Positions 1 to 64,000 of a stretch of DNA of 64,000 nucleotides are shown here, in pieces. Under the pieces are notes generated by a model. The model was not told the DNA's origin. It worked only from the letters and a program-made list of their open reading frames with translations, and made no database searches. Every line of letters begins with the position of its first letter. The first letter of the stretch is position 1. This DNA is from Myxococcales bacterium (GTDB taxonomy: Bacteria; Myxococcota; Myxococcia; Myxococcales; JAJYLH01), in contig JAJYLH010000028.1 in the NCBI GenBank assembly GCA_021787845.1, forward strand, positions 1 through 64,000. The letters are read 5' to 3'. Position numbers and translations under genes: made by a program.

Positions 1-131
1 GCGCTGCCCCGCCTCCACCAAAAACCGGAACCGCTCCCCACCGGCTTACCCGCCCGCATTCACCAATGCCCACGGTCCCTTTCTCGCGAGCAGAGACGGG
101 TCATTTCTCACGAGCGCTGAAGGCAATCGAT

Positions 132-317
132 GAGTCTCCCGGGAGGTACCCCACACCCCCCGCGAGCAATCGGCGAGTCTCCCGGGAGGTGTACCACACC
201 CCTCGAGAGCAAAGGGTGAGTCTCCCGGGAGGTACCCCACACCCCCCGCGAGCAATCGGTGAGTCACCCGGGAGGTACCCCACACCCCCCGCGAGCAATC
301 GGTGAGTCTCCCGGGGG
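132..317. repeat. 43-bp tandem repeat, four copies plus a stub
   Basis: Units start at 132, 175, 218 and 261, with a truncated fifth at 304, all spaced exactly 43 bases. Each begins close to GAGTCTCCCGGGAGGTACC and carries the perfect palindrome CTCCCGGGAG; the second unit has diverged in its right half. The array lies just past the 3' end of the sensor kinase gene on the minus strand. No gene in bases 1-350 can be supported. Confidence 0.9.
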
Positions 318-354
318 TGCCCAAAACGCCACGCGGGCGCCCCCTGCTTCCGCT

Positions 355-1827
355 TCACCCTTCCTTGTCGTCGCCGGGCAGCTCGACGAAGAAGGTCGCG
401 CCCCGGTCGACCGCCGCCCGCGCGGAGACCTGCCCGCCGTGCCGGTGGATGATGCGCTGCACGGTGGCGAGGCCGATGCCGGTGCCGGGAAACTCGTCGG
501 TCGTGTGCAGCCGCGAGAACGGCGTGAAGAGCTTGTCCACGTACGCCATGTCGAAGCCCGCGCCGTTGTCCTTGACGAAGAAGCCCGGTCCCTCGGGCCG
601 CTGGCCGACCTCGATGCGCGGCCGCGCGGCCTTGCTCGTGAACTTCCAGGCGTTCGACAGGAGGTTCTCCAACGCGATGCGCAGCATCCGCGCGTCGGCG
701 AAGACCGTCAGCCCCGGTGCCACGTCGAGCTGGACCGTCCGCTCCGGCGCGGCCCGGGCCAGCTCCTCGCCGATCGAACGCGCCATCTCGGTCACGTCGA
801 CCCGCGACCGGCGCAGCTCGGCTCGGGTGACCCGCGACAGCCTGAGGATGTCGTCGATCAGCTCCGCCATGTGCTGCGCCGCGGCCCGCACCCGGTGCAG
901 GTAGTCCTGGCCCTTCGGCGGCAGGGCTTGCGCGTAGTCCTCGACCACCGCCGCGCTGAAGCCGTCGATGGCCCGGAGCGGCGCGCGCAGGTCGTGCGAG
1001 ACCGAGTAGTTGAACGCCTCGATTTCGTGGTTGACGCGCTCGAGCTCCGCTTGCCGCGCCTGGAGCTTGCGATTCAAGTCCTCGAGGTTCGCCGCCATGC
1101 GGTTGGCGAGCCGCGCGACCTCCGAGAGCTCGTCGTCGCCCCGGACCTCGACCGCGGTCACAAACTCACCGCGCCCGAACCGCTCGAACCCCGCCGCGAG
1201 CGCCCCGAGCGACCGGACGATTTGCAGCGCGAGGCCCACCGCCAACAAGAGCACCAGCACGACGAGGCCAATCCGGATGAGCATCCTAAGAAGCCAGGCT
1301 TCGGAGATCAGGCGCCGCACTTCCCGGAACGCGCTGGAGAGCTTGCCCCGGTCGAGCACCACCGTGCTCTGGATTCCGGCTTGCGCCTGCCGCTGGAACG
1401 CCTGCATCCGGGCGATGTCCGCGGTCAGCTCGAGCCCGCTCTCGCCGCGGATGAGCCGGCGCGACACGTCGGTCGCGGCCAGGTACCAGCGGTCGATGGC
1501 CTGGTCGAGCGCCAGGAGCGCGTCGCGCGGCACGATCGGCGGCGCGTGCCCCAGCTCGGCGATCAGCGCGGCCTCGTCGCCTCGGGTCGCCTCGACCGCG
1601 GCCAGGTCCTGGGCGGACGCGGCGTCCTCCAGTTTCCGGGTCAGGTCGGTGAACCGGCGCTGCGCGTCGTTGCCCAAGTCGATGAGCGGCAGATAGTCGC
1701 GCTCGATGGCGGCGAGGCTCGCGCGCTCACGGCGCTCCTGCTCGAGGTCGACCGCCACCAGAATCGCCTGGAGCACCGCGGTCGACAAGACGATGACCGC
1801 CAGCTTGCCTCGAATGGTCCAGCGCAC
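355..1827 (-). CDS. Membrane sensor histidine kinase with HAMP domain
   Basis: The protein is a sensor histidine kinase of about 490 residues that should autophosphorylate on His and pass the phosphate to a response regulator. A first membrane segment spans about residues 6-26, followed by a periplasmic helical sensor region of about 155 residues and a second membrane segment near 182-204. A HAMP-like linker and coiled coil follow, then an H-box (YSVSHDLRAP, His about 278), an N-box (NLLSNAWKF) and G-boxes (DNGAGFDM, GTGIGLATV) of an HATPase_c domain. The H-box is of the type seen in phytochrome-like kinases. The start is taken as the GTG at 1827, seven bases after a GGGGG stretch; a TTG two codons upstream is also open. 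Its partner is not adjacent, but a free response regulator lies at 4291. Confidence 0.92.
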   Translation of the reverse strand: MRWTIRGKLAVIVLSTAVLQAILVAVDLEQERRERASLAAIERDYLPLIDLGNDAQRRFTDLTRKLEDAASAQDLAAVEATRGDEAALIAELGHAPPIVPRDALLALDQAIDRWYLAATDVSRRLIRGESGLELTADIARMQAFQRQAQAGIQSTVVLDRGKLSSAFREVRRLISEAWLLRMLIRIGLVVLVLLLAVGLALQIVRSLGALAAGFERFGRGEFVTAVEVRGDDELSEVARLANRMAANLEDLNRKLQARQAELERVNHEIEAFNYSVSHDLRAPLRAIDGFSAAVVEDYAQALPPKGQDYLHRVRAAAQHMAELIDDILRLSRVTRAELRRSRVDVTEMARSIGEELARAAPERTVQLDVAPGLTVFADARMLRIALENLLSNAWKFTSKAARPRIEVGQRPEGPGFFVKDNGAGFDMAYVDKLFTPFSRLHTTDEFPGTGIGLATVQRIIHRHGGQVSARAAVDRGATFFVELPGDDKEG

Positions 1828-1874
1828 CGTCAAGCCCCCATCGGATATCCAGTTGTCTCAGGGCTCGGCCGCCG

Positions 1875-1905
1875 CCCCCCTCCCCCGCAAGGGCGCGGGA
1901 GAGGG
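1875..1905. repeat. CTCCCCC-type hairpin repeat, copy 1
   Basis: An imperfect inverted repeat of the form CCCCTCCCCCGC ... GCGGGAGAGGGG lies between the kinase gene and the phosphate-binding gene. A second copy with the same arms lies at 2307-2337. Such G/C hairpins are usual intergenic repeats in large high-GC genomes. Confidence 0.6.
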
Positions 1906-1975
1906 GACAAGAGCCCGCGCGAACGCGCGAGAGGATATGGCTCCGCGCTGTCTCAAATGGGAATCGAAATTGGAG

Positions 1976-2165
1976 TTGGAGCCGGACACGCCAGTGTCGG
2001 GTGCAGGCAAGGACTTCGAGAACCGTTGGGCACGGGCTTGCCCCCCGCCGCATGCTGACGCCGCCCCCAACGGCGGGGGACAAGCCCTGGGACAAGCCCC
2101 CGCCCTACAATCCTCATTCGCGTTGCCGCGCCTGCACCCGGACACTGGCGTGTCCGGCTCCAATT
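1976..2165. repeat. 190-bp inverted-repeat element (CCGGACAC family)
   Basis: The left end (1976-2009) reads TTGGAGCCGGACACG and runs on to GGTGCAGGC. The right end (2130-2165) is its near-perfect reverse complement, so the terminal inverted repeats are about 33 bases. Inside are GGCGGGGGACAAGCC-type hairpins. The same ends and the same internal hairpin occur at 19146-19320. It encodes no protein and resembles a MITE or compound REP element. Confidence 0.85.
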
Positions 2166-2187
2166 TCGGCCGAGAAGGAGAATGATC

Positions 2188-2301
2188 ATGAACGTCATCT
2201 CGTTCCCCGCCACCCACGCGAAACGGCGCAGAGCCGAGGATATCCGCTTGGAGATCGCCTCTCGAGAGCTCGGGCAAATCCACGACAACTCAACGAACTC
2301 C
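2188..2301 (+). pseudogene. Possible small gene truncated by a repeat
   Basis: AAGGAG at 2175-2180 sits seven bases before an ATG at 2188. The reading begins MNVISFPATHAKRRRAED and continues as a plausible charged helix for about 37 residues. It then runs into the hairpin repeat at 2307-2337 and reads on only as antisense of the next gene. This looks like the head of a small protein gene whose 3' part was replaced by repeat DNA. It is a weak call resting on the ribosome-binding site and residue composition only. Confidence 0.25.
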
Positions 2302-2306
2302 TCATC

Positions 2307-2337
2307 TCCCCTCTCCCGCGCTATTGCGGGGGAGGGG
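2307..2337. repeat. CTCCCCC-type hairpin repeat, copy 2
   Basis: The arms TCCCCTCTCCCGCG and CGGGGGAGGGGG form a hairpin ending 15 bases before the stop codon of the minus-strand phosphate-binding gene. It could act as that gene's 3' stem or terminator, but there is no T-run to confirm this. Confidence 0.55.
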
Positions 2338-2352
2338 GCGGCGGCAAAGCCC

Positions 2353-2799
2353 TCATTGAACCTTGACGGCGTGGACGGTCGGCGGGAGAACCGTGTCGCG
2401 TGCGACGTAGCCGACGGCGCCCCGGTGGCTCGCGACATAGCGCAGGACCTCAGCGTCGGTCGCGAGCTCGGGCGGCGGCACGTCGCGGCCCGAGAAGATC
2501 GACTGCTCCCAGGCGTTGCGGACGGCCGCGACCGAGCGCCCCAGGATCTGCTCGTCGAACGACCGGCGGGCTCGCGCTCGAGGGATCAGATCGACCGGCA
2601 GCGCGGCCGCCCCGTCCGGCCAGCGGGTCTCGCGCTTGAGGAAGAGGTCTCGGAGAAGCGTGCGTTGCACACTCTGGAGTGGGTTGGCGGCGTTGACGAC
2701 GACTCGGAACTCGGGAACGGCGGAGATCACCGCGGCCGGCGCTTGCGCCAGGGTGAAGAGCGACACGACCAGCAGGCCCAGTCGGACCGCCGACGGCAT
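2353..2799 (-). CDS. Phosphate-type periplasmic binding protein, short form
   Basis: This 148-residue protein has a signal peptide (residues 1-20, ending near LAQAPAA). Its single domain resembles the short PBP-like proteins annotated as PstS-type phosphate substrate-binding. Recognisable segments are FRVVVNAANP, LFLKRETRWPDG and the AVGYVA segment near the C terminus. It is about half the length of a classical two-lobed PstS, so it may sense or deliver rather than feed an ABC transporter; no Pst permease or ATPase is nearby. It follows the porin-like gene by 35 bases on the same strand, so the two are probably one operon. The ATG at 2799 was chosen because it opens the signal peptide. Confidence 0.75.
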   Translation of the reverse strand: MPSAVRLGLLVVSLFTLAQAPAAVISAVPEFRVVVNAANPLQSVQRTLLRDLFLKRETRWPDGAAALPVDLIPRARARRSFDEQILGRSVAAVRNAWEQSIFSGRDVPPPELATDAEVLRYVASHRGAVGYVARDTVLPPTVHAVKVQ

Positions 2800-2834
2800 C
2801 TGTGCTGGGGGTGCGCTGCCCAATCGCCCAGCTC

Positions 2835-3971
2835 CTAGAAATACGCCGTCGTGCGCACCAGCACCAGGCCCCAGTCCTGAGTCAGCTTGCCCAGGTCTCC
2901 ATTTCCGACTCCGTTGAGCGCCGCTTGCAGTCCCGCCGTACCGTGAAGGTAGTGCAGCTCCAGCTTGACGAGCCAGTGCATCGTGAGGTCGTACCGGAAC
3001 GACAGGGCGACGTCGTGTTGGAAGCTCCCCGGGGTCGTGCGATGGAAGATGTCGGAGAACAGCCCCGCGTAGTAGAGACCGGCCTCGAGGTCGTCGGTGA
3101 ACCGCCAGGCGCCTTGCACGTAGTAGCGCTCGCTGATCAGCATGCCGGTGGGCACGTTCGACAGCTTCTGGGGCGGCGTCACGAAGGTACGCACGTTCCA
3201 GCGGCCGTACTCGGCGTCGAGCCGCAGCCGGCCACGCAGATACTCGACCGATGCCAGCCACAGCAGCGCGTGCAAATCGACGTGCGTCATCTTGCCTTGC
3301 GCGACCGTATCGGCGATGGCCTGCGCGCCCAGCACGCTCGCACCGAAGGTCAGCCCGTCGAGCGGCGTCTCCCAGAGCAGGCGACCATCCGCCATCCAGG
3401 GCACGTCGACGGTCCACCCGGGCGGCGCGCCCTCCGGCAGAGGCACGTAGATGGTGCCGCCGACGAGGGAGTACGCCAGGGCGCCGGCGGGTCCGATCTC
3501 TCTTCGCCCGTACAGGTCGAGGCCGGTCGCGGAGAGCAGGAAATTGCGGGAGATGAGTGGGTAGACCGACTGCGGGAGCAGAACCGTGAGCCGGCCGGGA
3601 TCGTAGTCCGACAGCTCGTTGAAGAGCCCGAACGGCACCTTCACCCGGCCCGCGCGTAAGCCCAGCCAACTGTACCGGTGCCAGTCGAGATAGTACCAGT
3701 CGAACTCGGTCTCGAACCCGCCCTGCGAGCCGATCTGACTGGAGAATATCTGCGCGCCCATCCTCAACGACGGGCTGAAGACCTCGGTCGCGTTGAGGGC
3801 GGCCTCGGTGAGCTCGAAGCTGCCGCGGTGCGACTTGGCGAGATAGTCGTTGGCGCTCGACTTGAGCGCCGCCGGGCTGATGAAGCCGTGGAATTCCGGC
3901 CCGTCGAGGGCGCTGGCGACCGCCGAGAGCGCCATGACCCCGACAAGGAGCGCGGCCGTGATTCGACACAT
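2835..3971 (-). CDS. Outer-membrane porin-like beta-barrel protein
   Basis: This 378-residue protein starts with a signal peptide (MCRITAALLVGVMALSAVASA). It then has the alternating hydrophobic, aromatic-rich pattern of an outer-membrane barrel and ends in an aromatic residue (TTAYF), as barrel proteins do. Segments such as GLRAGRVKVPFGLFNE are typical of phosphate- or maltoporin-like barrels that sit beside short PstS-like proteins. It precedes the phosphate-type binding protein in the same operon, suggesting uptake or sensing of an anion across the outer membrane; the substrate is inference. A longer reading from 4049 has no signal peptide at its start and is less likely. Confidence 0.75.
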   Translation of the reverse strand: MCRITAALLVGVMALSAVASALDGPEFHGFISPAALKSSANDYLAKSHRGSFELTEAALNATEVFSPSLRMGAQIFSSQIGSQGGFETEFDWYYLDWHRYSWLGLRAGRVKVPFGLFNELSDYDPGRLTVLLPQSVYPLISRNFLLSATGLDLYGRREIGPAGALAYSLVGGTIYVPLPEGAPPGWTVDVPWMADGRLLWETPLDGLTFGASVLGAQAIADTVAQGKMTHVDLHALLWLASVEYLRGRLRLDAEYGRWNVRTFVTPPQKLSNVPTGMLISERYYVQGAWRFTDDLEAGLYYAGLFSDIFHRTTPGSFQHDVALSFRYDLTMHWLVKLELHYLHGTAGLQAALNGVGNGDLGKLTQDWGLVLVRTTAYF

Positions 3972-4114
3972 GGGAAGTCCCGTGAGGCGGCGCGCGCGAC
4001 CGAGCGCCGAGCCGCCGTCCGAGATGGACACCGTATCGAGCCAGCGCAAGGTCGAGGGCTCGATTCTGGATTCAAGGGCTTTCCGGTTCGCTCGGGCTCA
4101 GCGCGGGTTCTTCT

Positions 4115-4182
4115 CCCGTGGCACGGGCGTCCTCGCCCGTGAAACCAGCGCGGCCTTCCACGGGCGAGGACGCCCGTGCCAC
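4115..4182. repeat. Inverted repeat of the GGGCGTCCTCGCCCGT family
   Basis: The left arm CGTGGCACGGGCGTCCTCG (from 4118) is matched in reverse complement up to 4182. A longer copy with the same arms lies at 25882-25977. It sits in the gap between the divergent porin and response-regulator genes and encodes nothing. Confidence 0.8.
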
Positions 4183-4290
4183 GACGTGATGATGCCACGA
4201 TGTGATGCCCGTGCCCACGACAAGCGGGCTTGCTGCACCTCCGACGGCGGACCTAAGGTTCCGGGGAGTCGTGGTGTGCCGGAGGTGCGC

Positions 4291-4722
4291 ATGCATGCCG
4301 ACCAGCCGATCTTGCTCATCGAGGACAACCCCGACGACGTCGAGCTCACCCTGCGCGGCTTGCAGGAGAACGCGATACACAACCGCGTCGTGGTGGCCAA
4401 GGACGGGGCCGAGGCCGTGAGCCTGCTCGTCGGCAGCGCGTCCGGCGCCCCGATGGCCGTCCTCCCGGCCGTGGTGCTGCTCGATCTGAAGCTTCCGAAG
4501 CTCAGCGGCATCGAGGTGCTCCGGCGCATCCGCGAAAACGCCCGCACGCGCCGGCTGCCGGTGGTCGTCCTCACCTCGTCGAACGAGGAACGCGACGTGG
4601 TCGCGAGCTACGAATTCGGCGCCAACAGCTTCGTGCGCAAGCCGGTCGACTTCGACGAGTTCCGACGAGCGGCCCGCGAGCTCAGTCTTTATTGGCTAGT
4701 CCTGAACGAGCCACCGCCCTGA
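4291..4722 (+). CDS. Single-domain response regulator (Rcp1-like)
   Basis: This 143-residue protein is a stand-alone REC receiver domain. It has the acidic pair in LIEDNPDD, the phospho-acceptor Asp65 in VVLLDLKLPK, the conserved Thr/Ser in LTSS and Lys117 in VRKPVD. The C terminus SLYWLVLNEPPP is the signature tail of Rcp1-type regulators that partner with phytochrome-like kinases. It has no output domain, so it likely relays phosphate or acts by protein contact. GGAGG at 4281-4285 precedes the ATG at 4291. The REC-PAS-kinase gene starts 19 bases downstream, so they are one operon. The kinase at 355-1827 has the H-box type usually paired with such regulators. Confidence 0.93.
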   Translation: MHADQPILLIEDNPDDVELTLRGLQENAIHNRVVVAKDGAEAVSLLVGSASGAPMAVLPAVVLLDLKLPKLSGIEVLRRIRENARTRRLPVVVLTSSNEERDVVASYEFGANSFVRKPVDFDEFRRAARELSLYWLVLNEPPP

Positions 4723-4741
4723 AGAGGCGGCGGAGAGACCG

Positions 4742-6262
4742 ATGCGGCTCGAGGTGTTGCTCGTCGAAGACGATCCGAACGATGCCGAGCTCCTGATGCG
4801 CGACCTGACGCGCGGGGGCCTGTCGGTCGGGTGGACGCGCGTCCATTCGGCCGAGCAGTTCGGGAAGGCCCTCGCCGAGCGGTCGTGGGACGTGATTCTC
4901 GCCGACTACTCGGTGCCGGCTTTCGACGCGCTCCAGGCGCTGCGCCTTTTGCACGCGGCGGAGCAGGATCTCCCGTTCATCGTCGTCTCCGGCGTCATCG
5001 GCGAAGAGGCGGCGGTGGAAACGCTCAAGGCGGGCGCGCACGACTTCATCTCGAAGAACAAGCTCTGGCGTCTGGCGCCGGCGGTCGTGCGGGAAGTCCG
5101 CGAGGCCAGGGTGCGGCGCGAACGGCGCGAGGCGCTGGAACGGCTTCGCGACCTCGAGGCGCGCCACCGGCGAACCGTGGAGAGCGTGCGCGACTACGCG
5201 ATTTTCATGCTCGACCTGGACGGCCGGGTGGCGAGCTGGAATCCGGGCGCCGAACGGGTGCTGGGCTATTCGGAGCAAGAGATCGCCGGCCATCCGTTTT
5301 CGGCGCTCGTCAGCGCCGATCCGCAGGAGGAGCGGGCGACGCAAGCCCGCCTCGCGGCAGCCGAGAACGAGACCTTCTGCCTGGAAGGCTTCTTCCGGCG
5401 GCGGGACGGGAGTCGATTCTGGGCCGAGTGTACCGCCGACCCGATTCGCGAGGCGGCGCGGCGCATCGGTTTCTCGGTGGTCCTGCGGGACACGAGCGAG
5501 CGTAAGCGCCTGGTCGACGAGCTGCGCCGGGCGATTCGCTCCCACGAGAGCTTCATGTCGGTCGCCTCGCACGAGCTCAGGACGCCGCTGACCGCCTTGC
5601 GCCTGCAAATCGACACCTGCGGCCGTCTGCTCCAGACGCCAGGGACGGCCCCGAGCCGAGAGACCCTCATCGCGAAGATGCAGGTGGTTTGCAGGGCGCT
5701 GGAGCAGTTGAACAGCCTGGTGGAACGGCTGACGGACATCGATCGCGTCACGACCGGCCAGATGCCGCTCGACCGCGAGCGGCTCGACTTGGGAGAGCTG
5801 GCCCAAGCGGTGGTCGCGCGGTTCAAGGCGGAGCTCGACCAGGCCGGATGCCCGATCCGCTTTGTCGAGCACGCGCGCGCCCGGGGGCAATGGGACCGCG
5901 TGCGCGTCGACGGCATCATCTCGAACCTCTTGTCCAACGCCCTCAAGTACGCGCCGGGAAAGCCCATCGACGTGACCGTCGGCGAGGCGGGCGAGAACGC
6001 CGTCCTGACGGTGACCGACCACGGCATCGGCATCGAGCCCGCGGAGCAGCAGCGCATCTTCGAGAAGTTCGAGCGCGCGGTGCCGGGAAGGCAGTACTCG
6101 GGTCTCGGCTTGGGGCTCTGGATTACCCAGCAAAGCGTGCGCGCCCACGGCGGGAGCATCGAGGTCCAGAGCGAGCCCGGCCACGGCGCCTCGTTCGTCG
6201 TCCGCCTGCCGAAAGAGCCCGGGCTGGCACAGACCGCGAGCGAGACCGCAACGGAGATGTAG
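4742..6262 (+). CDS. REC-PAS-histidine kinase (hybrid sensor)
   Basis: This 506-residue soluble kinase has three parts. Residues 1-125 are an N-terminal receiver domain (VEDDPNDAE, Asp55 in LADYSVPA, Lys near 105). Residues 140-255 are a PAS domain (YAIFMLDLDGRVASWNPGAE). The rest is a HisKA domain with His277 in SVASHELRTPLTAL, followed by HATPase_c (NLLSNALKYAPG, DHGIGI, GLGLGLWI). There is no membrane segment. The receiver at the N terminus means the protein is probably controlled by an upstream kinase through phosphorylation of Asp55, for which the tandem regulator gene is an obvious neighbour. The ATG follows a GGCGGAGAGACC region with GGAG at a workable distance. Confidence 0.93.
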   Translation: MRLEVLLVEDDPNDAELLMRDLTRGGLSVGWTRVHSAEQFGKALAERSWDVILADYSVPAFDALQALRLLHAAEQDLPFIVVSGVIGEEAAVETLKAGAHDFISKNKLWRLAPAVVREVREARVRRERREALERLRDLEARHRRTVESVRDYAIFMLDLDGRVASWNPGAERVLGYSEQEIAGHPFSALVSADPQEERATQARLAAAENETFCLEGFFRRRDGSRFWAECTADPIREAARRIGFSVVLRDTSERKRLVDELRRAIRSHESFMSVASHELRTPLTALRLQIDTCGRLLQTPGTAPSRETLIAKMQVVCRALEQLNSLVERLTDIDRVTTGQMPLDRERLDLGELAQAVVARFKAELDQAGCPIRFVEHARARGQWDRVRVDGIISNLLSNALKYAPGKPIDVTVGEAGENAVLTVTDHGIGIEPAEQQRIFEKFERAVPGRQYSGLGLGLWITQQSVRAHGGSIEVQSEPGHGASFVVRLPKEPGLAQTASETATEM

Positions 6263-6630
6263 CCGCCGGAAAATCGCTTGGGTGCAGCGGCGTTGGGATC
6301 CTAGATGAAATGCCACGATCCCGATCACTGCCCAGGTCGAGATCACTACGCGGAGCGCGGGCTCGCGCCCGCAACCCGATCGATCGGACTCGGACCGTCA
6401 GCGCGGGCCATCTGGCCCGGCACGCCACCGAGCGCGATCCTGCCGGGCCAGACGACCAGCACTACTGACTTGCTGCGCTGCCTCGATAATCTGCGCACGC
6501 CGGCAAGATTTCGCGGCTTGGAAGCTCAGGGCTCTCGAGGACGTTTCAACCTGAGCTAACCGGACGCCGGTCCGACCGGGTCGGCTGCGGGTGCGGTACC
6601 GACTCGAACGCGGGCCGGCGGGCGGCTCGG
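6263..6630. other. Gap with no recognised gene
   Basis: This is a convergent gap between the kinase gene and the minus-strand lipoprotein gene. No convincing reading frame, RNA or member of the repeat families was seen. It should contain the transcription ends of both flanking operons. Confidence 0.5.
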
Positions 6631-7074
6631 TCAGAGCGAGGTGTAGACTTTGGGCGCGGTGCAGGCGCTCTGGCCGTCCGAGGCGTCGCTCGCGGAGTAG
6701 TAGTAGGAGACCGACTTGAAGCCCGGGTCGCAGCACGACGCCACCGCTCCGGCCGGCGGGCACTCCTTGCCCTGCACGAAGAGGTTCGTCGAGCCCACCG
6801 TGCAGGTGATGCTGCCGGGGGGATAGCCCTTGTCGAGGTAATAGGTCACGCACTTCTGCAGGCCCTGCGAGCGCCAGTCGCACATCCCGTAGATGCCGTT
6901 GACCGTGGAAGGCAGGCAGGTCATCGCCTTCGGGTTGCCGTTCCCGACCTGGCCGCCGGACCCGCTCCCGGCATCGCTGCCCGAGTGGTTACCGCTGTTG
7001 TTGTTTGCGTTGCCGCTCGGCCCGCAGGCGAGGCAGAGGGTCGTGAGGACGATCGCGAAGAGGCTACGGGTCAT
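6631..7074 (-). CDS. Small Cys-rich lipoprotein of unknown function
   Basis: This 147-residue predicted lipoprotein has the signal MTRSLFAIVLTTLCLACGPS, whose lipobox LCLAC puts Cys17 at the acylated position. A Gly/Ser/Asn/Asp spacer (residues 20-45) of the kind common in myxobacterial surface lipoproteins follows. The C-terminal domain of about 95 residues has eight cysteines, including a CC pair (VASCCDPGF), suggesting a small disulfide-rich exported domain. No family was recognised. Its ATG overlaps the stop of the frameshifted MYXO-CTERM gene by ATGA, so translation is coupled. Confidence 0.8.
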   Translation of the reverse strand: MTRSLFAIVLTTLCLACGPSGNANNNSGNHSGSDAGSGSGGQVGNGNPKAMTCLPSTVNGIYGMCDWRSQGLQKCVTYYLDKGYPPGSITCTVGSTNLFVQGKECPPAGAVASCCDPGFKSVSYYYSASDASDGQSACTAPKVYTSL

Positions 7075-7354
7075 CGGAGTTCTCCTTTTCGTGCGAGGTG
7101 AGAGAAACGCCGGCGCCAGCCGGCGATGAGAAGGACCAGGCCGAAGAGCGCGCCGTCGAGGCTCGCGGTGCCGCAGCCGCATCCCCCGGTGGCTGGCTTG
7201 CTTGTCGAGCCTGGCGTGGTGCGGGTCGTCCCGGCGTCGGCATGGGTCGAGGAGGTGCCCGCGTCACGACCGGTCGAGGTCGTGCCCGGGTGTCGATCCA
7301 TTGGTAGTCCGGCGGCGCCGCCAGGGCGAGGACGATCGAGAGCGGGATCACCAT
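7071..7354 (-). pseudogene. MYXO-CTERM-type surface protein, apparently frameshifted
   Basis: The ATG at 7354 opens a signal-peptide-like stretch (MVIPLSIVLALAAPPDYQW). In another frame the same DNA encodes a Thr/Ser/Gly/Asp linker ending in GCGCGTASLDGALFGLVLLI followed by an Arg cluster, which is the layout of the MYXO-CTERM sorting tail (Cys motif, hydrophobic helix, arginines). One base missing from the CCCGGG run near 7285-7293 would join the two into a single protein of about 94 residues. The start lies two bases after the upstream stop and the tail's TGA overlaps the next ATG, so operon spacing supports an ancestral intact gene. It may be a true pseudogene, a phase-variable gene or an assembly error. 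Confidence 0.55.
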
Positions 7355-7356
7355 GG

Positions 7357-8079
7357 CTACTGCACCGACCAGACGGCGGGGTAGCCGTCGGCGACCTCGG
7401 CCTTCTGGACCTTGTCGATCGCTTCGGCGAACGCGGCGAGGATAGCGTCCTTCTGGACGCACTGATCGAGCGCGTCGGGGCCGACGACGTAGCGCTCGTA
7501 GTGGACTGAAAGCGCCTGTCCCAAGGCCATGAGTTGGGCGGAGGCTTTGCTCATCAGCATGACCGCCGCGCCGCCTGCCGGGGGCGGGCCGTCCGAGCGC
7601 TTCGCGAGCTTCGCGAGGTCGAAAGCGGCGGCTTCGATCCGCGCGTTGCCGTAGCTCGAGTGCGGTATCTCGTAGGTGCTCGACGGGCCCAGGGTCTCGA
7701 TGGTCACCCGCGGCTGGAGACCGACCATCCCCCACGGCATCGCCAGGTCGACGGTCACCATCATGATTCCGTCGACGCCGAGCTCCTTCGCGAAATGGAT
7801 GGAGACCAGGTTCCCTCCGTCCTTCCAGAGGTCGCCGAAGACCGAGTCGTCCTGGCCGGTGATGTTCAGGCTCTTCGGGTAGAGGTTGCGGATGAACCGG
7901 ACCTCGACGGTCGCGTCCTTGAGATCATCGGTCTTCGAGGTCAGCGCCCCGCCGATGGCATGGTTGAGCGTCTTCGCGAGGTTCGTCATCATGCTCGCGC
8001 AGTGCAGGCTTCCCAAGAACGCCGCCAAGGTCAGCAGCGCCAGGGTCCGCGAGCGAAGTCTTTCTCCGAAGTGTTTCAT
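7357..8079 (-). CDS. Predicted lipoprotein of unknown function
   Basis: This 240-residue protein has an N-terminal export signal with a lipobox-like LGSLHC (Cys27). The mature part is a single mixed alpha/beta domain with ordinary composition (for example VEVRFIRNLYPKSLNITGQD and GVDGIMMVTVDLAMPW). It has no internal repeats and no motif that I recognise. It is the first gene of a tight minus-strand cluster with the frameshifted MYXO-CTERM protein (two-base gap) and a small lipoprotein. The cluster probably makes a set of envelope proteins. The ATG at 8079 is preceded by AAGGGAGAAGAGAC. Confidence 0.8.
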   Translation of the reverse strand: MKHFGERLRSRTLALLTLAAFLGSLHCASMMTNLAKTLNHAIGGALTSKTDDLKDATVEVRFIRNLYPKSLNITGQDDSVFGDLWKDGGNLVSIHFAKELGVDGIMMVTVDLAMPWGMVGLQPRVTIETLGPSSTYEIPHSSYGNARIEAAAFDLAKLAKRSDGPPPAGGAAVMLMSKASAQLMALGQALSVHYERYVVGPDALDQCVQKDAILAAFAEAIDKVQKAEVADGYPAVWSVQ

Positions 8080-8237
8080 GTCTCTTCTCCCTTCGAGCGT
8101 TCAAGCGAAGTTCACAGCGTGCCCATCCGGTTCACACACTCGGCGGGCGACTCGCGGAATCCTCCGCGCTCGTCCTGCGCTACTCGCCCGAAGGATCTTG
8201 TCGCCACGCGCAGATTCTCGATGCGGCGCGCCAACGA

Positions 8238-8321
8238 GTAGGATGGGTGGAGCGGCAGCGGAGCCCATCGTCTCGAGCGATCGCCCAGTTGATGGGCTCC
8301 GTTCCGCTTCACCCATCCTAC
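8238..8321. repeat. Inverted repeat of the GTAGGATGGGTG family
   Basis: The left arm GTAGGATGGGTGGAGCGG and its reverse complement at the right end form terminal inverted repeats of about 32 bases around a short spacer. Half copies are seen at 60835-60868 and, degraded, near 40102-40136. It encodes no protein. It sits upstream of the lipoprotein operon and directly beside the next repeat family. Confidence 0.8.
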
Positions 8322-8351
8322 GGTTTGGGTTGCGGGCATCAGCCCCGCGCC

Positions 8352-8420
8352 AGGCGCAGTCGAAGGGCGAGCGGTGTTTCGCGGGGCCGCTCGTCCCTCG
8401 ACTGCGCTCAAGATGAGCGG
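8352..8420. repeat. Repeat of the CGCTCATCCCGAGCGC family
   Basis: This is a palindromic element related to CCGCTCATCCCGAGCGCAGT, with copies at 14236, 18500, 20763, 26033, 26160, 29878 and, inside a gene, 59785. It ends about 45 bases past the 3' end of the large surface lipoprotein gene. Confidence 0.8.
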
Positions 8421-8467
8421 TACGGCTCTCGCGGCCAAGCGTTTCGACCGGATCGGCATGGCATGAT

Positions 8468-11400
8468 TCACAGTGCGTTGACGGCGGGCGTGATGTCCCC
8501 GGCCTGCGAGGGGTCTGGAGTGATGGTCGCGCCAGAGGTGATGACGGAGCCCTTGGCCTCCAAGCGGATGTAGCCGTCGCCGCCGCCGCCGCATTGCACC
8601 TCGTAGTCCATGTAGTAGCCGTCGCACTGCATCGAGGGATCGCGGCTGCCGCCGTCGTAGCCCTTCGCGTTGATGGTGCCGGACACGGTGACGCTGCCAC
8701 CGGTGGAGACGATCTTGACGCCCCCGCCGGTGGAGCTGCCGCAGGGCCACGGCGGCCCGTACTGGGGGTTCGGTCCCTGTCCGCTGGCATCGATGGTGCC
8801 GTCCACGCTGACGTCTTGCTGGGCGATGAGCATCAGACCACCCGGCGGCTCCCATCCGCCGCCGATGCCCACGCCACCTTGGAGATAGGGCATTTCCGAC
8901 ATCCCGTAGGGCGGCGTCGGCGGGCAGCTATAGTCCGGCTGATGGCAGAGGTTGCTTTCGCCGGAAGCCTCTCCCGCGGTCGCAAATCCGGCGCCGTACG
9001 TGCCCCGGCACGTGGTGTCCAAGTCGGTCAACGCGCCGCCGCGCAGCAGAATCGTGCCGCTCACGTCGATGCTGCCGCTCGCGGCGATGAACACCCGCTC
9101 GGTCGGGCCGTTTTCCACGATGCTCACCGTGGCGCCCGACTGGACCGTGAAGTTGCCAAAGTCATAGATGCCGTCCGTGACCGGGAGGGTGGCGACCGTC
9201 GTTTCGTCCGAGGGATTGGTGGCGTCGATGAGGGTGGTGCCGGACGAGCTGATCATCCACAGGTACTTCTTCCCGCCTTGAAGCGTCAGGTCTCCCAGCC
9301 AGCCGTCGAAGAAGTCGCCGCCGAACGCGACCGACACCTCGCGAATGACGTTGTTCTGCGTGTCCGCGACGAAGATCTTGGTACCATCGTCACTCATCGC
9401 GGCGCCGAGCGGACCGGAGAGCTCCGCCTGGGCCGCGTCGCCCCAGTCGCCCGTGTAGCCGGCCTGCGGGGTAGTGGCGGTGTCCACCTCGGGCCGGACG
9501 TCGCCGGGGAAGACCGCCGCGTCGACCCGGTAGAGGATGAGAGCTCCGGTGGAGAGGAGATTGACGGTCGAGTTGCCGGCGTCGACGACGTGGAGTCCGC
9601 CGGCGAGGTCGCGGACCAGCGCGGCGGGGCTCTTGAAGGTGGTGGAAGCGTAGCGCGGGCTTTGGGAGAGCATCGAGCCGTCGCCGCCGGCGAGAATCTC
9701 CAGGGTACCGGGCGGAGTATCGAGCAGCCCATCCATGAGCGTGTGGTCGACCGAGTCGAGGTTCACCGCCAGCACCTCCTTCGCCGCCCGGTCCGCGATG
9801 AAGAGCTGATGGATACCGTTGCCCGCGAGGCCTTCCGGCTGCCCGAGCGGACTCTGGAGCGCCGGCCCATCGACCGGCATCCCCGACGCGCCGCCGGCGA
9901 TGGTTGCAATCTGGCCCGCGGCGATGCTCACGCCCGCGATCGTCTGATCATCCACCGTCGCGACCGCGCGCACGCGCGAGTTGTCGGTGTCCGCGATGAA
10001 GAGGACGTTCTGCCGCGGGTAGAAGTAGAGCCCCTGCGGGCTCGCGAGCTCTGCCGCTGTCGCATCGCCGCCATCGCCGCTCGACCCGGGCGCGCCGTTG
10101 CCGACCAGCGTCTCGATCTTCCCCGCCGGCACCGTGAGCGATCCGATGGCCGCGTCAGCCGATCCGAAGTCGACGACGCGCACCCGGTCGTCGTCCTTGT
10201 CGGCGATGTAGAGCAGGTCGCGCGCCACGTCGTAAGCGAGAGCGGAAGGCGTCTTCAGCTCCGCCGCCGCGGGGTCGCCGCCATCGCCGGTGGACCCCGG
10301 CGTGCCGCAGGTTCCGACCGCGTTCACGACGACGCCCGCGTTCACCACCAGCCCCGACGCGAACACGTGCTGCTGGAGGCCGAACGCACGCACGCAATGG
10401 TTTCCCGCATCGGCGATGAAGAGCACCCCGTCCGCCACCGCGAGCGCGCGCGGCGCGGAAAGCTCGGCGCTCGTTCCGGGCGTCCCGCTCGCGGAGTTGC
10501 CCGCGTGGCCGTCGCCGACGATCGTCCAGATCGCTCCCGTCCGCGGCATCACGTAGAGCTGGTTGGTCGCGGTCGCGTCGGTCGTCGAGTCGCCGTGCGA
10601 GCCGGTGTGCGCGACCGCCGTGTGGGGCCCGTTCTTCGCGTTGCCCTGCGCGGTCACATCGAGAACCACCGAGGTCGCGGTCGCGCTCTTGACCACCACC
10701 TTGAGCCCGGCATCGCCGAAGCTGACGCCGGTCGTGCCATCGAGGTTGTTACCGCTCAACGCAATGGTACCTTCGGTGCCCGGCGGGAGCATGTCCGGTG
10801 TCACCGCGAGGATGATCGGCGTCGCGGTCACGGTGAAGGAAAGCGGTGCCGCCGCGGTGCCATCGGCGGTGGTCACGACCACCTGGACGGTGCCCGCATC
10901 GACCGTCGGCACGGTCGCGTCGATGCGCGTGTCGCTCCAATCGAGAACGGTCGCGGCGGCCTGGCCGAACGCCACCGTGCCCGCGCTCTGCCCGAACGCG
11001 CTGCCCGTAATCGTGACCGTCGCTCCGACCGGGCCGGAGTTGGGATCGATCGAGGTCGCTTCGATCGTGACCGCGGTTACGGTGAGCGTCGCCGGTGCGC
11101 TGGTTACGCCTTGCGCGCTCGCCGTGACTTGCGCGTCGCCCGTGGCGACTGCCGTCGCGGTGCCGTCGGAAGCGATGGTGGCTACCGACTCCGGTGCCGC
11201 TTTCCAGGTGAAGGTGACGCCGTTGACCGGCGTGCCCTGGTAGGTCGCCGCCGCGGTGAGCTTGGTGCGCCCGCCGGTGGGGATGGAAATCGTGGCGGGC
11301 GAGACCGTGATCGTGTCGATGGGAGCGCCCGGCAGGCACTGGGTTCCTTCGAGATGCGTGCCCGCGCCGCAGCTCAGGCCGGAGCCGGCGTCGGGCGTCG

Positions 11401-11644
11401 CCGCGTCGGGGGTCGGCGTGCCGCCGTCGGGCGCGCTCGCGAGCACGCAGACGTGGTTCACCTCGACGGTGCCGGCGCCGCAGGTGACGGAGGGCGCCGA
11501 GCTGCCGCCGTCCGCCGACGCCGGAACGCAGACGCCGTTCACGTTGGTGGTTCCGGAGCCGCAGGTGACGGTCGGGCCGCAGCCGACGAGCGCAGCGGTG
11601 CCGGCGACCACGAGCGCGAGGATGGCGAGCGTCTTCGGGGACAA
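8468..11644 (-). CDS. Large surface lipoprotein with Ig-like, IPT and NHL modules
   Basis: This is a 1058-residue exported protein. From the TTG at 11644 (preceded by CCGGAGGA) it begins LSPKTLAILALVVAGTAALV followed by the lipobox Cys (VGCGP). Then come three CGxGT...C mini-modules in a Pro/Asp-rich linker and a Big_2-like Ig domain (ISIPTGGRTKLTAAATYQGT). Next are two IPT/TIG-like domains (PNSGPVGATVTITGSAFGQS) and about five NHL-type propeller repeats (AVADGVLFIADAGNHCVR, FIADTDNSRVRAV, IFVADTQNNVIREV). A Gly-rich C-terminal part resembles a beta-helix. The modules suggest an adhesive or binding surface protein; the ligand is unknown. A longer ATG start at 11716 would bury the lipobox, so the TTG is preferred. 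A LuxR-type regulator lies just upstream. Confidence 0.85.
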   Translation of the reverse strand: MSPKTLAILALVVAGTAALVGCGPTVTCGSGTTNVNGVCVPASADGGSSAPSVTCGAGTVEVNHVCVLASAPDGGTPTPDAATPDAGSGLSCGAGTHLEGTQCLPGAPIDTITVSPATISIPTGGRTKLTAAATYQGTPVNGVTFTWKAAPESVATIASDGTATAVATGDAQVTASAQGVTSAPATLTVTAVTIEATSIDPNSGPVGATVTITGSAFGQSAGTVAFGQAAATVLDWSDTRIDATVPTVDAGTVQVVVTTADGTAAAPLSFTVTATPIILAVTPDMLPPGTEGTIALSGNNLDGTTGVSFGDAGLKVVVKSATATSVVLDVTAQGNAKNGPHTAVAHTGSHGDSTTDATATNQLYVMPRTGAIWTIVGDGHAGNSASGTPGTSAELSAPRALAVADGVLFIADAGNHCVRAFGLQQHVFASGLVVNAGVVVNAVGTCGTPGSTGDGGDPAAAELKTPSALAYDVARDLLYIADKDDDRVRVVDFGSADAAIGSLTVPAGKIETLVGNGAPGSSGDGGDATAAELASPQGLYFYPRQNVLFIADTDNSRVRAVATVDDQTIAGVSIAAGQIATIAGGASGMPVDGPALQSPLGQPEGLAGNGIHQLFIADRAAKEVLAVNLDSVDHTLMDGLLDTPPGTLEILAGGDGSMLSQSPRYASTTFKSPAALVRDLAGGLHVVDAGNSTVNLLSTGALILYRVDAAVFPGDVRPEVDTATTPQAGYTGDWGDAAQAELSGPLGAAMSDDGTKIFVADTQNNVIREVSVAFGGDFFDGWLGDLTLQGGKKYLWMISSSGTTLIDATNPSDETTVATLPVTDGIYDFGNFTVQSGATVSIVENGPTERVFIAASGSIDVSGTILLRGGALTDLDTTCRGTYGAGFATAGEASGESNLCHQPDYSCPPTPPYGMSEMPYLQGGVGIGGGWEPPGGLMLIAQQDVSVDGTIDASGQGPNPQYGPPWPCGSSTGGGVKIVSTGGSVTVSGTINAKGYDGGSRDPSMQCDGYYMDYEVQCGGGGDGYIRLEAKGSVITSGATITPDPSQAGDITPAVNAL

Positions 11645-11837
11645 GGTTCCTCCGGAGGAGCCGGGAAGGTTCCGCAAGCGACCGCGGTGCGAACGACCAT
11701 CGCGGCCGGTGGACATCGGGCTGGGTCGAGTCAGGTGTTCGGGCCGAACGCCAAGCGTTCTCGACCGTACCGGAGCCTCGATCGAGCGTCCATAGGAGGA
11801 AACTGCGAGGCGGATCGGCGCGAGCGAACGGTCCGGA

Positions 11838-12866
11838 CTACCGCGACTCGGGGTCGGCCCAGAGGGCGGCCGTCAGTGCGCTCCGGCTCGCGGCACGGCT
11901 CTTGCGGAGCACCTCGCTGACGTGCAGCTCCACCGTGTGCAGCGCGCACTCGAGGCGATACGCGATTTCCTTGTTCGGCAACCCCCGGGCGACGAGCGCG
12001 ACCACCTCCACCTGCCGCGGCGTCAGCTTCCACGCTTCCGCGAGCTTCTCCAGCCGCCGCTCGAAGTCGCGCACGCCCGCGCCCGCCCCTCCGGGGGCCC
12101 CCGGCGCTGGCGCGTCACGGCCGATGTCGAGCGCGGCGCGCAGCGCGGCTTCCACCCGCTCCCGGTGCTGCATCTCTTCTTCCAGCCGGCGGGTCAGGTC
12201 GGCGAGGTTGGCGTTCGCGCTCTCCAGCTCGGCGAGGCGGCTGCGGGTCTCCGTCCAGGTGTGCTCGACCTCGCGCAGCGCGGAGTGGATGAGCAGCCCA
12301 CTCGCCGCACGGCGTAGACGCGCCCCCAGCGTGCGCGACTCGGGCAGCCGGATGGTGAAGATGCCGAGCCGCGGGCTGATGTCGGATTCCACCTCGCAAT
12401 CCGGCAGGCCGATGACGCCCGTGGTCGAGGGCATGCCCCCGGCGCAGGCTTGGAAGATCGCGGTCGTCGGCCGGTACGGCTCGGGAACTTCGATCATGAT
12501 CCGCAGCCGCCCGTCCGGCAGCTCCGTATCCGTGAAGCGCGGGGCGAGGTAGATGAAGTTCATCATCACGACCAGGAGCCGGAACAGATCGCGCGGCGCG
12601 AGCACGTGCCGGAGCGCCGGAAAGTGCGCGGCGAAGATCTTCGGCTGGGCTTCGTGGAAGGCCTGCCGCATCCCGTCGGGACCGCCGCAGGAACGCTCCA
12701 GGGCTTCCATGCACGCGACGTAATCGTCCCAGGGGACACGGAAAGTCGGGCCGCGCAACTGGTCGTCGCTGGCTTTCAGGCAGGCGCGGGCGGCGGCGAT
12801 GTCCACTCCGCTTTCCCCGAGGCCGTCGAGCATCGGCACGAGGATGCGTCCCAGCACTTCGTTCAC
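11838..12866 (-). CDS. LuxR-type transcription regulator with large sensor-like N terminus
   Basis: This 342-residue regulator has an N-terminal region (about 1-190) resembling the effector-type domains found in front of AraC-like regulators. A coiled coil follows (about 205-255, including ADLTRRLEEEMQHRERVEA), and then a C-terminal LuxR/GerE helix-turn-helix (LTPRQVEVVALVARGLPNKE). GTG at 12866 was chosen because GGGGAGGG lies four bases upstream; a longer frame extends to 12992 but has Arg-rich, gene-free composition. It is transcribed toward the large surface lipoprotein 193 bases downstream and may control it; that is inference. Confidence 0.85.
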   Translation of the reverse strand: MNEVLGRILVPMLDGLGESGVDIAAARACLKASDDQLRGPTFRVPWDDYVACMEALERSCGGPDGMRQAFHEAQPKIFAAHFPALRHVLAPRDLFRLLVVMMNFIYLAPRFTDTELPDGRLRIMIEVPEPYRPTTAIFQACAGGMPSTTGVIGLPDCEVESDISPRLGIFTIRLPESRTLGARLRRAASGLLIHSALREVEHTWTETRSRLAELESANANLADLTRRLEEEMQHRERVEAALRAALDIGRDAPAPGAPGGAGAGVRDFERRLEKLAEAWKLTPRQVEVVALVARGLPNKEIAYRLECALHTVELHVSEVLRKSRAASRSALTAALWADPESR

Positions 12867-13087
12867 GTTACCCTCCCCGCGCGAGGCGGACCCGGCGGGT
12901 CTCCAGTCGATCCGCCGGCCGCGTTCGGATTTCCTTCGCTCTTCGCAGCACACTTCGGGTGTGGTCGGACAGCGAGCGCCCGAGAGTTGCACACCGGTTG
13001 ACCCCCGTCAACCGTCGCGAATGGCTCGGACGCGCTGCCCCCGACCCGAACGCTGCTGCCCCTCGCACGAGCCCTCTGCCCCCAGCT

Positions 13088-13963
13088 CTAACGCTCGCGT
13101 TCCTCGCGCAACGCCTCGAACGCCCGTCGAAAGCACGCCGGTTGCAACAGATATCCATAGTGCGTCAAGCCCGCCAACTCGACACACTCGGCGCCTTGCA
13201 CGCACGCGGTCTCGGGCGGGAGGAGCAGCACGTCGGAGCGACTCCAGAAGCAGACCAGCCGCGGAGGCGCGGTCCAGGGCGCCTGCTGCGCCAGCCGCTC
13301 GAGGACCTCGGAGCCCGGCCGCAGCGCGAGCGTGAACGCGGTCGCGGCGTAGCGCGCGGCGTGGGTGCCCGCGTGCGGAGTCCCCAGCGTCAGGAGCGTG
13401 CGCACCCGAGAGCGCACCGAAAGGTCCTCCAGCGCGAGGCGCGCCACGATGCCGCCCATGCTGTGCGCGACGAGGTCCACCTGCCCGCTCTCGCCGAGCC
13501 CGTTCACCCGCGCGACCTCGTCGAGGTAGGCGCCGAGCTGCGCGGCGAGCTGGTCGAGACCCGCGTGCGGCTCGAACCCCACCGAGTACGTGCGCGTCCG
13601 CCCTTGAAGCCGGAAGAACAGCCGCATCGGCAGGAAGTTGCCGCGATGTCCGCCGAGGCCATGGACGAAGACGAGCGGGCGATGGCCGTCGTCGGGCAGG
13701 CGCACCGGCGGCGGCCGGCGGCTCTGCAGCATCGTCAGCCCGAGCAGCGGCAGCTCGCCCAACGGCCGGCGCAAGTCCGGATCGACCGCGTGCCAGGCGG
13801 CGCTCGCGCCCTGCGCGGCTCCTTTGGCGGCCCCGGCGATGACCGAGCCGACCGAGCGCAGCACGAGGCCGGCGCGCGACGGCGTGGGCGCGGCGGGCGG
13901 CGATGCAGCGGCGTCGGGCGATTCGGGCGATTCGGGCGGGCGGTCGAGCGGGGTCTCGGACAT
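13088..13963 (-). CDS. Alpha/beta-hydrolase, triacylglycerol-lipase type
   Basis: This 291-residue hydrolase has the oxyanion-hole motif FVHGLGGHRG, the nucleophile elbow VAHSMGGIVA (Ser), an acidic residue in WSRSDVLLL and the His in GLTHYGYL. This completes a Ser-Asp-His triad of the bacterial lipase / PGAP1-like type. The N terminus (MSETPLDRPPESP) is Pro/Ser-rich, followed by an Ala/Gly stretch that may associate with membrane; no clean signal peptide is seen. GGAGG lies nine bases before the ATG at 13963. It stands alone between two regulator and repeat regions. Confidence 0.88.
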   Translation of the reverse strand: MSETPLDRPPESPESPDAAASPPAAPTPSRAGLVLRSVGSVIAGAAKGAAQGASAAWHAVDPDLRRPLGELPLLGLTMLQSRRPPPVRLPDDGHRPLVFVHGLGGHRGNFLPMRLFFRLQGRTRTYSVGFEPHAGLDQLAAQLGAYLDEVARVNGLGESGQVDLVAHSMGGIVARLALEDLSVRSRVRTLLTLGTPHAGTHAARYAATAFTLALRPGSEVLERLAQQAPWTAPPRLVCFWSRSDVLLLPPETACVQGAECVELAGLTHYGYLLQPACFRRAFEALREERER

Positions 13964-14069
13964 TGGCGGCCTCCGGTGCCGGACGGCAGCATAGAAGCGT
14001 TCGCCCGTTCGCGACAAGCGACGCGGGCGGATGGATGGCGTTTTCGGCAACCGCGGCGGGCACAGGCCA

Positions 14070-14220
14070 GTAGGATGGACAGTCCCGTCGAGCGCACTTC
14101 GCGCTCGGCGGGCTGTCCGTCCGCGAGCGATCGTCCGGGAGGATTCTCTTGCGACTCGAGCGGCATCGCCATGTTCCCACAACATTCGCTCTGGGATGCT
14201 TATCGGGTTGACCACACCAA
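14070..14220. repeat. Composite repeat of the GTAGGATGGACAGTCC family
   Basis: This begins with a hairpin GTAGGATGGACAGTCC ... GGCTGTCC (14070-14122). About 75 bases follow, containing CGACTCGAGCG and ATTCGCTCTGG, that match 16495-16565 in order and spacing. A third related copy lies at 31106-31240. No coding content. Confidence 0.7.
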
Positions 14221-14235
14221 GCCAGTTGGGCAATG

Positions 14236-14323
14236 CCGCTCATCGAAGAGCGCAGTCGAGGGACGAGCGAGGTGCCGCACGGACCGCCCGTCCTTCGACT
14301 GCGCTTCAGAGAAGGACGAGCGG
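14236..14323. repeat. Repeat of the CGCTCATCCCGAGCGC family
   Basis: This is a full-length copy with both arms (CCGCTCATCGAAGAGCGC and, inverted, near 14323). It lies in the same 1.3-kb gene-free stretch as the preceding composite repeat and the 65-bp tandem array. Confidence 0.75.
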
Positions 14324-14639
14324 CTAGAAACGCGAGCGTGGTGTGGTGATCCCGATAAGCAGTCGTGAATGAAAGACAGGATGAAGTTGTGGCTCGACGA
14401 ACCGCTGCCCGCGGGCAGCCTCGCTCTGCTCGGACAGGGATGAGGTGCTCGCGGTCTTGCCGGCGAAGCGGTCGCCCAATCGAAGGCATCCTGGAGATTG
14501 GGGGAGCCACGAGGCACTCGCCAAGACTCATGAATGTCCGCCCAGCAGGCCCGCGTACACGGTCAACCCCAGGGGTGCCCGCCCCGAGACGCACCTCGTT
14601 GTCGTCCGAGACGCCGATCGTTTCGCTCCCGGGCATGCT

Positions 14640-15071
14640 CCTTGCGGACGCCGGCCTTCGCCGGGGCATGGGGGCATCCGGGCTTGTGGTCCGAGGACAA
14701 CCTGGTTGCGGTCGGATGCCTCCGCCGAGGCAGGGGGGGTATCCGAGCTTGTGGTCCGAGGACAACCTGGTTGTGGTCCGAGGCCTCGGCCGAGGCATGG
14801 GGGGTATCCGAGCTTGTGGTCCGAGGACAACCTGGTTGTGGTCCGAGGCCTCCGCCGAGGCATGGGGGGTATCCGAGCTTGTGGTCCGAGGACAACCTGG
14901 TTGTGGTCCGAGGCCTCCGTCGTGGCATGGGGGGTATCCGGGCTTGTGGTTGGAGGACAACCTGGTTGTGGTCCGAGGCCTCCGTCGTGGCATGGGGGGT
15001 ATCCGGGCTTGTGGTCCGAGGACAACCTGGTTGTGGTCCGGGGCCTCCGTCGAGGCATGGGATGGCTCCGC
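14640..15071. repeat. 65-bp tandem repeat, about six and a half copies
   Basis: The string GCTTGTGGTCCGAGGACAAC starts at 14682, 14747, 14812, 14877 and 15007, with one variant copy at 14942, always 65 bases apart. A shorter, diverged unit precedes them. Each unit carries the direct half-repeats GTGGTCCGAGGA and GTGGTCCGAGGC and a palindrome around GCCTCCGCCGAGGC. All six frames stay largely open through it, but 65 is not a multiple of three, no frame has a convincing start, and I do not call a gene. The rest of 13964-15317 holds only dispersed repeats. Confidence 0.92.
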
Positions 15072-15317
15072 CGTGGCGCTTTCTCCAGTATGACGACCAG
15101 CACCAGGTCGCGGGCATCGCGGGCGACGTGGATCACGACGTGTTCGCTGGCGACACGAAGGCGCTCGACGCGCTGCTCGCTCCGGCCCGGCGACGGCCCC
15201 ATCGGCTGCGGCGAACGCCGGCGCGCGGGTGGTTGTAAGGTAGTCTCATCCGGGTCGGGATTTTCGGCCGCTTAGGGATCCCCCGGCAGAGCGGGGGAAT
15301 TCCATGTTGTGGCCCCC

Positions 15318-16271
15318 TCAATGCGGGCCAGCCAGCTCCGGCGCCCCGAGCATCTGTTGGAGCACGCGTCGCTCCGTGAAGTGATGGCCGGCGCCGTACA
15401 CGACGAGGACGCGCCGGTGCTCGTTCAACGCCCTTGCGATTTGCCCGACGACGAACCCGTCTCGGACGCGCAGGTCCGCGGCGGCGATGCGCTGCGTGAA
15501 GAGGGCGTGCGGTCCGGTCGCGGGCTCTGTTTCCCACCCGCGTACGGCGCTCGCGTCGAACGGGTGGCCGAGGTGGCTGCGGCACCAGGCCGACAAGCGC
15601 GACGGGGTCCAGCGATTGGGCAGGCGCTGCTCTCGATACCACTCGGCGGCGTAGGAGCTCAGCATTCGTGGGAGCGGCTCCGGGGCGTGCTCCCGACGCC
15701 ACTCCGGGATCTGGCGCAGCAAGAAATAGGAGAGCATGTCGTCGAGGCTGAAGCCGGCGGTCCGCAGCCCTTCGGCCTCCTCGCGGCGGCTCGGCTCGGC
15801 GCCGGCGAAGGGCACGCCCGCGCTGAGAGCCAGCGACGCGGCGAAGAACGACTCGCCGACCGGCCAGGGCCCCGGCGCACGAACCTGTCGGATGACTCGC
15901 ACGATGTCCGGCGGATCCGCGCCCAGCGCCGCCGGGATTCCCTCGATGAGGACGAAGTCGGGCCGCAGCGCAAGGAACTCTCGCCGCACCAGGCGAAACG
16001 ACGGCGTGCCCTCCATGGATCGATGGGTCACCGCGACGAACGACAGGGCACGTCCGTCGCGGCGGTAGCGCGCGACGTAGGGCGCTCGCAGGCCGAGCGC
16101 GGCGGCGCGGTCCGCGTCCCAGGGATCGAGGCGCGTCGCGTCGGGCACGAAGCGCGGCGCGGGCGCACCCGACGAGGCGCGGCGCGAGCCGACTCCGTGC
16201 GCACAACCGAGTGCCGCCAGCGCCCAGAGCAGCGCAGCGGCGATTGCGGGTCGCAAGAGATGTGGGCGCAT
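15318..16271 (-). CDS. TraB/ChaN-like lipoprotein (possible haem or metal-dependent hydrolase fold)
   Basis: This 317-residue predicted lipoprotein has the signal MRPHLLRPAIAAALLWALA and lipobox ALGC. The mature part resembles the EreA/ChaN/TraB-GumN fold. It has an N-terminal His motif (VAVTHRSMEG), an acidic motif in DFVLIEGIPAAL, a middle FAGAEPSRREE and a C-terminal YGAGHHFTERRVL, the His residues that bind metal or haem in relatives. Function is uncertain: relatives include Tiki-type proteases and haem-uptake proteins. An ATG nine bases upstream (16280) is equally possible. It is a single gene flanked by repeats. Confidence 0.6.
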   Translation of the reverse strand: MRPHLLRPAIAAALLWALAALGCAHGVGSRRASSGAPAPRFVPDATRLDPWDADRAAALGLRAPYVARYRRDGRALSFVAVTHRSMEGTPSFRLVRREFLALRPDFVLIEGIPAALGADPPDIVRVIRQVRAPGPWPVGESFFAASLALSAGVPFAGAEPSRREEAEGLRTAGFSLDDMLSYFLLRQIPEWRREHAPEPLPRMLSSYAAEWYREQRLPNRWTPSRLSAWCRSHLGHPFDASAVRGWETEPATGPHALFTQRIAAADLRVRDGFVVGQIARALNEHRRVLVVYGAGHHFTERRVLQQMLGAPELAGPH

Positions 16272-16439
16272 GGTCTGCATCCGAGCGGCGGCTGTCGGGT
16301 CATGGGAAGCCTGTGAGTGGCCGCTGCGCTCCCCGTGAGCAAGACGTTCCATCGGGAGCGACCGTAGGCGCAGGTCGTGCTCGCGGTCAAGCGGCCCGTC
16401 GCGGGCGAGAAGAGAGACCGCGGTCAACGCTGGCGACAT

Positions 16440-16740
16440 GCCGGGGTGCGGGTAGACCGCGGGCGCCTCTCGCGCTTGGCGGGCTGACCGTCGGAGCGCG
16501 ATCGTTCGGGATCGTCAAGACGACTCGAGCGACATTGGCCGGTCCCGACACAGATTCGCTCTGGAACGACGGGCAGCCCGCAGCCCTACGGGCTTCGGGA
16601 CTGCCCATCCTACCGTTCGTCGATCTGTCCATGCCTATCCGGTTGACATGCTTGCCGGTCATTGGAGCCCGGCACGTCAGTGGCCGGGTTGACCCGGGAG
16701 GCCGTATCCGACCCGGACACTCACGTGTCCAGCTCCAAGT
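16440..16740. repeat. Nested dispersed repeats in a 580-bp gene-free gap
   Basis: The gap from 16272 to 16852 holds no gene I can support. Bases 16495-16565 match the composite repeat at 14124-14198 (CGACTCGAGCG ... ATTCGCTCTGG). Bases 16711-16738 are one end of the CCGGACACTCACGTGTCC family. The octamer-rich TATCCGGTTGACA motifs around 16635 and, inverted, 16745 suggest an outer pair of arms for the same block. Confidence 0.55.
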
Positions 16741-16852
16741 GTGTCAACCGGATACGCATGGATCTGTCAAGGCGATACCGCACCCCGCAACCCGAACCCG
16801 GCCACGCGGGTGGTCGAAACCGTGGCACGGATCGCTCGAGCTCAGCTCTCTT

Positions 16853-18034
16853 TCAGCGTGTAGTCGCCTGGAGCAGCTCGAAACCCGCGCCGGTCGGCTG
16901 GAGTCCCTGGACGTTCGACAGGTCGAGCACGGCCTCGCCATCGGGAAGCGTCCAGTAGACGTTGGCGCGCGCGTAGCCGGTCGTGCTCAGCCGGGGGAAA
17001 TCGAGCAGCGGTTGCCACGAGCTGCCGTCGGGGCTCCCGAAGAGGTGCGCGCTCACGTCGCCGGACGCGTAGACGGTGCCGTCCTCTTCGCGGGTGACGC
17101 CCATCAGGTAGCCGCCGCCCGCGCGCAAGAGCGAATAGGACGGGCCCGGCAGCGGGGCAATCACGTCGGGGCTCCCGCTTTGTGGCACGAGCTCGATGCC
17201 CGGAACCGCCGGAGCGAAGACCGCGTCCCGGCCGAAGAGGAGCCCGGCGGGGGTCACCAGCGCATCGACGCCCACCCCGTCGGGGCTGCCCACCACCTGG
17301 TCGAACGTGTCGCCGCCATCGGTCGAACGCAGGAGGCCGCCGGTGCTGTCTCCGAGGAGCGCCCAGAGGGTGCCGCTCGGGGCGTCGGCGACGAGACCGT
17401 GGACGTGGCGGCGGTTCAGGAAGACGTGGCGGACGGACCAGGTCCTCCCGTCGTCGCCGCTCGCCCACAGATGGACCGGCGCGATCTTGGCGAAGACCTG
17501 GTATTCGCCGAAGAAGACGGTGCCGCCGAGCTGGACGACGTTGTGCGGCTGGAGCATCCGGTAGGCGCCGAGGAAGAGCACGTCGCTCCACGATGCGCCA
17601 TCGTCGTCCGAGCGGTCGAGGAAGTTCCCGGTCGGGCGCGAGACCCAGGCGAGCAGGGTCCCGTCGGGCAGGACGGAAAGGCAGCGGAAATCGCCGTCGG
17701 CGAGCTCTGCGCGGCGGGACCAGCTCTCGCCGTCGTCGGCGCTCGCCCACAGCTCGCTGTCGCCGGTCGCGAAGGCGGTCGCGAGCAGCTCGCCGTGGCC
17801 GTCGACCGCGCGGACGATGTGAGCGCTGTCGGTGCGCGTCACGGTGACGGCGATGGAGGTGGGCGCCAGTGCCTTCGGGCGCGGCGTGCTCGGGCTCGAC
17901 GAGGCGGCGCCAGGCCCGCTCGGCTGGGCCGTCTGCGTGGGGGCGGGCGACTGCTCCCCGCCGCCGGTCGAGATGCCGCTCGTCCCGCAGGCGGCCAGCG
18001 CTCCCAGGAGGCTCGCGCACACCCACGCTCGCAT
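16853..18034 (-). CDS. BNR/Asp-box beta-propeller lipoprotein
   Basis: This 393-residue exported protein has a signal peptide with lipobox (MRAWVCASLLGALAACG) and a long Pro/Ser/Thr linker (about 25-60). A propeller domain follows with Asp-box motifs SADDGESW, SDDDGASW, SGDDGRTW and STDGGDTF, one per blade. Such propellers occur in sialidases, sortilin-like and photosystem-assembly proteins; no sialidase Arg triad was identified, so a binding role is as likely as an enzymatic one. The ATG at 18034 has GGGGAGGG upstream. It is a single gene. Confidence 0.82.
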   Translation of the reverse strand: MRAWVCASLLGALAACGTSGISTGGGEQSPAPTQTAQPSGPGAASSSPSTPRPKALAPTSIAVTVTRTDSAHIVRAVDGHGELLATAFATGDSELWASADDGESWSRRAELADGDFRCLSVLPDGTLLAWVSRPTGNFLDRSDDDGASWSDVLFLGAYRMLQPHNVVQLGGTVFFGEYQVFAKIAPVHLWASGDDGRTWSVRHVFLNRRHVHGLVADAPSGTLWALLGDSTGGLLRSTDGGDTFDQVVGSPDGVGVDALVTPAGLLFGRDAVFAPAVPGIELVPQSGSPDVIAPLPGPSYSLLRAGGGYLMGVTREEDGTVYASGDVSAHLFGSPDGSSWQPLLDFPRLSTTGYARANVYWTLPDGEAVLDLSNVQGLQPTGAGFELLQATTR

Positions 18035-18251
18035 CGGCCGACCGCCCTCCCCGCCCGCTTGCGCGAGGCACGTCCTGCCGCACACGATGCATCGGCTCAC
18101 CGCCGAGCGCACCGGGACCCGCACGGCGATCGACGCGGCGTCCGGTCGGCCTCGCGACCTGCGATGCCCCGGCGAGGGCCGCGGGGGCGACGACCCGTGC
18201 CCTCCAGCGCAGGGCTTTCTGCCCGCCGGCGGCGCCTCCGCCAGAATCGGA

Positions 18252-18311
18252 GGACACGTGAGCGTCCGGGTGCAGGCATAGCCGCGGGAAGACCCGGACG
18301 CTCACGTGTCC
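18252..18311. repeat. Short copy of the CCGGACAC inverted-repeat family
   Basis: The arms GGACACGTGAGCGTCCGGG (18252 on) and CCCGGACGCTCACGTGTCC (to 18311) face each other with only about 20 bases between. This is a minimal version of the 175-190-bp elements at 1976 and 19146. The rest of 18035-18455 shows no gene. Confidence 0.8.
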
Positions 18312-18455
18312 AGAGCCCCGAGCGGCGCCCTCCACGCACATTCTGTCGAGGAGCCAGGACATTACCGGCGCCGGAGCGCGGACGAGGCGTCCGGTGCTCC
18401 GCTCAGGGCTCGCGAGACTCCGCATGCCCAACCTGAGACGACTGGGAATTCGAGC

Positions 18456-18625
18456 CTGAGAGGGTGTGGCCAAAACAACCGGCAGGCGGCAGGCCTCACC
18501 CGCTCGTCCCGAGCGCAATCGAGGGGCGAGCAGGTCAGGCCGGAGCGTGGCGCTCATCCCTCGAATGCGCTCGGGATGAGCGGATCTTCTCCCAGCGCGT
18601 CGATCTCTTGGCCACACCCTCTCAG
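18456..18625. repeat. 170-bp element with perfect 18-bp terminal inverted repeats
   Basis: CTGAGAGGGTGTGGCCAA at 18456-18473 is repeated as its exact reverse complement at 18608-18625. Between them lies a complete CGCTCATCC-family repeat (18500-18583). The right-hand terminal repeat contains the stop codon of the dsrE2-like gene (18622-18624). It has no coding capacity and looks like a MITE-like element that has a second repeat nested in it. Confidence 0.88.
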
Positions 18626-19098
18626 ATGAACATGTTCAGGTTCGCCTGGTCGGCGGCGCCGAGGTAGGTGCCGACGCCGGCGAGCTCGATGCCGTCGATC
18701 AGCTCCTCCTTCTTGATGCCCATCACGTCCATCGTCATGGTGCAGGCGATGAGCTTGATTCCCTGCTCGCGGGCGGTGTCCATCAGCTTCTGGAGCGACA
18801 TCACGTTGTGCTTCTTCATCGCGCTCTTCATCATCGCCGTGCCCATGCCGCCCATGTTCATCTTCGACAGCACCACCTTGTCCGGCCCGCGCGGCATCAT
18901 CCAGCCGAACATCTTTTCCATGAACGTCTTCTTCACCGCCACGCCCTCGGGCTTGCGCAGGAGGTTCAACGCCCAGAAGGTGAAGAACATCGTCACCTCG
19001 TCGCCCATCGCCGCGGCCCCGTTCGCGATGATGAACGCCGCCATCGCCCGGTCCAGGTCGTTCGAGAAAACGATCAGCGTCTTCTTCGTGGTGTCCAT
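18622..19098 (-). CDS. DsrE2-type sulfur-carrier protein
   Basis: This 158-residue protein of the DsrE/DsrF-like family, DsrE2 branch (DrsE_2 domain), has the N-terminal strand LIVFSNDLDRAMAAFIIANG and the Met-rich middle (MGGMGTAMMKS). The single conserved Cys119 (KLIACTMTMDVMGI) is the residue that carries persulfide sulfur in the family. In sulfur oxidisers DsrE2 receives or donates sulfur to TusA; here TusA lies at the other end of the same-strand cluster. A strong AAGGAG precedes the ATG at 19098. The stop codon lies inside the terminal repeat of the 170-bp element. Confidence 0.88.
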   Translation of the reverse strand: MDTTKKTLIVFSNDLDRAMAAFIIANGAAAMGDEVTMFFTFWALNLLRKPEGVAVKKTFMEKMFGWMMPRGPDKVVLSKMNMGGMGTAMMKSAMKKHNVMSLQKLMDTAREQGIKLIACTMTMDVMGIKKEELIDGIELAGVGTYLGAADQANLNMFI

Positions 19099-19145
19099 GG
19101 TGGTTCTCCTTGTCTCTCCTCGGCGGTCACGCCGCCGGAATCTCG

Positions 19146-19320
19146 TTGGAGCCGGACACGTGAGTGTCCGGGTTGGACACGGCCCGCAAACGAGGATTGT
19201 AGGGCGGGGGCTTGTCCCCCGCCGTTCGGGGCGCCGCCAGCATGCGGCCGGGGACAAGCCCCCGCCCCACGGTGCTTGATGTCCCTACCTGCACCCGGAC
19301 GCTCACGTGTCCGGCTCCAA
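19146..19320. repeat. 175-bp inverted-repeat element (CCGGACAC family)
   Basis: The ends TTGGAGCCGGACACGTGAG (19146) and its inverse (to 19320) match the element at 1976-2165. The internal TAGGGCGGGGGCTTGTCC hairpin pair is shared as well. It fills the whole gap between the QmoC-like stop (19324) and the DsrE2 start region. It therefore forms a strong stem-loop block in the transcript and may act as a terminator, processing site or stability element. Confidence 0.85.
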
Positions 19321-19323
19321 TTC

Positions 19324-20484
19324 TCATCCTGGTCCCGCTTCCTTTTCCTTTCCGCGCGCGACGAAGAACAGCGCCACCGGCCGGTAAATCGCGTGGGCGA
19401 ACTTCGTGAACGGCAACAGCAACATCAGCTCCATCGCGATGGACACGTGAACGAGGAACACCCAATAGCCCCACGCCGGCGCGTGCGGAAGGTACAGCGC
19501 GAGCTCGATGCCGAAGCCCGTGACGCCGGTGATCCACAAGAGCGTCAGGAGCAGCCAGTCCGCGAAGGTGGAGTCGCTCGCCGAGCGGTTCGCCTTCCGG
19601 AGGCGATCGACGATGAGCATCGTGGTGCCGTAGATCAGAGCGAGCCCGGCGAGCGTTCCCAAAAGGCGGACCGGATACCAGATGGGGACCTCGGCGCCCG
19701 TCGGTTTGACGTGGATCAGCGCGAGCCCGTAGTCGATAATCGTCGCCGCGAAGAGACCGAGGAAACCCCACATGGTCATCGCGTGGATGAGCCAGCGCTT
19801 GCGGTACCAGGGCGAAGCCTCTTGCGCGGTCTGGCAGTCGGAGCGGTAGCGCTTCTGGCCCAGCGACTCGGTCCAGAGCGCGCTCCACCATGCCTTGCCC
19901 GCGCCGCGGCCGACGACGCTTCCGAGCGACAGTCCTTCCTTCTTGGCGATGCTGCGCGCCGCCGAGAGGATGCCGGCGAGCCCCGCGAGGCCGACGAGGG
20001 CCATCACCGCGACGCCGGTGTAGTGGATCAGCGGCTCGGGGATGAAGTCGAAGAGCTTGAGCGCGCTCGCGTGCTGCGGCCCATGCTCGCGGTACATGAA
20101 GAGGGCGAAGAACGCCGCGAGGACGAGGGCGATCAGGGTTCCCAGCACGGGCTTGGTGTACATCGTCTTTGCGAGCCGGGTCTTGTCGTAGCTCGCGATG
20201 GCGTAGCGGCGCGCGGCGGCCATGAAGCCGCCCGGGTCCGCCTGCGTCGGGCAGGTGTCCGAGCATTCACCGCAGTAGAAGCAGGTCCAGAGCTCCTTGC
20301 TCGAGAGCAGCGCGTCCTTCATGCCGACTTGCGCGTAGCGAATGAGCCGGCGCGGGAAGGTGCCGTCGTTCGACGACAGCGGGCACATCGCGGTACACTG
20401 ACCGCAACTGAAGCAGGCGGAGACGTCGGCGGCCCCGAACCGCTTCACGTCGTCGATGAGTCCGACATCCACGAGCGCGCTCAT
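19324..20484 (-). CDS. QmoC-like membrane subunit (HdrC-ferredoxin fused to cytochrome b)
   Basis: This 386-residue protein has an N-terminal HdrC-like ferredoxin part with two 4Fe-4S motifs (CFSCGQCTAMCP and CFYCGECSDTCP). It is followed by about six hydrophobic segments of a NarI/HdrE-type cytochrome b domain. This layout is that of QmoC, which passes electrons between the Qmo/Hdr complex and menaquinone. Candidate haem His residues lie in the helices (LIHYTGVAVM, WLIHAMTMWG, FLVHVSIAME). The ATG at 20484 overlaps the stop of the upstream small gene (ATGA). It is probably the membrane anchor for the HdrA proteins encoded just upstream. Confidence 0.88.
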   Translation of the reverse strand: MSALVDVGLIDDVKRFGAADVSACFSCGQCTAMCPLSSNDGTFPRRLIRYAQVGMKDALLSSKELWTCFYCGECSDTCPTQADPGGFMAAARRYAIASYDKTRLAKTMYTKPVLGTLIALVLAAFFALFMYREHGPQHASALKLFDFIPEPLIHYTGVAVMALVGLAGLAGILSAARSIAKKEGLSLGSVVGRGAGKAWWSALWTESLGQKRYRSDCQTAQEASPWYRKRWLIHAMTMWGFLGLFAATIIDYGLALIHVKPTGAEVPIWYPVRLLGTLAGLALIYGTTMLIVDRLRKANRSASDSTFADWLLLTLLWITGVTGFGIELALYLPHAPAWGYWVFLVHVSIAMELMLLLPFTKFAHAIYRPVALFFVARGKEKEAGPG

Positions 20485-20720
20485 GAGCGCACCTCCGGCG
20501 CGCCGTAACGGAAGTAGCCGTCCGTCGCTTCTTTCGACTCTTTGAGCTTCCCGTAACGGCGCATGCCCATTACCCAGAAGACCACCTCGTCCGCCGGGCG
20601 GCTGATGGCGGTCGCGATTTCCGGGATCGTCATCGGTCCCAGCTTGACCGCGGCCAGGATTTCCCGCTGCATCACCGGCTCTTCGCGGATCACTTCCCGG
20701 ATGTCCCGAATGGTGTTCAT
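20481..20720 (-). CDS. Small winged-helix-like protein of the Hdr/Qmo cluster
   Basis: This 79-residue protein has a segment that looks like a helix-turn-helix (MTIPEIATAISRPADEVVFW) followed by VMGMRRYGKLKES and the tail GYFRYG. It is translationally coupled to the QmoC-like gene by an ATGA overlap. Small proteins of this shape are often found directly before QmoC/HdrC genes, where they are more likely an accessory or structural factor than a DNA-binding regulator; its role is unknown. GGGAG precedes the ATG at 20720. Confidence 0.75.
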   Translation of the reverse strand: MNTIRDIREVIREEPVMQREILAAVKLGPMTIPEIATAISRPADEVVFWVMGMRRYGKLKESKEATDGYFRYGAPEVRS

Positions 20721-20762
20721 GCAAACTCCCGTCTAAAGTACCTACTCTTGCGGAGCGAAAAA

Positions 20763-20842
20763 CCGCTCGTCCTGAGCGTAGTCGAAGGGCGAGCGGTCTT
20801 TCGCGGGGGCGCTCATCCTTCGACTGCGCTCAGGATGAGCGG
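20763..20842. repeat. Repeat of the CGCTCATCCCGAGCGC family
   Basis: This is a full 80-bp copy with arms CCGCTCGTCCTGAGCG and its inverse. A further half arm lies at 20851-20867. It separates the HdrA2 gene (stop at 20903) from the small winged-helix-like gene within what otherwise looks like one operon. Confidence 0.8.
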
Positions 20843-20902
20843 AAGGGAAACGCTCAGGATGAGCGGAGTGGGTTGTCGCCGCGTGTCTCGAGAAGTGCTG
20901 CC

Positions 20903-22654
20903 TCATGCCGCTTTCTCCTCGAGCATGCCGTCGATGGCCGCGCGAATCTGCGCGTCGGTGTAGCCCTTCAAGTCGATGGCGTTCTCCGGGCAGGCGGGCG
21001 CGCATCCGCCGCAGCCCTTGCAGGTCGACGCACTGATCTCCGCGACCTCGCGCCCGTCGGCCGCGACCTTGGCGATGGCCGAGTAGGGGCAGACCTCGAC
21101 GCACTTGCCGCACCAGGTGCAGGCGCTGGCGTTGACGGTCGCGACCAGCGGGTCCAGCTCGGCGAAGCCCTTCTTCAGAATCGCCGCGCTCTGGGTCACC
21201 GCTGCCAGGCCCGAGGCCACCGACTCCGATGCGCTCTTCGGACCCTGGCAGGCGCCGGCGATCAACACGCCGTCGACCACCGTCTCCACCGGCCGCAGCT
21301 TCGGGTGAATCTCGTTGAAGAAGCCGTCGGTGCCGACCGGCACCTTGAGCAGCGTCATCAGCTCGTTGTTCTTGCGCGGCACCATCCCGGTCACCAGCAC
21401 CACGAGGTCGGCCGGAATCGTCAGCTCCTCGCCGCCGGTCAGCGTGTCGCGGGTGGTGACCTTCAGCTTGCCATCATCGCCCAGCGCGACCACCGGCGGC
21501 GCGTCGTCCGCGAACTTCATGTAGACCGCGCCGCTCTCGCGCGAGTCGGTGTACATGAGCTCGAACTTCCCGTAGGTGCGGATGTCGCGATAGAGATGGT
21601 ACTGATGCACGCCTGGCTCCGGCGGGGGACGAGCCCCCGCCCTACCGAGCTCGGCGACCCTCAGCGAGGCGTGCGCGGTGGCGGCGCAGCAGAAGCGGGA
21701 GCAGTACTCGTGTCCGCTCGGCTGCCGGCTACCGACGCAGTAGATGTAGGCGATGGTCTTGACCCGCTTGCCGCGGTAGGTCAGTGGCCCCGGCGAGGCA
21801 TCGATCATCGCTTTGAACTCGGGGAGCGTGACCACGCCGTCGGTGCCGAAGCCGAACTCGCCCGGCTCGGGTTGGTAGGTGTCGAAGCCGGTCGCGACGA
21901 CGATGGAGCCGACGTCGACCTGCAGCTCCTTGGCCGGCGTCTCATCGAGGCGAACCGTCGCCACGTAGTTGCCGAAGCTGCCGGACTTCGCGACCAGCTC
22001 GGCGTTGGTGTAGACCGTGATTGCGGGCCGCTTCTGGATTTCGGCCACCAGCGCGGCGATGAGATCGGTGCCCTTGCGGTTGCGGGCGTACATCGCGCCG
22101 AACTGGCCCACCCAGCCGCCGAGCTTCTTCTCGCGCTCGACCAGGAACACCTGCAGCCCCACGTCGGCGAGCCCGATGGCCGCGCGCAGGCCCGCAATTC
22201 CTGCGCCGACGACCATCGCTTTTTGCGTGGTCTGGACCACCATCGGCTCCAGCGGCACCGACAGGCGGCTGCGCGCGATGCCGGCCTTGACGAGACCGGT
22301 CGCCTTGAGCGTCGCGCCCTCGTGGTTGTCGGTGTGCGCCCAGGAGCACTGCTCGCGGATGTTGACCTGGTTGTACGTGTAGGGGTTCAGGCCCGCGCGC
22401 TTGGCGACGCCGCGGAAGGTCGTCGTGTGCAGCTTGGGCGAGCACGACGCGACCACCAGCCCGTCGAGCTTCTGCTCCTTGATGTCGGCCGCCATCTCCT
22501 GCTGCGTGGCGTCGGAGCACGCGAACATCGTGTGCTTGGCGACCACCACTCCGGGCGCGCCCTGGACGGTGCCGACCACCCGCTCCACGTCCACGTAGTC
22601 CGAGATGTTTCCGCCGCAGTGGCAGACGTAAACGCCGATTCGCCGCTCGCTCAT
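20903..22654 (-). CDS. HdrA-like FAD/iron-sulfur subunit (HdrA2, QmoA/QmoB-like)
   Basis: This 583-residue HdrA-family flavoprotein should hold FAD and several iron-sulfur clusters and move electrons within a heterodisulfide-reductase-like complex. An N-terminal HdrA segment (RIGVYVCHCGGNISDYVDV) leads to the FAD-binding motif VVGAGIAGLRAAIGLADVG with the downstream KKLGGWVGQFG. The Cys region YCVGSRQPSGHEYCSRFCC follows, and two C-terminal ferredoxin motifs (CTWCGKCVEVCP, CKGCGGCAPACP) close the protein. A 16-residue insert (VAELGRAGARPPPEPG) interrupts the conserved stretch between TAHASLR and VHQYHLYRDIRTYGK. It is encoded by a dispersed palindrome. The ATG overlaps the stop of the HdrA-GltD gene (ATGA). 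Confidence 0.9.
   Translation of the reverse strand: MSERRIGVYVCHCGGNISDYVDVERVVGTVQGAPGVVVAKHTMFACSDATQQEMAADIKEQKLDGLVVASCSPKLHTTTFRGVAKRAGLNPYTYNQVNIREQCSWAHTDNHEGATLKATGLVKAGIARSRLSVPLEPMVVQTTQKAMVVGAGIAGLRAAIGLADVGLQVFLVEREKKLGGWVGQFGAMYARNRKGTDLIAALVAEIQKRPAITVYTNAELVAKSGSFGNYVATVRLDETPAKELQVDVGSIVVATGFDTYQPEPGEFGFGTDGVVTLPEFKAMIDASPGPLTYRGKRVKTIAYIYCVGSRQPSGHEYCSRFCCAATAHASLRVAELGRAGARPPPEPGVHQYHLYRDIRTYGKFELMYTDSRESGAVYMKFADDAPPVVALGDDGKLKVTTRDTLTGGEELTIPADLVVLVTGMVPRKNNELMTLLKVPVGTDGFFNEIHPKLRPVETVVDGVLIAGACQGPKSASESVASGLAAVTQSAAILKKGFAELDPLVATVNASACTWCGKCVEVCPYSAIAKVAADGREVAEISASTCKGCGGCAPACPENAIDLKGYTDAQIRAAIDGMLEEKAA
21615..21660. repeat. Intergenic-type palindrome inserted in frame inside HdrA2
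   Basis: The core GGCGGGGGACGAGCCCCCGC (21621-21640) is a hairpin with 8-bp arms. It belongs to the TAGGGCGGGGGCTTGTCC family seen in the elements at 1976-2165 and 19146-19320. Here it is read through as about 16 codons without stop, between two conserved HdrA segments. Confidence 0.8.
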
Positions 22655-25386
22655 GCCAGCACCTTCATTTTCGCCTGCGTGGTTTCCCGTTGCGCTTGGG
22701 CCTGCTCTTCCAAATGCGCCGCGACCTGCGCCGCCGCCGCGCCGGCGTGGAGGATGGAGTCCACGATGTCCTTCGCGCCCGACGCGGTTCCGGCCACGAA
22801 AACGCCCGGGATGTTCGTCCGACCCGGGTTCAGGTCCTCGTCCAGCTCGGCCACGTAGGAGTAGTCGTCGAGCGCGAGCTTCTCCTCGGGGAAGAGCCCG
22901 ACCGGATCCTTGTTCGGCTGCACGCCGACCGCCAGGACCACGAGGTCGTACTCGGCCTCGACCAGGTTGCCGCCGTTCTCGATGTCTTCGTAACGCACGA
23001 CGAGGTTGCCGTCGTCCTTCTCGGAAATCTTCGCGACCCGGCCCTTGACGTACGTCGCGCCCATCGACTTCGCCTGGTCGTAGAACTCCTCGTAGCGCTT
23101 GCCCGCCGCGCGGATGTCCATGTAGTGGACCGTGACGTCGGCCAGCGGCAGGGCTCCCATGATGAGCTGGTTCTGCTTCACCGAATACATGCAGCAGAAC
23201 TTGGAGCACAGTGGGTTGTCGACGGTCTTGTCCCGCGAGCCCGTACACATGATGTACGCGATGCGCTCCGGCACCTTGCCGTCACCCGGCCGGAGGATGG
23301 TGTTGAACGGCCGCGTCGGCGCGAGGAGCCGGTCCATCTGCATCGCGGTGATGACGTTGGGGTACTTGCCGAACCCGTACTGCGGCTTCAGGTCCGCGGC
23401 GAAGAGCTTGTAGCCCGTGGACACGACCACCGCGCCGACCTCGACCTCCTGCTTCTTCTCTTTCATGTCGAGATGAATCGCGTCGGCCGGGCAGGTCTCG
23501 ACGCACTGGCCACACTCGGAGCAGACGCCGCAGTCGAGGCAGCCCCCCGAACCGGCTCGCGCCTCCGCTTCGGTCATCGGCGGCTCGATTTCCGCGAAGT
23601 CTTGCGGATGCGCCGACAGCGGGAGGCTCAGCTTGATCACCTTACGCGGCGTGTAGCTCTTCTGCCGCGCCAGGACCTGCGACTTGTCCATCACCCCGAG
23701 CCGGTCGTCGATGCCTTCGAAGGCGCCGAGCTCGAGGCCTCGCAGGTAACGGTCGATCATGTACGCCGCGCGGTTTCCCTTGCCGACCGCCGTCGCGATG
23801 GACGTCGGCCCATCGACCGCGTCGCCCGCCGCGAAGACCCAGGGCAACGACGTTTGCAGCGTCTGCGGATTCGCTTGCAGCGCCCGCGATCCGTTCGGCG
23901 CGAGCTTCGGGAAGGCCGCGGTGTCGACCCCCATGCCGATCGCGACAATCGCCAGGTCGCAACGGATGCTCTGGCGATCACTGTCGTCGTATTGCGGCCG
24001 GAACTTGTGCTCCGCGTCGAAGACCGCCGTGCAGCGCTTGAGGTCCACCGCTTCGACCTCGAGGTTCCCGGTGAAGCCGGCGATGCCCCATCCGTCGTGG
24101 AGCTGCACGCTTTCGTCGAGCGCTTCCTTGACCTCCCAGGTGTGCGCCGGCATCTCGCCGCGCCGCTCCAGGCAAATCTGGTGTACCGCGGTCGCTCCCA
24201 GCCTCTGCGCGCTGCGGGCCGCGTCGATGGCCACGTTGCCGCCGCCGATGACCGCGACCGTCTTGCCTGCGAGGTTCGGCTTCGCGCCCAGCTTGATGTC
24301 GCGCAGGAAGCTCAGAGCGCTCTGCACACCCGCGAGATCCTCGCCATCGACGCGCAGCTTCGCCGAGCTCGGCGTGCCCGTCGCCACGCAGACCGCATCG
24401 AAACCGTCGCTGCGCAGCTTGTCGAGGTCGGTCACTCGCGTGCTCGTCGCAATCTCCACCCCCAGCGCCGTCACGTTGGCGATGTCGCGCTCGAGCGCCT
24501 CGACCGGCAGCCGGTACGAAGGTATCGACAGTCGCATCGCGCCGCCCGGCTGGGGCTCCGCTTCGAATATCTTGACGCCATAGCCCTGGCGCGCGAGCTG
24601 CCACGCCGCGGTCAAGCCCGCCGGCCCGGAACCGATGATCGCCACCCGCTTCCCGTTCGCCTGCGGCCGGTCGACGTTCGGAAGATCCTTGCGCCCGTAG
24701 TGCGTGTCCGCCGCGAACCGCTTCAGCCGGCGGATGGGAATCGGCGCCTCGAGCTCGCCGCGGGTACACTGATCTTCGCACGGCGCGTAGCAGGCCCGGC
24801 CGAGCGTCGCGACCAGCGGCGTCACGTCGGCCACGCGCTGGAAGGCCTCTTCGTACTTGCCCGAGCGGATGAGCGACACGTAGCCGTGCGTCTTGATGCC
24901 CGCCGGGCAGGTGTTGGTGCAGGGCGAGGTGCCTTGGCGCTCGATGACCGCTTTCTTCGGCACCGCCTGCGGGAACGGGATGTACGCCGCGCGCCGGGCG
25001 ACCAGGTCCGCGTTGAACTGGTCGGGCACCGCGACCGTGCAGGCCGTTTCGCACTGCTGGCAGCCGGTGCAGGCGGCCTCGTCGACGTAGCGCGCCTTCT
25101 GGCGTACCTGGACGTGGAAGCGGCCGTTCTTGTCGCGCCGGATGCCGTCCACCTCGCCGTAGGTCATCGCCGTGATGTTCGGATGATGGATGGTCGAGGC
25201 CATCTTCGGCGTGGAGATGCAGCTCGCGCAGTCCAAGGTCGGGAAGACCTTGCTCAGAAGGATCATCCGGCCGCCGACGCTGCCCTCGCGCTCGACCAGC
25301 AGGACCTTGTAGCCCATGTCGCCGAGCTTCAGCGCCGACTCCATCCCGCCGATGCCGCTTCCGACCACCAGAACGTCGTAGTCCAT
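22651..25386 (-). CDS. HdrA-like protein with an embedded GltD (NAD(P)H:FAD) module
   Basis: This is a 911-residue fusion. The first ~60 residues are an HdrA/QmoA FAD motif (VLVVGSGIGGMESALKLGD), with TLDCASC shortly after, then a cluster motif CTGCQQCETAC near 105. Next comes a complete GltD/NADPH-GOGAT-small-subunit-like module: its Cys-rich N part (CTNTCPAGIKTHGY, CYAPCEDQC), FAD motif VAIIGSGPAGLTAAWQL, NAD(P) motif VAVIGGGNVAIDAARSA and AAGDAVDGPTSIATAV. After it the HdrA fold resumes (CLDCGVCSECGQCVETCP, YIMCTGSRDKTVDNPLCSKF). Such a chain can take electrons directly from NAD(P)H, or reduce NAD(P)+, inside an Hdr/Qmo complex. Its ATG overlaps the MvhD-like stop by TGATG. Confidence 0.9.
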   Translation of the reverse strand: MDYDVLVVGSGIGGMESALKLGDMGYKVLLVEREGSVGGRMILLSKVFPTLDCASCISTPKMASTIHHPNITAMTYGEVDGIRRDKNGRFHVQVRQKARYVDEAACTGCQQCETACTVAVPDQFNADLVARRAAYIPFPQAVPKKAVIERQGTSPCTNTCPAGIKTHGYVSLIRSGKYEEAFQRVADVTPLVATLGRACYAPCEDQCTRGELEAPIPIRRLKRFAADTHYGRKDLPNVDRPQANGKRVAIIGSGPAGLTAAWQLARQGYGVKIFEAEPQPGGAMRLSIPSYRLPVEALERDIANVTALGVEIATSTRVTDLDKLRSDGFDAVCVATGTPSSAKLRVDGEDLAGVQSALSFLRDIKLGAKPNLAGKTVAVIGGGNVAIDAARSAQRLGATAVHQICLERRGEMPAHTWEVKEALDESVQLHDGWGIAGFTGNLEVEAVDLKRCTAVFDAEHKFRPQYDDSDRQSIRCDLAIVAIGMGVDTAAFPKLAPNGSRALQANPQTLQTSLPWVFAAGDAVDGPTSIATAVGKGNRAAYMIDRYLRGLELGAFEGIDDRLGVMDKSQVLARQKSYTPRKVIKLSLPLSAHPQDFAEIEPPMTEAEARAGSGGCLDCGVCSECGQCVETCPADAIHLDMKEKKQEVEVGAVVVSTGYKLFAADLKPQYGFGKYPNVITAMQMDRLLAPTRPFNTILRPGDGKVPERIAYIMCTGSRDKTVDNPLCSKFCCMYSVKQNQLIMGALPLADVTVHYMDIRAAGKRYEEFYDQAKSMGATYVKGRVAKISEKDDGNLVVRYEDIENGGNLVEAEYDLVVLAVGVQPNKDPVGLFPEEKLALDDYSYVAELDEDLNPGRTNIPGVFVAGTASGAKDIVDSILHAGAAAAQVAAHLEEQAQAQRETTQAKMKVLA

Positions 25387-25814
25387 CACTTCGCTCCCGA
25401 TGCGTTCAGGCCCGCGAGAATGCCCGAGAAGCTCTCCATGTGCTTGGCGAACGGCTCCGCGCAGACCGAGCAGATGGCGGCCATCTTCACCCGCTGCGGG
25501 TCCTTGCCCGACTTCTTCAGAAGCTCCTGCGCCTCTTGCACGATGCCCGAAGCGCGGTGGCTGCAGTCGGGGAGATACGCGCACTCGTCGCCGTCGGACG
25601 CGATGAACACGCCGTCGTAGCCGCGCTCGATGGCGTGGGCGATCCAGCCTGGGCGGATGCCGCTCGTGCAAGGAACGCTGATCACCTGCACCCCGGTCGA
25701 GTAGTGCCGGTGCTGGCTCCCCGCGAGGTCGATGCCCGGGTCCGAGATGTTGTGCGTCGAGAAGACCAGTATCCGCGGCACCGGTTTCGATGGGTTTGCG
25801 CCGACCGAGCTCAT
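25386..25814 (-). CDS. MvhD-like [2Fe-2S] subunit
   Basis: This 142-residue protein of the MvhD family (methyl-viologen-reducing hydrogenase delta) transfers electrons to HdrA in methanogens and is fused to QmoB in sulfate reducers. Cysteines at about 49, 78, 84, 115 and 118 fall in the family places (VPCTSGIRPG, DGDECAYLPDCSHR, ICSVCAE). The gene is directly upstream of, and one base overlapping with, the HdrA-GltD gene. The Mvh hydrogenase subunits themselves are absent, so its donor is more likely the GltD module than hydrogen. The ATG at 25814 has GGAGAG upstream. Confidence 0.87.
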   Translation of the reverse strand: MSSVGANPSKPVPRILVFSTHNISDPGIDLAGSQHRHYSTGVQVISVPCTSGIRPGWIAHAIERGYDGVFIASDGDECAYLPDCSHRASGIVQEAQELLKKSGKDPQRVKMAAICSVCAEPFAKHMESFSGILAGLNASGAK

Positions 25815-25881
25815 GACAGATCTCTCCTGTGCAACCGAAGTTGGACCAGTAGTGCCGGCCTTCCGGCCCGGCATGCCGACT

Positions 25882-25977
25882 TGTGGCACAGGCATCCCCG
25901 CCCGTGGAGTCCCAGCAGGCCTCCCCTGGCGTGGTTGCGTCGACCAAGCCTCCACGGGCGAGGACGCCCGTGCCACG
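25882..25977. repeat. Inverted repeat of the GGGCGTCCTCGCCCGT family
   Basis: The arms GTGGCACAGGCATCCCCGCC and, inverted, CACGGGCGAGGACGCCCGTG bound a 96-bp block related to 4115-4182. It lies in the 417-bp gap between the TusA-like and MvhD-like genes. Confidence 0.78.
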
Positions 25978-26032
25978 GAAGAAAGAACTGGCGCTGTCTG
26001 CCTGTCCGGATCAAGCGCGCAGGATGGGTGGG

Positions 26033-26193
26033 CCGCTCATCCCGAGCGCAGTCGAGGGACGAGCGGCGAGCAACGGTGCCACGTCGTGCCGAATGCGTCG
26101 GCTGTTCCCGTACCCGGACACTCACGTGTCCGGCTCCATCCTACGAATTGCTTGGTGGGCCGCTCATCCCGAGCGCAGTCGAGGGACGAGCGG
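26033..26193. repeat. Cluster of three partial dispersed repeats
   Basis: Two half copies of the CGCTCATCCCGAGCGC family (26033-26066 and 26160-26193) flank one end of the CCGGACACTCACGTGTCC family (26112-26138). The cluster fills the rest of the gap downstream of the TusA-like gene; no coding content. Confidence 0.78.
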
Positions 26194-26231
26194 CGAGCAC
26201 CCCGGACGAAGAAGGTACGGACCGGCCTGCG

Positions 26232-26504
26232 CTACTTCGCGCGGCGCACGAACACGCGCTCGTAGCCCTGGGCGGCGAGCGTGCCGAGGAACGCGTGGCC
26301 CATCTTGTTGGACCAGGCGCTGACGTCGGTCTTGGTGCCGGGGTCGCTCGACCACAGCTCGATGACGCCGCCGACGGGCACCTTGCCCACGACCTTCTTG
26401 GCCTCGAGCAGCGGCCCCGGGCAGGCGGCGCCGCGGGCGTCGACCACCTTGGCGTCGGTGATGGCGTTCAGATCGGTCTCGGAAAGCATGGCAGCGGCGG
26501 GCAT
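26232..26504 (-). CDS. tusA: TusA-like sulfur-carrier protein
   Basis: This 90-residue TusA/SirA-family protein has the hallmark CPGPLLEAKK, with Cys28 the persulfide-bearing residue. The rest of the small two-layer fold follows (VGGVIELWSSDPGTKTDVSA). TusA carries sulfane sulfur between rhodaneses, DsrE-type proteins and acceptors. It is the first gene of the minus-strand Hdr/Qmo cluster, and DsrE2, its usual partner, is the last. GAGGAGG seven bases before the ATG at 26504 supports the start. Confidence 0.93.
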   Translation of the reverse strand: MPAAAMLSETDLNAITDAKVVDARGAACPGPLLEAKKVVGKVPVGGVIELWSSDPGTKTDVSAWSNKMGHAFLGTLAAQGYERVFVRRAK

Positions 26505-27039
26505 CGACAGACCTCCTCAAAGATGGCGACGAGCCTCCGCCGACGGCGGAGGACCGCGTCTCACTGGAATCCCGACCGGCCGGGCGCGTTTCCGATCCCT
26601 CGACCGGACCGCGACTCCCGACCCGAGCGCGGTGCCAAGCAGCCCTCATGCCAGCGCGACTGTCCCGGCGGACAGCAGCGCCCGCACGCGCGTCGACGTT
26701 CACGATCCTCGGGCAAGACCGGGCTCGGCGCGCCTCCGGCCGATTCGCGCCCACCTGATGCCGGGGACAGCATCGACCCCGCGGCGCAGCTTTTTCGGCA
26801 TCGCTAGAGACCGGGAAGATGCCTCACGGCGCGCCAGAGCGCCTCTGCTACCTTTGTGAGGCCGATGGAAGGGCTCGCGCGAAATTTGCGCGCCGCGTCG
26901 GAACCCCCGCCGCTTCGACCCGCGCCTGTCCGCCGGTCCGGGTCACCGGCCCTGCCGCTCACGAGCCTCCCGCGTGACGCGAGGCGACCTCGGGCGACGG
27001 CCTGGCCGAAAACTGGCGGTCCGGCGCAGCCCGACGAAA
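26505..27039. other. Divergent gap between tusA and ftsK
   Basis: This 535-bp divergent intergenic region should contain the promoters of the Hdr/Qmo cluster and of ftsK. I see no gene, no member of the repeat families and no clear operator palindrome; sigma70-like boxes cannot be placed with confidence in this base composition. Confidence 0.5.
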
Positions 27040-29790
27040 ATGGCGGGCATGAGCGCCGCCGTCGATTCCCGACCGCCCCCCAAGCGCCGCGCCACGCCGC
27101 GCAAGAAGACCCGCCAGAGCGCGACCAAGCCGCGCGCCCGCACGCCCCCGCCGCCCGAGCACCATCGCTGGCTGTGGATCATCCCGCTGTTCTCCGCGGG
27201 CCTGCTGGCGATGCTGGCGGTGCTCTCGTTCCACGCCGGCGACGGCGCGGCCTGGCGGCACGGACGGCCGACGCTCAACTGGATCGGCCCCGTCGGGCAT
27301 GGCGTCGCCTGGACGCTCTTCCAAGGCTTCGGCCTCTCCGCCTATGGCGTCGCCTTCGCGCTCTTGACCGTCGCGATCCTCGCCTGCACCCGGAACGGCT
27401 TTCGTTTCGCGTCGCTCGCCACGTTCGGCTGGGCGCTCGTCGCGACCACCACCAGCGCTCTCGCCTTTCTTCTCGCCGACCCCAAGCGCTTCAGCTACCC
27501 GCCAGGAGGCATCCTCGGCCAAGCGGTCGGCCAGGCGGTCAAGGGCGCGTTCTCCCTCGCTGGCTCGCTGATCGTGCTCTCGGCGCTGTTGTTGATGGCG
27601 GTCCTCCTCGCCACCCACTTCGCGGCCGCGCGCGCCTTCGAGCTCGCCGCCCGGGGCGTCGGGCACGTGTCGGTCACCGCCGCTCGGCGCGCCTACGCGG
27701 CGATCGATCGACGCCGCCGCGCCCGCCTGATGCGAACGCCGGTGGAAGACGAGGACGACTACCTCGAGGCCGGCGACGACGCGCGGGTGCCGGTGCTGAC
27801 TCCCGACGATGACGAGTTGCCCGAGCTCCCGGCCGACGAGCCGAAGCCGATCGCCGCGCCGAAGGAGCCGAAAGCGCTGCCGCCCCGCATCATGCTTCCA
27901 GCGGTGCCCGACGATTCCCTCGCCCCGAATCCCGAAAGCGCTGCCGCTACTCGAAAGCGTCGGAGCAAGAAGGCATCGCCATCGATCAGCGGGAGTGACG
28001 CCGAGTCACCGACCGCGTCGGGCGCCCAGGCTGCGCAACCGCCGATCGACAGCGCGACCGACGTGGTGGCTCCACCGGTACCGTTGGACGGGAGCGGCTC
28101 TCCTGAGGAAGAGCAAGAGAACGAGGGTCAGCCCGCGGGCTCGACGACAGCGCAGCCGCTTCCCCTTCGGGTGCCGGCGATCATCGAGCCGCGGCCGCCG
28201 CCCAAGCCATTGCCGACCGATCGCCCGGCGACGGAGCAGAAGGGCGACTGGCGCATGCGCGACGGCGCCGACGGCTTTCACGTCCCCACCGTCGACGAGA
28301 TTCTCGAGGGCGAGACGCATTCCACCCGGCGCATCGATCGGGCAGCGCTGACCGCCACCGCCGCCAAGCTGGTGCAGAAGCTCAACGACCTGGGCGTCCA
28401 GGGCGAGGTCACCGAAATCCGTCCGGGCCCGGTGGTGACGATGTACGAGCTCAAGCCCGCCGCGGGCATCAAGCTCTCGCGCATCGCCTCCCTCGGCGAC
28501 GACCTGGCGATGGCGATGGAAGCGTTGCGGGTGCGCATCGTCGCCCCGATTCCCGGCAAGGGCGTGGTCGGTTTCGAGGTGCCGAACAAGACCCGCGAGA
28601 TGGTGCTCCTGAAGGAGGTGGTCGAGCAGGAGGTGTTCCAGAAGAGCCAGAGCCGCCTGACGATGGCCGTCGGCAAGGACATCGAGGGGATGCCGTACGT
28701 CGTCGACCTCGCGAAGATGCCGCACCTCCTCATCGCCGGCACCACCGGCTCCGGCAAGTCGGTCGCGGTCAACTCGATGCTGGTGTCGATGCTGATGCGC
28801 GCGACGCCGGAAGAGCTGCGGCTGATCATGGTCGACCCGAAGATGCTCGAGCTGTCGAGCTACGAGGGCATCCCGCACCTCCTGTTGCCGGTGGTGACCG
28901 ACCCCAAGAAAGCGGTGCTGGCCCTCAGGTGGGGCGTCGAGGAGATGGAGCGCCGCTACGAGCTTCTCGCCGGCGCCGGGGTGCGCAACATCGCCCAGTA
29001 CAACAAGTGGGTGGAGAAGAAGCTCGCCGAGACCCAGCAGCCCCGACAACCGGTGCAGCTCGATCTGGTGCCAGAGGAAGGGGAGCCGCCGACCGAGAGC
29101 GCCGCCGAACCCGATGAGCCGCCGAAGAAGCTGCCTTACCTCGTCATCGTCATCGACGAGCTGGCCGACCTGATGATGGTCGCCGGGAAGGAAATCGAGG
29201 TCTCCATCGCCCGCCTCGCGCAGATGGCCCGCGCCTCCGGCTTGCACCTGATGGTCGCGACCCAGCGCCCGTCGACCGACGTCCTGACCGGCGTCATCAA
29301 GGCGAACTTCCCCTCGCGCATCTCGTTCCAGGTGGCGAGCCGGCACGATTCGGGGACCATCATCAACGCGGCGGGCGCGGAGAACCTGCTCGGCATGGGC
29401 GACATGCTGATTCTGCCGCCGGGGACGAGCACCCTGACGCGGGTCCACGGCGCCTACGTCAGCGAGCCGGAGATTCAGCGGCTGATGGCGTTCTGGAAGG
29501 CGCAAGGCGCGCCCGTGTACGACCCGGACATCCTCAAGCCGCGCGACGAGGACGGCGGCGAGCTCGGCGAGGACGAGGTCGCCGACGAGCTCTACGACCA
29601 GGCGCTGATGGCGGTGAGCGAGATGCGGATGATTTCGATTTCGCTCCTCCAGAGGAAGATGCGCATCGGCTACAACCGCGCGGCGAGGATGATCGAGCGG
29701 ATGGAGCGTGACGGCGTGGTCGGCCCCGCCGACGGCGCCAAGCCGAGGGAGGTGCTCATCCACGGCATCGGCGAGATGCCGAACGTGTGA
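27040..29790 (+). CDS. ftsK: DNA translocase FtsK/SpoIIIE
   Basis: This 916-residue septal DNA pump for chromosome segregation has four hydrophobic segments in about the first 215 residues. A long acidic, Pro/Ser-rich linker (roughly 225-430) follows. The motor has Walker A GTTGSGKS (567-574), Walker B LIMVDPKMLELSSYEG and the strand LVIVIDELADLMMVAGKE. A C-terminal winged-helix gamma domain (MISISLLQRKMRIGYNRAAR) reads the orienting sequence. The motor is split by an insert of about 35 residues (EEGEPPTESAAEPDEPP). ATG at 27040 is used; a second ATG lies at 27049 and longer frames upstream are Arg-rich and unlikely. Confidence 0.96.
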   Translation: MAGMSAAVDSRPPPKRRATPRKKTRQSATKPRARTPPPPEHHRWLWIIPLFSAGLLAMLAVLSFHAGDGAAWRHGRPTLNWIGPVGHGVAWTLFQGFGLSAYGVAFALLTVAILACTRNGFRFASLATFGWALVATTTSALAFLLADPKRFSYPPGGILGQAVGQAVKGAFSLAGSLIVLSALLLMAVLLATHFAAARAFELAARGVGHVSVTAARRAYAAIDRRRRARLMRTPVEDEDDYLEAGDDARVPVLTPDDDELPELPADEPKPIAAPKEPKALPPRIMLPAVPDDSLAPNPESAAATRKRRSKKASPSISGSDAESPTASGAQAAQPPIDSATDVVAPPVPLDGSGSPEEEQENEGQPAGSTTAQPLPLRVPAIIEPRPPPKPLPTDRPATEQKGDWRMRDGADGFHVPTVDEILEGETHSTRRIDRAALTATAAKLVQKLNDLGVQGEVTEIRPGPVVTMYELKPAAGIKLSRIASLGDDLAMAMEALRVRIVAPIPGKGVVGFEVPNKTREMVLLKEVVEQEVFQKSQSRLTMAVGKDIEGMPYVVDLAKMPHLLIAGTTGSGKSVAVNSMLVSMLMRATPEELRLIMVDPKMLELSSYEGIPHLLLPVVTDPKKAVLALRWGVEEMERRYELLAGAGVRNIAQYNKWVEKKLAETQQPRQPVQLDLVPEEGEPPTESAAEPDEPPKKLPYLVIVIDELADLMMVAGKEIEVSIARLAQMARASGLHLMVATQRPSTDVLTGVIKANFPSRISFQVASRHDSGTIINAAGAENLLGMGDMLILPPGTSTLTRVHGAYVSEPEIQRLMAFWKAQGAPVYDPDILKPRDEDGGELGEDEVADELYDQALMAVSEMRMISISLLQRKMRIGYNRAARMIERMERDGVVGPADGAKPREVLIHGIGEMPNV

Positions 29791-29877
29791 ATCAACGGGC
29801 GGCACGCAAGAGCCTTCGAGCCGTCCGGGCCCGCCAGGTGGAAGATGATCACCTGCACCAGTGACGCTATCCTGGAC

Positions 29878-29985
29878 CGCTCACCCTGAGCCCTTCGGCA
29901 CGCTCAGGATGAACTTCGCCGACGGGCAGGTGGTCCACGCCGTTCCCGCCCATCCTTCGACTGCGCTGTCGTAGTCGAGCTCTTG
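29878..29985. repeat. Diverged repeat of the CGCTCATCCTGAGC family
   Basis: The arms CGCTCACCCTGAGCCCTTCG and CCATCCTTCGACTGCGCTG recall the dispersed family, but the copy is shuffled. It lies in the 316-bp gap after ftsK, which has no other recognisable content. Confidence 0.6.
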
Positions 29986-30112
29986 CTCTCCGGAGGAGCG
30001 GGAATGAGAAACCAGGGCGAACAGGTCGAGCTAATTTCTTTCCGCGTGCCTAGAGTGCCCCGCGCGAGGCGGGATGAAGCCGGCGCCCGCCCGCTGTTGA
30101 TGGCGCTTGGGG

Positions 30113-30700
30113 ATGGCTGCTCTCGGTCGCCAGATGGCGTTGCTCGTCGTGGTCGGGGCCTTGCTCGGTGGCGCGCTCGACTTCGCATCACCGCTCCTGA
30201 CCCACGTGCGGCCGGACTGGGGCCATCCGGTCTCCCTGCGCGAAGCCGTCGAGCCCGCGAGCGCGTCCGCCACCGCGAGCTGCCACCTCGAGGTCGCCCC
30301 CGCCCCCCGGATGATGCCGCTCGACGAGGCCCTGAGCGCCTACGCGAGCTGCGCCGCCGCCTTCGTCGACGCCCGCGGCGACGCCGCCTTCGAGGAGGGC
30401 CACATCGCCGGCGCCTTCCACCTCCCCGCCGAGGGCGCGCCCGACGCCGCCGCAGTCCTCGCCAAGCTCAAGCGCTACCGGACCGTCGTCGTCTACGACG
30501 CCGACTCGAAGGGCTGCCGCCTGGCTCAAGGGGTGGCCGACCGGCTGGTCGAAGGCGGCTGCCGCGACGTGCGCGTGCTCGAGGGAAGCTGGACGGCCTG
30601 GGACGAGGCGGGCGGGCCCGCGGCCGCCGGTCGCTGCTCGGCCAACCCCAGCGCCTCGGCCACCACGGCAAGCAGCAGCGCTCTGGAGAAGCAGCCGTGA
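30113..30700 (+). CDS. Rhodanese-like protein with N-terminal membrane anchor
   Basis: This 195-residue protein has one hydrophobic N-terminal segment (MALLVVVGALLGGALDFASP) and a rhodanese fold (FVDARGDAAFEEGHIAGAFH and VRVLEGSWTAWDEAGGP). In the active-site loop, VVVYDADSKGCRLAQG, the usual Cys right after the Tyr is Asp. A Cys occurs six residues later, so classical thiosulfate sulfurtransferase activity is doubtful. The stop overlaps the MauE-like start by GTGA. Rhodanese-MauE pairs occur in many bacteria and are thought to act in envelope thiol chemistry. Confidence 0.8.
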   Translation: MAALGRQMALLVVVGALLGGALDFASPLLTHVRPDWGHPVSLREAVEPASASATASCHLEVAPAPRMMPLDEALSAYASCAAAFVDARGDAAFEEGHIAGAFHLPAEGAPDAAAVLAKLKRYRTVVVYDADSKGCRLAQGVADRLVEGGCRDVRVLEGSWTAWDEAGGPAAAGRCSANPSASATTASSSALEKQP

Positions 30701-31137
30701 AGCGCGCCGCCAGCATCGTCCTCCGGGTCGCGCTGGGCGCGGTGTTCCTCGTGGCGGCGCTCTCGAAGGTTCCTGACCTGCGCCAGTTCGCGGAGGAGGT
30801 CGCGAACTACCAGATTCTGCCGCCGCACGTCGTGCCCTACGCGGCGCTCCTGTTCCCCGGCGTCGAGCTGGCGCTGGGCCTGGCGCTCATCGCCGGCGTC
30901 TACGCCCGGGCGGCAGCGGTGCTGGCGAGCGCGATGCTCGTCGGGTTCATCGCCGCCCTGTCGCAGGCGCTCGTCCGAGGAATCAACTTGAAGTGCGGCT
31001 GCTTCGGCGGCGCCGACCTCGCCACCTGGGGCACCGTCGCGCGCGACGTCGTGCTCCTCGCCCTCGCAATCGCCACTGCCTGGCTCGCCAGCTCCTCAGT
31101 AGGATGGACAGTCCGGTCGCGTGCGGAGCGCGGGTAA
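30697..31137 (+). CDS. MauE/DoxX-like membrane protein
   Basis: This 146-residue protein with four membrane helices belongs to the MauE branch of the DoxX-like family. Recognisable parts are ALGAVFLVAALSKVPDLRQF, VELALGLALIAGVYARAAAV and the CGCFGG loop after the third helix, whose cysteines are typical. MauE-type proteins are linked to disulfide handling in the periplasm. It starts with GTG overlapping the rhodanese stop. The last ~15 residues (VGWTVRSRAERG) and the stop codon come from a dispersed repeat that begins at about 31098, so the original C terminus may have been altered. Confidence 0.83.
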   Translation: MKRAASIVLRVALGAVFLVAALSKVPDLRQFAEEVANYQILPPHVVPYAALLFPGVELALGLALIAGVYARAAAVLASAMLVGFIAALSQALVRGINLKCGCFGGADLATWGTVARDVVLLALAIATAWLASSSVGWTVRSRAERG

Positions 31138-31240
31138 GGAGCGCAAACGATCGCGCGACCGGCTGTCCGTCGTTCCAGAGCGATCGCAGGTGGAACGTCG
31201 GATCCCGAGCGCTCTGGAATGTCGGACGGCCGCCCGCCGC
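31098..31240. repeat. Composite repeat of the GTAGGATGGACAGTCC family
   Basis: This copy shares AGTAGGATGGACAGTCC, GGCTGTCCGTC and the CGATCG / GCTCTGGAA motifs with the blocks at 14070 and 16440. It overlaps the 3' end of the MauE-like gene and abuts the 28-bp array. Confidence 0.7.
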
Positions 31241-31242
31241 GC

Positions 31243-31490
31243 CTACTGGCGCGCGGCCGGACCGTCCAACCTACTGGCGCGCGGCCGGACCGTCCAACCT
31301 ACTGGCGCGCGGCCGGACCGTCCAACCTACTGGCGCGCGGCCGGACCGTCCAACCCACTGGCGCGGGGCCAGACAATCTGACCGACTGGCGCGCGGCCGG
31401 ACCGTCCAACCCACTGGCGCGGGGCCAGACAATCTGACCGACTGGCGCGCGGCCGGACCGTCCAACCTACTGGCGCGGGGCCGGACCTCC
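31243..31490. repeat. 28-bp tandem repeat, nine copies
   Basis: Units CTACTGGCGCGCGGCCGGAC start at 31243, 31271, 31299, 31327, 31355, 31383, 31411, 31439 and 31467, exactly 28 bases apart. Two variants alternate in the second half (one ends CCGTCCAAC, the other AGACAATCTGAC), so the array shows a higher-order 56-bp pattern between 31355 and 31466. There are no spacers between units, so it is not a CRISPR array. Confidence 0.93.
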
Positions 31491-31505
31491 TGATGGGCGT
31501 TCATC

Positions 31506-31880
31506 TCATGGGAACGGCACGTGCGGCGGAGGGCCGACCTCCCCGGGAGGCTCGCCTGCGTGCTCGCGGCGGCGGCGCTCCCGTTCCTCCTCGGCGAGCT
31601 CCCGCTCCTCTTCCGCCGTGTGCTTGCGCTCCTGCTCGTGGAGATCGAACCTGCCGAGCGGCTGCCCATCCGCATAGTTCTCGGCCGGCCCATGCTTCGG
31701 ATAGACGAGCGGGTTGCGCGCGCGCGCGTGGGCGAGCACCAGGTACGCCACCACGGCGATCAGCCCGATGACCACGACGGGCACGAAGAAATAGGCGAAG
31801 CCGACCAGGCTCTCGATCGCCAGGATGAGACCCAAGACCACGGCGAGTCCGACGAGCAACCCTCGCTGCCACCGCCGCAT
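31506..31880 (-). CDS. Small membrane protein with charged C-terminal tail
   Basis: This 124-residue protein has two hydrophobic helices (LLVGLAVVLGLILAIESLVG and FFVPVVVIGLIAVVAYLVLA), then a Tyr/Pro linker. A long Glu/Arg-rich coiled-coil-like tail (EERELAEEERERRRREH) and a Pro-rich end follow. No family was recognised. It is divergent from the ArsR-methyltransferase gene across a 100-bp promoter gap. The ATG at 31880 was chosen because it opens the first helix; longer frames read only antisense of the neighbour. The 28-bp array ends 15 bases past its stop. Confidence 0.7.
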   Translation of the reverse strand: MRRWQRGLLVGLAVVLGLILAIESLVGFAYFFVPVVVIGLIAVVAYLVLAHARARNPLVYPKHGPAENYADGQPLGRFDLHEQERKHTAEEERELAEEERERRRREHAGEPPGEVGPPPHVPFP

Positions 31881-31940
31881 GACGCCCCTCCGCCGGTCGA
31901 GCTGTTTAGAAAGCTGCGCACGCCCGGGCGATTCCGCATC

Positions 31941-31967
31941 CATCGACACATCTCGATGAATTGATGT
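31941..31967. promoter_or_regulatory. Overlapping palindromes upstream of the ArsR-methyltransferase/ahcY operon
   Basis: Two inverted repeats overlap in the 100-bp divergent gap: CATCGA/TCGATG with a six-base spacer (31941-31958) and ACATC/GATGT over 20 bases (31948-31967). They end 14 bases before the GTG start of the ArsR-type gene. ArsR-family regulators bind such short palindromes, so this is a candidate autoregulatory operator for the regulator and ahcY. Confidence 0.45.
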
Positions 31968-31980
31968 ATGCTCCCTGCTC

Positions 31981-33047
31981 GTGGAGAGCGAAGAGGCCAT
32001 CCCCGCCCTCAGGGCCCTGGCGGACCAGACGCGGCTCCAGGTCGCGCGGCTGCTCGTCGAAGGGCCGCTCTCCGTCGGCGAGATCCAGGAGGTCCTGGGT
32101 CTCGGCCAGTCGACCGTCTCGCACCACCTGAAGGTGCTTTCGGACGCCGGGCTCTGCGGCTGCCGCCGCGAGGGACGGGTCGCCTGGTACGGCTGGGAGT
32201 CCCAGCTCTCGCCCGCCCGCGCGGCGCTCAAGCGGTTCGTGCAGCACCACGTCCGGGCGCTCGATCGCGAGGCTGCGCGGCAGCTCAAGCGCGTCTTCGA
32301 GGCCCGGACCGAGCACACCCGCCGCTTCTTCAACGGGGACCCCCAGGGGGCGGGAGCGCCGCCGGCCTCCGTGAAGCCGCCGGCCCCAGCGGTGGACGTC
32401 GTCGCCCGGATGATGGCGGCCGCGCCCCAGGCGGAAGTGGCGCTGGATCTCGGCTGCGGTCTCGGTCGGCTCATCGGCCCCCTGCGGGCGCGGGCGCCGC
32501 GGGTGGTCGGGGTCGACCAGTCGCCGCGGATGCTCGACGGCGCCCGGCAGCACGCTTTCGAGCGCGGCTGGCACGACGTCGACTTCCGGCTCGGGTCGCT
32601 CGAGCACCTGCCGATCGCCGACCGCGAAGCCGGCCTGGCCGTCGCGCACCAGGTGCTCCATCACGTCGCCCGGCCGGAGCAGGCCCTGGCCGAGGCCCAC
32701 CGGGCGCTCACCGACGGCGGGGTGCTGGTGGTCGCCGACTATCTGCCGCACGACCGGGAGTGGATGCGCGAGGAGTACGCCGACGTGTGGCTGGGATTCG
32801 ACCCGGCCTTCGTCGAGCGGCTCTTCGCCGACGCCGGGTTCGTGGACGTCCGCCTGGAGCGGCGGGCGGGAAGAGGCGACCAACTCGGAATGTTCGTCGC
32901 CGCCGGACGCCGGTCGGAAGCGCAACCGGTGAGCGTTCCAGCGTCGAAAGCGCGGCCGGTCCGCTCGGGCGGTCGCACGCGCGCGGCACCGCGTCGCGCG
33001 CCCCCCTCAACGGCTCGAAAACGCCAGAAGGCGAAGGAGAAGACGAG

Positions 33048-33051
<4 letters not shown>
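31981..33051 (+). CDS. ArsR-type regulator fused to a SAM-dependent methyltransferase
   Basis: This 356-residue fusion has an ArsR-like winged helix at residues 1-75 ([20 protein letters not shown], recognition helix [18 protein letters not shown]). It is followed by a class I methyltransferase domain with the SAM motif [10 protein letters not shown] (155-164), HQVLHH and VLVVADYLP. The C terminus is a Lys/Arg-rich basic tail. Its stop overlaps the start of ahcY by ATGA, so it is coupled to S-adenosylhomocysteine removal. In proteobacteria the SAH-responsive ArsR protein SahR controls such genes; here SAM or SAH binding by the fused domain is an attractive but unproven signal. The start is a GTG at 31981. 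Confidence 0.88.
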
Positions 33052-34385
<1,334 letters not shown>

Positions 34386-34436
34386 CTAGCGGTAGCGGAG
34401 CCTCCTCGCGAGAGCGCTTCCCTGGAGCAAGCACCG

Positions 34437-34479
34437 ATCAGACCGATCAGTCGGATCCGACCGATCGGTCTGATCAGCG
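34437..34479. repeat. 9-bp-phased GATC repeat, site 1
   Basis: GATC occurs at 34437, 34446, 34455, 34464 and 34473, always nine bases apart, with variable bases between (for example GATCAGACC GATCAGTCG). The block sits between the convergent ahcY and tonB-like genes. Related blocks lie at 38947, 41469 and 44437. Confidence 0.88.
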
Positions 34480-34546
34480 CGAAATACTCCCCGTCGGCCG
34501 GCCTCCCCAGAAGGTCGCCCGGCCGACGTCGGTGCCCACGCTCCCC

Positions 34547-35455
34547 CTAGTACGGCAGCTCGAAGTGCAGCGTGTAGGTGATCTCGGTGGCGACCGCCTG
34601 CCCGTTCAGCTTGCCCGGGCGGAAGCGGCAGCGCTTCAGGTCCTTTTCCGCGGCGACGTCGAACGGGTATTGCTTGTGCGTCCAGCTCACCACCCGAACG
34701 CGCGCGACGGAGCCGTCGGAATCGACGACGAGCTTCGCGATGACCGTGTCCTCGACCCCGTCCCGCCGGGCGGCGGGCGGATAGGTCTTGGCCATCTCGT
34801 CGTCCGACGGGCAGCCCAAGAGCGCCGGCGCCACCGGGAGCTCGTAGACCGGCACGTAACGCTTGGCCTTGTAGGGCTTCGCTTCTTTCGGCGCGGGCGC
34901 CACCGGGGTGAACGAACCCATCGCGGTGTTGCCGACGTTCATCGCGAAGCTGCCCGCGGTCGAGGTGGAGGAGAAGCTGATCCCGACCAGCGGAATCGGC
35001 TTCGGCGTCGCCTTCTTCGCCTCCACGGTGGGCGGCGGCGGTGCCGGTGGGGCCTGAACGGGGGGCGGCGGCGCTTTCGGAGGGGGCTTCACCGGCCGCG
35101 GCCGGAAGTGGCGGTAGACCCGCTGCGGCCGGGGCTTGGGCGGAGGCGGCGTCGGCTTGGGCGGCGGCGGCCGGGGCTTCTCTTCGACGACCGCGATCCG
35201 CACCCGTTCCGGCGGCGGCACGACCCGCGGCGAAAGCAGCCCCGCCGTGCGCAGCCCCGCCCAGACCGCGACGTGCGCGCCCGCCGAGACGAGAATCATC
35301 AGGAGAAGCAGGAGCGGTCCCGCCATCCGTTCGAGCGGCGACCGCCGCGGAGGAGCGAGCCTCGCCGGCGGCAGCGGGACCAGACCGACCCGTCGCCGGG
35401 GCGGACCATGCGGCGGACGGCGAGACCGCGGCGCAGTGGCGGTGGCTTCTCTCAT
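34547..35455 (-). CDS. TonB-like energy-transducing protein
   Basis: This 302-residue protein has a basic cytoplasmic N terminus and one membrane helix (about 45-68, PLLLLLMILVSAGAHVAVWA). A Pro/Lys-rich periplasm-spanning region follows (PPPPKPTPPPPKPRPQ) with a Ser/Thr/Gly segment, ending in a TonB C-terminal domain (YPPAARRDGVEDTVIAKLVV to the final TYTLHFELPY). It should couple the proton-motive force harvested by ExbB/ExbD to outer-membrane transporters. It is the last gene of the exbB-exbD-tonB set. No TonB-dependent receptor is in this window. Confidence 0.9.
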   Translation of the reverse strand: MREATATAPRSRRPPHGPPRRRVGLVPLPPARLAPPRRSPLERMAGPLLLLLMILVSAGAHVAVWAGLRTAGLLSPRVVPPPERVRIAVVEEKPRPPPPKPTPPPPKPRPQRVYRHFRPRPVKPPPKAPPPPVQAPPAPPPPTVEAKKATPKPIPLVGISFSSTSTAGSFAMNVGNTAMGSFTPVAPAPKEAKPYKAKRYVPVYELPVAPALLGCPSDDEMAKTYPPAARRDGVEDTVIAKLVVDSDGSVARVRVVSWTHKQYPFDVAAEKDLKRCRFRPGKLNGQAVATEITYTLHFELPY

Positions 35456-35494
35456 CGCCCTTTCAAAGCCCCCGCTCGCGGTCCTGCCGAACAG

Positions 35495-35914
35495 CTACGG
35501 TGCCGGTTCCTGCACCTTCTGGATTTCGATCGCGAACTTGGAAATGCCCTGCTCCTTGAGCAAGTCGAGCACGTGCACCACCATCCCGTGCAGGGCGCGC
35601 TTGTCCGCGCTGATCAGAGCCTGCAGGTCCGCCTTCTTCTGCGGCATCGCCTGAACCTGGCGGACGAGCCCGGCGTCGTCGACGGCGACCCCGTTCAGGT
35701 ACGTCTGCCCGTCTTTCTTGATCACGATCGCCAGGGTCTTCGCCGTCGTCTGCCCGGCGCTCGCCGCCTTCGGGAGCTGCACCAGAATCGCCTGCTTCAC
35801 GATGTAGGTCGCCGTCACCATGAAGATGATGAGCAAGACCAACATCACGTCCACCAGGGGCGTCACGTTGATGCCGGTGATCTCGCCGTCGTCGTTCTGG
35901 GCCGATGCCGCCAT
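35495..35914 (-). CDS. exbD: ExbD/TolR-type biopolymer transport protein
   Basis: This 139-residue ExbD has the single membrane helix with the essential Asp (GINVTPLVDVMLVLLIIFMV) and the periplasmic domain, including the Ile/Lys strand AIVIKKDGQTYLNG. It works with ExbB as the proton-driven motor for the TonB-like protein. It lies 31 bases after exbB and 39 before the tonB-like gene. Confidence 0.95.
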   Translation of the reverse strand: MAASAQNDDGEITGINVTPLVDVMLVLLIIFMVTATYIVKQAILVQLPKAASAGQTTAKTLAIVIKKDGQTYLNGVAVDDAGLVRQVQAMPQKKADLQALISADKRALHGMVVHVLDLLKEQGISKFAIEIQKVQEPAP

Positions 35915-35945
35915 CCGCCAGTGCTCCAGCTCTACAGGACCGCTG

Positions 35946-36641
35946 CTACTTGCCGTTCGCCGCCCGCGGCAGCACCACGGGAGCGCTCTCGGGTGGCACG
36001 CTCTCCAAGTGCGCCTGCAACGCGTCGCCCAAGAGCTCACCCCGGGCGGCGATGGTCTTCATCCAGCGAACGAAGGTGTTGTAGAGCGCCACCGCCGGCA
36101 GCGCCACGATGAGCCCCACCGCCGTCGCCACCAGCGCTTCCGAGATGCCGATCATGATGCCCGAGCCGCCGGCGGTCATCGTGCCCGCCTTGGCCGACCG
36201 CGCGAGCTCGGCGAAGGCGGAGATGATGCCCAGCACCGTCCCGAAGAGCCCGAGAAACGGCGCGTTGTTCCCGAGCGTCCCCAGAAACGAGAGGAACCGC
36301 TCGTAGCGCAGCCGCTCCTCCTTGATCACCTTTTCCACCACCATCCGGACGCTCGCCGGCCCCAGCGGCGCCGCCTCGATGCCCTGCCGCACCACCTCCG
36401 CCTCGAGACCGCGCCGGCTCTCCACCGCCTTCGCCGCGTCCTCGAGCTGCCCCCGCTGCAAGAGGCGCGCGATGTCGCCGACCTCGCCGATCGAGTGGCT
36501 GGAAAAGTAGATCGCCCGCTCGATCATCACCGCGATGCTCACCACGCTCAACCCGAGCAGCGTCCACAGCACCCAGCCGGCGCCCACCGACTCGAACGTC
36601 AGCGCGAGCTGCGTCACGATGCTTTCGGCACACAGAACCAT
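35946..36641 (-). CDS. exbB: ExbB/TolQ/MotA-type proton-channel protein
   Basis: This 231-residue protein has three membrane segments: GWVLWTLLGLSVVSIAVMIE near the N terminus, and two after residue 120 in NAPFLGLFGTVLGIISAFAE and SEALVATAVGLIVALPAVAL. The latter contain the conserved Thr and Gly/Pro residues of the family's proton path. It is the first gene of the exbB-exbD-tonB operon. The ATG at 36641 was chosen over an upstream one that adds 16 Arg/Lys-rich residues. Confidence 0.94.
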   Translation of the reverse strand: MVLCAESIVTQLALTFESVGAGWVLWTLLGLSVVSIAVMIERAIYFSSHSIGEVGDIARLLQRGQLEDAAKAVESRRGLEAEVVRQGIEAAPLGPASVRMVVEKVIKEERLRYERFLSFLGTLGNNAPFLGLFGTVLGIISAFAELARSAKAGTMTAGGSGIMIGISEALVATAVGLIVALPAVALYNTFVRWMKTIAARGELLGDALQAHLESVPPESAPVVLPRAANGK

Positions 36642-37122
36642 CGCCCCATCCCGTTTTCGGCCGTCCGTCTCGAAAGGTGCCCCGACCAAGGCGGCCGCGT
36701 CGAAATCGGGGCGCAGGATGATACTGCCCGCAAGGACGCCCGGCAGGTCAGGAGCGCCGAGTCGTTTCCCCGCGCGAAGGTCCGACGAGCCGCAACACCG
36801 CGCGTTCGGTTTCGCTTCCCTGGGCTTCGGGCACCCTGGCGCGGGCGGGAGGACACCAGCCCCGGGCGATCGTCAAGCCGAAAGCGGTGATCTCCGCCTT
36901 CCGGACGCGATGCCGACCTTTCCCGCGCTCCCCCGACCGCGGCTGAATTCCAAGAAAAGATCCACGGGCCGAGCGGCCGCCACCTTGACTTGACCCTCGC
37001 CTGGCCTCTACCCTCGCGGCCGCGCGGGCGCCGGATTCCCCGGCGAGAATCGACGCTGTCCGCCACCGCTTCCGTTCTCTTCCAGAGCAGAGGACGGGGA
37101 CCTTAAGACACCGAGGTCGACC
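36642..37122. other. Divergent gap with no recognised gene
   Basis: This 481-bp gap lies between exbB and the Cys-rich lipoprotein gene, which point away from each other. No repeat family, RNA or plausible gene was seen. It must carry both promoters. Confidence 0.5.
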
Positions 37123-38601
37123 ATGCTGCGTGACGCTCGTCCTCTCGGCCTTCTGCTCGCGCTGGGCTTGCTCGCGGCCGGCTGCGGGAGCTCGACCCCG
37201 CCACATCCTGGCGACGGCTCCACGGTCCTCGCCTGCGGGACCGCCGCCGACTGCCCGTCGGGGCAAGTCTGCCAGGGCGGCCTGTGCGTCACGGCCAAGC
37301 AGTGCAACAGCGACGCCGACTGCCCGTCCGGCGAGACGTGCAACCTGCTCCAGGGCACCTGCAACCAGGGCAACCAGCAGGCCGACGCTGGAAGCGACGC
37401 CGGCACCGACGCGGGCACCGACGGCGGCAACCCGCCGCCCGGGGGAAGCTGCACCACCAAGTACGACTGCGCGGCCGGGCAAATCTGCGGGTCCGACGGC
37501 AAGTGCGCGAACCCGCCGAGCCAGTGCACCAAGGACGCCGACTGCCCGCGCGGGAAGATCTGCAACTTCTCGAACCAGTGCGAGCCCGGCTGCTCCAGCC
37601 AACAGGACTGCGACCCGCCGATGCTCTGCCACCCGCAGAAGTTCATCTGCGATTACTGCTCGCTGTCGAACCCGTGCCCGCAGGGCCAGAGCTGCGTCGC
37701 CAGCTCCGGTGGCACTGCGCTCGACCATCCGCAGTGCGAAACGGCGGTCACGTGCACCACCACCCAGGATTGCGCGACCAACGCGCCGGGCACCGTCTGC
37801 AAGAACGGCGTCTGCGCCAACTGCACGGCGCACGCGGACTGCAACGTCGCGCCGTACAACGCGAACCCGGGGAACCAGACGAACCCGAACCCGCCCATCT
37901 GCGGGCCGAACGGGCTGTGCGGCGCCGCGCAGTCGAGCTGCACCGACCAGAACTGCCAGAGCCAGCTCAACAACCCGGACGCCTACTGCGACACCAGCCA
38001 GAACCCGCCGAACTGCGGCGTGTATCAGTGCACCAAGGACGCCGAGTGCACGAACTCCGACGGCTCGCCCGGCACCTGCAACCTGTCGACGCATACCTGC
38101 GCGACGTCTTCCTCGGGCGGTGACGGCGGAACGCCCACGGGGGGCTGCACTGGTTCGGCCCTGAGCCAGTGCCAGAGCCAATGCTCGCAGCCCGATCCGA
38201 CGACCGGGCTGCCGGGGTCGTGCAACACCGCGACCTGCACCTGCGCCGGCGCCAGCGGCGGCACGGGCGGCATGTGCACGACCGACAGCGACTGCCCGAG
38301 CACCCAGACGTGCTCGATGGGCATCTGCACCGACAAGGCGGTCGCCTCCGGTGGCGGCGCGTGCGACACGTTGACGTGCATCAGCGGCGGCTGCGTCGAC
38401 GCGGCCGACCCGAGCACGAGTTGCAGCTCGATGGGGTGCCTCCTGGGCTTGCTCGGCGGTGGCGGCGGCGGCACCGGCAGCGGCACCGCCTGCACGAGTG
38501 ATACCGACTGCACCGCCCCAGAGACCTGCCAGGGTACGATCTTGGGCATGTGCTTGAGCAGTTGCACCTGCGGCACCTCGTCCGCGGTTCCCTGCGAATA
38601 G
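37123..38601 (+). CDS. Cys-rich modular surface lipoprotein
   Basis: This 492-residue predicted lipoprotein has the signal MLRDARPLGLLLALGLLAAG with the lipobox Cys next (AAGCGSS). About ten modules of the pattern C-x5-DCP-x-G-x-x-C-x4-C follow (CGTAADCPSGQVCQGGLC, CNSDADCPSGETCNLLQGTC, CTKDADCPRGKICNFSNQC, CTTDSDCPSTQTCSMGIC). They resemble Dickkopf-N/EGF-like disulfide knots and are separated by Gly/Asp/Pro linkers. Such proteins are abundant on myxobacterial surfaces and are of unknown function. Cys pairing suggests a rigid extracellular rod or a binding scaffold. It is a single gene. Confidence 0.87.
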   Translation: MLRDARPLGLLLALGLLAAGCGSSTPPHPGDGSTVLACGTAADCPSGQVCQGGLCVTAKQCNSDADCPSGETCNLLQGTCNQGNQQADAGSDAGTDAGTDGGNPPPGGSCTTKYDCAAGQICGSDGKCANPPSQCTKDADCPRGKICNFSNQCEPGCSSQQDCDPPMLCHPQKFICDYCSLSNPCPQGQSCVASSGGTALDHPQCETAVTCTTTQDCATNAPGTVCKNGVCANCTAHADCNVAPYNANPGNQTNPNPPICGPNGLCGAAQSSCTDQNCQSQLNNPDAYCDTSQNPPNCGVYQCTKDAECTNSDGSPGTCNLSTHTCATSSSGGDGGTPTGGCTGSALSQCQSQCSQPDPTTGLPGSCNTATCTCAGASGGTGGMCTTDSDCPSTQTCSMGICTDKAVASGGGACDTLTCISGGCVDAADPSTSCSSMGCLLGLLGGGGGGTGSGTACTSDTDCTAPETCQGTILGMCLSSCTCGTSSAVPCE

Positions 38602-38673
38602 CTCTGATCGAAGAAGTTGGGCGGCCCGCGTCGTTCGGCGCGGGCCGTCGCGTTTCTCCGAGGGACGCGAAGC

Positions 38674-38883
38674 TCAGCGGCCGTAGACGTCGCCGGCGAG
38701 GCCGGGGTAGCGCGAAGCCTCCGGCCAGCTCGACTCCGGCAGTCGCGACTCCTCCGGTTCGAGCGCCGGCCCGGCCGCGCCAGCGGTCTGGGCAAGCGGC
38801 AGCGCTACCGGTGATCGATCGCGCTCCGGCTCGGTGGCTTCGCTCTCGTACCCTTCGTGGGCATTCGGTCGATCGCCTGGCAT
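38674..38883 (-). CDS. Small acidic protein of unknown function
   Basis: This 69-residue acidic, Pro/Ala/Glu-rich protein (EGYESEATEPERDRSPVALP) has no hydrophobic segment. A strong GAGGAGG sits six bases before the ATG at 38883, which is the main support. No family was recognised; the composition suggests a disordered peptide. It runs in the same direction as the oxidoreductase gene upstream, but a 9-bp-phased repeat lies between them. Confidence 0.5.
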   Translation of the reverse strand: MPGDRPNAHEGYESEATEPERDRSPVALPLAQTAGAAGPALEPEESRLPESSWPEASRYPGLAGDVYGR

Positions 38884-38946
38884 GGTGTGCCTCCTCTTCT
38901 CGTCAAGGTAGTGCGTCCCGCCGACAGGCGAAGCAATGGCCACGTC

Positions 38947-38988
38947 GATCCGACCGATCGGGCGAATCAGACCGATCGGTCCGATCGG
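38947..38988. repeat. 9-bp-phased GATC repeat, site 2
   Basis: GATC falls at 38947, 38956, 38974 and 38983, with AATC at the intervening phase position 38965. This is the same nine-base phase as the blocks at 34437, 41469 and 44437. It lies 24 bases downstream of the oxidoreductase stop. Confidence 0.88.
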
Positions 38989-39011
38989 CGTGCGCGGCAG
39001 GGCGAGCGCCG

Positions 39012-40073
39012 TCAGCCCTTCGCCCGCAGGTACTGCGGCGGCCAGTCGACGTCGACGCCCAGCTCCTTCGCCGCGTGGAGCGGGAAATACGGGTCGCGCA
39101 GGAGCTCCCGCGCGAGCAGCACCACGTCCGCCTGGCCCCTCGCGATGACCTCGTCCGCTTCCTCTGCGCCGGTGAGGAGCCCGACCGCGCCCGTCGCGAC
39201 GCCCACCTCGCGCCGAATCGCCTCCGCGAACGGCACCTGGTAGCCCGGTCGGAGCGGAATCTCCTGCGCCGGCGAGAGCCCGCCGCTCGAGCAATCGATG
39301 AGGTCGACGCCCAGCTCCTTGAGCCGCGCCGCGAGCTCCAGCGTCTGCGGCAGGTCCCAACCGCCCTCGACCCAGTCGGTCGCGGAGAGCCGCACGAACA
39401 GCGGCCGACCGGCCCAGGCATCACGCACCGCGGCAGCGATTCTGAGGGGCATCCGCATCCGGTTCTCGACGGTGCCGCCGTACTCGTCGGCGCGCCGGTT
39501 CGAAAGCGGCGAGAGAAACTCGTGCGCGAGGTAGCCGTGGGCGAAGTGCAGCTCGATCACCTCGAACCCCGCCTGCGCCGCCCGGCGGCTCGCCTCGACG
39601 AAATCGCGGACCACTTTCTCGATGCCGCCCGGGTCGAGCGCTACCGGTATGCCATAGCCCTCCTGGAAAGCGATGGCGCTGGGGGCGAGCGGCTGCCATC
39701 CCCCCTGGCCTGGCGGGATGAAGCCGTGACCCTTCCAGGGCGCCCGGGTCGAGGCCTTGCGGCCCGCGTGGGCGAGCTGGATGCCGGGATGCGCGCCCTG
39801 CCCTTTCAAGAAGCCGGTGATGCGCGAGAACGCCTCGGCTTGCGCGTCGTTCCACAGGCCGGTGTCCTCGGGCGAGATGCGGCCTTCGGGCGAGACGGCG
39901 GTCGCCTCGACGCACACCATCCCGGCGCCGCCCACCGCGCGGCTGCCCAGGTGGACGAGGTGCCAATCCGTCGGCACGCCGTCCACCGCCGAGTACTGGG
40001 CCATCGGCGAAACGAAGAGGCGGTTCTTGAACGTCAAGCCCCGCAGGGAGATCGGATCGAACAGGCTCGGCAT
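39012..40073 (-). CDS. Old-yellow-enzyme family oxidoreductase (YqjM-like)
   Basis: This 353-residue FMN-dependent ene-reductase/NADH:flavin oxidoreductase is of the YqjM subclass. It matches the subclass over its length: QLAHAGRKAS, the substrate-binding pair in HFAHGYLAHEFLSPLSN, FVRLSATDW, GVDLIDCSSGG, ATGAVGLL and ARELLRDPYF. The conserved Cys of YqjM (SPMCMYS, which tunes the flavin potential) is Ala25 here (SPMAQYS), while the Tyr two residues on is kept. It should reduce activated C=C bonds with NAD(P)H; the natural substrate is unknown. It has no operon partner other than the small acidic gene. Confidence 0.93.
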   Translation of the reverse strand: MPSLFDPISLRGLTFKNRLFVSPMAQYSAVDGVPTDWHLVHLGSRAVGGAGMVCVEATAVSPEGRISPEDTGLWNDAQAEAFSRITGFLKGQGAHPGIQLAHAGRKASTRAPWKGHGFIPPGQGGWQPLAPSAIAFQEGYGIPVALDPGGIEKVVRDFVEASRRAAQAGFEVIELHFAHGYLAHEFLSPLSNRRADEYGGTVENRMRMPLRIAAAVRDAWAGRPLFVRLSATDWVEGGWDLPQTLELAARLKELGVDLIDCSSGGLSPAQEIPLRPGYQVPFAEAIRREVGVATGAVGLLTGAEEADEVIARGQADVVLLARELLRDPYFPLHAAKELGVDVDWPPQYLRAKG

Positions 40074-40250
40074 CGGCTTTGAGGCTCCTCTTCGGCGCAG
40101 GCGATGGGTTTCTCTTCCGCGTCGCCCATCCTACAACTCCAAGGCAGCGCTTCCGGACCGGCGAGCCGGGTCTGCCGACCCGGTGCGCCTTGACAGGCGT
40201 CGCGCCCGGCGCGATGTGAACGCCGCTTTCTCGGCCTCGGGAGGCGCCTG

Positions 40251-41450
40251 ATGCAGGTCCTGGTCGCGGATTCCCTTCCCATCGCCCAGCTCGAGGGCTT
40301 GCGCGCGCTCGGGGTCGAAGTGCGCTACGAGCCCGGACTGGGAGCACAAGCGCTACCGCTCGCCGCGCGGGACGCGACGGTGCTGGTGGTGCGCTCGACC
40401 GAGGTCAACGCCGCGGTTTTCGAGCAGGCGCGGGGGCTGAGCCTCGTCGTGCGCGCGGGCGCGGGCGTCAACACCATCGACGTCAAGGCGGCGAGCGCCC
40501 GCGGCGTCTATGTCGCGAACTGCCCGGGCCAGAACTCCATCGCGGTGGCCGAGCTCGCCTGGGGGCTGATTCTCGGCCTCGACCGGCGCATTCCGGCGGG
40601 CGTCCAGTCGCTGCGCGAAGGCCATTGGCGGAAGAAGGAGTTCGGCAAGGCCCGCGGCCTCTTCGGGCGCACGCTGGGCATCCTCGGCGCGGGCGCCATC
40701 GGCCGGCAGGTGGGCCGGCGCGGCCTCGCGTTCGGGATGCGGGTCGTCGCCTGCTCCATCGACCTGACGGCGGCGAAAGCGCGCGAGCTGGGGTTCGACT
40801 TCGCCGACGATCCGCTCGCGCTCGCGCAACAGAGCGACGTCCTCACCGTCCACGTGCCCGCTTCGGCCGTGACCAAGGGGCTCGTTTCGCGCGAGGTGCT
40901 GGCCGCGCTCCACGACGGCGCGCTCTTCATCAACACCGCGCGCGCCGACGTGGTCGACCAGGTGGCGCTCCTCACGGAGGCTCGAAGAGGCCGGCTGCGC
41001 ATCGGCGTCGACGTCTTCGCGGGGGAGCCCAAGACCGGAGAAGCCGAGTTCGACAGCGAGCTCGCAAAGCTGCCGGACGTCTATGGCACGCACCACATCG
41101 GCGCTTCCACGGAGCAGGCGCAGGACGCGATCGCGGCGGAGACGGTGCGCATCATCGAGAGCTTCCTCAAGCGCGGCGAGGTCCCCAACTGCGTGAACAT
41201 CGCGGAGAAGACGCCCGCGAGCTGGCAGATGATCGTCCGCCACCAGGACCGGGTCGGGGTGCTCGCGAACGTGCTCGACCTGGTGCGCGAGGCGGGCATC
41301 AACGTGCAGGAGCTGGAGAACACGGTGTTCGAGGGGGCGAACGCCGCCTGCTGCAAGGTGCAGCTCGATGCACGGCCTGCGGAAGCGCTGCTGGAGCGCA
41401 TCCGCGCGAGCGAGGAGATCATCTTCGTGGACCTGGTCGCGCTGGGGTGA
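40251..41450 (+). CDS. D-3-phosphoglycerate dehydrogenase-like 2-hydroxyacid dehydrogenase with ACT domain
   Basis: This 399-residue protein has the NAD motif LGILGAGAIGRQVGRRGLAF. Its catalytic residues are in the usual order: Arg in NTARADVVDQ, Glu in VFAGEPKTGE and His in YGTHHIGAST. A C-terminal ACT domain follows (VRHQDRVGVLANVLDLVREA). This is the layout of short SerA enzymes, which make 3-phosphohydroxypyruvate for serine synthesis with serine feedback through the ACT domain. The usual NTxRG is NTARA here. GGGAGG lies seven bases before the ATG. No other serine genes are adjacent, so a relative acting on another hydroxyacid is possible. Confidence 0.9.
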   Translation: MQVLVADSLPIAQLEGLRALGVEVRYEPGLGAQALPLAARDATVLVVRSTEVNAAVFEQARGLSLVVRAGAGVNTIDVKAASARGVYVANCPGQNSIAVAELAWGLILGLDRRIPAGVQSLREGHWRKKEFGKARGLFGRTLGILGAGAIGRQVGRRGLAFGMRVVACSIDLTAAKARELGFDFADDPLALAQQSDVLTVHVPASAVTKGLVSREVLAALHDGALFINTARADVVDQVALLTEARRGRLRIGVDVFAGEPKTGEAEFDSELAKLPDVYGTHHIGASTEQAQDAIAAETVRIIESFLKRGEVPNCVNIAEKTPASWQMIVRHQDRVGVLANVLDLVREAGINVQELENTVFEGANAACCKVQLDARPAEALLERIRASEEIIFVDLVALG

Positions 41451-41468
41451 CGGGCGTTCGTCGGCCCC

Positions 41469-41504
41469 GATCGGACCGATCGGTCGGATCGGTCGGATCG
41501 GTCT
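41469..41504. repeat. 9-bp-phased GATC repeat, site 3
   Basis: GATC lies at 41469, 41478, 41487 and 41496, exactly nine bases apart; the last two units are identical (GGATCGGTC). The block is in the convergent gap between the SerA-like and sugar-transferase genes. Confidence 0.9.
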
Positions 41505-41557
41505 GGCGCGCGGTCGTCGGGCAGGCGCCAAGGGTCGCCCGGGAACCCGGCGGCGGT

Positions 41558-42946
41558 CTAGTACGCGTTCTTCGAGAGAAACCCACCGAGCGCCGTGCGC
41601 AGCAGAATCTTGAAGTCCAGCCACAGCGACCAGTGCTCGATGTAGTAGAGGTCGCGTTCGATGCGCTTTTCCACGCTCGTCGACCCCCGCCAGCCCTCCA
41701 CCTGAGCGAGACCGGTCAAGCCACTCTTGACCTTGTGCCGGAGGTTGTAGCGGGGAATCTGCTTCTTGAACGCCTCGATGAAGATGGGCCGCTCCGGACG
41801 CGGACCGACCAGGCTCATCTCCCCTTTCAAGATGTTGAAGACCTGCGGCAGCTCGTCGATGGAGAACTTGCGCAGGAAACGGCCGAGCCTGGTGGTCCGG
41901 GCATCGTCCGCGGTCGCCCATTTCGCGCCGTTCTGCTCCGCGTCCTGGCGCATCGAACGGAACTTCAAGAGCCGGAAGGTCCGGCCGTCCAGCCCCATCC
42001 GCTCCTGCGCGAAGAAGACGGAACCGGTGCCGGAGAGCTTGAGGGCGACGGCGGTCGCGAGGAGTACGGGAGCGGTGCCGATGAGCATGAGCGACCCGAA
42101 AATCAGGTCGAAGGCGCGCTTGCCCACCGCGTCCCAGCCGTGAATCGGCCCGTGGGCGAGGGCGACGATGGGCATCCCGTCGATTTCCTCGACCCCGCCG
42201 TTGAGCGTCATGAACTGGTAGAGGTCGGGCACCACCTTCACGTCCGCGGTGTGGGTCGACAAGGTGACGAGCAGGTCGCGTACGCGGTGGTGCAAGGAGA
42301 GCGGGAGCGCGATGTAGACCTGATCGATCTGTCGGGAGCCGAGGACCTGCTCCAGGTCGTCGTAGGTCCCGAGCACCTCGACGCCCCCCAACGCGCGGCC
42401 GACCCGGCGCTCGTCGCGGGCGAGCAGCCCCACCACCTTGACCCCGTACTCGCGCCGCGCCTCCAGCCGCTGGGCGACGGTCCGGCCGAGCTTGCCAGCG
42501 CCGATGACGAGCGCGTAGCGCAGGTTGTGCCCGCGGCGGCGCACCTCGGCGATGAGGTTTCGCGCGACCGCGCGGGTGAGGCTCATCAGCGAGAAATCGA
42601 CGAGCCCGAAGAGCACCAGGGTGAAGCGGCTGTACCGGGGGCGCAGGAAATAGGTGGAGGCGACGAGGAGCAGGAGCGCTAGCGCTATCGATTGGAAGAT
42701 GGAGAAGACTTCGGCCAGCCGGGTGGCGAACCGGTGCGAGCGGTAGAGCCCGCTCATCCGGAAGACCAGGGTGAAGATGACGACGGCCATCGCGAGCTGG
42801 CCGAACGACTGGGCGACGGGGACCGGGCCGAAGGCGGCGAAAGCCGTCGAACGAACGAAGAACGCCAGCGCGAAGCTGACGACGAGCAGGGCCATGTCGA
42901 ACAGCCACAGCAGCGAGGCGACGAACTGGGTGTACTTGCGAATCAT
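41558..42946 (-). CDS. Undecaprenyl-phosphate sugar phosphotransferase (WbaP/WcaJ type)
   Basis: This 462-residue polyprenyl-phosphate hexose-1-phosphate transferase starts exopolysaccharide or O-antigen repeat-unit synthesis on the inner membrane. Four N-terminal membrane helices (to about 125) precede a CoA-binding-like domain (ALVIGAGKLGRTVAQRLEAR). A fifth hydrophobic stretch (AFDLIFGSLMLIGTAPVLLA) leads to the catalytic part with LLKFRSMRQDAE, SIDELPQVFNILKGEMSLVG and RPERP. The length matches full-size WbaP/WcaJ enzymes. A glycosyltransferase gene lies 278 bases upstream on the same strand; no wzx/wzy is in view. Confidence 0.95.
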   Translation of the reverse strand: MIRKYTQFVASLLWLFDMALLVVSFALAFFVRSTAFAAFGPVPVAQSFGQLAMAVVIFTLVFRMSGLYRSHRFATRLAEVFSIFQSIALALLLLVASTYFLRPRYSRFTLVLFGLVDFSLMSLTRAVARNLIAEVRRRGHNLRYALVIGAGKLGRTVAQRLEARREYGVKVVGLLARDERRVGRALGGVEVLGTYDDLEQVLGSRQIDQVYIALPLSLHHRVRDLLVTLSTHTADVKVVPDLYQFMTLNGGVEEIDGMPIVALAHGPIHGWDAVGKRAFDLIFGSLMLIGTAPVLLATAVALKLSGTGSVFFAQERMGLDGRTFRLLKFRSMRQDAEQNGAKWATADDARTTRLGRFLRKFSIDELPQVFNILKGEMSLVGPRPERPIFIEAFKKQIPRYNLRHKVKSGLTGLAQVEGWRGSTSVEKRIERDLYYIEHWSLWLDFKILLRTALGGFLSKNAY

Positions 42947-43224
42947 TCGAGCGCTCCACCCGCGCCAAGGGCGCTTGGCGCGGCGCGCAATCTAGCAAGA
43001 ATCATGCGCGAGCGCTCGCCGAAGCCATTCTCCAAGCGCCCGAAATTACTGAAGATTATCGACGGCCGGACGGCGCCCGACTGTTCAGGATCTGGACAGC
43101 GGGCTCCCACCGCGACGTCGATGCCGGAGTTCGGGTCGCCGGAGCGGTGGAAACAGCGGTCGTCTTCTCCGGGGCGAGCGGTTCTCTGCGCCGGCGTGGT
43201 CACGCCCGCGTCTCCCCGAGGAGG

Positions 43225-44370
43225 TCAAGACGGCGCGGGCGCGAGGTCGGGGCGGACGCGGGAGAGGATCGCCCGCATGGCGTCGAGGAAGCGCGGTCGG
43301 TCGAACCGGAGCGCGTGGGCGCGGATGGCGGCCGGGTCGAACTCGCGGGCGCGCCGTTCGAACGTCTCCACCGCCCCGATGAGCGCTTCGACGGACTGCT
43401 CCTCGAAGAAGACGCCGGTCGGGTGAGCGCCGTCGCCGACCACGGTTTCGAGCGCGCCGCCGCGACCGAAGGCGACGACCGGGGTGCCGCAGGCCTGCGC
43501 CTCGACGGGAGCGATGCCGAAGTCCTCCTCGCCGGGGAAGACGAACGCCTTGGCCCCGCCGAGGAACTCGGCGAGCCGCCCCGCCGGGACCTCCCCCACG
43601 AGCTCGACGGCACCGCCGCCGGAGACCATCCGCGCAAGGCGCTTGCCCTCCTGCCCTGCGCCGCCGATCAACAGGCGCTTCCCCATCCGCCGGAACGCCT
43701 CGATCGCGAGGTCGACCCGCTTGTACGGCGCGAAGGCGCCGAGCATCGCGTAGTAGCCGCGGGCCATCGGACGGTCGGCGAGCCGGAAGCGTCCGACGTC
43801 GACCGGCGGGTGGACCACCTCCGCCTCGACGCCGTAGCGCTTACGAATCCGCCGGGCGACGTGGTGGGAGTTCGCGAGGTAGGCGTCGGGCCGGCGGGCG
43901 CTGGCGATGTCCCAGGCGCGGAGCCAAGGGGTAGCGACAGCGGCGACGGCGCGCGTCAGCGGTCCTGCTCGGCCCTCGCCGAAGTACTCGTCCTTCTGCT
44001 CCCAGACGTAACGCATCGGCGTGTGGAGGTAGGAGACGTGGGTCGCGTCCGGCCGGGTGACGACGCCCTTGGCGACGCAGAAGCTCGACGAGAGCACGAA
44101 GTCGAACCGCGACAGGTCGAGCGCCTCGATGGCCGCGGGCATCAACGACAGGTAGTGGCGGTACCGCTGGACGCCGAGCGGCAAATTCTGCAGAAAGGAT
44201 GTGTGAATCGCTCGCGATTCGAGCGAGTCGGGCAGGGCCCCCTTCTTGTGGACGAGGGTGAAGATGTCCGCGTCGGGCAAGAGCTCGGCGAAGGCTTCCA
44301 GCACGCGCTCGGCGCCGCGGTAGGTGACGAGCCAGTCGTGGACGAGCGCGACCCGGGGGCGGGAGCTCAT
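43225..44370 (-). CDS. Glycosyltransferase family 4
   Basis: This 381-residue GT-B glycosyltransferase begins RVALVHDWLVTYRGAERVLE. It has YLHTPMRYVWEQKDEYFGEG in the acceptor half. The donor half has GAFAPYKRVDLAIEA, the GGAGQEGKRL loop and the Glu-x7-Glu motif in GEEDFGIAPVEAQACGTPVV. It probably adds a sugar to the lipid-linked saccharide begun by the WbaP-type enzyme encoded next on the same strand. The 278-bp gap to that gene has no recognisable content. It ends with an Ala/Pro tail and is otherwise normal. Confidence 0.94.
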   Translation of the reverse strand: MSSRPRVALVHDWLVTYRGAERVLEAFAELLPDADIFTLVHKKGALPDSLESRAIHTSFLQNLPLGVQRYRHYLSLMPAAIEALDLSRFDFVLSSSFCVAKGVVTRPDATHVSYLHTPMRYVWEQKDEYFGEGRAGPLTRAVAAVATPWLRAWDIASARRPDAYLANSHHVARRIRKRYGVEAEVVHPPVDVGRFRLADRPMARGYYAMLGAFAPYKRVDLAIEAFRRMGKRLLIGGAGQEGKRLARMVSGGGAVELVGEVPAGRLAEFLGGAKAFVFPGEEDFGIAPVEAQACGTPVVAFGRGGALETVVGDGAHPTGVFFEEQSVEALIGAVETFERRAREFDPAAIRAHALRFDRPRFLDAMRAILSRVRPDLAPAPS

Positions 44371-44436
44371 GGCGAAAGTCCTAGCACGCGGCGATGCTTG
44401 TCGGCTGGCGCCCTCACCCGTGCGCCGCGCGCGGCC

Positions 44437-44480
44437 GATCAGACCGATCAGACCAACCGGTCGGGTCGGTCGGATCGGTC
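44437..44480. repeat. 9-bp-phased GATC repeat, site 4
   Basis: GATC lies at 44437, 44446 and 44473; the two intervening phase positions (44455, 44464) carry decayed AACC and GGTC. The nine-base phase is still kept over five units. The block is upstream of the glycosyltransferase start and downstream of the radical-SAM stop. Confidence 0.82.
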
Positions 44481-44579
44481 CGAGATGATGTCCTCGATTC
44501 TGAAACAGCCCCGTCGCGTTCGCGCAGCGGATGTGCGGGGCGCCAAGGCAACGGAGCGTGGGCCTGAGCCCACACTGCC

Positions 44580-45833
44580 CTACGGCACCGTTTTCGCCAG
44601 GCAGCAGTGCTTATACTTCCTTCCGCTGCCGCAAGGACACGAAGCGTTCCGTCCGACTCGGGCTGGGATGGCTGGCTCGGCGGGAGCGCTGCCGGGGAAC
44701 TTGCGGAGCGGCCGGCCGGCGCGCAGGTGATTCGCAAGACGCTCCATCGCCGGCCGGACGTGGGTGAAGAACCGTCGAAACCCGGGGCAGAGGTAGTTCA
44801 AGCCCGCTTCGCCGTTGGGCGTTCGCGCGAGGCGATCCTTCGGGCAGCCGCCGTTGCAATAGGCCCGCACGTCGCACGCGCGACACATCGCCGGCAAGGT
44901 GTCGCGCTTGCGGGCGCCAAACGCTTGGAGCGCTCCGCCGCCGATGAGCTCAGCGAAATCGGTCTCGGCCAGCGTTCCGAGCCGATGCTCGCCGTCGACG
45001 AAGTGATCGCACGCGTAGAGGCTCCCGTCGTGCTCGAGCGCGAGCACGTCGCCGCAGGTCTCGCGAAACAGGCACAGCGCGTGCTCGACGCCCATCGCCG
45101 GCCGTAGCGCCTCATCGAAGTTCTGCACCACGACGCGGCCCAGGTCGTGGCGGATCCACTCGTCGAACACCGCGCAGAGAAACTCGCCGATGGCCTCGGG
45201 TCGGGCGGTCCGCTCGCTGACCCCGGTCGGCGAGTCGGGCTCGTGTTCGACCAGCGGCAGGAACTGGAGGTAGCGCACGCCCTCGTCGCGAAAGAAGCGG
45301 TAGGTCTCAAGCGGCACGCCCACGTTCGCCGCGTGGACGACGCAGAGGACGTCGACGTGGAGGCGGCGGCGCTCGAGCAGACGCCAGGCGCGCATCACCT
45401 CCCGGTGCGTCCCGCGCCCGCCCTTGTTCGGGCGGTAGCGGTCGTGCACCTCGGCAGGGCCGTCGAGGCTCAGGCCGACCGAGAACCCTTCCGCTTCGAG
45501 GAAATCGACGAGGGCCTCGTCGAGGAGGGTGCCGTTCGTCTGCAGGCCGTTGGTGACCCGCCGTCCCGCCGGGCGGTTGGCCTTCTGGAGAGCGACGATG
45601 CGGCGAAAGCCGTCGAGACCGAAGAGCGTCGGCTCGCCGCCGTGCCACTCGAAGTGCGTCACCGGTCCTGGAGAGCTCTGGAGCCGCTGGACGAGGTAGC
45701 GCTCCAGGATCTCGTCGCGCATCCGCCGCTCGCCGGGCGGGAAGAGCGCATCCTTTTGCAGGTAGTAGCAGTAGGCGCAGTCGAGGTTGCACCGCGGGCC
45801 GACCGGCTTTGCCATCACCAGCGGATCGATCAT
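44580..45833 (-). CDS. Radical SAM / SPASM enzyme (anaerobic sulfatase-maturase type) with C-terminal SEC-C motif
   Basis: This 417-residue radical-SAM enzyme holds its SAM-binding cluster with Cys15, Cys19 and Cys22 (GPRCNLDCAYCYYL). The barrel has FEWHGGEPTLFGLDGF and SVGLSLDGPAEVHDRYR. A SPASM region has clustered cysteines (CRACDVRAYCNGGCPKDR, YLCPGF) for two auxiliary clusters. The family oxidises Cys or Ser in partner proteins (formylglycine in sulfatases) or makes other peptide modifications. Unusually it ends in a SEC-C zinc motif (GRNASCPCGSGRKYKHCC). No sulfatase gene is nearby. The ATG overlaps the DUF5946 stop (ATGA), so it is coupled to that gene and to the SGNH hydrolase. Confidence 0.92.
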   Translation of the reverse strand: MIDPLVMAKPVGPRCNLDCAYCYYLQKDALFPPGERRMRDEILERYLVQRLQSSPGPVTHFEWHGGEPTLFGLDGFRRIVALQKANRPAGRRVTNGLQTNGTLLDEALVDFLEAEGFSVGLSLDGPAEVHDRYRPNKGGRGTHREVMRAWRLLERRRLHVDVLCVVHAANVGVPLETYRFFRDEGVRYLQFLPLVEHEPDSPTGVSERTARPEAIGEFLCAVFDEWIRHDLGRVVVQNFDEALRPAMGVEHALCLFRETCGDVLALEHDGSLYACDHFVDGEHRLGTLAETDFAELIGGGALQAFGARKRDTLPAMCRACDVRAYCNGGCPKDRLARTPNGEAGLNYLCPGFRRFFTHVRPAMERLANHLRAGRPLRKFPGSAPAEPAIPARVGRNASCPCGSGRKYKHCCLAKTVP

Positions 45834-46324
45834 GCGAGCCAGCCTGCGATCGTCTCGCGCACGCCCGGCATTTCGCGCCATCCCGCCCAAACCGCGCACG
45901 CCCACTCGAGGAGCTTCGCCTGTCGCTTCTCGCCCGCCTCGGCCGCCACGACGTCGGCGACCGTGATGCGCCCGCGCCGCTCGGGCACCGGGAACGCCGG
46001 CCAGTTGCGCCGCTGCCGGGCGAGGAGCATGTGGACGCGCTGCACCTCGCGCCCGGAGAAACGGCGGTCGCAGGCGAGGTGGAGCCCGACCAGCGCGAAC
46101 GAGAGCGTGATCGGCTTCATCGCGTCGGACGCGTGTTGCGCTGCGTAGGCATCGACCGCGTGTTGGTGCGGGAACGCCGGATCGCGCAAGCCGAGCGTGG
46201 ACGCAGCGAGCTCATCGTAGCGCTGGCGGCATTCGCCCGAGGCCCGGAAGCCCTGCGGACCTTCGGCGCCGCTCCCGGGGAGCGAAGCGCCACAGCCCGG
46301 GCACTCGACGAGCCCGCCGTTCAC
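45830..46324 (-). CDS. DUF5946-family protein
   Basis: This 164-residue protein begins with a zinc-finger-like CPGCGASLPG and continues with CRQRYDELAA, HQHAVDAYAAQHASDAMKP and SFALVGLHLACDRRFSGREV. These are the features of the family named DUF5946, of unknown function. Start GTG at 46324 overlaps the stop of the SGNH gene (GTGA), and its stop overlaps the radical-SAM start (ATGA). The three genes are therefore tightly coupled. Conserved Cys and His suggest metal binding; whether it is substrate or helper of the radical-SAM enzyme is open. Confidence 0.8.
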   Translation of the reverse strand: MNGGLVECPGCGASLPGSGAEGPQGFRASGECRQRYDELAASTLGLRDPAFPHQHAVDAYAAQHASDAMKPITLSFALVGLHLACDRRFSGREVQRVHMLLARQRRNWPAFPVPERRGRITVADVVAAEAGEKRQAKLLEWACAVWAGWREMPGVRETIAGWLA

Positions 46325-47256
46325 GGCGTCGCGACGTAGCTGCAATCGACCGCTTCGTAGAAGAGCCGCCGAATCTCGTCGTGGCCGCGGTCGTCCGGGT
46401 GGATGCAGTCGGGGGCGAACCACAGGGTCGGGTCCTTCGCCTGGTAGTACTGGTTCGACGGGTCGTCGTAGTGGAAGCCGTGGCCGTGGAAGGCGCCGAG
46501 CGCGTCGATGACCGCGAAGCGCATCTGCTGGCCGAGCTGGACGTACTTCTGCTTCCAAGTGTCGAGCGCGGTCACGAACTGCGGGAACGACAAGTTGTAG
46601 AAGCACCCTTGCGCCGAGCCGACGCCGTCGGACGGGTCGTAGACGTCCATCAGGTAGATGCTGGTGCCGTCCGGGAACTTCGTCGTGTCCTGCAGCGCCT
46701 GGACGGTCGCGGTGATGTTCTGGATCGCGTTGGTCAGCACCGCCCCGGTCGGGTCGCCGCCGCCGGGCGCCATCGCGCCCAAGAGGTCGTTGCCGCCGAT
46801 GGTGATGACGACCATCGAGCGACCCTTCGGCGCCGGCAGCTCCTGCTCCAGATTCGGCACCTCCTGCTGGATGAGCGTCGAGGTCGTCGCTCCGTCCTGC
46901 GCGACGTCGACCACCGTCACGTCGTGGCCGTAGTAGCTCTTGAGGTCCGTCGCCGCTTCCGCTGGCCAGGTGCTGTCGTCGTTCTGGTCGAGCAGCGCGT
47001 AGTAGCTCAAGCTCGTCTTCGACGCGCCGGTGCCGGTGCTGATGGAATCACCCATCACGATCAGCCGGGAGACGTCGGGCGGCGTGAAGCTCGCCGGCAC
47101 GTAGCTCTGGTGGCGGGTCGAGTGCGTCGTCGCGCAGGTCTTGGTCGTGCCGCCGTCCGCGCCGGAGGTCGACAGCGGACCGCGATTCCCCGAGGGCCCG
47201 CAGGCGACGACGAGAGCGAGGAGCGCGAGCGGGGCCAGGCGGCGAAGAGCGTCCAT
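46321..47256 (-). CDS. SGNH/GDSL-hydrolase lipoprotein
   Basis: This 311-residue exported esterase-like protein has the signal MDALRRLAPLALLALVVACG with its lipobox Cys. The SGNH blocks are all present: block I IVMGDSISTGTGAS (Ser), block II/III with VDVAQDGATT and VITIGGNDLLG (Gly, Asn), and block V DCIHPDDRGHDEI (Asp, His). It would cleave acyl or acetyl esters in the envelope or outside the cell. It is the first gene of the operon with DUF5946 and the radical-SAM enzyme. A Ser/Thr-rich spacer follows the lipid-modified Cys. Confidence 0.92.
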   Translation of the reverse strand: MDALRRLAPLALLALVVACGPSGNRGPLSTSGADGGTTKTCATTHSTRHQSYVPASFTPPDVSRLIVMGDSISTGTGASKTSLSYYALLDQNDDSTWPAEAATDLKSYYGHDVTVVDVAQDGATTSTLIQQEVPNLEQELPAPKGRSMVVITIGGNDLLGAMAPGGGDPTGAVLTNAIQNITATVQALQDTTKFPDGTSIYLMDVYDPSDGVGSAQGCFYNLSFPQFVTALDTWKQKYVQLGQQMRFAVIDALGAFHGHGFHYDDPSNQYYQAKDPTLWFAPDCIHPDDRGHDEIRRLFYEAVDCSYVATP

Positions 47257-47470
47257 CGGACCTCCGGAAAGACAGGCGAGGCTAGCCGAAGCCCGAGCGC
47301 CGGGGAACTGCTTGTCCGCTCACCCGCGGGCGATCAGCCGCACCCTCGGGTCCGCACTGACACACACGACCGACGCCTCCGCCGCGTCGCGCGCGCCGGG
47401 TGGGTGGCGCGGCGCTTGCTTTCGGTCAAGATACGCGGCCAGCACCCGCGCCTGACCCCGAGTCGCCGCC

Positions 47471-50400
47471 ATGAACGCGCTCTTCGCCACCCTCCTGCTC
47501 GGCGCCGCCACGATCTCTCCGACGCGCGTCCCAGCGCAAGGCCCCTCGGAAGCGCTCCTGAAGGTCGGCGCGCCGGGGATGGTCCGCGTCCGTTCGACCG
47601 GTCTGGTCGGCGTCACCTGCGCGCTGGTCGACCGCGTCCGCGGACCGTTCGCGACGGGCGGCGAGGCCGGCCACATCGCCTGCGACCTGACCGAGCTGCT
47701 CGACGCCGGCACCTACAAGCTGCGCCTGAGCGGGCCGAAGAAGGCCGCGGGCGAGGTCGGCCTCGAGGCGAACGAATTCCCGGAGTCGCAGCGCCCGCTC
47801 GTGCGCCTCGACCGCGGCCAGTCCGTCGACGCGACGCTGGCGCCCGGACGACAGGCCTCGTTCTGGATTCGCGTTCGCGACCCGCATCGCGCGTTGAATC
47901 TGCGGATCACCGGGCGCACCGCCGGCCGCGTCGCCCTCTGGCGCCAGGGCCGCTGGCTGGAAGCGCACCCGTTCACCGACTTCGCGCCGTCGCCCCGCTC
48001 CGGTCAGCCGGTCCACGACTGGTGGCTGTCGCGCCTCGTCGAGCCCGGCGTCTACCGGCTGGTGGTCTACGGCACCGACGTCGAGCGCTGGGCGAACGGC
48101 CGCGAATCCGACCTCCTCCGGGTCTCGCGCGGCTTCGAGGCGGCGCCGCCGACCGGATTCACCTCGGTAGCGCTCTCGCCATTCGGCAGCGCTGTCCGTG
48201 CCCTTCCCAACCGGCCGACGTTCGCGATGGCCTCGCTCTCGACGGCGCCGGCCGCGCCGGTTCACCTCGCGCTCCGGTCGCAAGCCAACGATGGCACGGT
48301 GGACTTTGGCGAGGCGGGCTCATGCGACACCGCGCCCAAGGCGCTCGACCCCGCGTGCGTGGCGACGGCTTGGTCCTCGGTAGCGAAGCTGCTCGTCTTG
48401 ACCGGCCCGCCGGGCACCAGGGTCGACTTGACCTTTGCCCGCGCAAACAACGGCGGCGAGGCGGAAGATGGCGACTTCGGCTTTTCCGGCGATGTCACGT
48501 TTCTCGCAAAAGCTGGCGGCGATTATCTCGTCGGCCTGACCGAGCTGCCGCCGGACGAGGATTCCGCGCCCCTCGGCTGCGTCCTCCAGGACCAGGCCAC
48601 AGGGAAGCGCATCGCTTCCGACCTGCCGGAGGTGTCGCCGGTAGAGCCGCTGGTGCGCTCGTTCAACAGCGCCGGCGACCGCGACGAGCTCTGGTTCCAC
48701 GTCGCGTCGCCGATGACGATCCAGGTCTTGACCGATTCCGCGCGCCACGCGAGCTGCGCGCTCTTCGAGCTCGGCGCTTCCGGTCTCGATCAGCGCATCA
48801 ACGCGTCGCTGTCGAGCGCCTGCGGAATCGTCCAGAGCCTCGCGGCGGGCGACTACGGCCTCGTGCTCTACCAGGGGAACCGCGGAATCCAGACGGTCCG
48901 GATCGGCGCTCCCGGCTCTCCGGCAGCGCAGACGCCGACCCGAAGCGGTTGCGTCATGCGCGCGTCGCTCACGAAAGACCGCGCGTACATCCTGGTGACC
49001 AATCGCCCGGCGGGACAAGCACTGCGCGGCCTCGTGGCGCGCCCGCTGTCGGTCGAGGTGGGCCGGGCGCTGACCATGACGATCGATCCCCGCCGCACGA
49101 TCGAGATCCCGGTCGCCAGCGGCGCTGCGTTCCAAGTCCGCAGCCTCCACGGCGCCGCGTTCGAATGCGGTCTCAAGAGCGATGAGGCTCTGGCGAAGAA
49201 CGGCATCTGCGAAGTAGGGAGTCGCTGGTTCGGCCACACGCTGGTCCTTCGCAATCCAGGAGCGCATCCGGTTCTCGTCACGCTGACGACCCCCTGGCAA
49301 CCGAAACGCTCGCAGCCGCAAGCGTGGACACCCGCACCGCAACCGCTGACCGAGCTGGTCCCGGACCGGCCGCTCTTCCTCGATTTCGACCGGAATCAGG
49401 AACGGTCGCTGCAGATCGACGTGGGCGAGCCAGGCCTCTACGACGTCACCACCCGCGGCCTGCTCGCCACGCGCTGCACGCTGCGGACTCCCGCCATCCT
49501 CGCGGTCGCCGACGACACCGAAGGCGGGCGAGGGCGCAACTGCTTCATCGCGCACTACCTGCGGCGTGGGACCTACCTGCTCACCATAACCACCCAGGGG
49601 CGCAGCCGGGGACGGCTATCGGTCCTGCTCACCGACCATGCGATTCGCCAGGCGGCACCGCTTTCGGTGGGCGACGAGGTCTTTTCGCAGGTCGCCGCGG
49701 ACGACCTCGTGCAACGCAAGCTGGTGGTCGTGAAAGGTGGCGACGAGACGATTTCCACGGTCGCGCTGGGGCCGTCGCTCTCCTGCCGGCTGGACGACGC
49801 CGACGGATGGCCTCTCGTCGCGGTGCCCGCATCGTGCGACCTGGAGCAGCGGCTCGCGCCCGGCACGTATCTGTGGAGCGAGCTTCCCGCGACGGTCGCC
49901 AGCCGGCGGCGGACTCGCCTCTCGGCAGTGCAGCCGCCGGTCGTCTGGTCCGGGCCGGCGGTCCGTCGGCTCTCGCTGAACGAATGGGCTACCGCCCAGC
50001 TCGACAGGAGCGGGCGCGATCGCTGGCAGCTCGTCCTGCAAGCGCCCGACGCGGTCGCATTTCAGATGACCAACCGGATGGCGGGACGCATCGACCGGGT
50101 CGACGCGAATGGCGCGCGAGAGCCGGTCGGACAGATTCCGCCCAACGCCGCCGGAACGACCCTGAAGCTCGCGGCGGGCACCTACGAAATCATCGCCCAG
50201 CACAGCGAGGGCGATGTCGACATCCGCTACCGCATCTTCGCCGGCTCCGATGTGCTCCTCCCGGGAACCAGCCGCGACGTGAGCCTGCCAGCGACGGTCA
50301 CCGTGCGCGTGCCCCGCGACGGGACGCTGCGGCTCGGCACGACCGGGGACAGCGACGTGCGTTGCCGGCTGCGCGATTCGAGCGGCCGCATCGTCGCGGA

Positions 50401-52495
50401 AGTGCTCGACAACGGCGAGGACTGGAACTGCGCTCTTGCCGAGCAGCTCAAGGCCGGCGACTACCAGCTCGAGGTGACGAGCCAGACCAACACTGGGGGC
50501 TCCACCCGGATTACGGCTGCGATGCCGCTGATCGAGAGCGCTGGCGCCATTCATGACGGGCAGCAGCTTCGCGTCGCCCAATCGGTGATCGTCGCCGACG
50601 TTCCGCCAGCCGCGGCCGGCGTCGTGCAGCAGGTCTCCTTCGCCTCGACGGATGCCTTCTCCTGCGCGATGGTTGGCGATAGCGGTGCCGTCCTCCGACA
50701 GAGCCTGAACGTCACCCGCTGCGATTTCCTGCTCCGGTCGAAGGAGCGCCATCGCGTTCGGCTCTGGACCCTCGGCGCGCCCGCGAAGCTCCGGACGATT
50801 CTGCGCACGAAGCCGATTCGGCCTTTCGCCGGTGGCCGGCTGGGCTCCCGCTCGGCAGGCCGCGCGATGGTCGCCCGGCCCGGGCGCTACGAAACAGGAA
50901 TGGACGCGTTCTGCCTCACCGACGCTCAACGGGGGCTCCTGAAACCGTGCGGACCAGACGTTTCGCTCGAGCCCGGACCGACCATCTTCGCGAGCGCGCA
51001 GGGTGCTGGGCCAATTGCGCTGCGAGAGATCGTCGTTTCCGACGCAGTCACCGCAACGCAACGTACCGTCGCTTCGATGACGCCCTTCATCGAGGCGCAG
51101 CGCTCTCGGTCACCAGCGGTCCATCTGCTCGCCGTGACGCGCCTCGCGGGGGAAGCCACCGCGCCTACTTGCGGAATCGACGGCGGCGCGCGAGTGCTGA
51201 CCGCTTCCGGATGTTTCGCCGCGAGCGGCCTTTCCCCCTCCGCCGTCGCGCGCTGGTCGGCGCCGACCGATCGATCGGTCGCGGTGAATGTCACGCGCCT
51301 CGCCGCCGTCCCGCCCGCGCACACGCGCGCGCTGAGGCCTGGGGTCCAGCAGCTTTCCTGGACAGCGCCGACCGGCCGCTTCTCGCTACCGCTCTCGCCC
51401 GTCGAGATCGATCTCGTTCTGCCACAGCGCTCCTGGGCCGTTCAGCTCGATCGGTCGCACCGCGCGGTCGACCTCTGCCCGCCTGCCTCGGCGATGTCGC
51501 GCTGCGTTCTCAGCGGAGCCGGCGGCGAGCTCGTTCTCTGGTCGAGCCGCGACGCCCACGCTGAAGCGACGCTGCTGACGGGCGCATCGGCGAGCCCCCC
51601 GACACCGCTTTCGCAGGCCTACGAGGAACTGGTGCCCGCCCGCGGCACGCGAGACTTCGCCATCGCCGCTTCCGACACGCCACGCACGCTCGAGGTGACG
51701 GGGGCGACGAGCTGCGCGGTCACGATGCCCAACGGCGATCGATTGCGCGGTTGCCACACGGCGATTCCCGCCCGGTCGAAGGCGACGCTGGCCGTCGAGG
51801 TGATGCCCGGCCCGGTGCGCGTCGTGCTCGCGTCCGATGAGCAGCAGCGCTTCGGCTTTGGTCCCCTGCCGCCCGGCGCAGGCACGATTCTCACGGGGGC
51901 CCAAGGGGTGGCGCTGTCGTCGCCGCTCACGAATCGCAGCTTCCACCTCGACCGGGACGCGCTCGTCCACGTGCGCGCGGACCGCGGCGTGTGCGCGCTG
52001 GCGCAGGACGCGACGGTGCTCGCCGTCAGCGCGACCGGTGATCGCTGCGCTATCGATCGCTTCCTCACGGCCGGAGCCTATCGGATTCTCATCCGCCCCT
52101 TCGGAGCGCAGCCGCTCTCCGGCAGGCTCTCGTGGACCTCCGAGCCGGTGGGAGCGCTGTCCGAAGGCGTTGGCCCGGTGACCTGGATCGGCCCGGGCGA
52201 GACACGACTCTTCCGCTTTACCACCGCCTCGGCCGGCCACGTCGGGCTTGGCCTCCGGGAGCCGTCGGAGACGCTCGACTGCGTGGTCCTCGACGGCGCG
52301 CAACGTTCGCTCGGGACCGGTTGCCAGCTCTACTTGCAGCTCGCGACGGGCACCTACTTCCTGTCGGTCCACGCCAGCGCAAGAGCAGAGCCGCAGCGGT
52401 TCCGCCCCGTCCTGTTCGGCCTCGCGGGCGCGAAGCGCGGCGTGCCCGCCTCGTATCTGCGCGAATTCTTCCAGCGGATCGGAGAAACGCCGTGA
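47471..52495 (+). CDS. Giant secreted protein of Cys-pair, PPC-like repeats
   Basis: This 1674-residue protein with signal peptide (about 1-22) matches no family I can name. It consists of at least a dozen modules of the shape C-x-L-x(12-25)-C-x(4-7)-L-x-x-G-x-Y-x-L. Examples start near residues 48 (CALVDRVRG...ACDLTELLDAGTYKL), 428, 668 (CTLRTP...CFIAHYLRRGTYLL), 771 (CRLDD...CDLEQRLAPGTYLW), 964 (CRLRD...CALAEQLKAGDYQL), 1507 (CALAQ...CAIDRFLTAGAYRI) and 1603 (CVVLD...CQLYLQLATGTYFL). The L-x-x-G-T-Y-x-L strand is that of pre-peptidase C-terminal (PPC) beta-sandwiches; the paired cysteines are an addition. It overlaps the A2M gene by GTGA and is probably co-translated with it, so a periplasmic role next to the protease trap is likely. 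Confidence 0.85.
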   Translation: MNALFATLLLGAATISPTRVPAQGPSEALLKVGAPGMVRVRSTGLVGVTCALVDRVRGPFATGGEAGHIACDLTELLDAGTYKLRLSGPKKAAGEVGLEANEFPESQRPLVRLDRGQSVDATLAPGRQASFWIRVRDPHRALNLRITGRTAGRVALWRQGRWLEAHPFTDFAPSPRSGQPVHDWWLSRLVEPGVYRLVVYGTDVERWANGRESDLLRVSRGFEAAPPTGFTSVALSPFGSAVRALPNRPTFAMASLSTAPAAPVHLALRSQANDGTVDFGEAGSCDTAPKALDPACVATAWSSVAKLLVLTGPPGTRVDLTFARANNGGEAEDGDFGFSGDVTFLAKAGGDYLVGLTELPPDEDSAPLGCVLQDQATGKRIASDLPEVSPVEPLVRSFNSAGDRDELWFHVASPMTIQVLTDSARHASCALFELGASGLDQRINASLSSACGIVQSLAAGDYGLVLYQGNRGIQTVRIGAPGSPAAQTPTRSGCVMRASLTKDRAYILVTNRPAGQALRGLVARPLSVEVGRALTMTIDPRRTIEIPVASGAAFQVRSLHGAAFECGLKSDEALAKNGICEVGSRWFGHTLVLRNPGAHPVLVTLTTPWQPKRSQPQAWTPAPQPLTELVPDRPLFLDFDRNQERSLQIDVGEPGLYDVTTRGLLATRCTLRTPAILAVADDTEGGRGRNCFIAHYLRRGTYLLTITTQGRSRGRLSVLLTDHAIRQAAPLSVGDEVFSQVAADDLVQRKLVVVKGGDETISTVALGPSLSCRLDDADGWPLVAVPASCDLEQRLAPGTYLWSELPATVASRRRTRLSAVQPPVVWSGPAVRRLSLNEWATAQLDRSGRDRWQLVLQAPDAVAFQMTNRMAGRIDRVDANGAREPVGQIPPNAAGTTLKLAAGTYEIIAQHSEGDVDIRYRIFAGSDVLLPGTSRDVSLPATVTVRVPRDGTLRLGTTGDSDVRCRLRDSSGRIVAEVLDNGEDWNCALAEQLKAGDYQLEVTSQTNTGGSTRITAAMPLIESAGAIHDGQQLRVAQSVIVADVPPAAAGVVQQVSFASTDAFSCAMVGDSGAVLRQSLNVTRCDFLLRSKERHRVRLWTLGAPAKLRTILRTKPIRPFAGGRLGSRSAGRAMVARPGRYETGMDAFCLTDAQRGLLKPCGPDVSLEPGPTIFASAQGAGPIALREIVVSDAVTATQRTVASMTPFIEAQRSRSPAVHLLAVTRLAGEATAPTCGIDGGARVLTASGCFAASGLSPSAVARWSAPTDRSVAVNVTRLAAVPPAHTRALRPGVQQLSWTAPTGRFSLPLSPVEIDLVLPQRSWAVQLDRSHRAVDLCPPASAMSRCVLSGAGGELVLWSSRDAHAEATLLTGASASPPTPLSQAYEELVPARGTRDFAIAASDTPRTLEVTGATSCAVTMPNGDRLRGCHTAIPARSKATLAVEVMPGPVRVVLASDEQQRFGFGPLPPGAGTILTGAQGVALSSPLTNRSFHLDRDALVHVRADRGVCALAQDATVLAVSATGDRCAIDRFLTAGAYRILIRPFGAQPLSGRLSWTSEPVGALSEGVGPVTWIGPGETRLFRFTTASAGHVGLGLREPSETLDCVVLDGAQRSLGTGCQLYLQLATGTYFLSVHASARAEPQRFRPVLFGLAGAKRGVPASYLREFFQRIGETP

Positions 52496-55400
52496 AGGCG
52501 ACTCATGTTCGGCTCGACCTGTTGCGCCTGCTCGCGACGGGGCTCGTGTGCTGTTCCTTCGCGTCGACCTCGGCCAAGCCCATGCCCGAGCAGCCGTACG
52601 TTCCCGGCGACCGCGGGGAGCGCCCGAAGAACGAACGGCTCCTGCCTGACGAGTTCCTGCGCGGCTACGACCCGATCACGGTCTACTTCCAGTCGGACCG
52701 CGGCCCGGCGCGGGGCCCCGCGGACGAGGGCGAGAAGCTCCTGCGCGTCGAGCCGTCGTGGCCCGGCGCCTGGTTCTGGCTCGACCGCCGCACGCTCGAG
52801 TTCCGTCCGGCCGAGCCGTGGCCGGCGCTGGCGCGGTTCGCCGTCACCGGCGGCGGCGCCCACCGCATCCTCACGACGATGATGGCGGCGCCAAGCTCCA
52901 CGGCACCGCCGTCGGGGAGCACCGACCTCGCGCCGTTCCGGTCGTTCACCCTCTCCTTCCCGCAGGAGCTACGGCTCGACGAGCTGCGCAAGATGCTCCA
53001 CCTCGAAATCCGCGACCTGCCGGGGGTCAGCGGCTTGCCCGAGCGCGACCTCACCCACTTCGAGCTGGCGGAAATCCCGCGCACCTCCGCTCGCGACGGC
53101 GCGACCTACATCGTCACGCTCCCCCGCGCGGTGCCCGAAGGAAAGCTCCTGCGCGTCACGCTCAGCCTGGCGCTAGGCGGCAGCGGTCCCACCCTCTGGG
53201 AGGGCCGCCTCTCGACGCGGCTGCCGTTCCACCTGGTGTCGATTCAGTGCGGCCCCTCGCAGTTCACGGTGACGGGCGGCGCGTCGCTCGCGAAGGACAC
53301 GGCGCTCGCGTGCGGGAACCAGGGCGAGCTGCCGCAATTCGTCTTCTCGGCGCCGGTCGATGGGCTGACGGCGACCGCGCTCTCCGAGCTCGTCCGGCTG
53401 TCGCCCGCGGTCGACGACCTGGGGTTCGAGGTCTTCGGCACGCGGGTGCAGCTCCGCGGGCACTTCGTTCCGGACACGCTCTACCGGCTGCGGATCGGCC
53501 CGGCGCCGATTCACGACGACAGCGGCCGGCCGCTCGCGAGCCCGGGCGAAGTGACGGTGTTCGCCTATCGCGGTTGGAAGACGCCGTTCTTGCGCTACTC
53601 GCGGGCGACGGCGCTCGTCGAGGCGAACGGGCCGCGGATGCTGCCGCTGGTCGGCTACGGCGACCGCCGCGCAGACGTGCGCATCTACCGCATCGACCCG
53701 CTCTACACGGGCCTGTGGCCGTTTCCGAGCTCGCCGGTGATGGTCGACGAGCGCAGCGCGCCGCCGTTCCCGGGCGAGGAGCCGACGGTGCCGGTCACGC
53801 CGGGCAGCATCGGTCGCGATCAGCTCGTCGAGAACATCCGCCTCCTCGGCTCGCCGCTGGTGTCGAAAATCGTCCGCCTGCCCCTCGACAAACAGACCGG
53901 CACCACGCGGTTCGGCCTCGATTTGGGGCCGTTGCTCGACCCGGTCGTCGGACCCCGCAAGCCCGGCACCTACCTGGTCGGCCTGCGACGTCTGACCGGC
54001 TCGGCCGAGCGCTCCTACGTCCGCGTGCAGATCACGAACCTCTCGCTGACCGCCGTCGAGGAGCGCGATCACGTCGTGCTCTTCGTCCGCACGCTCGACC
54101 ACGTGCAGCCCGTGCCAGGCGCGACTATTCGCCTCGACGGAACCCGCTGCGTCGATTTCTTCGGGCTCGGGCCCAGATGCCTGAAATACGGTCCCGCCAG
54201 CGTCAGCGTGACTACCGACGGCAAGGGACGCGCGGAGATCGGACTGCTACCAGATTGGACGCAAGTCAGTCGCGTGTCGGTTCAATCCGGAAACGACGTG
54301 CTGGTCATCGACCCGAGCGATCCGCCGCCGCGGTTCGTGTCGAACCACTGGTCGTACTCGTCCAGGTGGCTCTCGTGGCTCACGTCGAAGCCGCCGGCGC
54401 CGGTGAACGATCAGTTGCTCGGCTTCGTCTTCACCGAGCGCCCCATCTACCGTCCGGGCGAAACGGTCTACCTCAAGGGCTACGTTCGCCAGAAGACCGC
54501 GGGCAAGCTGACCAAGCCGACCGGCACCTTCGGGCTGGAAGTGGCCGGGCCGTCAGGGCAGCACTGGAAATTCCCCGTCCGCTTCACCCGCACCGCTGGC
54601 TTCTCGGCGGAATTCAAACCGAAGAAGGACGCCCCGACCGGCACCTACGTCGCGACCGTGTACCGGCTGAAGCCCTACCAGGGCATCGCGACCCGCAGCT
54701 TCCGCATCGAGGCCTACCGCATTCCGACGTTCGAGGTTCGTCTCTATGCGCCGGACAAGGTGCGCCTCGACGGGCCGTTCGCGGTCAAGGCGGTCGCGCA
54801 CTACTACGCTGGCGGCAACGTCGCCGGGCAGCCCATCCAGTGGACCGTCCGGCGATGGCCGTACCATCCCATCCCGAAAGGCCGCAAGGGGTGGATGTTC
54901 GCCTCGTCGACCCAGTTCAGCCGTCCCGGCCAGTCGCGCATGCCTGAAGAGCTTTCGCGCCAGGCGCGGCTCGATGGGCGCGGCGCCGACACGATGACCG
55001 TCAACCCGGCGCTCGATCTCGACGGCAGCCCGCGTATCTACCATTTCGAGGTCACCGTCACCGGCCCCGACAACCAGCCGGTGAGCGCCGTGCGTAACGT
55101 CAAAGCGCTGCCGCCGTTCATCCTCGGCATGAAGCTAAAGCGCTACCTCGAGCACGCGACCGCCATTCGCCCGAAGATCATTGCCGTCGGCGTCGATGAC
55201 AAGGATCTCGGCGGCCAGAAGGTCGTGGTCGAGCTGTACAAACGCATCTGGCGATCGACCCTGCGCGAGACGCATTTCGCGAGCGGCCAAGCGAAGTACG
55301 TGACCGAGCAGGACGACGTGAAGCTCCTCACGAAGACCATTGTCACGAACGCCGCGAGTCCGGTCGTTCCGGTCCTTCCGATCCACGGCGCGGGCGTCTA

Positions 55401-58266
55401 CCTCGTCAAGTTGGTGGCGCGGGACAAGCTGGGGCGCCTGCAGACGCTCTCGGCTGATCTCTACGTCGGCGGCAAGGGGCCGATGGCCTGGCAGAAGCCG
55501 CACGAAGGCGTGTTCACGGTCACGCCGGACCAGGTCACCTATGACCCGGGCGACACCGCGAAGCTGGTCATCGAGAGTCCGTTCCAGACCGGGCAGGCGC
55601 TGGTGGTCGTCGAGGAACCCGAGCAGAACACCTACGCCTGGCTTCCGGTTTCGCAGGGCAAGGCGGTCGCCCAGGTACCCATCACCGACGCGAACGCGCC
55701 GAACTTGCCGGTTCACGTGGTGCTGATGCGCGGGCGTCTGGGCATCGGCACGCGGGCGGATGGTCGTTACCGGCCGGAGACTCTGGCTTCGAGCTTGGAC
55801 CTGACCGTCACGCCGATGAAGAACAGCATCGCGGTCGGCATCGAGCATCCGGACACCGCGCGGCCGGGCGCAAAAGTCGACTTCACACTGACCCTCAAAG
55901 ACGACCGCGGCCGGCCGCTCGCGGGCGAGGTGACGTTCTGGCTGGTCGACGAAGCGGTGCTTTCGCTGGCTAAGGAAGCCTCGCTCGACCCGCTGAAGTC
56001 TTTTGTCACCTGGAATCAGTCGACGACCTCGATTCGTGACTCGCGCAATTGGGTGATCGGGCAGCTCTTCCCCGAGGAAGAAGATCCGGGCGGCGACGGC
56101 GAGGGCGAAGCGGCGGCTCCGGTCTCGACCAAGCGCATCGTTCGCAAGAATTTCAAGACCGTTCCGTACTACCGAGCGACATTGGAGGTTCCGTCGAGCG
56201 GCCGGCTGGTGATTCCGGTGAAGCTCTCGGACGATCTGACGAACTTCCGGGTGCGGGCGGTCGCGGCGAGCGGGTACACGAGATTCGGTTTCCGCGAGAA
56301 CGTCATCCACGTGCGCTTGCCGCTGATCGTCCAGCCGCAGCTTCCCCGGCTCGTACGACAGGGCGACAAGTTCTGGGCCGGCGGCATCGCGCGGTTGATC
56401 GAAGGCAAGGGCGGTCCGGGCAAGGTCGACATCAGCCTCTCCGGACCGGTCACCGGCGGCCAGAAGGTGCAGTCGATCGACCTCGAGCCGAACGCGGCCG
56501 AGTCGGTGGTCTTTCCGCTGACGGCGCGCGCAGCGAATTCGGCGAAGGCGACCTTCATGAAAATCCGCGTGGGTGTGACCCGGAATTCCGACGGTCAAGG
56601 CGACGCGTTCGAAGAGAAGATTCCAGTGCTGCCGGATCGGCAGCTCGAACGTTTTGCCTACATCGCGCGTTTCAAGCCAGGCGCGGTCAAGCTGAAGCCA
56701 TTCCCGGAGCCGCCGAGGCCCGGCACCGCCTCCGAACAGGTGATGGTGACGGCGGTGCCTGGCGTTCTGGAGCTCGCGGCCGGTCTCGACTACCTGGCGG
56801 CCTACCCGCACGGATGCCTGGAGCAGCGGCTGTCGCAAGTCTGGCCAGTCATCATGGAGGCCGAGCTGCTGCACTCGTTTGGCTTGGACGCGGAGTATGG
56901 CCCGAAGGTCTCTGGCGCGGTGCAGCAGTTCCTGGCCGACCTTCCGAAGTTCCAGGACGACCAGGGTTTGTTTGCCTTTTGGCCGGGCGACCATGGCGAC
57001 TTGCAGCTCACCGCGGACACCGTGGCGCTCCTCGGGCGCGCCAAATCCGCGGGCTTCGCGGTCGATCCGAAGGTCGAGGGGCGGGCGGTTCGGGTGCTCC
57101 AGGCGTCCTTGCGAAGCGACTGGCACGGGCTCTGGCCGGACTACGCTTGGGATCAGCGGACCGACGCGCTCGAGGCGCTCTCGGCAATCGGCTTGCTGAA
57201 CGAGCCGTACGTGATCGACCTTTTCCACGACAAGGACGACATGGACGCGACCAGCCTCGCGGACCTCGCCCTCGCGATGAGCGTGCGGCCTCACGTCTAC
57301 GGCAAGGAGCTGAAGTCGCTCAAGCACGATTTGTGGAATTCGGTGGTGCTCAAGCTCGTGCGCGGCAAGCGGGTCTTCGACGGCATTCGCGACCGCCGCA
57401 CGGGATGGCGCGCGAACTACCTCGGCTCTGACACCTCGACGACCGCGATGGTGATGGAAGCACTCTTGACGCTCGACCCGACGAACCCCGAGCACGCGCT
57501 CCTGCGCGACGGCCTCGTGTCCTACGCGACCGGGGAAGGCTTTGGCGATACCTACGACAACCGCGAAGCGATTACCGCGCTCGCGATGTACCTCGAACAG
57601 GGACGCGACCCGCTGCCGACTTCGACCGTCACCGCCGGCGACGTTCGCCTGCATCTCGACACTACGCACAAGGCCGCGCAGCACACGTTCGAGCTGAATG
57701 CGCCGCCGCCGGTCACCGTTACCGGCACCGAAGTCGGGGCGCGCGTCGCGTACACGTACCTTCCCAATACGCCGGGCGATCACGTCACGGCGCAGCATCA
57801 GGGACTCCTGGTTTCGCGGTCGTACACGCTGGTCCACGCCGACGGCACGATGGACACGCCGGTCGACGACGAAGCCGGAGCGACGCGGCGGATAAAGCTC
57901 GGCGACATCCTGGAAATCCACGCGCGGCTGCAAACACTGAAAGATCGTTACTTCGTCGCGTTCGTGGTGCCCTTCGCGGCGGGCTTGGAACCGATGAACC
58001 CGGCGCTCGCGACGAGCGGCGCCAACGCGCGACCGTCGCAAGCGGACAGCATCGCGCCGACCTACGTCCAGCGGCTCGACGGCGAAGTTCGTTACTACTT
58101 CGACGACCTGCCACGCGGGTCGTACGTCTTCCATTTCCGGGTGCGCGCGGCGACGGAAGGCTCGTTCGTGCAGCCGGCGCCGTGGGCCGAGCTGATGTAC
58201 AAACCCGCGGTTCGCGGTCGCGGCGACGGGATGCGCATCGTCGTCACGGGTCCGCACCAGAAGTAG
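52492..58266 (+). CDS. Bacterial alpha-2-macroglobulin with thioester
   Basis: This is a 1924-residue A2M-family protein. After an N-terminal export signal (LLRLLATGLVCCSFASTSA; a lipobox is possible but imperfect) it has macroglobulin domains. The MG7-like GETVYLKGYVR and the strand FTERPIYRPGETVY are followed by a likely bait stretch and the thioester domain with CLEQ at residues 1442-1445 (YPHGCLEQRLSQVWP). A complement-like alpha-helical toroid and a C-terminal receptor-like domain complete it. When a protease cuts the bait, the thioester couples to it and traps it. It starts with GTG overlapping the giant repeat protein and ends three bases before PBP1C, the usual partner in envelope damage control. 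It is longer than E. coli YfhM. Confidence 0.94.
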   Translation: MKATHVRLDLLRLLATGLVCCSFASTSAKPMPEQPYVPGDRGERPKNERLLPDEFLRGYDPITVYFQSDRGPARGPADEGEKLLRVEPSWPGAWFWLDRRTLEFRPAEPWPALARFAVTGGGAHRILTTMMAAPSSTAPPSGSTDLAPFRSFTLSFPQELRLDELRKMLHLEIRDLPGVSGLPERDLTHFELAEIPRTSARDGATYIVTLPRAVPEGKLLRVTLSLALGGSGPTLWEGRLSTRLPFHLVSIQCGPSQFTVTGGASLAKDTALACGNQGELPQFVFSAPVDGLTATALSELVRLSPAVDDLGFEVFGTRVQLRGHFVPDTLYRLRIGPAPIHDDSGRPLASPGEVTVFAYRGWKTPFLRYSRATALVEANGPRMLPLVGYGDRRADVRIYRIDPLYTGLWPFPSSPVMVDERSAPPFPGEEPTVPVTPGSIGRDQLVENIRLLGSPLVSKIVRLPLDKQTGTTRFGLDLGPLLDPVVGPRKPGTYLVGLRRLTGSAERSYVRVQITNLSLTAVEERDHVVLFVRTLDHVQPVPGATIRLDGTRCVDFFGLGPRCLKYGPASVSVTTDGKGRAEIGLLPDWTQVSRVSVQSGNDVLVIDPSDPPPRFVSNHWSYSSRWLSWLTSKPPAPVNDQLLGFVFTERPIYRPGETVYLKGYVRQKTAGKLTKPTGTFGLEVAGPSGQHWKFPVRFTRTAGFSAEFKPKKDAPTGTYVATVYRLKPYQGIATRSFRIEAYRIPTFEVRLYAPDKVRLDGPFAVKAVAHYYAGGNVAGQPIQWTVRRWPYHPIPKGRKGWMFASSTQFSRPGQSRMPEELSRQARLDGRGADTMTVNPALDLDGSPRIYHFEVTVTGPDNQPVSAVRNVKALPPFILGMKLKRYLEHATAIRPKIIAVGVDDKDLGGQKVVVELYKRIWRSTLRETHFASGQAKYVTEQDDVKLLTKTIVTNAASPVVPVLPIHGAGVYLVKLVARDKLGRLQTLSADLYVGGKGPMAWQKPHEGVFTVTPDQVTYDPGDTAKLVIESPFQTGQALVVVEEPEQNTYAWLPVSQGKAVAQVPITDANAPNLPVHVVLMRGRLGIGTRADGRYRPETLASSLDLTVTPMKNSIAVGIEHPDTARPGAKVDFTLTLKDDRGRPLAGEVTFWLVDEAVLSLAKEASLDPLKSFVTWNQSTTSIRDSRNWVIGQLFPEEEDPGGDGEGEAAAPVSTKRIVRKNFKTVPYYRATLEVPSSGRLVIPVKLSDDLTNFRVRAVAASGYTRFGFRENVIHVRLPLIVQPQLPRLVRQGDKFWAGGIARLIEGKGGPGKVDISLSGPVTGGQKVQSIDLEPNAAESVVFPLTARAANSAKATFMKIRVGVTRNSDGQGDAFEEKIPVLPDRQLERFAYIARFKPGAVKLKPFPEPPRPGTASEQVMVTAVPGVLELAAGLDYLAAYPHGCLEQRLSQVWPVIMEAELLHSFGLDAEYGPKVSGAVQQFLADLPKFQDDQGLFAFWPGDHGDLQLTADTVALLGRAKSAGFAVDPKVEGRAVRVLQASLRSDWHGLWPDYAWDQRTDALEALSAIGLLNEPYVIDLFHDKDDMDATSLADLALAMSVRPHVYGKELKSLKHDLWNSVVLKLVRGKRVFDGIRDRRTGWRANYLGSDTSTTAMVMEALLTLDPTNPEHALLRDGLVSYATGEGFGDTYDNREAITALAMYLEQGRDPLPTSTVTAGDVRLHLDTTHKAAQHTFELNAPPPVTVTGTEVGARVAYTYLPNTPGDHVTAQHQGLLVSRSYTLVHADGTMDTPVDDEAGATRRIKLGDILEIHARLQTLKDRYFVAFVVPFAAGLEPMNPALATSGANARPSQADSIAPTYVQRLDGEVRYYFDDLPRGSYVFHFRVRAATEGSFVQPAPWAELMYKPAVRGRGDGMRIVVTGPHQK

Positions 58267-58269
58267 TCC

Positions 58270-60831
58270 ATGCGCCGCCGACTCGCCAGCGTCGCGGTTC
58301 GTCTGCGCCGTCACTGGCCGGTCGTCGGCCTTTGCCTCGCCCTGATCCTCGGTCTGTCGCTTTGGGGCTTCGGGCGCTCGCTCCGGCGCGGTCTGAGCCC
58401 GTTGCACACGTCGCGACTCATCCTCGACCGCCGCGGCCGCTATCTCGGGGAGGTACCGAGCTCCCAAGGGCTGCTGGGGGAATGGCCGACGCCGTACGTG
58501 CTGCCCGACAAGGTCTTGCGCGCCACGCTCGAGGCCGAGGATCGCCACTTCTTCCACCACGACGGCATCTACTGGCCTTCGGTCTTGCGGGCGTCCTGGC
58601 AAGATCTGACGAGCGGGCGCATCGTCAGTGGCGCTTCGACCATCGCGATGCAGGTCGCGCGGCTGCAATGGCCGATTCGCGGCAACCGCTTCTGGCACAA
58701 AGCGCAAGAGGCGGTGGAAGCGGTGCTGCTCGTTCACGACTTCGGTCACGAGCGGGTGCTCCGGCAGTACCTGGCGCTCGCGCCGTACGGCAATCGCGTG
58801 CGCGGCGTCGTGCGGGCGGCGCGGCTGTACTTCGACGAGCCGGTCGAGGACTTGACCTGGGCCCAGGCGGCGCTGCTCGCGGGCTTGCCGCAGGCGCCCG
58901 GGCGGATGGACCCGTTCCATCCCGCCGGGCTCAGGCGCGCGCTCGCGCGGTCGCATCGGATCTTGCGCGCGCTGCGCGCCGACGGATTTCTCACCGCTGA
59001 CGACCTGCGACACGCCCTGCACGACTCGCTCGGGCTCGTCCAAAGGCCGCATCGGGTGCCCGACGCGATGCACGTGATCCTTTTGCTCTCGCAACGCGCG
59101 CGCTCGCTTCATCAGACGATTCTGCGTTCGACGATCGACCTCGACATCCAGCGCGCGGCCGCTCATGCGTTGAAGACGGAGCTTGCCAACCTCGCGGCGG
59201 ACGACGCGGGAAACGGCGCGGTGCTGGTGGTCGATCCAGCGACCGGCGAGGTTCTCGCGCACGTCGGCTCGGCGAACTACTTCGACCAGGCGCATCACGG
59301 CGCCATCGACTACACGACGACCCGGCGCTCGCCCGGGTCGGCGCTCAAGCCGTTCATCTACGGTCTCGCGTTGGAGAAGGGTCCGTGGACCGCAGCGAGC
59401 GAGTTGCCAGACACGCCGGTCGAGTATCCGCTCGACGGTGACGGCGGCGCGTACGTGCCCGAGGACTTCAATCGCGCGTTCCTGGGACCGATGCTCCTGC
59501 GGGAGGCGCTCGCGAACTCGCGCAACATTCCGGCGCTGCGAGTCTTGTCCGATGTCGGCGTCGAGCCCGCGCTCCAATTTTTCCAGAAGGCGGGCGTGCA
59601 AGGCATCACGTTCGACCCGGCGAAATACGGGCTGTCGCTCGCCATCGGCGGCCTCGGCGTGACGCTGCACGAGCTCGTCACGATGTACACCGCCATCGCC
59701 GATCAGGGCGTCGAGCACCAGCTACAGTACTTCCTGCCAGGACCTCGCTCCTGTCCAAAACAGCATCCGTGCCCGAGCGCAGAACCGCTCATCCCGAGCG
59801 CCGTCGAGGGACGAGCGGTTCTGCGCGGCGGCGCCCGTCCCTCGACTGCGCTCGGGATGAGCGGAAATCTCCGATGCGGCGGACATCGGACAGCAGTGGC
59901 GGGACCGACCGTGCCTGCCGTCCGCCTCTTCTCTTCGGAAACCGCCAACCTCTTGCGCGACATCCTGAGCGACCCGGAAGCGCGGCGGCCCTCGTTCCGG
60001 CCGGGCGACGCGCTGGATTTTCCGTTCGCCGTCGCTGAGAAGACCGGCACCAGCCAGGGCCATCGCGACACCTGGGTCGCCGCGTTCAGCGATCGGTTGC
60101 TCGTCGGCGTCTGGATTGGCAATGCCGAAGGGCTCCCGATGGGCGAATTGACCGGGTCCAGCTCCGCGGCGGTGGTGATGCACGATGTCATGAAGACAGT
60201 GATGCCGACGCTCGCGCCCTACCGCGCCATCGCCTCCACCTTCGGGGTCCCTCCGGGTTTTGTCACCCGCACCATCTGCCCGCTCTCGGGCCTGCTCGCC
60301 GGACCAGACTGTCCAGATCGGAAGGTAGAGATCTTTGCGCCCGGCACCCAGCCGACCGAGCATTGCTCTTGGCATCATCCGGTCGCCCTCGACCTCCGCA
60401 ACGGCCTGCGCGCCGGGCCCGGCTGCCCGAAGCGGTTCCTCGTCCGCCGCCCGATGCTCGACCTGCCGCCGGTCTTCGACACCTGGGCCCGCCTGCACCA
60501 CGTCGCCATCGCGCCCCATGCCTACAGCCCGCTTTGCCCGTCGTCCCCGCACGACCTCGAGGCGAGCGTGCGCATCATCTCGCCGCAACCGCGCGCGCAC
60601 TACTTGTGGGATCCGGACACCCCGGCCGACGCGGCCGGCATCCGCCTCGCGGCCAACGTCACCCCCGCCGGCGAAAGGGTCGTCTGGATTGTCGATGGCG
60701 CCCCCATCGGCGAATCCCGCTGGCCCGACGCGATGAGCTGGTCGCCGACGCCCGGCCGGCACACCATCGTCGCCGCCCTCGCCGACGGCCTCGGCATGTC
60801 GACTCCGGTCACCGTCACCGTCGACAACTGA
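58270..60831 (+). CDS. pbpC: Penicillin-binding protein 1C with in-frame repeat insertion
   Basis: This 853-residue bifunctional peptidoglycan synthase has an N-terminal membrane helix (about 17-37). The GT51 glycosyltransferase domain has the catalytic Glu in LEAEDRHFFHHDGIYW and GASTIAMQVARL. The transpeptidase has Ser357-x-x-Lys360 (SPGSALKPF), SRN in LANSRNIPAL and KTGT at about 591-594 (AEKTGTSQGH). A C-terminal PBP1C-specific domain starts near VRIISPQPRAHY. Between the transpeptidase motifs, residues of roughly 491-552 are foreign: they include PLIPSAVEGRA and ARPSTALGMSG, the translation of a dispersed repeat. The gene follows A2M by three bases, the classic pairing. Confidence 0.94.
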   Translation: MRRRLASVAVRLRRHWPVVGLCLALILGLSLWGFGRSLRRGLSPLHTSRLILDRRGRYLGEVPSSQGLLGEWPTPYVLPDKVLRATLEAEDRHFFHHDGIYWPSVLRASWQDLTSGRIVSGASTIAMQVARLQWPIRGNRFWHKAQEAVEAVLLVHDFGHERVLRQYLALAPYGNRVRGVVRAARLYFDEPVEDLTWAQAALLAGLPQAPGRMDPFHPAGLRRALARSHRILRALRADGFLTADDLRHALHDSLGLVQRPHRVPDAMHVILLLSQRARSLHQTILRSTIDLDIQRAAAHALKTELANLAADDAGNGAVLVVDPATGEVLAHVGSANYFDQAHHGAIDYTTTRRSPGSALKPFIYGLALEKGPWTAASELPDTPVEYPLDGDGGAYVPEDFNRAFLGPMLLREALANSRNIPALRVLSDVGVEPALQFFQKAGVQGITFDPAKYGLSLAIGGLGVTLHELVTMYTAIADQGVEHQLQYFLPGPRSCPKQHPCPSAEPLIPSAVEGRAVLRGGARPSTALGMSGNLRCGGHRTAVAGPTVPAVRLFSSETANLLRDILSDPEARRPSFRPGDALDFPFAVAEKTGTSQGHRDTWVAAFSDRLLVGVWIGNAEGLPMGELTGSSSAAVVMHDVMKTVMPTLAPYRAIASTFGVPPGFVTRTICPLSGLLAGPDCPDRKVEIFAPGTQPTEHCSWHHPVALDLRNGLRAGPGCPKRFLVRRPMLDLPPVFDTWARLHHVAIAPHAYSPLCPSSPHDLEASVRIISPQPRAHYLWDPDTPADAAGIRLAANVTPAGERVVWIVDGAPIGESRWPDAMSWSPTPGRHTIVAALADGLGMSTPVTVTVDN
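59785..59864. repeat. CGCTCATCC-family repeat inserted in frame inside pbpC
   Basis: This 80-bp block has arms CCGCTCATCCCGAGCGC and its inverse, flanked by a further inverted pair (GCGCAGAACCGC / GCGGTTCTGCGC at the inner side). It matches the intergenic copies at 20763-20842 and 18500-18583. Here it is translated without a stop inside the transpeptidase domain. Confidence 0.88.
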
Positions 60832-61304
60832 CATGATGGATGGATGAAGCGGAGCGGAACCCATCGACCTTCGGAACTTGCTCCGCGACCCCCGGAACCT
60901 GCTCCACGACCTCCATCGACCGCGCCGCGAGCGTGACCTTGATACAGCCCCTCCACCGCTCCGCCGGACGCCCGACCCGATGCCGCCTGACCTCGGCCGG
61001 CGGCGCCGCGGCGACGACCGTGATGCGATGCGCGTTTCTCTCGGACCTTCTCGCCTTTCCAGGGCAGCCATCGGCTGTCCGGGGCCCCCCGCCCTTCGGC
61101 TTCACCTGAACGCAACTGCGCCTCTTCCGCGGCATCCACGCCGTTAGCGCCCTCTTGCGCCCGCCCAGCGACCCGAAGAGTTCCGCTTGACCGTGCGTAT
61201 GAACCCTGCCTAGCCTCCCCCGCGAGAGGCGATGTACGATTGCCTTGCTCGCGACGAGACCGGGGTGTGGCTGCCAGCGATTGGTCTGCCGGGAGAGGTC
61301 TGCG
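60832..61304. other. Gap between pbpC and radC with one half repeat
   Basis: Bases 60835-60868 are half of the GTAGGATGGGTG-family repeat (GGATGGATGAAGCGGAGCGG), starting four bases after the pbpC stop. The remaining 430 bases carry no gene, RNA or other repeat that I can support; the radC promoter should lie here. Confidence 0.55.
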
Positions 61305-62030
61305 ATGCCGATGACGCCCGACGATGACCTCCACGCGGGTCACCGCTCACGCCTGCGCACGCGTTTCGTCGCCGAGGGTCTCGACGGCTTCGAGGATCAC
61401 CAGGTGCTGGAGTTGCTCCTCTTCTATGCGATCCCTCGCCGGGATACGAACGAAATCGCGCACCTGCTCTTGACCCGGTACGGATCGTTATCGGCGGTCC
61501 TCGAGGCCGACCCGGCCGACCTCGCGGCGACGCCCGGGATCGGTGAGGCAGCAGCCTCGCTCCTGGCCCTCGTTCCGGCGATGACCCGTCGCTACGCCAT
61601 GGACCGGGCCCGGCAGGATCGAACCGTGCTCGATTCCACTGAGCGGGCGGCCGCGTTCGCGGTGCCGCTGATGGCCGGTCGAACCGAAGAGGTCTTCTAC
61701 GTCGTCTGCCTCGACTCGCGCCTGCGCGTCCTCGTGCCCGCGCTCGTCTCGGAAGGGATGCTCGATCACGCGAGAGTCGAGCCGCGGCGGGCCGTCGAGG
61801 CCGCCCTGCGGCACAAGGCCCATTCGGTCATCCTCGCGCACAACCACCCGAACGGAAAAGCCAAGCCGAGCACCGCCGATCACGCGGCGACCCGCGCGCT
61901 CTGCGCGGCGTTCGATCCCATCGGCATCGCCGTGCGCGATCATCTGGTCATCGCCGGCGAAGAGTGGTACAGCTTCACCCGTGCAGGCGACCTGGCCAGG
62001 AGCCGCGACGCGAAGGGAACCTCGTCATGA
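61305..62030 (+). CDS. radC: RadC-family JAB-domain protein
   Basis: This 241-residue protein has an N-terminal helix-hairpin-helix part (ADLAATPGIGEAAASLLAL) and a C-terminal JAB/MPN+ metalloprotease-like domain. That domain has the metal-binding motif HNHPNGKAKPSTAD and the preceding Glu (VSEGMLDHARVEPRRAVEAA). RadC proteins are linked to DNA metabolism and mobile elements, with biochemical role unsettled. GGGAGAGG precedes the ATG at 61305. Its stop overlaps the helicase start by ATGA, which couples the two genes and suggests a joint DNA-processing or defence function. Confidence 0.92.
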   Translation: MPMTPDDDLHAGHRSRLRTRFVAEGLDGFEDHQVLELLLFYAIPRRDTNEIAHLLLTRYGSLSAVLEADPADLAATPGIGEAAASLLALVPAMTRRYAMDRARQDRTVLDSTERAAAFAVPLMAGRTEEVFYVVCLDSRLRVLVPALVSEGMLDHARVEPRRAVEAALRHKAHSVILAHNHPNGKAKPSTADHAATRALCAAFDPIGIAVRDHLVIAGEEWYSFTRAGDLARSRDAKGTSS

Positions 62031-64000
62031 TGCTCACCGATAGCCAGAACAAGGCCATCGCCCATTCCCAGAGCAACCTCCAGCTCATCGCTTGCGCTGG
62101 CTCCGGGAAGACGGAGGTCGTGGCCCGCCACGTCGCGAACTTGCTCGATCCCAAGGGCAAGGTGAAGGCGAGGCCGGCGAACATCATCGCCTTCACCTTC
62201 ACCGACAAGGCCGCGGCGGAGCTGAAAGAGCGCATCGTTACCCGCTGTCGCGAGCAGAACGGCGAGATGGAAGGCATGGCCGAGCTCTTCGTCGGCACCA
62301 TCCACGCCTTCTGTCTGGAGCTTCTCAAGACCGAAGTTCCCCGATTCCTCAAGTACGAGGTGCTCAACGAGGTCCAGCAAGCGCTCTTCATCGACCGTCA
62401 CAGCAAGCAGAGCGGCTTGACAACCAGCACCGATCTCCAAGGCCAGGTGCTTCACCGCTACACGGACACGGACCGATACATCGGCGCGCTCGCCATCCTA
62501 CGCGAGGCGGAGCTGAAGGATCGCGAGTTGGCCGGCAACTCCATCGTGGATGGGCTCAAGGGCTACCGAACGCTGCTGGACGAGAAGCATAGCTTCGACT
62601 ACTCGTCTATTCTTGCAGAAGCGGTGCACGCGTTGATCAAGGACGGCGCGATGAAGGACCGGCTTCGGGAGCGCGTCCGCCACGTCATCGTCGACGAGTA
62701 CCAGGACGTCAACCCGGTGCAGGAAGCCATCGTCAAGCTGCTGGCGAAGCTCGGCGCGAGAATATGCGTGGTCGGCGACGACGATCAGACCATCTACCAG
62801 TGGCGCGGCAGCGACGTGGACAACATCCTCACGTTCCAGAAGCGGTATCCGCCGGTAGAGCAGATCAAGCTGGAAGAGAATTTCCGGTCGAGCATCGGCA
62901 TCGTCGAAACCGCTCGCGAGTTCATCGCCCAGAACGCGGAGCGGCTCGAAAAGGCGATGAAGCCGACGGACGTTCAAGACTTTGAGCCCGGCGACATCAT
63001 CGCGCTGGGATTTCAGGACCCCGACGCGGAGGCCGAGTACATCGCCAAGACCATGAAGTCTCTGCACGGCCTCGCGTTTCGGGACAAGGAAGCGAAACGC
63101 GGCCTGGCGTGGTCAGACATGGCCGTGCTTCTGCGTAGCGTGCGCAAGAACGGAGAGCCGATCACGCGCGCGCTGCACGAGGCCGGTATCCCGTTCGTCG
63201 TCGGGGGCATGAACAACCTCTTCTCTCGACCAGAAGCGGAAGCCGCCCGGCAAACGTTCTATTTTATCGGCAGGCGCGCGAGCGAGGCCGACCTGCGAAA
63301 GGCTTGGAAGGAGGCGAACCTCGGCATCGCGAAGAAGGCGCTCGACAAAGCGATCGCCGACGCGACGCAGACGCACGATTCCCTCGACGTCAAGGACGCG
63401 AAGCGGTTCGGGTTCTACAACCTCCAGCGCCAGTTCCTCGCGTTCATCGAGAAGCTAGGGTTACGCGAGGAGACGGTTCCCGATGGACGTGGCGAAGTGG
63501 TCTTCTACAACCTCGGGAAGTTCAGTCAGCTCATCTCGGACTTCGAGACCATCCACTTCAAGTCATCGCCTGCCGCCAAGTACGACGCGTTCTGCGACTT
63601 CCTTCAGTATCGGGCAGAGACCGCCTACCCCGAGGGCTGGCAGGACACGCAGTACGCGACCCCGGACGCCGTGCAGATCATGACGGTCCACCAAGCCAAA
63701 GGCCGCGAGTGGCCGGCGGTGTTCATCCCGGCGCTCCTGCGTAACCGATTCCCCTCCCAGAAGATCGGTGGGAAGGGCGTCTGGCACCTGCTACCGCGCC
63801 AAGCGGTGCGCGGGCAGGCTCGGTACGAGGGAACCACCGAGGACGAGCGGCGCCTCTTCTACGTCGCGATGACCCGGGCGCAGAAGTTCCTCCATTTCAC
63901 CTGGGCACCCATTCCCGGGAACACGCATGCTCAGTACGCGTCCGAGTTCTGGGGGGACGTGCTGAAGTCGAAGTACGTCAAGCGCCGTCCGCCCGACTAC
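62027..64000 (+). CDS. UvrD/Rep-family superfamily-1 helicase (runs off the window)
   Basis: At least 658 residues are visible, open to the window end. All SF1A motifs are present in order: Walker A ACAGSGKTEVVARH, Ia AFTFTDKAAAELKER, II VIVDEYQDVNPVQEA, III GDDDQTIYQWRG, IV KLEENFRSS, V MTVHQAKGREWPAVFIP and VI RRLFYVAMTRAQ. It is a 3'-5' DNA helicase. It starts at ATG 62027 (MMLTDSQNKAIAHSQ) overlapping radC. UvrD-like helicases coupled to other DNA genes include repair enzymes and subunits of defence systems such as the GajB type; which applies cannot be told from the visible part. Confidence 0.94.
   Translation, partial: MMLTDSQNKAIAHSQSNLQLIACAGSGKTEVVARHVANLLDPKGKVKARPANIIAFTFTDKAAAELKERIVTRCREQNGEMEGMAELFVGTIHAFCLELLKTEVPRFLKYEVLNEVQQALFIDRHSKQSGLTTSTDLQGQVLHRYTDTDRYIGALAILREAELKDRELAGNSIVDGLKGYRTLLDEKHSFDYSSILAEAVHALIKDGAMKDRLRERVRHVIVDEYQDVNPVQEAIVKLLAKLGARICVVGDDDQTIYQWRGSDVDNILTFQKRYPPVEQIKLEENFRSSIGIVETAREFIAQNAERLEKAMKPTDVQDFEPGDIIALGFQDPDAEAEYIAKTMKSLHGLAFRDKEAKRGLAWSDMAVLLRSVRKNGEPITRALHEAGIPFVVGGMNNLFSRPEAEAARQTFYFIGRRASEADLRKAWKEANLGIAKKALDKAIADATQTHDSLDVKDAKRFGFYNLQRQFLAFIEKLGLREETVPDGRGEVVFYNLGKFSQLISDFETIHFKSSPAAKYDAFCDFLQYRAETAYPEGWQDTQYATPDAVQIMTVHQAKGREWPAVFIPALLRNRFPSQKIGGKGVWHLLPRQAVRGQARYEGTTEDERRLFYVAMTRAQKFLHFTWAPIPGNTHAQYASEFWGDVLKSKYVKRRPPDY

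Follow-up and report, generated by a model that had tools for sequence, protein, structure and literature searches.

A rearranged Qmo-type redox gene block linked to TusA and DsrE2 in a Myxococcota genome

The window, the whole 64,000-nucleotide stretch of Myxococcota DNA that was analysed, contains a set of seven genes at positions 26504–18622, all located on the minus strand. These genes encode a TusA sulfur carrier, an MvhD-type iron-sulfur protein, an HdrA with an embedded GltD module, a second HdrA (HdrA2), a small winged-helix protein, a QmoC-like membrane subunit and DsrE2. Short overlaps of 1–4 bases join the ends of MvhD and HdrA-GltD, of HdrA-GltD and HdrA2, and of the winged-helix protein and QmoC. 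The first-pass annotation had assigned the same seven identities to this span, and all seven genes were recovered there by profile matches or, for the winged-helix protein, by AlphaFold2 modelling. It had also noted the absence of HdrB, DsrAB, AprAB and a lipoate-binding protein, and we likewise recognised no gene for any of these within the window; inspection by eye of the window’s called genes identified neither LbpA nor its ligase. The only GcvH noted lay in a glycine-cleavage operon.

The HdrA-GltD fusion (911 aa; 22651–25386) is of the HdrL type. Residues 1–148 and 617–900 form a QmoA/HdrA shell, and residues 150–616 (23539–24939) correspond to a GltD/NfnB/DsrL-like module that matches NF009410/PRK12771 with 443 bits over residues 145–651. 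This module sits in the ferredoxin loop, cleanly between residues 288 and 289 of HdrA (5ODC); by sequence it carries FAD, Rossmann fold and iron-sulfur motifs, and its PDB matches include Nfn and GltD chains. The fusion aligns to two proteins of its own host, to QmoA across the shell and to DsrL across the module (34% identity over residues 144–632). Based on these comparisons, we assign HdrA-GltD as a QmoA/HdrA-type flavo-iron-sulfur protein with a predicted NAD(P)H dehydrogenase module in its ferredoxin loop. The fusion lacks the ferredoxin parts that HdrA has at its N- and C-termini, and HdrA2 carries them instead. An HdrA/glutamate synthase fusion accompanied by MvhD has already been described as HdrL in Desulfobacterium autotrophicum (PMC2702500). 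In the tree, the TusA-linked fusions form a clade (support 100/99) separate from that of canonical QmoA (100/100), and they also form their own clade relative to five other HdrL-like proteins, with weak branching order.

The pyridine-nucleotide-binding subdomain of the fusion (residues 371–470; 23977–24276) was compared in a motif table of 59 homologues. Its identity to one related locus (L004) is 40%, as against 87% in the shell, and it is about 60% identical to HdrB-type relatives. The window copy has CLE where most of the 59 homologues have YRR. In DsrL-2, YRR is interpreted as an NADP(H)-type motif; it is associated with NADPH as electron donor among sulfite reducers but is also found in some oxidisers (PMC7596348). 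Because YRR occurs in most relatives, NADPH is favoured as donor. The CLE of the window copy, together with the broken NAD(P) site of six Propionibacteriaceae in the same table, indicates that not every member uses NAD(P)H.

HdrA2 (583 aa; 20903–22654) is the counterpart of QmoB residues 3–592 and was present in 34 of 34 testable loci. It contains the N-terminal domain, an FAD domain without inserted ferredoxin and two C-terminal [4Fe-4S] motifs. The MvhD/FlpD iron-sulfur protein (142 aa; 25386–25814; PF02662, 93 bits) aligns to residues 613–717 of the host’s own QmoB. Its five cysteines are invariant in 60/60 homologues, and it adjoins the fusion in all 53 testable loci. On alignment, HdrA2 and MvhD thus correspond to a split QmoB. 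The winged-helix protein (79 aa, no cysteine; 20481–20720) has no Pfam match and was recognised from an AlphaFold2 model (pLDDT 89) and its matches to winged-helix structures. Homology to DsrD was considered on account of the similar sizes (79 versus 81 aa) and dropped when profile comparison gave no match. A role as a plain transcription regulator is disfavoured by the Bacteroidota loci, where this protein is joined to the C-terminus of HdrA2; because of this fusion, it is probably a structural subunit of the complex.

The QmoC-like subunit (386 aa; 19324–20484) combines an HdrC-like ferredoxin part with about six hydrophobic helices. It matches NF038018 with 203 bits, under the 300-bit cut-off of that model, and its eight cluster cysteines are invariant (33/33). 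HdrC plus HdrB take the place of QmoC in about 12 loci, and this HdrB retains the C-terminal CCG site only; no disulfide-chemistry site was recognised in the QmoC variant, which has no HdrB. Such an exchange, the QmoAB-HdrBC arrangement, is already known for Qmo (PMC4136832, PMC10504309). Full-length homology relates the block to the host’s own Qmo, with identities of 33–39% for the QmoA shell, 28% for QmoB and 28% for QmoC. Its products map one-to-one onto the host’s own QmoA, QmoB and QmoC, allowing for the insert in the first and the split of the second, and the block is, at the level of sequence, a Qmo-type complex in rearranged form.

TusA (90 aa; 26232–26504; PF01206, 64 bits) carries Cys28 in a CPGP motif, invariant in 60/60 homologues, and lies upstream of HdrA-GltD in 53/53 testable loci. 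DsrE2 (158 aa; 18622–19098; PF13686, 221 bits; NF047629, 102 bits) matches PDB 3PNX over its full length (118 bits), with no membrane segment predicted. Its Cys119 is invariant in 50/50 homologues. The cluster-binding and carrier cysteines of the block proteins are all essentially invariant. DsrE2 was present in 29 of 34 testable loci; whether both carriers always accompany the GltD-fused HdrA, a check proposed at first pass, is answered yes for TusA in the testable loci and no for DsrE2. TusA also works in a housekeeping sulfur relay, and other HdrL and Hdr sets (e.g., locus L149) have similar core redox parts but no TusA. Both points would fit a general NAD(P)H:menaquinone (or ferredoxin) oxidoreductase beside which TusA and DsrE2 perform a separate task (redox sensing, thiolation or the supply of cofactor sulfur, for example). 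We regard this as improbable given the recurrence of the two carriers, the further DsrE-family genes in several loci and the two additional TusA genes of the host genome, which are available for other tasks.

A database search with the HdrA-GltD fusion alone as query recovered the block in 63 loci labelled as six phyla; its carriers include Actinomycetota, Bacillota, Chloroflexota, Bacteroidota and Myxococcota. Gene order is strongly conserved in these relatives, and the recurrence is far beyond chance. Plasmid carriage was dropped after a plasmid collection gave no match at E<=1e-150. An intact set is absent from 98 other genomes of the host’s order, and the nearest relatives of the block are Chloroflexota and Bacillota MAGs, as might be seen with a mis-binned contig or assembly artefact. 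We consider such an origin highly implausible, and contamination is likewise disfavoured. The flanking FtsK finds its best match in a myxococcal genome (G001, 60% over 665 aa), and a second myxococcal genome (G154) carries the set at 55%. In addition, the TusA-MvhD spacer contains dispersed, genome-specific repeats (26027–26192, no strand assigned; repA at 26027 and 26154, repB at 26107); repA recurs on contigs C153 and C28 and repB on C153 of the same genome, and both are absent from the relatives’ loci scanned.

Contig C153 also bears the canonical Sat-QmoCBA-AprAB and dsrABDLNCMK genes. The host therefore encodes Sat, AprAB and DsrABCDLMK, and Desulfofundulus similarly has the block alongside DsrA/AprA, which could suggest an accessory or replacement Qmo for AprAB/DsrAB-dependent sulfate reduction. 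We find this very unlikely, since the aprAB genes of the host already adjoin a canonical QmoABC, on another contig than the block, and both DsrA and AprA are missing from 46 of the 49 host genomes. On the latter count, we reject a DsrAB/AprAB link as the general function and take the usual partner not to be Apr/Dsr. Independence from Dsr/Apr is accordingly supported for most carriers; this host does have DsrAB and AprAB, on another contig.

Comparison with characterised systems places the block among Qmo and HdrL complexes. It shares with QmoABC, the menaquinol:APS reductase electron-transfer complex, the plan of QmoA-type and QmoB-type HdrA subunits, an MvhD-type domain and QmoC, but differs in the NAD(P)H module of the QmoA-type subunit, the split QmoB, the extra winged-helix subunit and the linkage to TusA and DsrE2 instead of AprAB. 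The name “type II” has been given to Qmo sets of unclear role found where Dsr/Apr are lacking; these are nearer to HdrA than to type I QmoAB (PMC10504309). The strong matches of the block proteins to HdrA models and chains, and the occurrence of the block without Dsr/Apr, would fit this description, the type II sets of Ammonifex and Vulcanisaeta being compared by description only. HdrL, proposed to mediate NADH-fed electron transfer in sulfur metabolism (PMC2702500), also has an HdrA with GltD/NADH module and adjoining mvhD, whereas the fusion of the block lacks the terminal ferredoxin parts and is linked to TusA/DsrE2 and QmoC. DsrL, which serves DsrAB as NAD(P)H oxidoreductase (PMC7596348), shares homology with the inserted module, but the latter is embedded in a QmoA-type protein, and most hosts lack DsrAB. 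The YTD cluster of sulfur disproportionators (PMC12998232) likewise pairs TusA with a DsrE-family protein; in contrast, the block has an Hdr/Qmo complex and no recognised YedE or YTD conserved hypothetical genes. HdrB with two non-cubane cluster sites, as in HdrABC-MvhAGD, is missing: none lies in the window, and the variant HdrB keeps one site. We did not find TusA, DsrE2, HdrA and QmoC together, or a TusA/DsrE2 linkage to a Qmo/HdrL-type complex, in the literature searched; HdrL and TusA co-occurred only in PMC12142623, whose relevant passages do not describe the block. The block is a new variant of the Qmo/HdrL type, and its TusA/DsrE2 linkage is apparently unreported.

The sHdr pathway of Hyphomicrobium, Acidithiobacillus and Sulfobacillus also has TusA and DsrE-type carriers beside Hdr subunits. 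An sHdr-like function, in which TusA/DsrE2 deliver sulfane sulfur for oxidation towards sulfite with electrons passing to menaquinone and NAD(P)+, is a tentative alternative. The HdrA parts of the block match PDB 6TJR, which we take to be sHdrA, and TauE and rhodanese-type genes near one locus fit this chemistry. TusA and DsrE proteins have been tied to the sHdr oxidation pathway (PMC4378227, PMC6067878). Unlike sHdr, the block lacks sHdrB1/B2, LbpA and lipoate ligase, and has the GltD module, MvhD and QmoC. The QmoC variant is without an HdrB-type subunit, and no CCG protein of ~300 aa occurs in the host genome, whose CCG proteins are larger (396–698 aa by gene call) and belong to other types; the NADP-type motif of most relatives also counts against oxidation, its presence in some oxidisers (PMC7596348) notwithstanding. 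The early claim that the set differs from both known systems thus stands for sHdr, given the missing sHdrB and LbpA, and gives way for Qmo, onto which it maps one-to-one.

In the reading that we favour, the product of the block is probably an electron-transfer complex of the Qmo type, remodelled to act on protein-bound sulfane sulfur, with NAD(P)H/menaquinone-linked redox of the sulfur on TusA/DsrE2 as the likeliest function. The first-pass proposal of a set combining NAD(P)H, quinone and sulfur-carrier parts was supported; the persulfide redox we infer solely from gene linkage. In this complex, QmoC would supply the membrane part, with the winged-helix subunit at the HdrA2/QmoC side, and a soluble variant would use HdrC plus the single-CCG HdrB instead. 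The two HdrA flavins, together with their iron-sulfur clusters, would carry electrons between NAD(P)H and menaquinone on one side and, on the other, the persulfides TusA-S-SH and DsrE2-S-SH, docking where AprAB docks on canonical Qmo. NAD(P)H and/or menaquinol would then reduce carrier-bound sulfane sulfur to sulfide; reduction is only slightly likelier than oxidation as the physiological direction, and TauE near one locus would also fit a sulfite product. The complex would represent a conserved, apparently unnamed sulfur-linked redox system in the five phyla named above; most of its carriers are without dsr or apr genes and would be counted as organisms devoid of this kind of dissimilatory sulfur metabolism. 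For type II Qmo-like complexes, it would suggest TusA/DsrE2 persulfide as a substrate that can be tested and NAD(P)H as the electron partner.

A more specific proposal, which we hold to be rather unlikely, is that of a flavin-based electron-bifurcating/-confurcating sulfane-sulfur oxidoreductase. With a potential of around -0.27 V, the sulfane sulfur on the carriers would lie between menaquinone and NAD(P)H, so that NAD(P)H and menaquinol could reduce it jointly or its oxidation could drive both. If true, this would constitute a third route of cytoplasmic sulfur energy metabolism beside Dsr and sHdr, spread over several phyla in carriers mostly without dsr genes.

Gene content around the block varies, and we count the following additions in support of the favoured reading. 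Extra DsrE-family proteins (protein clusters 29 and 31), regulators of the ArsR, CsoR or Crp-like type, or TauE accompany the block in some loci, and one Bacteroidota locus has DsrC in addition. As noted, TauE and rhodanese-type genes lie near one locus.

Gene and domain searches confirmed that the seven genes assigned to the block (18622–26504, minus strand) by the first-pass annotation are real and intact. A 417-bp spacer holding genome-specific repeats of two kinds separates TusA (90 aa) from MvhD, the HdrA-GltD fusion (911 aa) and HdrA2 (583 aa), which are consecutive with overlaps of 1–4 bp. After a spacer 3' of HdrA2 lies the gene for the 79-aa winged-helix protein, which overlaps that of QmoC by 4 bp; DsrE2 is the last gene of the block and is preceded by a repeat-bearing spacer. 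An FtsK gene is located to the right of the block on the opposite strand, and no sulfur-related genes adjoining the block were recognised among the window's called genes. The two families of short dispersed repeats are intergenic (26027–26192, 19152–19314, 18551, 8388 and 59779–59832), with several copies in operon spacers. repA also occurs on host contigs C153 and C28 and repB on C153, and neither was found in the relatives' loci scanned. An apparent tandem repeat between genes at 31219–31437 reads as a run of RPDRPTYWRAAGPSN-like peptides.

The fusion is HdrL-like (PMC2702500) and the encoded complex Qmo-like. Residues 5–162 and 623–841 of the fusion align with residues 7–166 and 155–374 of host QmoA, and residues 144–632 with host DsrL (34%). 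Compared with a methanogen HdrA of solved structure (5ODC), one half of the fusion stops at residue 288 and the other picks up at residue 289, which makes the NAD(P)H module a clean insertion within the ferredoxin loop. In HdrA2 this loop is missing, but the N-terminal domain and the ferredoxin motifs at the C-terminus are present; HdrA2 residues 5–566 align with host QmoB 3–592, and MvhD aligns with QmoB 613–717. Based on these domain contents, the two HdrA-type proteins are complementary, like QmoA and QmoB. The QmoC aligns over its length with the canonical host QmoC (28%). Carrier cysteines are invariant in homologue alignments (TusA Cys28, 60/60; DsrE2 Cys119, 50/50), as are five cysteines in MvhD (60/60), eight cluster cysteines in QmoC (33/33) and nearly all cluster cysteines of HdrA. 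A quinone–NAD(P)H–persulfide complex had been proposed for this block. The sequences show the make-up of the block, its domain architecture, the gene linkage and the conserved residues; from these we infer, as the best reading, that the proteins would assemble into a Qmo-type complex passing electrons between NAD(P)H, menaquinone and persulfides on TusA/DsrE2 as presumed substrates.

A search with the fusion as sole query returned 63 loci of its clade, by record label (which may be wrong for single MAGs) 25 Actinomycetota, 20 Bacillota, 10 Bacteroidota, 6 Chloroflexota, 1 Pseudomonadota and 1 Armatimonadota. The TusA-linked shells, that is, the QmoA/HdrA-type parts of the fusions, form one clade (100/99) set apart from the canonical QmoA clade (100/100) and other HdrL-like proteins. 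TusA and MvhD lie upstream of the fusion in 53/53 loci with sufficient flank. Among 34 wide-flank loci, HdrA2 is present in all and DsrE2 is nearby in 29 (24 upstream, 5 downstream). In Bacillota and related MAGs (L010, L011, L014, L017, L019, L020, L024, L036 and L066) the block comes with a ~137-aa DsrE-like protein; the L024 copy scanned has no Pfam match and carries a HIHVCATAGKIWGA motif. The free winged-helix gene occurs in 27 wide-flank loci, and the remaining seven are Bacteroidota. In nine Bacteroidota loci its profile matches the HdrA2 C-terminus with E-values between about 2e-10 and 4e-7, evidence in favour of a structural subunit. The AlphaFold2 model is a winged helix. The protein has no detectable relation to DsrD. 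In one Bacteroidales MAG (L043:10065–15092) another Hdr-like operon comes after the block and encodes HdrC, an HdrB-like protein, a 340-aa HdrA, a second HdrC and a 612-aa membrane HdrD-like protein; in a Chloroflexota MAG (L008:11028–14156), four 2-oxoacid:ferredoxin oxidoreductase-like genes follow QmoC on the same strand. The proposed complex had been expected to differ from both sHdr and Qmo. Type II Qmo without Dsr/Apr has been reported, with unclear role (PMC10504309), and the parts are HdrL-like and Qmo-like, but no description of a TusA/DsrE2-linked block was found in the open-access papers searched.

A 100-aa HdrC and a ~320-aa HdrB take the place of QmoC in about 12 loci, from Desulfofundulus, other Bacillota, one Actinomycetota and one labelled Armatimonadota, a swap already known in Qmo (PMC4136832, PMC10504309). 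This HdrB keeps its C-terminal CCG site intact and has lost the N-terminal one. The pyridine-nucleotide site has three states. YRR, the commonest (most homologues), is read as NADP(H)-type in DsrL-2 (PMC7596348). The acidic CLE/SLE, possibly NAD(H)-type, is found in the window copy, most HdrB-type relatives and one Bacteroidota. The site is broken in six Propionibacteriaceae copies (L035, L038, L039, L054, L057 and L070), whose modules no longer show the NAD(P)-binding motifs (GGDVVA, AEA/AEP/AQA), although the rest of the block is kept. Compared with the relative L004, the window shell is 87% identical, whereas the nucleotide subdomain is only about 40% identical; the subdomain shares about 60% with the HdrB-type relatives, with which the module groups in the tree (support 0.999). 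The module was probably exchanged. Within the favoured persulfide model the direction is nearly balanced: NADP-type sites in most relatives favour reduction to sulfide, while a TauE gene close to one locus and the wider role of TusA/DsrE proteins in oxidation favour the reverse, and we lean slightly to reduction. ArsR, CsoR-type and Crp-like family regulators adjoin some loci and would be consistent with control by sulfur or redox conditions.

The 6.24-Mb host genome is 98% complete. Its order, taken to be the Myxococcales of the Myxococcota, includes genomes as large as 9–13 Mb, and no other member of its family appeared in the genome set searched. Contamination of the contig was considered and is countered by the shared repeats, the FtsK gene, whose best match is myxococcal (G001, 60% over 665 residues; other myxococcal genomes reach 71% across shorter alignments), and a copy of the block in G154, a Myxococcota genome of another family. 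The latter has TusA, fusion (55%), HdrA2 (55%) and the winged-helix gene, with a QmoC nearer the canonical kind. The nearest relative of the window shell is a Chloroflexota MAG (86%). Horizontal acquisition of the block is likely because a search of 98 other genomes of the order turned up no intact copy, and 194 other Myxococcota genomes yielded no high-identity match to a QmoC of the window kind.

The first-pass annotation had no DsrAB or ApsAB in view; most genomes carrying the block lack DsrA and AprA, and this host encodes both on another contig. Of 49 genomes with the block, three (two of them Desulfofundulus) have DsrA and AprA together above their cut-offs and the other 46 have neither, for which MAG incompleteness is an unlikely cause. 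On host contig C153 (65020–106996), a canonical sulfate-reduction gene set comprises Sat, QmoC, QmoB, QmoA, AprA and AprB (L115) and DsrMK(JOP-type), DsrC, DsrN, DsrL, DsrD, DsrB and DsrA (L116, L117), together sat, qmoCBA, aprBA, dsrABDLNCMK and more, named from reading of the sequences and NIR_SIR and CCG matches. The set in the window is thus the host's second, and a divergent one. G057 (L126) has a similar sulfate-reduction set and G214 (L151) has apr/qmo/sat. A further tusA (host contig C95:8266–8493, L119) directly follows genes resembling gcvH-gcvPA-gcvPB of the glycine cleavage system.
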